Below are positions 1 to 5,573 of a DNA stretch of 5,573 nt, piece after piece. A program made the position numbers and the translations under genes. This DNA comes from Thermoplasmata archaeon (lineage in GTDB: Archaea; Thermoplasmatota; Thermoplasmata; WALJ01), in contig JALSOU010000009.1 of NCBI GenBank assembly GCA_026986305.1, positions 1-5,573 of the forward strand, written 5' to 3'. Under the pieces are notes generated by a model. That model did no database searches. It was not told the origin of the DNA and saw only the letters and a list, made by a program, of their open reading frames with translations. Positions within the stretch are counted from its first letter, which is position 1. Every line of letters begins with the position of its first letter.

Positions 1-5
1 GGAGC

Positions 6-1241
6 TCAAGCCTGTGGAGTAGTCCCTCTTTTGAACTCTTCTATCAGAGTCTTAGGTGTTATGGATTTAACTCCTTTCAAAGACTCGCCTCTTTTAGAAA
101 ATACTATTCTCTCCACATTCATATGCGCTGTTTTCTCCATAAGTGTCCTGGCTCCTTTTCTGCCATTTGCTCCCCATTTCACCTCTCCCACCGCAATAAC
201 TTTGCGCTTTCTTCCTTCGGTTATGATGAAATCTATTTCAGGGTCCAATGAGTATTCTCTGTTTCCCCCATATAGCTCTGCCATAGCATCTGCCACCAGC
301 CTTTCCACTGCAAGGTTCGCCATCTTTCTAAGATTTTCCTTTATCTCTCCGAAACTCACCTCCCTTTCCTCTATGTTATGTCGATCTGCGAGATAATAAA
401 ATGTCTCCATCACGGGAGATTTCACCCTGTAAAATACCCTCTTTTTCATGCCGAAAAGAGGAATTTCCTCTATCAAGTCCATCTCCTTCAAGCTCCTGAG
501 ATATGAGGCTATTAGTCTGCTATCGTCTCTCTCTATTATTCCCCTCAAATAGAGAATGTGAGCCACTTCCTTGGACGACCACGCCCCTGCCCCTATGAGC
601 CTTAGAATCGTATCATATATCCTGCTCTGCCTCTTTTCCTCTTCGGAAAATATCTCGCCTATGAGCGCAGGTATTGCGTTTTTTGAGTGCTCTATAACAC
701 TCCATAGGTCTTTGAGGAAATCTCCAGAAAAACTGAACATCGGAATGGTCCATGGGTCTCTTATGTAAGCACCGTAGTTTATGGACCTTTCTGGTTGAAG
801 ATTGAGATCTCTGAAAAGGTCTCCGGGAGATATCAGACCAACCCGGATCTCAGATAACATTCCAAGCAAGGGAGAGTTTGCAGAGAATATCTCATTTACA
901 ACCCGCATGCTTGAGCCTGAAAGTATTAGCTTTCCGTGAGGATGATAGGTTGAAAGTTCTTCCAGAAGTGAGGGGGGCAGATGTTGAAATTCGTCTATCA
1001 CCACAGTTTTATCGGCCTTCAACATCTCTCCAACCATCTGTATCATGTCCTCTGCCCTCTCAATCCTTCTTGGCAGGGTTCTCTCTGAAAGAGAAACGCC
1101 ATCCCTTCTGACATAGAAATAACTGTCATACTTTATGAAGTTCTTTATGATGAACGTCTTTCCGGTTTTCCTTCTTCCATAGAGCAAGATCCACGATCCT
1201 GTTCTTTCTATTTTTTTGGCTTCTCTTCGCCATATCTTCAT
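6..1241 (-). CDS. Archaeal P-loop ATPase with C-terminal DUF234-like nuclease-fold domain
   Basis: Complete 411-residue protein of the archaeal ATPase_2/DUF234-type family; cellular role unknown. The N-terminal ATPase domain shows Walker A GRRKTGKT (residues 22-29), Walker B VVIDEFQHLP (80-89, D83 and E84) and a sensor-like strand LILSGSS (105-111). Around residues 208-290 is a region resembling a winged helix, rich in short helices. The C-terminal domain (about 300-400) has D337 in EIDFII and E353-x-K355 in GEVKWG, a D...ExK arrangement like PD-(D/E)xK nucleases. No signal peptide or membrane segment is evident. The ATG at 1241 is favoured because a TATA box centred near 1266 would place transcription start almost exactly on it, giving a leaderless mRNA. 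The gene is divergent from gcvT and its downstream neighbour lies off the left edge. Members of this family are often multicopy in archaeal genomes. Family assignment is confident; any DNA-processing role is inference. Confidence 0.85.
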   Translation of the reverse strand: MKIWRREAKKIERTGSWILLYGRRKTGKTFIIKNFIKYDSYFYVRRDGVSLSERTLPRRIERAEDMIQMVGEMLKADKTVVIDEFQHLPPSLLEELSTYHPHGKLILSGSSMRVVNEIFSANSPLLGMLSEIRVGLISPGDLFRDLNLQPERSINYGAYIRDPWTIPMFSFSGDFLKDLWSVIEHSKNAIPALIGEIFSEEEKRQSRIYDTILRLIGAGAWSSKEVAHILYLRGIIERDDSRLIASYLRSLKEMDLIEEIPLFGMKKRVFYRVKSPVMETFYYLADRHNIEEREVSFGEIKENLRKMANLAVERLVADAMAELYGGNREYSLDPEIDFIITEGRKRKVIAVGEVKWGANGRKGARTLMEKTAHMNVERIVFSKRGESLKGVKSITPKTLIEEFKRGTTPQA

Positions 1242-1259
1242 ATTTCAAAGAAAGAAAAA

Positions 1260-1277
1260 GATATATATAAGATTTTC
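1260..1277. promoter_or_regulatory. Shared TATA-box region between the ATPase gene and gcvT
   Basis: The core TATATATA run (1261-1270) is nearly symmetric. Read on the minus strand, the box TTATATAT (1263-1270) is preceded by purine-rich GAAAATC (1271-1277), a plausible BRE, and lies about 26 bp from the ATPase ATG at 1241, implying a leaderless transcript. Read on the plus strand, it is preceded by purine-rich AGAAAAAG (1253-1260) and would start transcription near 1290, leaving a gcvT leader of about 75 nt. The sequence and spacing are visible; bidirectional use is inference. Confidence 0.55.
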
Positions 1278-1279
1278 GT

Positions 1280-1305
1280 AAAGTGTATTTTGCAATTTAC
1301 ACTTT
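1280..1305. promoter_or_regulatory. 26-bp near-perfect palindrome, candidate operator
   Basis: The arms AAAGTGTA (1280-1287) and TACACTTT (1298-1305) are exact reverse complements. The centre TTGCAA (1290-1295) is itself palindromic about the same axis, so 11 of 13 base pairs are symmetric. The site sits just downstream of the plus-strand TATA element and spans the predicted gcvT transcription start, a typical repressor position. Relative to the ATPase promoter it lies upstream of the TATA box. A dimeric helix-turn-helix regulator, perhaps of the Lrp/AsnC type, is a plausible binder, but that is inference. It could instead form a hairpin at the 5' end of the gcvT mRNA. Confidence 0.5.
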
Positions 1306-1366
1306 GCCAAACATACTCTACAAAGTAAGGGAATCAAAAAGACTTTATGCACCTGAAAGATGCGCC

Positions 1367-2470
1367 ATGGATAACATGAAACGCACACCCCTTTACGATG
1401 AACATGTGAAGCTAGGCGCAAAGATGACCGAGTTCGGCGGATGGGAGATGCCCCTTCTCTATGAAGGGATAGTTAAGGAACACATGGCGGTCCGCCAAAA
1501 AGCCGGGATTTTTGATGTTTCCCATATGGGAGACCTGTACATACATGGAAAGGATGCAGGAAATTTTTTGAGCAGAATGACCACGGGAGATTTCAACAAA
1601 TTGAAGGTGGGGAGCGCAAAATACGTTCATATACTCAACGAAGAAGGAAAGATAAAGGACGATGCCATAGGATACAGACTTTCAGAAGAAGAATACCTCT
1701 TTGTACCCAACGCAGGCCCGACACCGATGATTGAAGAATGGTTCAAATCCCACAGCGATGGCTTTGATGTGGAGATTGAAAATCACACAGATGACCTTGT
1801 GTGCATAGCTTTTCAGGGACCTGAGGCCAGAAAAATGCTGTCCAATATATCAAAAGATGCGTCTGAGACCAAGTTCTTTAAGATGAGGTGGGCGGACCTA
1901 GGACTTCAAAGAGAGGGCGCAGAGGGTTTTCTTTCATATTTTTCAGATAAAAGCCTGATTTCTGGCACTGGTTACACGGGGGAGGATGGGTTTGAGATAA
2001 TAACCCTTAGAAATCAGGGGATAGAGCTGTGGAAAAAGCTAATTGAAATGGGAGCAGTACCGTGCGGTTTGGGAGCGCGAGATACCCTTAGACTTGAAAA
2101 GGGTTTCCTTCTATCTGGGCAGGACTTTAACGAAGATCGCACCACTCTGGAAACAGGATGGGATTTTGTTATAGACTGGGATCACGATTTCATAGGAAAA
2201 GATGCACTGATGAAGCAGAAGGAAAGGGGAGATTATGACCTGTGGATGGGGCTAATTATGGAAAAAGGTATTGCCAGACACGGTTATGAAGTATATAAAG
2301 ATGGAGAAAAGATAGGTGTAGTCACCAGCGGAACGAAGTCTCCAGTACTTGGAAAAGGCATTGCGATGGCTTATTTAAAAAGGGAGTATGCAAAAAAAGG
2401 AGAGAAAGTACAGGTCGATGTCAGAGGAAAGCTTTACGATGCAGATGTTGTAAAGACGCCGTTCGTATAA
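1367..2470 (+). CDS. gcvT: Aminomethyltransferase, glycine cleavage system T protein
   Basis: Complete 367-residue GcvT, normal for the family. In the glycine cleavage system the T protein takes the aminomethyl group from lipoylated H protein and transfers the methylene unit to a tetrahydrofolate-type carrier, releasing ammonia; it is cytosolic. Visible family motifs are RTPLYDEHVKLGAKM near the N-terminus, GIFDVSHMG (47-55), the DDAIGYRL segment (98-105) holding the conserved pterin-site aspartate region, TGYTGEDGFEI (201-211), GLGARDTLRLEKG (234-246), HDFIGKDAL (273-281) and TSGTKSP (320-326). The frame stays open to a GTG at 1283, but that codon lies inside the palindrome and adds 28 residues unlike GcvT, so it was rejected. 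The ATG at 1376 is the main alternative to 1367, since many homologues begin near MKRTPLY. Neither start has a convincing Shine-Dalgarno. No gcvH or gcvP is in the window, so the partner subunits must be encoded elsewhere. It converges with the Roadblock gene, 8 bp apart. Confidence 0.95.
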   Translation: MDNMKRTPLYDEHVKLGAKMTEFGGWEMPLLYEGIVKEHMAVRQKAGIFDVSHMGDLYIHGKDAGNFLSRMTTGDFNKLKVGSAKYVHILNEEGKIKDDAIGYRLSEEEYLFVPNAGPTPMIEEWFKSHSDGFDVEIENHTDDLVCIAFQGPEARKMLSNISKDASETKFFKMRWADLGLQREGAEGFLSYFSDKSLISGTGYTGEDGFEIITLRNQGIELWKKLIEMGAVPCGLGARDTLRLEKGFLLSGQDFNEDRTTLETGWDFVIDWDHDFIGKDALMKQKERGDYDLWMGLIMEKGIARHGYEVYKDGEKIGVVTSGTKSPVLGKGIAMAYLKREYAKKGEKVQVDVRGKLYDADVVKTPFV

Positions 2471-2478
2471 TTATTCGG

Positions 2479-2820
2479 TTAAATCTCTTTTACAACCTCT
2501 TTCATATATTTCAATATCTCTTCCTCGTTTCTATCCGCCTTCACAGCGGCCACGAGGAGGCCTTTCATACCTGCTGATACTATAAATATCTTTATCTCTC
2601 CTGTTTCTACTATCACATGCTCTGGGTTTTTCTGTCCAAGCTCCGTTGCGGCGGTGCCCGCTGCACCCAGAACAGTGGCGCACATTATGCTGAATGTCTC
2701 AGGATATGCCCCCTCAGGAACCTCTATGTACTTTGGCATACCATCGCGAGTTATAAACCCCGCAGCGATTGTTTGGAAGTTCCTTTTAATATCAGAGATT
2801 ATGTTCTCTATTTTTTCCAT
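2479..2820 (-). CDS. Roadblock/LC7-domain protein
   Basis: Small 113-residue single-domain protein. The pattern is Roadblock/LC7: an N-terminal helix (1-15), a strand with GFITRDGMPK (21-30), a long central helix ETFSIMCATVLGAAGTAATELG-like (41-62, Ala/Gly-rich), then strands VIVETGEIKIFIV (69-81) and GLLVAAVKAD (87-96), and a final helix. Proteins of this fold (MglB, LC7, Ragulator-type) dimerise and regulate Ras-like small GTPases; no GTPase is visible here, so the partner is unknown. The start at 2820 is chosen because a GGAG Shine-Dalgarno (2830-2833) lies 9 nt upstream. The frame extends to 2910, but that adds 30 basic residues that overlap the preceding V4R gene and are not part of the fold. 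The start is 4 bp beyond the V4R stop codon, so the two are almost certainly co-transcribed and translationally linked. Domain assignment is good; biological role is open. Confidence 0.82.
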   Translation of the reverse strand: MEKIENIISDIKRNFQTIAAGFITRDGMPKYIEVPEGAYPETFSIMCATVLGAAGTAATELGQKNPEHVIVETGEIKIFIVSAGMKGLLVAAVKADRNEEEILKYMKEVVKEI

Positions 2821-2824
2821 TTTT

Positions 2825-3256
2825 TCACACTCCTTTTCTCTCAACCTTAAACATGCACCTCTCATCTCCTTTGCTTTCGCACTCCACCTCTTCACATGAA
2901 AAAGACTCATTGAAATAGCTCTCGTAAATGCTCTTTATTATTCCCTTTAAAATATGACATGTTGGCATGCCTTTTCCTTCTTCAACCTCTATGGAACCAT
3001 GAACAACCACAGAGTCCCCTGAAAACTCGGCTTTTTCCACCCATCCCCTTCCCGCTAGGAGATTTCCCACCACTTCAAAATATCGATCTTTATTACCTTC
3101 AGAGCTTTTCATGGCTATTTCTGCCATATTTCTGCCCAAAACCTCTCCCTCTCTGAAAAACAAACCATAACAGGCATATGACATGACGCTCTCGTAGATC
3201 TTTCTTATCTCAAGCAGCTCATCCTTTGATATTCTGATAGTTCTCATTGTCATCAA
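2825..3256 (-). CDS. V4R-domain protein (4-vinyl reductase / Bet3-like small-molecule-binding fold)
   Basis: Protein of 143 residues made of one V4R domain. Typical features are an N-terminal helical part with GLFFREGEVLGR (31-42), the motif PTCHILKGI (98-106), and the C-terminal signature CEEVECESKGDERCMFKV (121-138), where V4R proteins usually show C-x-(S/A)-x-G-(D/S)-x-x-C-x-F. Cysteines 121, 126 and 134 are clustered and could bind metal or respond to redox. V4R domains occur in BchJ and in the effector-sensing part of XylR/DmpR-type regulators, and are related to the TRAPP subunit Bet3. There is no DNA-binding or catalytic domain here, so it is probably a stand-alone sensor or scaffold. 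It is the first gene of an operon with the Roadblock protein 4 bp downstream. ATGs at 3256, 3253 and 3247 are all possible; TATA spacing fits 3253 or 3256 and implies a leaderless mRNA. An enzymatic vinyl-reductase role is unlikely without a chlorophyll pathway. Confidence 0.82.
   Translation of the reverse strand: MMTMRTIRISKDELLEIRKIYESVMSYACYGLFFREGEVLGRNMAEIAMKSSEGNKDRYFEVVGNLLAGRGWVEKAEFSGDSVVVHGSIEVEEGKGMPTCHILKGIIKSIYESYFNESFSCEEVECESKGDERCMFKVERKGV
2830..2833 (-). promoter_or_regulatory. Shine-Dalgarno site fixing the Roadblock start
   Basis: On the minus strand AAAGGAGTG precedes the ATG at 2820, with the GGAG core 9 nt away. It lies inside the end of the V4R coding region. This decides for the 113-residue product over the longer frame beginning at 2910, which would overlap V4R by 86 bp. 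Confidence 0.6.
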
Positions 3257-3274
3257 AGGCTATAGGGTTTCAAT

Positions 3275-3291
3275 GTTTATAAAGTTTCCTT
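3275..3291 (-). promoter_or_regulatory. TATA box and BRE of the V4R-Roadblock operon
   Basis: The minus strand reads AAGGAAA (BRE-like, 3285-3291) followed by CTTTATAAAC (3275-3284). The TATA centre near 3280 lies about 26 bp from the ATG at 3253, the usual archaeal TATA-to-start distance, so the transcript should begin at or within a few bases of the start codon. No Shine-Dalgarno is present, which agrees with leaderless translation. Confidence 0.65.
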
Positions 3292-3322
3292 AAATTTGAC
3301 TTTTTTGGCGTTTAAACTTTAT

Positions 3323-3360
3323 TTAAATTATATAAAATATTTATGTTTTATATAATTTAA
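3323..3360. repeat. Perfect 15-bp inverted repeat in the V4R/asdA divergent control region
   Basis: The left arm TTAAATTATATAAAA (3323-3337) and right arm TTTTATATAATTTAA (3346-3360) are exact reverse complements around an 8-bp spacer (3338-3345). Each arm contains a TATA-like core. The element lies about 70 bp upstream of the V4R start and 75 bp upstream of the asdA start. It could be an operator for a dimeric regulator, a pair of opposed upstream TATA elements, or an easily melted cruciform-forming site. The repeat is visible; function is inference. Confidence 0.7.
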
Positions 3361-3365
3361 TCTTC

Positions 3366-3395
3366 AAAGACTAAGATTTTATATGTAAAGACTAA
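3366..3395. repeat. Pair of 9-bp direct repeats AAAGACTAA, 21 bp apart
   Basis: AAAGACTAA occurs at 3366-3374 and again at 3387-3395. The period of 21 bp is two helical turns, so both copies face the same side of the DNA. They bracket the putative asdA TATA box (3377-3385), an arrangement that would let a bound regulator block or assist TBP/TFB. Only two copies are seen, so chance is not excluded. Confidence 0.45.
3377..3385 (+). promoter_or_regulatory. Putative asdA TATA box
   Basis: TTTTATATG lies 50 bp upstream of the asdA start and would place transcription start near 3407, giving a leader of about 28 nt that includes the Shine-Dalgarno. A competing TATA-like sequence is present in the right arm of the inverted repeat (3347-3354), which would give a start near 3377 and a longer leader. 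Confidence 0.45.
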
Positions 3396-3417
3396 ATGGG
3401 GAAAACATAATTCCAAA

Positions 3418-3423
3418 GAGGAG
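3418..3423 (+). promoter_or_regulatory. Shine-Dalgarno site of asdA
   Basis: GAGGAG ends 11 nt before the ATG at 3435. This leadered, Shine-Dalgarno-dependent start contrasts with the apparently leaderless starts of the ATPase and V4R genes. Confidence 0.6.
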
Positions 3424-3434
3424 CTGTGTAAAGA

Positions 3435-5090
3435 ATGTCCCAAAATAAAAGGACCGAAAACACAGAAAACATGCTAAAAAGACTGAAAATAGATGGGCTT
3501 AGTCCATTTGAGATAAAAGAAATACTTATAAAAGCAGCTAAGAGAAAATCAGAGAGAATGATGTTAAATGCGGGTAGAGGGAATCCTAATTTTATGGCCC
3601 TTATACCTCGCTATGCTTTTTTACAGCTTGGGAGATTTGCCCTTAGCGAGGCCGAGAGACATTTTGGCTACATGGGGTCTCTAATAGGAGGGCACAGCGA
3701 TAGAGAGGGCATAGAAGAGCGCTTTGAGATCTTTGTAAAAAACCACTGGAAAGAAGAAGGTACAGAATTTTTGAATGCTGCTGTTAGTTATGTTAAAGAC
3801 TATCTTGGTTTATCTGCAGGAGATTTTCTACATGAAATCGTACAAGGTTATCTTGGATGCGATTATCCTTCCCCTCCTAGAATGCTAAGTCACGGTGAGA
3901 AGATCGTTGTTAGATATTTGCTTAAAGAGATGGGAGCCAGCTACGATTTAGGATATGCCCTTGTTGACGACACGCAATTATTTGCTGTTGAAGGGGGTAC
4001 CGCGGCAATGGCGTATCTCTTCGAATCTTTAAAGGCAAATAGAATACTGAACAAGGGCGACAAAATAGCTCTTGTGGTACCTATATTCAGCCCCTATCTT
4101 GAAATACCTCATCTCGATAATTACGATCTTGAAATAATTGAAATACATTCTAAAGAGGAAAAAGGGTATCAGGTGCCTTATGAAGAGCTTGAAAAACTGG
4201 AAGATAGAGAGATAAAAGCCCTTTTCATGGTCAATCCAGGCAATCCAACAGCTGTAAAATGGAACGGGCAAACTCTCAAAAAATTGAGAGAAATTGTGAA
4301 AGAAAAAAGGAGAGACCTGATAATAATAACTGACGATGTGTATGCGACCTTTGCAGAGGATTTCAAATCCGTGTACACTGTGCTTCCTCACAACACCATA
4401 CTCGTGTATTCCTTTTCAAAGTATTTCGGAGCAACTGGTTGGCGCCTAGGAGTCATCGCTTTGCACAGGCGCAATGTGGTAGACCAATTGATAGAACATC
4501 ACCCTAGAGAAATACAGGAAGAACTACACAGGAGGTACGCTCCTATAACGACGAACACAAAAGAACTTAAGTTTATAGATAGACTTGTGGCAGATAGTAG
4601 AAATGTGGCCCTTAGACATACTGCCGGGCTGTCTACTCCTCAACAGGTGCAAATGGTTCTATTTGCTTTATATGCACTTATGGACGAAGAAGAAAAATAC
4701 AAAAATGCAGTAAAGCGTGTTTTAAAGCGCCGTTACATGGCATTACATCGTGGACTCGGCATACAACCAGAGAAAGATGAAAACTATGTATATTATTACA
4801 CTCTACTGGATACTGAGAAACTTGCAGAGCTGCTGTATGGAAAGGAATTTGCAGACTGGTTCGTTAAAGCCTTGCCTCCCGAAGATTTTGTCCTGCGCCT
4901 AGCCATGGAAGCAGGTGTGGTTCTTCTTCCTGGAAAAGGATTTGAAGTCTTCCATCCGTCTGCGAGAATATCTTTAGCAAACCTTAAGGAAATTGACTAC
5001 ATAAAAATAGGAAAAACCATAAGAAAAATGCTAAAAGAATATCATGAAAAATATTTAAATAATAAAAATAAAATTATATTAAACTTATAA
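3435..5090 (+). CDS. asdA: L-aspartate 4-decarboxylase (PLP-dependent, aminotransferase fold I)
   Basis: Full-length 551-residue AsdA/AspD, which converts L-aspartate to L-alanine plus CO2 and has side aspartate transaminase activity; bacterial homologues form large dodecamers and have about 530 residues. The N-terminal family signature is clear: LSPFEIK (22-28) and NAGRGNPNF (45-53), whose K28 and R48 match the Lys17 and Arg37 known as functionally important in the Pseudomonas enzyme. GCDYPSPPRM is at 141-150 and VEGGTAAMAY at 185-194. The aminotransferase core has NPGNPT (267-272, N270), TDDVY (299-303, D301, Y303), the Schiff-base lysine K329 in YSFSKYFGATGWRLG, the phosphate-binding R337, DRLVADSRNVAL (382-393), HTAGLSTPQQVQM (395-407) and the substrate carboxylate-binding R511. 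All key residues are present, so it is probably active. The C-terminal tail from about residue 540 is an AT-only extra stretch. TTA leucine codons are common (13) against one in gcvT. Bacterial homologues may sit beside the aspartate:alanine antiporter gene aspT; none is adjacent here. It converges with taw1. Confidence 0.95.
   Translation: MSQNKRTENTENMLKRLKIDGLSPFEIKEILIKAAKRKSERMMLNAGRGNPNFMALIPRYAFLQLGRFALSEAERHFGYMGSLIGGHSDREGIEERFEIFVKNHWKEEGTEFLNAAVSYVKDYLGLSAGDFLHEIVQGYLGCDYPSPPRMLSHGEKIVVRYLLKEMGASYDLGYALVDDTQLFAVEGGTAAMAYLFESLKANRILNKGDKIALVVPIFSPYLEIPHLDNYDLEIIEIHSKEEKGYQVPYEELEKLEDREIKALFMVNPGNPTAVKWNGQTLKKLREIVKEKRRDLIIITDDVYATFAEDFKSVYTVLPHNTILVYSFSKYFGATGWRLGVIALHRRNVVDQLIEHHPREIQEELHRRYAPITTNTKELKFIDRLVADSRNVALRHTAGLSTPQQVQMVLFALYALMDEEEKYKNAVKRVLKRRYMALHRGLGIQPEKDENYVYYYTLLDTEKLAELLYGKEFADWFVKALPPEDFVLRLAMEAGVVLLPGKGFEVFHPSARISLANLKEIDYIKIGKTIRKMLKEYHEKYLNNKNKIILNL
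5047..5074 (-). terminator. Likely T-rich transcription terminator for taw1
   Basis: Read on the minus strand, just past the taw1 stop codon, there are several T-runs (TTTTATTTTTATTATT and TATTTTT). Archaeal RNA polymerase terminates at such tracts without needing a hairpin. The tract coincides with the AT-only 3' end of the asdA coding sequence, so coding and termination roles overlap. This is inferred from composition alone. Confidence 0.4.
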
Positions 5091-5095
5091 AATTT

Positions 5096-5573
5096 TCACT
5101 TCTTTATCTTCGTCTCCTTTCCTTTCTCACTTATCAGAACAACCCTGCTGGGCCTGTACTCCATAACAAGCTCCCTTCCTGTGTACTCCGCAATCTTTTC
5201 TCCGAATTCCCTTATTTCCTCGTGGGAAGGCATGTTTGCCATGGTCATCCTCTCTCTGGAATAGCCTACAAAAACATAGCCTTTTGCTTCTATGAAATTA
5301 GGGTCCGCCTTTTCTATGAGCTTCGCATACTCCTTTTCATGCCCTTCCATGTTCCATCCCTTTACGAGGGTGTGTCTTATCACGGTCCTTGTGTCCAGAG
5401 ATGGCAGGAGTTCAAGGGTTTCGTTGAGCCTTTTCCATCCATCTGGAATCATGGGAACCAGAAGTCTGTCATATATCTCTGGGTTTGGAGCAGCCACGGT
5501 GATGTAAAGCTGTGTCGGCAAAGGGTCAAGGTTCTCTATGGCCTTTGGAAGCGTGCCGTTGCTTACCAGAAAT
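5096..5573 (-). CDS. taw1: 4-demethylwyosine synthase, C-terminal part (partial at right edge)
   Basis: The last 158 residues of a TYW1/Taw1 radical-SAM enzyme, which condenses N1-methylguanosine at position 37 of tRNA-Phe with pyruvate to form the tricyclic core of wyosine, stabilising the anticodon stem-loop. The frame is open past the apparent TTG at 5521 to the window edge, starting FLVSNGTLPKAIENLDPLPTQLY, which is internal family sequence, so no start lies in the window. Other recognisable family segments are YITVAAPNPEIY, TLELLPSL, RTVIRHTLVKGWNM, the ADPNFIEAKGYVFVGYSRER stretch, MANMPSHEEI and the terminal PSRVVLIS. The iron-sulfur CxxxCxxC motif and SAM-binding N-terminus lie beyond position 5573. 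The gene is found in Archaea and Eukaryota rather than Bacteria, which supports an archaeal origin for the window. Its stop codon is 5 bp from the asdA stop. Confidence 0.93.
   Translation of the reverse strand, partial: FLVSNGTLPKAIENLDPLPTQLYITVAAPNPEIYDRLLVPMIPDGWKRLNETLELLPSLDTRTVIRHTLVKGWNMEGHEKEYAKLIEKADPNFIEAKGYVFVGYSRERMTMANMPSHEEIREFGEKIAEYTGRELVMEYRPSRVVLISEKGKETKIKK

Follow-up and report, generated by a model that had tools for sequence, protein, structure and literature searches.

Our analysis has revealed a conserved link between two small archaeal genes, one for a V4R protein and one for a Roadblock/LC7 protein, which lie one behind the other in the window (the whole stretch of 5,573 nucleotides of a Thermoplasmata archaeon that was analysed). 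Recurrence in related genomes gives this link good support, and most genomes of one family, f2, keep the pair and yet show no Ras-like GTPase. The usual view is that Roadblock proteins regulate Ras-like GTPases and that Bet3 descends from V4R. A pair which is often the sole V4R and Roadblock of its genome, with no Ras-like GTPase found there, would detach Roadblock function from GTPases. It would also offer a two-protein system for testing the origin of TRAPP-like assemblies, and both proteins are small and should express easily. The features of the pair, in window positions, are:

2825-3253, minus strand: V4R gene, 142 aa from the ATG at 3253 or 140 aa from the ATG at 3247
2479-2820, minus strand: Roadblock/LC7 gene, 113 aa, with Ile45 as typical of pair-type Roadblocks
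2821-2835, minus strand: V4R/Roadblock junction, with an AAGGAG ribosome-binding-like site in the V4R tail, the TGA stop and a 4-nt gap
3273-3292, minus strand: promoter-like block TAAGGAAACTTTATAAACAT (BRE/TATA-like, 20 nt), TATA centre about 27 nt before the ATG at 3253

The two minus-strand open frames confirmed that two single-domain genes stand 4 nt apart, as a sequence-only reading of this DNA had claimed: the V4R stop occupies 2827-2825 and the Roadblock ATG lies at 2820. The AAGGAG motif sits within the last V4R codons, ahead of this ATG, and is probably the ribosome-binding site of Roadblock. The end at 3256 given in the earlier reading is a TTG codon; the ATG at 3253 is favoured as V4R start because the homologues are mostly of 142 aa and the promoter-like block stands unchanged upstream of V4R at two other loci, L006 and L007. 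This block is a putative promoter. The relative L006 also carries the pair, and the contig of L007 stops before any Roadblock gene could be seen. Upstream, an aspartate 4-decarboxylase gene (3435-5090, plus strand) diverges from the pair and downstream gcvT (1367-2470, plus strand) converges on it, which leaves the pair without a same-strand gene next to it in the window. V4R and Roadblock are predicted to form a two-gene operon, and a single promoter would agree with this layout. The decarboxylase matches TIGR03801 with 721.7 bits, and a related frame was present at only one other locus (L073) in the neighbour comparison. The window further holds an AAA_14-type ATPase (6-1241, 411 aa, 36.3 bits) and, at 5096-5572, an open-ended frame for the C-terminal part of a 4-demethylwyosine synthase (TYW1/Taw1).

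Both domain calls of the earlier reading stand above the Pfam curated cut-offs, with 51.8 bits against 31 for V4R (PF02830) and 27.8 bits against 23 for Roadblock (PF03259). In the Pfam scan of the V4R protein (E up to 0.1) V4R alone was matched and no Bet3 profile; the protein of 140-142 aa is a single V4R domain with no AAA+, DNA-binding or helix-turn-helix match, and the claim that it lacks a DNA-binding domain thus held up. The predicted structures of both proteins are confident, and fold comparison assigns them the Roadblock fold and the V4R fold, the latter of the PoxR/MopR sensor-domain type and closer to PoxR than to Bet3. The Foldseek rmsd values for the V4R model were large and VIA-align rows were used in their place. 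These fold assignments come from models and fold comparison, since sequence-only searches of the PDB gave weak matches alone.

A predicted zinc site is found in the V4R protein. By profile alignment, a weak match (E 0.41-0.49), its residues C97, E120, C123 and C131 (140-aa numbering) fall ungapped on MopR positions 155, 178, 181 and 189, which we take to be zinc ligands. All four residues are invariant across 29 aligned sequences. Fetched loci supplied 32 V4Rs for a check of the spacing, 23 from among the 61 f2 pair genomes and nine further ones. The exact MopR spacing was present in 31, the one miss holding unread bases, and in 1 of 6400 shuffles. The zinc ligands of DmpR are given as Cys151, Glu172, Cys177 and Cys185 in the part of the source available (PMC7264223), where the cysteine spacing of 26 and 8 equals that of the window V4R and the glutamate number is off by two. 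Among the best 120 of 810 relatives in the largest protein search, the organism names, where given, were Thermoplasmata, and a match from another search was named Geothermarchaeales. Homologue names such as Thermoplasmata archaeon and Candidatus Thermoplasmatota indicate the phylum Thermoplasmatota.

The survey of relatives for V4R-Roadblock adjacency, proposed in the sequence-only reading, found it conserved. Among 243 genomes of the phylum, 28 gave a V4R match and 35 a Roadblock match (E 1e-5), and in all of the 14 best V4R genomes, which belong to families f1, f2, f4, f13 and f28, Roadblock lies directly downstream (14/14). G034 and G198 have short, diverged pair Roadblocks, that of G034 falling below the Pfam cut-off. 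From the V4R stop to the longest Roadblock frame the distance at these 14 loci runs from -86 to +28 nt; the -86 nt belongs to the longest Roadblock frame of the window, for which the homologue-supported ATG gives 4 nt. Six of 20 V4R matches with E <1e-20 have no Roadblock directly adjoining, two of these being second copies in pair genomes.

In family f2, 81 genomes were searched for both domains. Both were present in 60, always adjacent on the same strand with V4R first (60/60), and 46 of these genomes have no V4R or Roadblock match other than the pair. The 21 other genomes comprise seven with V4R and no Roadblock, ten with neither domain and four with Roadblock and no V4R match. The last group consists of two contig edges (G254, G262), an adjoining V4R with unread bases (G293) and a non-pair-type Roadblock (G305); with G293 counted, 61 of the 81 f2 genomes have the pair. 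One genome among the seven was inspected, and its V4R gave a low score of 25.4 bits with the pair-type profile. The partners were also seen apart: G113 has a pair-type Roadblock and no V4R match, and G035 and G041 carry V4R and pair-type Roadblock on different contigs.

In f1 the pair is flanked by gcvT and taw1, in f2 by DUF7121 and a glycosyltransferase, in f4 by CBS and SDR genes and in f13 by a PKD-repeat protein. As the flanks are stable within f2 and yet differ between the annotated families, it is the two-gene unit that is conserved. The adjacency goes beyond chance, because it is kept over five families with differing flanks in the four annotated and because the two sole matches are neighbours in 46 of 60 f2 genomes. 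A DUF7121 gene lies upstream on the same strand at 21 of 23 f2 loci and was seen at no pair locus of other families; it was for this reason rejected as a third core member. The neighbour comparison was based on conservation, since clustering by longest frames misleads in G+C-rich genomes. The scan of genome contigs returned 2 loci. At the f2 loci (L068-L073, L075, L148-L163) the pair also has nearby genes which in L149 encode ribosomal L18e, L13 and S9 and RNA polymerase subunit N, with PRC-barrel and glycosyltransferase genes in between. Two f4 loci, L077 and L078, have same-strand genes before and after the pair, which are CBS before and SDR after in L077 and fall in the same similarity clusters in L078.

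The pair Roadblocks also belong to a subfamily. In a tree of 32 Roadblocks, the 14 pair members and three unlinked ones (L051, L054, L058), which were joined to the pair group after the first tree and the Ile45 column had been seen, fall on one side of a branch with support 96/88, against 15 others. A clade of exactly the 14 pair Roadblocks was weakly rejected (AU p 0.0425). The 18 non-pair members each have a fetched locus and a frame of <160 aa; L066 was left out for frame length, as were matches without a fetched locus. One of the 18, L053 of G019, adjoins a V4R gene of another kind in reversed order. The long helix carries Ile45 in 17/17 sequences on the pair side, in 0/15 on the other side and in 31/31 pair Roadblocks of fetched loci. 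For the V4R proteins, a clade of the pair members against six others was not rejected (p 0.3). The V4R and Roadblock trees agree only in part: one tree places the window's genome (G000) beside f4, the other beside f2. The f4 pair Roadblocks (L077:9791-10099, L078:9839-10120, L080:804-1079) are of only 91-102 aa and miss most of the N-terminal helix. Two further Roadblock genes are present in the window's genome, G000:C134 and G000:C219 (L087, L091), and the C134 Roadblock has on its contig both a KaiC gene and a second V4R.

Ras-like GTPases were sought with a profile built from an alignment of 13 such proteins of the phylum. In the phylum sample it matched in 8 of 14 pair genomes, namely 7/7 outside f2, including the window's own (whose Ras-like GTPase scores 126.4 bits to PF00071), and 1/7 in f2. 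Across f2 a match was found in 6 of 81 genomes, all six with the pair, and none in 54 of the 60 pair genomes. Over all pair genomes tested, 55 of 68 gave no match, every one of them in f2 (G293 included), and the GTPase-free state was observed in f2 alone. PF08477 and PF00025 had no match in six f2 pair genomes, in one scan that scored 17 candidates per genome; the diverged GTPases which the alignment profile detects in G034 and G198 also go unnoticed by PF00025. The retention of the pair in 54 f2 genomes with no match indicates that a Ras-like GTPase is not needed for it in this family, barring one so diverged that it would escape the profiles.

Where a GTPase was detected it lies away from the pair. 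For the phylum sample with its 14 pair genomes, the matches are on other contigs or, in G034 and G198, >100 kb away on the pair's contig, and in the six f2 genomes with a match GTPase and pair are on different contigs; the linked MglA/Ras-like GTPase gene looked for after the earlier reading was therefore absent beside every pair in these genomes. When the Roadblock matches of the phylum were compared with 50 GTPase-domain places, ten stood no more than 2.5 kb from one, and none of the ten is in a pair; the eight which are in the tree all fall on the non-pair side of the branch. The GTPase matches near these ten are in frames of about 380-500 aa, of which one, a 378-aa fusion in G030, was scanned (L086:1593-2729); it joins a KaiC-type ATPase (66.4 bits) to an Arf/Ras-like GTPase (53.7 bits, PF00025), and a Roadblock gene adjoins it.

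V4R, Roadblock and P-loop NTPases recur together elsewhere in the phylum, and an NTPase is for this reason kept as a likely output. In G030, V4R, KaiC, the KaiC-GTPase fusion and Roadblock follow in a row; V4R is followed by KaiC in G035 and, by similarity clustering, in G041; on G035:C85 a GTPase, a V4R-DUF835 protein, V4R and Roadblock are consecutive; and in G019, Roadblock and V4R are accompanied by a protein of 390 aa that gave a GTPase-domain match. V4R-DUF835 proteins are encoded next to Ras-like GTPases in several genomes, three of the five scanned lying below the Pfam V4R cut-off. At seven loci (L098, L103, L104, L105, L106, L107, L108) a Ras-like GTPase gene is directly followed by a V4R-like protein of 320-394 aa, with a C-terminal DUF835 in 5/5 scanned. 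Beside the V4R-Roadblock pair itself no KaiC gene was found. The mere presence of KaiC was unusable as support for a KaiC output, since KaiC-family matches occur in 14/14 pair genomes and 14/14 controls.

The explanation which we prefer, with a confidence slightly short of even, is that the V4R sensor and the Roadblock platform are joined in a single complex, that V4R, according to its state, switches the partner of the Roadblock dimer, and that the output need not be a Ras GTPase. V4R may be a zinc-stabilised dimer that either holds a small ligand of hydrophobic or aromatic nature, like PoxR, MopR and DmpR, or reads thiol redox, like MsvR, and Roadblock may be a homodimer by analogy with MglB. 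V4R would most probably sense a small molecule or redox state and transmit this signal through direct contact with the Roadblock dimer, which would then acquire or release a partner, possibly a P-loop NTPase or another protein encoded elsewhere. A Ras-like GTPase may serve as output where one is present, as in the window's genome; as the general output it is unlikely, because most f2 genomes keep the pair and yet show none. The most likely alternative output would be a KaiC-family ATPase, as there are stretches elsewhere in the phylum where KaiC genes occur together with V4R and Roadblock.

The main competing explanation is classic GTPase control, in which an unlinked Ras-like GTPase would have the Roadblock dimer as its GAP, GEF or scaffold, on the model of MglA and MglB, with V4R adding ligand dependence. 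The presence of a Ras-like GTPase in every pair genome tested outside f2 has raised the weight given to this explanation and lowered that of the preferred one, and the six f2 genomes with a GTPase all carry the pair. The 54 f2 pair genomes with no match speak against it, as do the distance of every detected GTPase from the pair and the placement of the GTPase-near Roadblocks across the branch, and we consider it doubtful. The distant GTPase partner proposed in the sequence-only reading accordingly finds an unlinked candidate in the pair genomes outside f2 and none in most of f2; of that interpretation as a whole, the gene link, adjacency and domains stand, whereas GTPase control is unlikely as a general output.

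Like those of MsvR, a regulator of methanogens, the V4R cysteines might instead respond to thiol redox state and relay it to Roadblock. Substitution of C206, C232 or C240 in MaMsvR alters DNA binding, according to the part of the source available (PMC3729527), and their spacing of 26 and 8 is that of C97, C123 and C131 in the window V4R; MsvR was also the sole NCBIfam match of this V4R at E up to 0.1, at 35.7 bits and far under the cut-off of 220. The same cysteines and the glutamate correspond to the zinc site of the ligand-binding MopR and DmpR and may for this reason be purely structural, and the V4R has no DNA-binding domain, so a redox switch seems unlikely. Least probable, and in our view very improbable, is that V4R stores or carries a ligand and is merely co-expressed with Roadblock, a scaffold with which it would have no direct interaction. 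Such independence would suit the separated partners of G113, G035 and G041 and the seven f2 genomes with V4R and no Roadblock, although the one inspected is low on the pair-type profile. It fits poorly with the family-wide adjacency in f2, with the joint absence of both domains in 10 of 81 genomes and with the nature of the four cases of Roadblock with no V4R match.

A bolder form of the preferred explanation, which we put forward with considerable doubt, would see a ligand-gated Roadblock switch that dispenses with Ras GTPases. V4R and Roadblock would by themselves make up the sensing core, as an ancient assembly of V4R-plus-Roadblock/longin type that resembles a stripped-down TRAPP and is small-GTPase-free in most of one archaeal family. 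The available portions of the open-access literature (PMC2253512, PMC10933270, PMC5847659, PMC3149612, PMC7264223, PMC4858521, PMC3729527) hold no description of a V4R-Roadblock gene pair, one in subscription journals being possible, and no co-mention of '4-vinyl reductase' with roadblock was found in open-access literature.

In comparison with known systems, the window V4R differs from PoxR, MopR and DmpR, where V4R is part of sigma-54 activators that respond to phenols in bacteria, in being a single domain with no AAA+ or DNA-binding part. With MsvR, which has a C-terminal V4R, it shares three cysteines at the same spacing, whereas it has no helix-turn-helix match and its NCBIfam score of 35.7 bits stays below the equivalog cut-off of 220. 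Unlike MglB with MglA, the window Roadblock is paired in the genome with V4R instead of a GTPase, and 55 of 68 pair genomes, all in f2, have no Ras-like GTPase match. In the Asgard archaeon MK-D1, small GTPase genes are not generally in shared operons with TRAPPC3/Roadblock-type regulators, as stated in the available part of the source (PMC10933270). V4R is described as the likely ancestor of Bet3 in the part available of PMC2253512. Set against the TRAPP core of Bet3-like and longin subunits, the window V4R is nearer to PoxR than to Bet3, and its companion protein is a Roadblock by Pfam.
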